10,755 bases of DNA, from assembly GCA_030271555.1 (NCBI GenBank), contig JARXKQ010000021.1, forward strand, positions 1 through 10,755, written 5' to 3'. Below, piece by piece: positions 1-10,755 of the stretch. This DNA comes from Chloroflexota bacterium. GTDB taxonomy: Bacteria; Chloroflexota; Limnocylindria; Limnocylindrales; CSP1-4. The translations under genes were made by a program, and so were the position numbers. How positions within the stretch are numbered: the stretch's first letter is position 1; each line of letters opens with the position of its first letter. The notes beneath the pieces were generated by a model. It did not search any database. It was not told where the DNA came from and worked only from the letters and a program-made list of their open reading frames with translations.

Positions 1-627
1 CTCGTAGTACTCCTGCGAGATGGCGAACGCCGGCACGGCTGAGAGGACCGCCTCCATGGCCGCCGCGACGGTGCCCGAATAGGTGATGTCATCGCCCAGG
101 TTGGCGCCGTAGTTGATGCCCGACGCGACGAGATCGAAGCCCATGTCGAAGTAGCCCAGCAGGGCAAGGCTGACCGCATCGGTGGGTGAGCCGTCGGCCG
201 ACCCGGCGTGCGAGCCGTCCGCCAGCGTCCGTTCGCGCACCCGCAGCGGACGCATGAACGTCTTGGTGTGGCCGACCGCCGACTGGTTGGTATCGGGCGC
301 GAGCACGTACACATCGCCCAGCGGCTCGAGCGCTGTCTTGAGCGCCAGCAGGCCGAGCGAGTCGATGCCGTCGTCGTTGGTGACCAGGATGCGCGGCCGC
401 GTATCCCATTCGGCAAGCGGTCGCGCCTTCCGGGGACGCGCGCTGACCGCATTGGTGCGCCGTTTGCGAGCGGCAACAGGCTCTCCCCGCTCGCGATCGA
501 CGTCACGTCGCTCGACCCGTTCGGCCTCGCGCCCGATATCGGAATCGCCGCCGGAATCGCCGCCTAAACCACCGCCAGGATGGGGCGCACCGCCGTCCGA
601 CCCGGCGTCGGGATCGCGTGGCCTCAC
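1..627 (-). CDS. surE: 5'/3'-nucleotidase SurE, C-terminus beyond the left edge
   Basis: SurE is a metal-dependent phosphatase that dephosphorylates nucleoside 5'- and 3'-monophosphates in the cytoplasm. Of this gene, 209 codons are visible. The signature ILVTNDDGID sits at residues 80-89, APDTNQSAVGHTK at 110-122 and GINYGANLGDD at 170-180, followed by YSGTVAAAMEA. The predicted metal ligands Asp85, Asp86, Ser116 and Asn172 have the same spacing as Asp8, Asp9, Ser39 and Asn95 of the Thermotoga enzyme. The only ATG, GTG or TTG in frame upstream of the core is GTG at 627-625, which overlaps the TGA of the upstream membrane protein gene (GTGA). That gives about 78 extra N-terminal residues, Gly/Asp-rich and then Arg-rich, that normal SurE lacks. 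A GGAGGT lies 16 nt upstream of the GTG, rather far for a ribosome site. Family assignment is very secure; the start is less so. Confidence 0.93.
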   Translation of the reverse strand, partial: MRPRDPDAGSDGGAPHPGGGLGGDSGGDSDIGREAERVERRDVDRERGEPVAARKRRTNAVSARPRKARPLAEWDTRPRILVTNDDGIDSLGLLALKTALEPLGDVYVLAPDTNQSAVGHTKTFMRPLRVRERTLADGSHAGSADGSPTDAVSLALLGYFDMGFDLVASGINYGANLGDDITYSGTVAAAMEAVLSAVPAFAISQEYYE

Positions 628-1895
628 TGCGCGGGCTCGGCCGACCTCCGGGTGCGTTTCCGCGTTTTTGGCTCGGCGGCTGCTTCGGCGACTGGCGGCA
701 CAACCGAATCTGGCGCCAACTCGATGCCTGCTCCGGTGGCCGGGGCGGGTGCCTTGGGCACTCTGACCACGCGCCCCTCGCGCTCGCCCACAAGCTGGGC
801 GGCGCGCGTGGTCACGTCGCGCGGCACGTTGGCGTTGCGCGCCAGGTAGTGCTGCACGAACGCGGCGATGATCGCGGCGAACGGCAGGGCGAATATCGCG
901 CCCGCGATGCCGGCGATCTTGATGCCGACCAGGACGGCCACGAGAACGACGACCGGGTGGATGCCCACCGCCTTGCTCATGACCCGCGGCGTCACCACGT
1001 TGCCCACCAGGAACCAGCCGATGCCCACGACGACCAGCGTGGGTATGACCGCGTCCGGCTTGGTGAGCAGCGCAATGACGATCGGCGGTGCCCACGATAG
1101 GAGCGGCCCGAAGAACGGGATCAGCTGCAGCACGCCCGCGAGCGACGCGGACACGGGCAGGAACTGCAGGCCGAACATCAGGTGGGCGACGGCGACGACA
1201 CCGGCGAACACCAGGCCCTGGATCGCCTGGCCTCGAATGAAACCGCCGAACGACGTCGAGACGCTCGTCTCGAAGAGGCGCGCCGTCTCGCTGTAGCGCG
1301 GCGGCACGAGCCGGTTCAGATACGCCAGCATGCGCTCCTGGTCGAGCACGATGAATAGCGACAGGAAGATGACCAGCAACAAGTTGCCCACGATGCCCAG
1401 GCTGAAGATCGCCAGGTCGGTCAGCGGCCCGACCAGCTTGTCGCCCAAGTTCCCCAGGTTGCCCAGCAGATCCTGCGCCGCGGTCACCAGGTTGACCTGG
1501 AAGCCCAGCCCCGCCAGGCCGTTCTGAAGCCCGGCCAGCGTCTCAGGCAGGCGGGCCTGGAGGTTGGGTAGGTTTGCCACGAAGTCGGTGATCGACCCGG
1601 CCAGGCTGCCGGCGACGATCAGGGTGATCGCCGACAGGCCCAGGAACAGCAGCACGTAGACCGCGGCCACGACCGCGACACGCGGCAGCTTGGGAAACGC
1701 GCGCAGGATCAATCCCACGAGCGGCGACAGCATGAATGCCAGCAGCCATGCCAGCAGCAGGATCAGCAGGATGTCGTTGAAGAAGCTGACGATGACGCTG
1801 ATCTGCGCGAGCAGGACCAGCGCAAGCACGAGCGTGCCGAGCACCAGCGCGGCATGCAGCCAGCGACGTTCCGACTCGGGCAGCTGCAGTTCCAT
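624..1895 (-). CDS. AI-2E family transporter (PF01594-type polytopic membrane protein)
   Basis: This 423-residue integral membrane protein has the layout of the AI-2E/PerM/YdiK family. Some members have been linked to autoinducer-2 export or Na+/H+ exchange, but the substrate of most is unknown. Two hydrophobic segments follow a short polar N-terminus (about residues 13-65), a third lies near 72-95, and then comes a soluble stretch rich in LPNLQARLPETL. Further segments follow at about 160-185 and 225-245, and then a dense C-terminal membrane block. That block carries the family-typical QLIPFFGPLLSWAP and VVTPRVMSKAVGIHPVVVL motifs. The last roughly 60 residues form a Pro/Ala/Glu-rich tail ending in basic KTRKRTRRSAEPAQ, presumably cytoplasmic. 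The ATG at 1895 has no Shine-Dalgarno site, but a TAGACT box lies 9 nt upstream. The gene is divergent from trpS and overlaps surE by 4 nt, so the two are probably co-transcribed. The transported substrate cannot be inferred here. Confidence 0.9.
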   Translation of the reverse strand: MELQLPESERRWLHAALVLGTLVLALVLLAQISVIVSFFNDILLILLLAWLLAFMLSPLVGLILRAFPKLPRVAVVAAVYVLLFLGLSAITLIVAGSLAGSITDFVANLPNLQARLPETLAGLQNGLAGLGFQVNLVTAAQDLLGNLGNLGDKLVGPLTDLAIFSLGIVGNLLLVIFLSLFIVLDQERMLAYLNRLVPPRYSETARLFETSVSTSFGGFIRGQAIQGLVFAGVVAVAHLMFGLQFLPVSASLAGVLQLIPFFGPLLSWAPPIVIALLTKPDAVIPTLVVVGIGWFLVGNVVTPRVMSKAVGIHPVVVLVAVLVGIKIAGIAGAIFALPFAAIIAAFVQHYLARNANVPRDVTTRAAQLVGEREGRVVRVPKAPAPATGAGIELAPDSVVPPVAEAAAEPKTRKRTRRSAEPAQ

Positions 1896-1959
1896 CGGCT
1901 TGTGAGTCTAGCCCCGCCAAATCGCCACCTGAGGGCGCGTCGGCGACAATCAGCGCGTC
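1896..1959. promoter_or_regulatory. Divergent intergenic promoter region between the AI-2E transporter gene and trpS
   Basis: These 64 bp must drive both divergent operons. On the minus strand TAGACT (1910-1905) lies 9 nt before the transporter ATG. On the plus strand GACAAT (1945-1950) lies 9 nt before the trpS ATG. Neither gene has a Shine-Dalgarno site, and neither box has a convincing -35 partner. This spacing would give very short leaders or none. The region is too short for a T-box or tryptophan attenuator. These are visual matches only. Confidence 0.4.
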
Positions 1960-2955
1960 ATGCGTGTCTTTTCCGGCATTCGCGCTTCGGGCGACAAGAC
2001 GCTCGGCAACTACAGCGGCGGTTTTCGGCAATACGTCTCGACCCAGGAAGAGGCCGCGCGCGCTTCCGGCGAGGCGTTCTTCTGCGTCGTCGACCTGCAC
2101 TCGATCACCACTCCGTTCGAGCCGGACGCCCTGCGCGAATCGACGCTGTCGGTGGCAGCGTGGCTGTTCGCGACCGGGCTCGATCCGGAACGCTCGACGG
2201 TGTTCGCGCAGAGCCACGTGACAGCCCACGCCGAGGCCGCGTGGCTGCTCAGCGCTGTCACTTCGTTTGGCGAGCTGCGCCGCATGACCCAGTTCAAGGA
2301 GAAGTCGGAAGGCCAGGACTTCGTCAGCGCGGGGCTATTCACGTATCCCGTGCTGATGGCCGGCGACATCCTGCTGTACCAGGCGGACACGGTGCCCATC
2401 GGCGATGACCAGCGCCAGCACCTGGAGCTGGCGCGCAACGTGGCCGAGCGCTTCAACCAGCGCTTTGGCGAGACGTTCACCGTGCCGCGCGGTGTCTACC
2501 CGGTCGCGGGCGCGCGCGTGAAGAATCTGCAGGAACCCGATCGGCTGATGTCGACGACGCGCGGCGCGCCGGCCGGCGACGTGCGCCTCGTTGATGCGCC
2601 CGACGACATCCGCCGCAAGTTCAAGACGGCCGTGACCGATTCGGGCCGCGAGGTCGTGCATGACCTCAAGAGCAAGGCGGGCATATCCAACCTGATCGAG
2701 ATCCTGTCCGTCACGACCGGTGATTCGATCAAGCAGATCGAGGCGCGCTACGAAGGCCAGGGCTACGGCCAGTTCAAGCTCGATCTTGGCGAGGCCGTCG
2801 TGCAGATGCTTGCGCCATTCCAGGCGCGCTATCGCGAGCTGCGCGCGGACGACGTCGAGCTGCGCCGGATGCTCGCGCGGGGCGCGGAAAAGGCTGCGGC
2901 CGCCGCCGCGCCAACCCTTGCCCGTGTGTACGAGCGGATGGGCTTCGTCCGCTAA
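1960..2955 (+). CDS. trpS: Tryptophan--tRNA ligase (TrpRS)
   Basis: This class I aminoacyl-tRNA synthetase charges tRNA-Trp with tryptophan. It has 331 residues, normal for bacterial TrpRS. The N-terminus MRVFSGIRASGDKTLGNY contains the HIGH-equivalent TLGN at residues 14-17, like the TIGN of E. coli. The segment AGDILLYQADTVPIGDDQRQHLELARNVAERFN is the strongly conserved TrpRS core that binds tryptophan. In the KMSKS position the sequence is RLMSTT (195-200), so both lysines of KMSKS are absent. RLVDAPDDIRRKFKTAVTDSG follows, as expected downstream of KMSKS. The ATG start gives the expected N-terminus without extension. There is no Shine-Dalgarno site; a GACAAT box lies 9 nt upstream. It is the first gene of a likely operon, with thrC 5 nt after its stop. 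Identity is very secure. Confidence 0.96.
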   Translation: MRVFSGIRASGDKTLGNYSGGFRQYVSTQEEAARASGEAFFCVVDLHSITTPFEPDALRESTLSVAAWLFATGLDPERSTVFAQSHVTAHAEAAWLLSAVTSFGELRRMTQFKEKSEGQDFVSAGLFTYPVLMAGDILLYQADTVPIGDDQRQHLELARNVAERFNQRFGETFTVPRGVYPVAGARVKNLQEPDRLMSTTRGAPAGDVRLVDAPDDIRRKFKTAVTDSGREVVHDLKSKAGISNLIEILSVTTGDSIKQIEARYEGQGYGQFKLDLGEAVVQMLAPFQARYRELRADDVELRRMLARGAEKAAAAAAPTLARVYERMGFVR

Positions 2956-2960
2956 CTCCA

Positions 2961-4079
2961 ATGCGAATGAGCGACGTCCTGCGCCAGCTCCGCGCGCAGC
3001 GCACGACCGACGATGCGCGGCCGCGGCTGATGGAGCGCTACGCGGCCTTTCTGCCGTTGACGCCGGCGACGCCCAACCTGTCGCTGGGCGAAGGCTTTAC
3101 GCCGCTCATCCACGCGCGCAACCTGGGCCGGCTGCTGGGTCTGCCGCTGCTCTATCTCAAGGTGGAGGGCGTGAATCCCACGGGCTCATTCAAGGATCGC
3201 GGCATGGTCCTGGCAGTGGCCAAAGCGCTCGAAGATGGCGCGCGGGCGATCATCTGTGCCTCGACCGGCAACACTGCCGCCAGCGCCGCGGCCTACGGCG
3301 CGGCCACAGGGCTCGAGGTCATCGTGGTCATCCCCCAGGGCCAGATCGCGACCGGCAAGCTGCTCCAGGCGCAGATGGCCGGCGCCAGGGTCGTGGGAGT
3401 CGACGGCAACTTCGATGCGGCGCTCCAGGCGGTGCGCTACCTGGTCGACGATGCGCGCGATTCAGAGCGACGTGTAGCGCTGGTCAACTCGGTCAACCCG
3501 CATCGGCTGGCCGGCCAGAAGACGGCGGCTTTTGAAGTCTGCGAGGACCTGGGCGGGGCGCCCGACTACCTGGCTATCCCCGTGGGCAACGCCGGCAACA
3601 TCTCTGCCTACTGGCAGGGCTTCACCGACTATCGCGACGCGGGCATGGTCGAGACACGGCCGGTCATGCTGGGTTTTCAGGCAGCCGGCGCCGCGCCACT
3701 CGTGCTGGGCGCACCGGTGGGCGATCCCCATACCGTCGCGACGGCGATCCGCATCGGCAATCCCGCGTCGGCCGACAAAGCAATCCGCGCGCGCGACGAA
3801 TCGGGCGGCGCGATCGAGGCCGTCACCGATGACGAGATCCTGGCCGCGTACCGTGACCTGGCGCGGCTCGAAGGCATCTTCTGTGAGCCCGCATCTGCCG
3901 CGTCATTGGCAGGCATTCGCAAGCTTGCTGCCGATTCGCGGATCGATCCGGGTGCGACCATCGTGTGCGTGCTGACCGGTCACGGCCTGAAGGATCCCGA
4001 CACCGCCATGCGCAACGTCGCGCCCACGCTGACTGCCGCCGCGGACGCCGGCGCGATCCGGGACGTGCTCGATTGGTAG
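2961..4079 (+). CDS. thrC: Threonine synthase
   Basis: This PLP enzyme converts O-phospho-L-homoserine and water to L-threonine and phosphate, the last step of threonine synthesis. It has 372 residues and matches the short bacterial form. GEGFTPLIHARNLG lies near residues 43-56, and the PLP-lysine motif NPTGSFKDRGM puts the Schiff-base lysine at Lys78. ASTGNTAASAAAYGAATG follows. The phosphate-binding loop VGNAGN is at 208-213, and CVLTGHGLKDPD near the C-terminus is typical. ATG 2961 is taken as the start; ATG 2967, two codons later, is equally possible, and neither has a clear ribosome site. The gene lies 5 nt after trpS and 7 nt before thrB. That pairing places it in threonine synthesis rather than among the related dehydratases or cysteine synthases. 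Confidence 0.95.
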   Translation: MRMSDVLRQLRAQRTTDDARPRLMERYAAFLPLTPATPNLSLGEGFTPLIHARNLGRLLGLPLLYLKVEGVNPTGSFKDRGMVLAVAKALEDGARAIICASTGNTAASAAAYGAATGLEVIVVIPQGQIATGKLLQAQMAGARVVGVDGNFDAALQAVRYLVDDARDSERRVALVNSVNPHRLAGQKTAAFEVCEDLGGAPDYLAIPVGNAGNISAYWQGFTDYRDAGMVETRPVMLGFQAAGAAPLVLGAPVGDPHTVATAIRIGNPASADKAIRARDESGGAIEAVTDDEILAAYRDLARLEGIFCEPASAASLAGIRKLAADSRIDPGATIVCVLTGHGLKDPDTAMRNVAPTLTAAADAGAIRDVLDW

Positions 4080-4086
4080 GGCGCCT

Positions 4087-5022
4087 GTGAACCTGCAGCG
4101 CGGCCAAGTTACCGTTGAGGCGCCGGCGTCGTCGGCCAACCTGGGGCCCGGCTTCGACGCGCTCGCCCTGGCGCTCGACCTGCACCTGCAAGTAACGGTG
4201 ACCCCGCTCGACTCCGGCAGCGAGCAGCTCGTCGTGGAGGGCGAGGGCGCGGATGAGATCGGCATGGACGCGGGCAATCGCTTCCTGATCGGACTGGAGC
4301 GCGGCCTGCAGGCCGCGGGCCTGGAGCCGCCGGTGATGCGGATCGAAATGCGCAACGAGATTCCGCTGGCACGCGGCCTGGGCTCGTCCGCTGCTGCCGT
4401 CGTCGCCGGGCTGCGCGCGGCCGAGGCGATGGCCGGGACCGAGCTGGGGCTGGATCGGCTCCTGGCCATCGCGACCGAGGTCGACGGCCACCCGGACAAT
4501 GTCGCCGCAGCGCTGCTGGGCGGCTTCGTGATCGTTGCCCGGGACGACGCCCGAATCCCGCGCGCGGCGCACTTCGAGCCCCCTGATGATCTTGTGGCCG
4601 CGCTCTTCATCCCGGCGCTGGCCCTGCGGACGGCGGAGATGCGCGCGGCGCTGCCCGCCCAGGTCGCGCACGCCGACGCGGCGCACAACATCGGCCGCGC
4701 GGCATTGGTCGTGGCCGCCCTCACGGCCAATCGCCCCGAACTCCTCGCTGCCATGGCCGACGATCGCTTGCATGAGCCCTACCGCGCCGAACACTTCGCG
4801 GCACTGCCGGACCTGGTCGCCGCGGCGATGCGGGCAGGTGCGCTGGGCGCGTCGCTGTCAGGCGCCGGGTCGAGTGTTATCGCGCTGTGCAGTGACGCTG
4901 CCGCTGCCGCACGGGTCGCCGCGGCGCTGGAGACCGCTGCCGCGAGCGCCGGCGTCGAAGGTCGCGCGTCGGTCGTTCGGCCCACCGCCGCCGGCGCGCG
5001 CCTGGTGAGCGCCACGAGCTGA
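4087..5022 (+). CDS. thrB: Homoserine kinase (GHMP family)
   Basis: This enzyme phosphorylates L-homoserine with ATP to O-phosphohomoserine, the substrate of the adjacent threonine synthase. It has 311 residues and the three GHMP-family motifs. PASSANLGPGFDAL is at residues 13-26, and the ATP-binding loop PLARGLGSSAA has GLGSSAA at 97-103. DGHPDNVAAALLGGF is mid-protein, and the C-terminal GASLSGAGSS is at 254-263. The start is GTG 4087, with a weak AGGG 5 nt upstream that overlaps the thrC stop. Its TGA shares one base with the ATG of birA (TGATG), so the two are probably translationally coupled. Homoserine dehydrogenase, the preceding step, is not in the window. Confidence 0.95.
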   Translation: MNLQRGQVTVEAPASSANLGPGFDALALALDLHLQVTVTPLDSGSEQLVVEGEGADEIGMDAGNRFLIGLERGLQAAGLEPPVMRIEMRNEIPLARGLGSSAAAVVAGLRAAEAMAGTELGLDRLLAIATEVDGHPDNVAAALLGGFVIVARDDARIPRAAHFEPPDDLVAALFIPALALRTAEMRAALPAQVAHADAAHNIGRAALVVAALTANRPELLAAMADDRLHEPYRAEHFAALPDLVAAAMRAGALGASLSGAGSSVIALCSDAAAAARVAAALETAAASAGVEGRASVVRPTAAGARLVSATS

Positions 5023-5801
5023 TGGCTTTCCCGGCGCGGCTCGAGCAATTCCGCGCCATCGACTCCACGCAGCGCGTGGTGCGCGAGTGGCTCGAGGCCG
5101 GCGAGCCGGAGGTTTGCGTCGCTGTCGCCGATCACCAGAGCGCCGGTCGCGGCCGCCTGGGTCGCGAGTGGATGGCGGCGCCGGGATCGGCGTTGCTCCT
5201 GTCCGCCGGCTTCCGGCCCAATGGCCTGTTGCCGCGCCACGGCTGGCGCCTGGCGGCGATCGTTGCCCTGGCGATGCGCGACGCGGCCGAGGAAGTGGCC
5301 GGCCTGGCCGACGGCACCATCTGGCTCAAATGGCCCAATGACCTGGTGGCGCTCGTCGAGCACCGTGGCGTCGTCAAGGTGGCGGGCGTGCTGGGCGAAT
5401 CAGTCAGCAGTCCCAGGTGGGTTCAGTCGGCCGTGATCGGTATCGGCGTCAATGGCAATTGGAAGTCGGCCGACTTTCCCTGGTTGCTGGCCTCAGCCAT
5501 GACCAGCCTGCGCCAGCTATCGGGCAACCGGCCGATCGATCACGCTGCCCTGCTGGACGCCTTCCTGGCCCGCCTCGAGCCGCGCTATGAGGCGCTGAGC
5601 GCCGGGATCTTTGATGCCGCGGGGTGGAGCGTCACCCAGATCACGACCGGCCGCCAGGTGGTCGTCGACTTGGCCGGCGAATCGTTGCTCGGCACGGGTG
5701 CCGGCGTCGATCCGGAAACCGGCGCTTTGCTGCTCGATGTTGCCGGCGGCGGGCGGCGCGTGATTGACAGCGGCGAGGTCACGCGCTGCCGGGTGAGCTA
5801 G
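5022..5801 (+). CDS. birA: Biotin--[acetyl-CoA carboxylase] ligase, monofunctional (no DNA-binding domain)
   Basis: This ligase activates biotin with ATP to biotinyl-5'-AMP and attaches it to the carrier lysine of biotin enzymes. It has 259 residues. IDST at 13-16 opens the biotin-binding site, and GRGRLGREW at 42-50 is the adenylate-binding loop. WLKWPNDL is at 101-108. VKVAGVLGE at 118-126 carries Lys119, equivalent to the catalytic Lys183 of E. coli. IGIGVNGNW follows, and a C-terminal domain (about 212-258, with GTGAGVDPETGALLLD) is typical of the family. There is no N-terminal helix-turn-helix, so it should not act as a biotin-operon repressor. All catalytic residues look intact, so this genome should contain at least one biotin-accepting protein. 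The accB homologue further along this window lacks the acceptor lysine. The stop codon overlaps that of the convergent sulfotransferase. Confidence 0.94.
   Translation: MAFPARLEQFRAIDSTQRVVREWLEAGEPEVCVAVADHQSAGRGRLGREWMAAPGSALLLSAGFRPNGLLPRHGWRLAAIVALAMRDAAEEVAGLADGTIWLKWPNDLVALVEHRGVVKVAGVLGESVSSPRWVQSAVIGIGVNGNWKSADFPWLLASAMTSLRQLSGNRPIDHAALLDAFLARLEPRYEALSAGIFDAAGWSVTQITTGRQVVVDLAGESLLGTGAGVDPETGALLLDVAGGGRRVIDSGEVTRCRVS
5798..5801. other. Shared CTAG: stop codons of convergent birA and sulfotransferase genes
   Basis: The palindrome CTAG supplies TAG on the plus strand (5799-5801, end of birA) and TAG on the minus strand (5800-5798, end of the sulfotransferase). The genes meet tail to tail with a 4-bp overlap and no room for a terminator between them. 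Confidence 0.85.
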
Positions 5802-6709
5802 GCGGGCAGCGCGGCCTTTCCGCGAGTGATCCAGTCATATGAATCACCGGCGAGCTCGCGCAGCCGCTCTTCGAAGTGGGCGATCTCCGCTGGCGTCAGG
5901 AGGCTCGCCCAGTCGCGCGTCCCGCCCGAGCGGAAGAAGTCGCCGGGCGACTTCCAGATGTCCAGGTGCGCGTCTGGCGCGGCGTTCAAGGCGCGCGACC
6001 GCATTGACTTGAGGGTCGCGGCGTCCACGTACGCCGGCCACGTTGCTTCGTCGATGGCGACACCCAAAGCACCGGCCACGCGGCGCATCTCGGTGTCGAG
6101 GTCGTTCCACATGTCCTGGTAGTGGAACAGGTGAACGTTGGGCTCCGAGCGCGCCGCCCAATAGGTGCCAACCTGCTCGCAGTAATCGGCCAATCCGTTC
6201 GGACCGCTGCCCGTGGGTCCTCGACTGTTGTCGATGAACCAGCGCAGGAAAGGTGCGGCCTCCTCCGGGGCGTCCTCGTGATCGGGTGGCGGCTCGTACT
6301 CGCCCGCGACGGCCTCACGTAGCGCGGCGGTGTTGTCCTGTTTCATGTTGAGGCCGTGGTCGCGATCCGATAGCGCTACGTCGAGCGGATGGCGGATGAC
6401 CGCGATGAAGGTGTTCTTGGGATTGAACGGCAAGCCGTCGAGCGGCGTATGGGTCTTCACAAAGCGTCGCGTCGTCTGGGCGTCGAGCAGCCCAAAGATC
6501 TCTTCCTCATGGCGGATCTGCATGTCAATCCAGGGCGAGATCGTGCCGATTGGCGGCAGATCCGTGGTCTGCCGAAGGAGCATGCCGACGATGGTCTGCA
6601 TCCACGTGGTGCCGCTCTTGGAAGGGGTGGTGATGATCACATCGTCGCCGCGCAGCCTGAAGCGCTGCCAGCGGTCGCTGTCGGCAATGAAGCCGTGGTA
6701 ATGGCGCAT
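5798..6709 (-). CDS. Sulfotransferase, PAPS-dependent (cytosolic-type sulfotransferase domain)
   Basis: The protein (303 residues) should transfer sulfate from PAPS to a hydroxyl or amine acceptor; the acceptor cannot be told from sequence. The 5'-phosphosulfate loop TTPSKSGTTWMQTI has K31-S-G-T-T-W36. The likely catalytic base is His87 in FVKTHTPLDGLPF. The 3'-phosphate site is VIRHPLDVALSD, with Arg106 and Ser114. The C-terminal FRSGGTRDW replaces the family's RKGxxGDW. There is no signal peptide or membrane segment, so it is probably cytosolic. The ATG at 6709 has no Shine-Dalgarno site but has TACCAT 7 nt upstream. It is a single gene pointing into birA and away from the sigma-acc operon. 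No partner for PAPS synthesis is nearby, so its presence between housekeeping operons may reflect insertion of an accessory gene. Confidence 0.9.
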   Translation of the reverse strand: MRHYHGFIADSDRWQRFRLRGDDVIITTPSKSGTTWMQTIVGMLLRQTTDLPPIGTISPWIDMQIRHEEEIFGLLDAQTTRRFVKTHTPLDGLPFNPKNTFIAVIRHPLDVALSDRDHGLNMKQDNTAALREAVAGEYEPPPDHEDAPEEAAPFLRWFIDNSRGPTGSGPNGLADYCEQVGTYWAARSEPNVHLFHYQDMWNDLDTEMRRVAGALGVAIDEATWPAYVDAATLKSMRSRALNAAPDAHLDIWKSPGDFFRSGGTRDWASLLTPAEIAHFEERLRELAGDSYDWITRGKAALPA

Positions 6710-6731
6710 TCGCTGGATGGTACAAGCGTCC

Positions 6732-6755
6732 GTCCGGACCCCGGCCAGGGCCGGG
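6732..6755. repeat. Adjacent palindromes: GTCCGGAC and CCCGGCC-AG-GGCCGGG
   Basis: The perfect 8-bp palindrome GTCCGGAC (6732-6739) abuts a 16-bp inverted repeat with 7-bp arms and a 2-base centre (6740-6755). Read as RNA, it folds into a 6-bp GC stem with loop CAGG. No T-run follows, so it is not a standard terminator. It could be an operator between two divergent promoters, but palindromes this short also arise by chance at this GC. Confidence 0.35.
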
Positions 6756-6871
6756 TGCCGGGCGGTAAGCGCGTAGCAGCGGCCCGCAGGCCAGCTGCGA
6801 AGCTAAAACCAATGGGTCCGCGCACGGCCACGGCCCTCTTCGGTCAGGGTCGGATACTTAGGTGTAACGGC

Positions 6872-6877
6872 TAGACT
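6872..6877 (+). promoter_or_regulatory. Candidate -10 box TAGACT for the sigma factor-acc operon
   Basis: TAGACT matches TANNNT and is identical to the box upstream of the AI-2E transporter gene. A start site 6-7 nt downstream falls at about 6884. The resulting leader of about 24 nt contains AAGGAG and GGGAAGGA before GTG 6908. No good -35 element was found 16-18 nt upstream. Confidence 0.4.
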
Positions 6878-6907
6878 TCCGCGGTGTTAAGGAGAGGGAA
6901 GGACCGC

Positions 6908-7522
6908 GTGGCGGCCCTGGTCAATCTCGATGCCGACCGCTCCGCCGTTGAAGCGGCTCGACGCGACCCGCGCGCCTTCGAGGCGCTGTATCGGAAGTAC
7001 GTCGCCCAGGTGTACAACTTCGCGCTCTATGAGCTGCGTGACCCGCACGCGGCAGAGGACCTCACCGCGCAGGTCTTTCTGCGCGCGCTGAGCGGGTTGC
7101 GCCACTTCCGCGAGCAGACAACGGGCCCCGACTCGTCTTTTCGGGTGTGGTTGTTCCAGATTGCGCGCAACACCCTGTCGAACGAGCGTCGGCGCAACCG
7201 CCGCCATCCTGAGACGCCACTTGATGCCGCGCTCGAACTGCCCGGCACACACGATGTTTCAGGCACTGCCGCTGAGCGTGACGAGCTGCGCGCCGCGTTG
7301 GCGGCCATCGACCGCCTGCCGGCCGACCGCCGCCGCGCGCTCGTGCTGCGCTTCGTGAACGAGCTCGACGCACGCGAGATCGGCCTGGTGCTGGGCCGCT
7401 CGGAGGGGGCGACCCGGGTGCTGATTCACCGGTCCCTGCAGGCCGTGGCACGGTCGATGGGGCGCAGTCGCGACGCTAAAGAGGACGAGCTACCCGCGGA
7501 GCGCAGGCGCGCGGCCAATTGA
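6908..7522 (+). CDS. RNA polymerase sigma factor, sigma-70/ECF family
   Basis: This is a two-domain (sigma-2 plus sigma-4) factor of 204 residues that would direct RNA polymerase to a specific promoter set. Sigma-2 spans roughly residues 20-100, with AFEALYRKYVAQVYNFALYE, DPHAAEDLTAQVFLRAL and SFRVWLFQIARNTLSNERRR. Sigma-4 spans about 132-190, with LRAALAAIDRLPADRRRALV and a helix-turn-helix at DAREIGLVLGRSEGATRVLIHRSL. There is no sigma-1.1 or sigma-3 region. GTG 6908 is chosen as the start because a purine-rich tract (AAGGAG, GGGAAGGA) precedes it. The alternative GTG 6884 would add eight residues and needs the codons TTA, AGG and AGA, which are rare in a genome this GC-rich. Its TGA shares a base with the ATG of the next gene (TGATG). 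The target promoters are unknown. Confidence 0.9.
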   Translation: MAALVNLDADRSAVEAARRDPRAFEALYRKYVAQVYNFALYELRDPHAAEDLTAQVFLRALSGLRHFREQTTGPDSSFRVWLFQIARNTLSNERRRNRRHPETPLDAALELPGTHDVSGTAAERDELRAALAAIDRLPADRRRALVLRFVNELDAREIGLVLGRSEGATRVLIHRSLQAVARSMGRSRDAKEDELPAERRRAAN

Positions 7523-7899
7523 TGTTCCGCGACTCCGAAGACGGGGCGATCCAGAGCGACGCCTACATCGACGCATTGCTGAGCGGCCACGCGCGGCTGC
7601 CGATGCAGCTGCCTGTCGCCGCTAACGCGCCCGCGCCCAGCGTGCGCCGCGCCATCCGCACGCTCGAAGACGGTATGCCGCGCTTCCACCCCTCGTTCCT
7701 GTTCGAGGAGCGGCTCGCTGACCAGCTGCGCGCGCTGGCTGAGCAGCACGTCGATGGCAGCCCCGTCGCGAGCCCGATCGTGATCGAGCGGCGCGTCTTC
7801 ATCGGCGGGGCAATCGCATCGGGCGTCTCGCTCGCCGGCGCCGCGATGTGGGCGTGGCGCCACCGCCCGCGATCGACCGCAGCGGCTGGTCAGGACTAG
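7522..7899 (+). CDS. Small single-pass membrane protein of unknown family, candidate partner of the adjacent sigma factor
   Basis: I do not recognise a family for this 125-residue protein. It begins with an acidic stretch (MFRDSEDGAIQSDAYIDALL). A linker and a short charged segment with RAIRTLED and HPSFLFEERLADQLRALA (about 56-73) follow. There is one hydrophobic segment at about 92-112 (VFIGGAIASGVSLAGAAMWAW), flanked by E-R-R and R-H-R-P-R. It has no signal peptide, HTH or Cys-rich zinc motif of the ZAS anti-sigma type. ATG 7522 overlaps the stop of the sigma gene by one base, and its TAG is 2 nt before accD. A soluble N-terminus plus a single C-terminal membrane span, coupled to a sigma gene, is how many anti-sigma factors are arranged. 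That role is inferred from position and topology only. Coding status is supported by the coupling and by the gap-free fit between two secure genes. Confidence 0.75.
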   Translation: MFRDSEDGAIQSDAYIDALLSGHARLPMQLPVAANAPAPSVRRAIRTLEDGMPRFHPSFLFEERLADQLRALAEQHVDGSPVASPIVIERRVFIGGAIASGVSLAGAAMWAWRHRPRSTAAAGQD

Positions 7900-7901
7900 C
7901 C

Positions 7902-8828
7902 ATGCCCAGCTTCAAGCTGCCTTTTGGCCGCGCCCGCCAGGAGTACCCGCCCAACCTGTGGACCAAGTGTCCCGACTGCGCCGAGATGCTCTACAACAAG
8001 CAGCTCGACAAGAACCAGCGCGTGTGCACGCGCTGTGGCCACCACTTCCGCCTGCGCGCCGATCAGCGCATCGCGCAGCTCCTGGACCGCGACTCGTTCC
8101 GCGAGCAGGATGCCAACCTCGAATCGGTCGACATGCTGGGCTTCGTCGACCAGAAGCCCTATTCCGAACGACTGGCGGCCGCTCACGCCGCCACCGGGTC
8201 GCGCGACGCGGCGGTGTGGGGACCGGGCACGATTGCCGGCACGCGGGTCGTGGTGTGCGTCATGGACTTCGCCTTCATGGGCGGGTCGATGGGCACGGTC
8301 GTTGGCGAGAAGGTGACGCGCGCCGCTGAGCACGCCCTCGATGAGCGCCTGCCGCTGATCATCGTCGCGTCGTCGGGTGGCGCGCGGATGCAGGAAGGCA
8401 CGCTGTCGCTGATGCAGCTCGCCAAGACCTGCGCGGCGCTCGGCCGCTTGGGCGACGGCGGCGTGCCCTTCATCAGCGTCCTCACTGACCCAACGACCGG
8501 CGGTGTGTTTGCATCGTTTGCGGCTCTGGGCGACGTGAACATCGCCGAACCCAAGGCGCTCATCGGGTTTGCCGGCGCACGCGTTGCCGCGGGCACCATC
8601 GCCGAGGAGCTGCCTGAGGGCTTCCAGCGCGCCGAGTTCCTGTATGACCACGGTTTCGCCGACCTGGTGGTGCCGCGCGCCAAGCTGCGCGAAACGCTCC
8701 TGGGGCTGCTGCGCTACATGAAGCCCAGCGCGCAGGTCGAACGCGCCGGCCAAAACGGCTCATCGCCGCTGGGCCGCTCGGCACAGTTGTTCGACGAGCT
8801 CATCCGCCGGGAGCCGACCCATGGTTGA
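7902..8828 (+). CDS. accD: Acetyl-CoA carboxylase carboxyltransferase subunit beta
   Basis: Together with AccA, this subunit moves the carboxyl group from carboxybiotin to acetyl-CoA, giving malonyl-CoA for fatty acid synthesis. It has 308 residues. The N-terminal zinc finger CPDC-x15-CTRC uses Cys23, 26, 42 and 45. The crotonase-like core includes MDFAFMGGSMGTVVGEKVTRA, SSGGARMQEGTLSLMQLAKT and TDPTTGGVFASFA, all hallmarks of AccD. ATG 7902 is chosen because AGGA lies 6 nt upstream and the protein then starts at the usual point before the zinc finger. An upstream ATG at 7848 in the same frame would run through the preceding gene. It overlaps accA by 8 nt (ATGGTTGA), which may help make equal amounts of the two subunits. 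Confidence 0.96.
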   Translation: MPSFKLPFGRARQEYPPNLWTKCPDCAEMLYNKQLDKNQRVCTRCGHHFRLRADQRIAQLLDRDSFREQDANLESVDMLGFVDQKPYSERLAAAHAATGSRDAAVWGPGTIAGTRVVVCVMDFAFMGGSMGTVVGEKVTRAAEHALDERLPLIIVASSGGARMQEGTLSLMQLAKTCAALGRLGDGGVPFISVLTDPTTGGVFASFAALGDVNIAEPKALIGFAGARVAAGTIAEELPEGFQRAEFLYDHGFADLVVPRAKLRETLLGLLRYMKPSAQVERAGQNGSSPLGRSAQLFDELIRREPTHG

Positions 8829-9846
8829 GCAGCGCACCGCGGCCTCCGTGGCGGTGGTCGAGCCAACGCCGGACGAGTTGCGCAGCGCGATCTGGGCGCG
8901 CGTCCAGCAGGCGCGAAACGTCAAGCGGCCGCATACGCTCGAGCTGATCCAGTCGATCGCGACGGAGGTCATCGAGCTCCACGGGGACCGCCTGTTCCGC
9001 GACGATCCGGCGATTGTCGGCGGCTTCTGCCGCATTGACGGCCGGCGGGCGGTGTTCGTCGGTCACCAGAAGGGCGCCGAGACCGACGAGAACATCCGGC
9101 GTAACTTCGGCATGCCCCATCCCGAGGGCTACCGCAAGGCGATCCGACTGTTCCGACTCGCGGAGCGGCTCGGTTTGCCGATCGTCACTTTTATCGATAC
9201 GCCGGGCGCGTTTCCCGGCCCAGCGTCCGAAGAGCGCGGCGTGGCCGAGGCGATCGCCCGCGCGATCATGACCATGTGTGGGCTCCGGACACCCATCGTC
9301 ACCGTGATCACCGGCGAGGGCGGATCGGGTGGCGCGCTGGCACTCGCCGTGGGCGACGTGGTGCTGGCGCTCGAGAACTCGATCTACTCGGTCATCTCCC
9401 CGGAGGGTGCGGCGAGCATCCTGTGGCGCTCGGCCGAGTACTCGCAACAGGCCGCCGCGGCCATGCGCCTGACCGCCGCTGAGCAGCTCGCCCTGGGCGT
9501 GATCGACGAGGTCGTGCCCGAGCCGCCGGGCGGCGCGCACACCAATCCCGAGGAAACAGCGCGACGCCTGCGCGCGCGCATCGCGGCGCACCTTGATGCA
9601 CTCGCGGGCCGCGAGCGCAAGGCGCTGCTCGACGCGCGCTACGCGCGCTATCGCAACATGGGCGAGTTCGCGATTGCGGCCGAGTCGGGCGAGGCCCAGC
9701 CGCAGCGGCCGGGCTTGAGGGCGCGCATCCGACGGGTGCTCGATGCGGGCCGCAATGCACTGGTCGGCGGCGAGGGCGAAACAAACGACCCAACGGCCGA
9801 CTCGACCGATGAAGCCGATGTCCAGCGAACGGGCGAGGGCTCGTAG
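8821..9846 (+). CDS. accA: Acetyl-CoA carboxylase carboxyltransferase subunit alpha
   Basis: This is the second half of the carboxyltransferase, 341 residues long. Conserved AccA blocks are IELHGDRLFRDDPAIVGGF, GHQKGAETDENIRRNFGMP, HPEGYRKAIRLFRLAE and FIDTPGAFPG (124-133). GEGGSGGALA (165-174) and YSVISPEGAASILWR follow. The oxyanion-hole glycines and the surrounding loops are intact. The N-terminal LEFE-type coiled segment of E. coli AccA is mostly missing. The C-terminus carries about 50 extra residues, first basic (RPGLRARIRRVLDAGRNAL) and then acidic and disordered-looking. The ATG at 8821 has GGGAG 7 nt upstream. It overlaps accD by 8 nt and is followed 3 nt later by the accB homologue. 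Confidence 0.95.
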   Translation: MVEQRTAASVAVVEPTPDELRSAIWARVQQARNVKRPHTLELIQSIATEVIELHGDRLFRDDPAIVGGFCRIDGRRAVFVGHQKGAETDENIRRNFGMPHPEGYRKAIRLFRLAERLGLPIVTFIDTPGAFPGPASEERGVAEAIARAIMTMCGLRTPIVTVITGEGGSGGALALAVGDVVLALENSIYSVISPEGAASILWRSAEYSQQAAAAMRLTAAEQLALGVIDEVVPEPPGGAHTNPEETARRLRARIAAHLDALAGRERKALLDARYARYRNMGEFAIAAESGEAQPQRPGLRARIRRVLDAGRNALVGGEGETNDPTADSTDEADVQRTGEGS

Positions 9847-9849
9847 CCC

Positions 9850-10323
9850 ATGGCCGCCAATACCGACGAGCGCGCCACCATTGCCCGCCTAACCGACGAG
9901 GTCGTGCCCGCGCTCATCGAGCGCCTCGCGAACAGCGATCTGGGCGAGCTCGAGGTGCGCCAGGAGGGCTGGCGCGTCCGGCTGCGCCGAGCCACGAATG
10001 GCGGTAGCTCGGCGGGCCCCGCTCTGCCCCCGGCGCCGCACAAGCCGGCCGCCGTCGCGCACGCTGCTGACCAGCAGCCGCCGCGCCGCGAACCGGTGCG
10101 CGGCCAGGTCAAATCGCCCGCAGTCGGTTACTTCACGCTGCGCGATGGCGTCGCCGCGGGTAGCAAAGTGCGCTCGAACGACATCGTTGGGTTCGTGGAC
10201 GTTCTTGGCGTCCGCCAGGAAGTCGTCAGCCCGGCCGACGGAGTGCTCAAGTCGATCGAGGTCGAATCCGGTCAGGCGGTCGAGTTCGGCCAGGTCATCG
10301 GTCGGGTCGAAGCGAATGTTTAG
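9850..10323 (+). CDS. AccB-like biotin carboxyl carrier homologue lacking the biotinylated lysine
   Basis: This 157-residue protein has the AccB plan. An N-terminal helical/strand domain (about 5-47, ending LGELEVRQEGWRVRLRR) is followed by a Pro/Ala linker (about 50-83) and a biotinyl/lipoyl-type domain from KSPAVGYF (88-95) to the end. The half-domain KSIEVESGQAVEFG (134-147) nearly matches E. coli KAILVESGQPVEF. In the ungapped alignment between them, the biotin motif E-A-M-K-M becomes D117-V-L-G120-V121, so glycine replaces the biotin-accepting lysine. I checked the codons (GAC GTT CTT GGC GTC) and saw no frame slip: the reading frame is open and conserved on both sides. The protruding thumb of AccB is also shortened. 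It lies between accA and accC, 3 nt after the former and overlapping the latter by 8 nt. It cannot carry biotin in the usual way; a regulatory or structural subunit, as with plant BADC proteins, is the best guess. Confidence 0.9.
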   Translation: MAANTDERATIARLTDEVVPALIERLANSDLGELEVRQEGWRVRLRRATNGGSSAGPALPPAPHKPAAVAHAADQQPPRREPVRGQVKSPAVGYFTLRDGVAAGSKVRSNDIVGFVDVLGVRQEVVSPADGVLKSIEVESGQAVEFGQVIGRVEANV

Positions 10324-10755
10324 TCGGATCCTGATCGCCAATCGGGGTGAGATCGCGCTGCGCATCGTGCGCGCCTGCCGCCAGATGGGGATCACCAGCG
10401 TCGTTGCCTACAGCGAGGCCGATCGCGACTCACGCGCCGTTCAGCTTGCCGACGAGGCGATCTGCGTCGGCCCCGCCGAGTCACGCCGCTCGTATCTGTC
10501 CGCGCCCTCGATCCTGTCGGCCGCGATCGTCGCCGGTTGCGAGGCGATCCACCCGGGCTATGGCTTTCTGTCGGAGGACGACACGTTCGCCGAGATGACT
10601 CGCGCCCACGGCCTGACGTTCATCGGTCCGTCACCAGAGGTGCTTGAGCGCTTCGCGTCGAAAGCCGGGACAAGAACGCTGCTGGCGAAGCACGGACTAC
10701 CGACCATCCCGGGCTCGGGCATGCTGCGCGACGACGCGCACGCGATGGCCGAGGC
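10316..10755 (+). CDS. accC: Biotin carboxylase subunit of acetyl-CoA carboxylase, C-terminus beyond the right edge
   Basis: This ATP-grasp enzyme carboxylates the biotin on the carrier protein with bicarbonate and ATP. About 146 codons are visible, covering the N-terminal biotin carboxylase domain and the start of the ATP-grasp domain. FSRILIANRGEIALRIVRAC opens the protein as in nearly all AccC. YSEADRDSRAVQLADEA, EAIHPGYGFLSE (76-87), FIGPSPEVLERF (102-113) and LPTIPGS follow. Lys116 falls at the position of the ATP-binding Lys116 in E. coli, but the preceding MGD is FAS here. ATG 10316 is the natural start and lies inside the end of the accB homologue (ATGTTTAG, 8-nt overlap); there is no Shine-Dalgarno site. 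It could also be the first part of a longer acyl-CoA carboxylase alpha chain with its own biotin domain; the window ends too early to tell. Confidence 0.93.
   Translation, partial: MFSRILIANRGEIALRIVRACRQMGITSVVAYSEADRDSRAVQLADEAICVGPAESRRSYLSAPSILSAAIVAGCEAIHPGYGFLSEDDTFAEMTRAHGLTFIGPSPEVLERFASKAGTRTLLAKHGLPTIPGSGMLRDDAHAMAE

Follow-up and report, generated by a model that had tools for sequence, protein, structure and literature searches.

Bacterial acetyl-CoA carboxylase, the enzyme that commits carbon to fatty acids, is by textbook account made of four subunits. The biotin carboxyl carrier protein (BCCP, or AccB) binds biotin carboxylase, a complex for which its N-terminal part is needed, and carries biotin between the two active sites. 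What, then, does an AccB homologue without the biotin-accepting lysine do within an acc operon? We analyzed such a gene, accB1, in a stretch of 10,755 nucleotides from a Chloroflexota bacterium (the window), which is the whole of contig C87 in a draft genome of 1.63 Mb (311 contigs, 62.8% complete). Its close homologues bear Chloroflexota names, Candidatus Limnocylindrales and Limnocylindria being among them. The features that bear on the question are as follows.

5022..5801, plus strand: biotin protein ligase gene (birA-like), upstream of the acc genes; TIGR00121 over cut-off.
7848..8828, plus strand: accD, carboxyltransferase beta subunit; TIGR00515 over cut-off.
8821..9846, plus strand: accA, carboxyltransferase alpha subunit; TIGR00513 over cut-off.
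9850..10323, plus strand: accB1, encoding the lysine-less AccB homologue AccB1 (P0001, 157 aa); Pfam, NCBIfam and alignment of homologues.
9904..9990, plus strand: N-terminal AccB segment, residues 19-47, with P20, E35 and R44 invariant in 25 rows; alignment including E. coli BCCP.
10105..10311, plus strand: biotinyl-type barrel, residues 86-154, with a shortened thumb; Pfam PF00364 over residues 86-151.
10207..10209, plus strand: codon GGC of Gly120, in the place of the biotinyl lysine; gapless alignment to 4hr7_B.
10316..10755, plus strand: start of accC, biotin carboxylase (ATG at 10316), cut by the contig end and continuing on contig C278; Biotin_carb_N.

The window also holds a sulfotransferase-domain gene (PF00685; 5801-6709, minus strand), flanked by birA and a gene for a sigma-70-type factor. 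The sigma gene (6884-7522, plus strand) overlaps a 126-aa open reading frame without a Pfam match (7519-7899, plus strand); most relatives' regions have a homologue of it in the neighbourhood of birA and accD.

The preliminary description had claimed that AccB1 has lost the biotin-accepting lysine and that its open frame is tightly packed between accA and accC. Both claims held. When the motif region was aligned with that of E. coli BCCP (4hr7_B, VRSNDIVGFVDVLGVRQEVVSPADG), Gly120 fell on the biotinylated lysine without a gap, and the lysine of the (E)xMK(M/L) motif was absent from the protein. The gene starts after a 3-nt gap from the end of accA at 9846 and overlaps accC by 8 nt. P0001 passed the Pfam Biotin_lipoyl model (34.8 bits against a cut-off of 22.1). 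The NCBIfam BCCP model TIGR00531 matched residues 21-154 with 53.2 bits, below its cut-off of 115.2; the match covered profile positions 8-155 of 156, so that the N-terminal segment and the C-terminal barrel are both present. Since the lysine-bearing AccB2 of a relative (L132) scored 97.6 bits and was likewise below the TIGR00531 cut-off, this cut-off alone is no marker of lysine loss. The thumb insert of the P0001 barrel is about six residues shorter than that of E. coli BCCP in the alignment to 4hr7_B. P0001 also has traits of the efp-type AccB, namely VE(Y/F)G near the C-terminus (as VEFG) and Glu145 at +25 of the site. Judged by its sequence, AccB1 is non-biotinylatable at the usual site, though its homologues carry the name 'biotin carboxyl carrier protein'.

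The replacement is conserved. Among the query and the 120 homologues listed of 1259 matches (121 proteins), Gly occupied the site in 120/121, the remaining row having a gap; the motif read VLG or MLG in 120/121, and Asp117, at -3 of the site, was kept in 121/121. Gly was likewise found in 63/63 genomes read of the window's class (families f1 to f5), these being genomes with a profile match and not a random sample; a match was present in 116 of the 121 class genomes. No relative read in the class had lysine at the site. In families f3 and f5 the motif was (V/I)Q(S/T)LG, and in family f2 a single-sequence query found no match in 5/19 genomes. The dN/dS ratio of the lysine-less gene (Nei-Gojobori) was 0.05-0.38 in nine usable pairs, some sharing a sequence, one further pair being nearly identical and giving no ratio; for the lysine-bearing partner it was 0.08-0.33 in four pairs. 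The lysine-less AccB1 is thus under purifying selection, and the suggestion that the gene is selected, not decayed, was borne out by the conserved Gly and the low ratios.

Biotin could in principle sit on another lysine. Lysine was common at positions 106 (74 rows) and 134 (81 rows) among the 121 proteins (query and 120 listed of 1259 matches), but 9/121 of the same set contained no lysine anywhere, as did 12/18 copies of another Chloroflexota family (P0122-P0139), which rules out an alternative acceptor in these homologues. The best-kept lysine column was held by at most 8 of the 25 wider rows. We therefore rejected another biotinylated lysine for the family; for P0001 itself this is not proved. 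Of the two outcomes that the preliminary description had named as refuting, lysine at this site in all relatives and biotin on a different lysine of the protein, neither overturned the claim.

A second AccB that could carry the biotin is encoded nearby in relatives. The accC gene followed accB1 in 20/20 relatives' regions (in L126 with a gap of about 0.8 kb), and a second AccB with EAMKL, AccB2, lay about 1.8-2.7 kb beyond accC in 19/20; in the 20th region (L123) the contig stops inside accC. The gene order in L132 and L128 was accC, fabZ, calcineurin-like phosphoesterase, fabF, accB2, fabH (by Pfam domains for L132), the phosphoesterase gene lying at L132:3819-4562 (minus strand) and L128:7848-8597 (plus strand). 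All 16 aligned AccB2 rows shared EAMKLFNEI.SD and a full thumb. When the window's own genome was searched with accC, the gene proved to continue on contig C278 from query residue 169 onward. After the remainder of accC, this contig (3500 bases) carries fabZ, fabF and an accB2 that the contig end cuts off after 54 codons, short of the motif, so that the AccB2 motif is not seen in this genome. A true BCCP encoded elsewhere, as had been supposed, is well supported by EAMKL in the relatives and by the accB2 begun on C278. Searching the same genome for BCCP domains with an MK motif gave two EAMKM proteins (L002 and L003), but both look like other carboxylases, L002 being fused to a biotin-carboxylase-like region and L003 lying beside a methylmalonyl-CoA mutase-like gene (both named by reading). 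They were rejected as partners of AccB1, for which the accB2 of C278 is better suited.

AccB1 and AccB2 also differ away from the motif. The thumb, measured as a pattern-based distance spanning it, was 34 in 74/74 AccB2 and 17/17 lysine-bearing AccB1, but in only 31/111 lysine-less AccB1; it was 28 in 55 Gly copies. By site residue, a distance of 34 was found for Gly in 8/77, Asn in 10/19, Arg in 6/8, Gln in 5/5 and Asp in 2/2 copies, which indicates that thumb loss is mainly a trait of the Gly type. At +25 of the site (residue 145 of P0001, residue 157 of the L132 AccB2), Glu was present in 109/111 lysine-less AccB1 and 17/17 lysine-bearing AccB1 against 12/74 AccB2, the position being variable in AccB2 (K 23, Q 19, E 12, R 11 and others, n=74). 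The AccB1/AccB2 difference at +25 might possibly reflect a difference in contacts or in ligase recognition.

To see how far the loss extends, we followed the lysine-less profile beyond the class. It matched 161/201 Chloroflexota genomes, and the AccB loci read were a chosen part of the matching genomes in which better matches were favoured. Among the Chloroflexota read outside the class, 49 genomes had a lysine-less AccB1 (N 20, G 14, R 8, Q 5, D 2; the raw Gly tally of 15 includes one Armatimonadota genome), 18 had lysine and 3 were unclassifiable (G183, G215, G257). There, accB1 usually stood with pepQ, efp and/or xseA. It was not next to accC in the efp-linked lineages, nor, within the class, in families f3 and f5. 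AccB2 had fabF and/or fabH in its stretch in 32/32 annotated Chloroflexota genomes with a lysine-less AccB1.

A match was also found in 58/61 Armatimonadota genomes. The 30 loci listed comprised 8 with lysine and 22 without, the latter with G 13, R 3, T 2, H 2, N 1 and D 1 at the site; an accC homologue lay in the stretch for 20 of these 22, the exceptions being both Thr loci (L348, L355). Of 20 second matches, 19 had lysine and an AccB2-like motif; the last, from G338, was the Arg copy, lysine being present in this genome's other copy. Among the 22 lysine-less Armatimonadota genomes, 17 (G313 included) gave a second copy with lysine; for the other five a single match each was listed. The stretches around the Armatimonadota second copies, about 3.5 to 4 kb long, showed no fab gene beside them, which makes linkage to fabF a trait of Chloroflexota. 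In three Armatimonadota genomes (G361, G319 and G337; loci L361/L419, L363/L420 and L370/L425) both AccB copies had lysine. These are possible intermediates before lysine loss, which would fit AccB2 arriving ahead of the loss.

In the other groups read the lysine was retained. The profile matched 95/149 Bacillota genomes, and all 31 carrier domains read there (30 genomes) had lysine, as did the one Thermoleophilia domain read; in a set of 80 loci, 79/81 carrier domains had lysine, the other two being from Armatimonadota. A lysine-less AccB as a general bacterial trait was therefore rejected. So was Gly as a special motif: since homologous genes in other families have N, R, Q, D, T or H, the common trait is loss of lysine, not Gly or DxLG. 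As to whether relatives conserve Gly120 and DxLG, Gly was kept throughout the class genomes read, but not as a special motif. Our searches of open-access PMC papers showed no report of a lysine-less bacterial AccB, and the AccB described in PMC4861984 and PMC3459881 is lysine-bearing.

The association of lysine loss with AccB2 was analyzed in 65 hand-picked genomes, 62 of them classifiable. A lysine-less AccB1 occurred with AccB2 in 42 genomes and without it in 2 (G178, 76% complete; G191, 82% complete), while a lysine-bearing AccB1 occurred without AccB2 in 15 and with an AccB2-like copy in 3 (family f46, GVMKTFH, no fab gene seen beside it). Fisher's test gave p = 1.1e-9 with kinship ignored; since the AccB1 tree holds 3 changes and one supported independent pair, a kinship-corrected test is without power. 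The pairing of a lysine-less AccB1 with a lysine-bearing AccB2 in relatives is well supported. Family f46 (G247, G289 and G303; L302-L305, L207) has extra AccB-like genes with GVMKTFHQI and EVMKLMHSV beside a normal efp-linked AccB. One genome of family f13 (G164, 87% complete) had an AccB2-like match with the AccB1 match absent; together with the f2 genomes without a match, this suggests that AccB1 may be dispensable.

In a tree built without the motif columns, in which few forks were resolved, P0001 fell into a 35-row group (SH-aLRT 96) with lysine-less AccB1 from several families; the Gly rows of Armatimonadota, the Gln rows and a second group of 19 Asn/Arg rows were placed elsewhere. The same tree put 52/55 rows labelled AccB2 in one group (support 89). 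A weak tree of 95 rows showed 6 changes between lysine and no lysine on the best tree, and a single lysine-less clade was not rejected (AU p 0.108).

The preliminary description had likened the protein to plant BADC, which PMC11926652 describes as lacking the AMKL motif, binding both BCCP and biotin carboxylase, touching the BCCP thumb, and being unique to the plant enzyme. A QLG-type sequence had been named for BADC, and one is in print: in Brassica, the orthologues of Arabidopsis BCCP-like 2 show CYIEQLGGQFPIESDVTG at the place of the CIIEAMKLMNEIE of BCCP (PMC9578262). That these Brassica proteins are BADCs is our own identification. Like plant BADC, AccB1 is a BCCP relative without the biotinyl lysine that coexists with a true BCCP, as seen in relatives and, in its own genome, from the start of accB2 (motif not seen). 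In the window's class Met-Lys is replaced by Leu-Gly, as in the Brassica motif IEQLGG (PMC9578262), whereas other bacterial families are unlike it. AccB1 also differs from plant BADC in being bacterial and operon-encoded, with N, R, Q, D, T or H in other bacterial families. The likeness is one of traits.

AccB1 resembles the BCCP of TIGR00531 in its full-length homology, with N-terminal segment and barrel, and in its place in the acc operon, and differs in the missing lysine and shortened thumb. In Chloroflexus aurantiacus, of the same phylum, the BCCP barrel of a fused BC-BCCP has a structural role: it links carboxylase dimers, and activity falls when it is broken (PMC11077971). Unlike AccB1, that BCCP is fused and biotinylated on Lys553 and is no lysine-less paralogue. 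By description only, AccB1 read as non-catalytic can also be compared with the epsilon subunits of actinobacterial acyl-CoA carboxylases. These subunits are small and not BCCP-like. We take them to be the non-catalytic glue subunits of bacterial acyl-CoA carboxylases to which PMC11926652 refers without using the name epsilon.

Since the protein is kept whole, is unable to carry biotin, is encoded between transferase and carboxylase, and is paired with a functional copy, it is best read as a non-catalytic subunit. With a probability of roughly 0.6, AccB1 would be an efp-type AccB retained in acetyl-CoA carboxylase as a non-biotinylated, non-catalytic subunit with a mode of action like that of plant BADC, while AccB2 carries the biotin. 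AccB1 would occupy a BCCP place in the AccC-AccB assembly through its conserved N-terminal segment and barrel, offering no biotin, and would help to assemble or hold the AccC-AccB2 unit; the dose of AccB1 relative to AccB2 would set the number of biotinylated arms present. We infer that AccB1 binds AccC and AccB2, and likewise which way it acts and in what order events took place; the BADC and Chloroflexus parallels serve as analogies, not as tests.

On the other hand, AccB1 may be a competitive brake, occupying the places of AccB2 on AccC or the carboxyltransferase and lowering malonyl-CoA formation with no role in assembly. Plant BADC was at first read as an inhibitor, and in the class AccB1 shares its operon with AccC; in vitro work, however, reads BADC as a glue (PMC11926652), and a ratio to AccC fixed by the operon would be a costly design for a pure brake. 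We consider this unlikely, if the strongest of the alternatives. A role outside acetyl-CoA carboxylase is more doubtful still. AccB1 may have been recruited elsewhere, given the pepQ, efp and xseA neighbours in most other families and the pepQ-efp-accB-xseA context in many Chloroflexota, but lysine-bearing AccB1 occupies the same context, so that the place is inherited, and the gene adjoins accA and/or accC in the window's class and in Armatimonadota.

Slightly less probable again is that AccB1 is a partner or pseudo-substrate of the biotin ligase, binding BirA unmodified and tuning the biotinylation of AccB2. The window has a birA-like gene upstream, as do most relatives' regions read, and acidic residues are kept at -3 (Asp117 in all 121 proteins, the query and 120 listed of 1259 matches) and at +25 (Glu, as counted above, in lysine-less AccB1), the two places that E. 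coli BirA uses. Yet Glu at +25 in 17/17 lysine-bearing AccB1 may mean that it is simply inherited, and the birA linkage is one read in the window's class. As for the idea that the gene is decaying, freshly mutated or wrongly sequenced, the incompleteness of the draft genome would allow it; Gly across independent assemblies, purifying selection and homologues without any lysine refute it for the family, and we rejected a pseudogene or sequencing error on these grounds, leaving it a negligible probability for this gene.

The reading of AccB1 as a non-catalytic subunit can be extended to both phyla, where the pattern is a more interesting result than the single gene of the window. On balance we favor, with somewhat less assurance, that in two phyla the older AccB stepped down to being a subunit without biotin, structural or regulatory in role and paired with a biotinylated AccB2, a counterpart of BADC reached independently, the site drifting to G, N, R, Q, D, T or H after the lysine was lost. 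The name 'biotin carboxyl carrier protein' is put on proteins unable to hold biotin at that site, and calls for caution. If the reading is true, a conserved fifth subunit, a non-biotinylated paralogue of BCCP, would change the subunit model of acetyl-CoA carboxylase for large groups of environmental bacteria, and would offer a simple bacterial system for asking whether BADC-type proteins are glue or brake.
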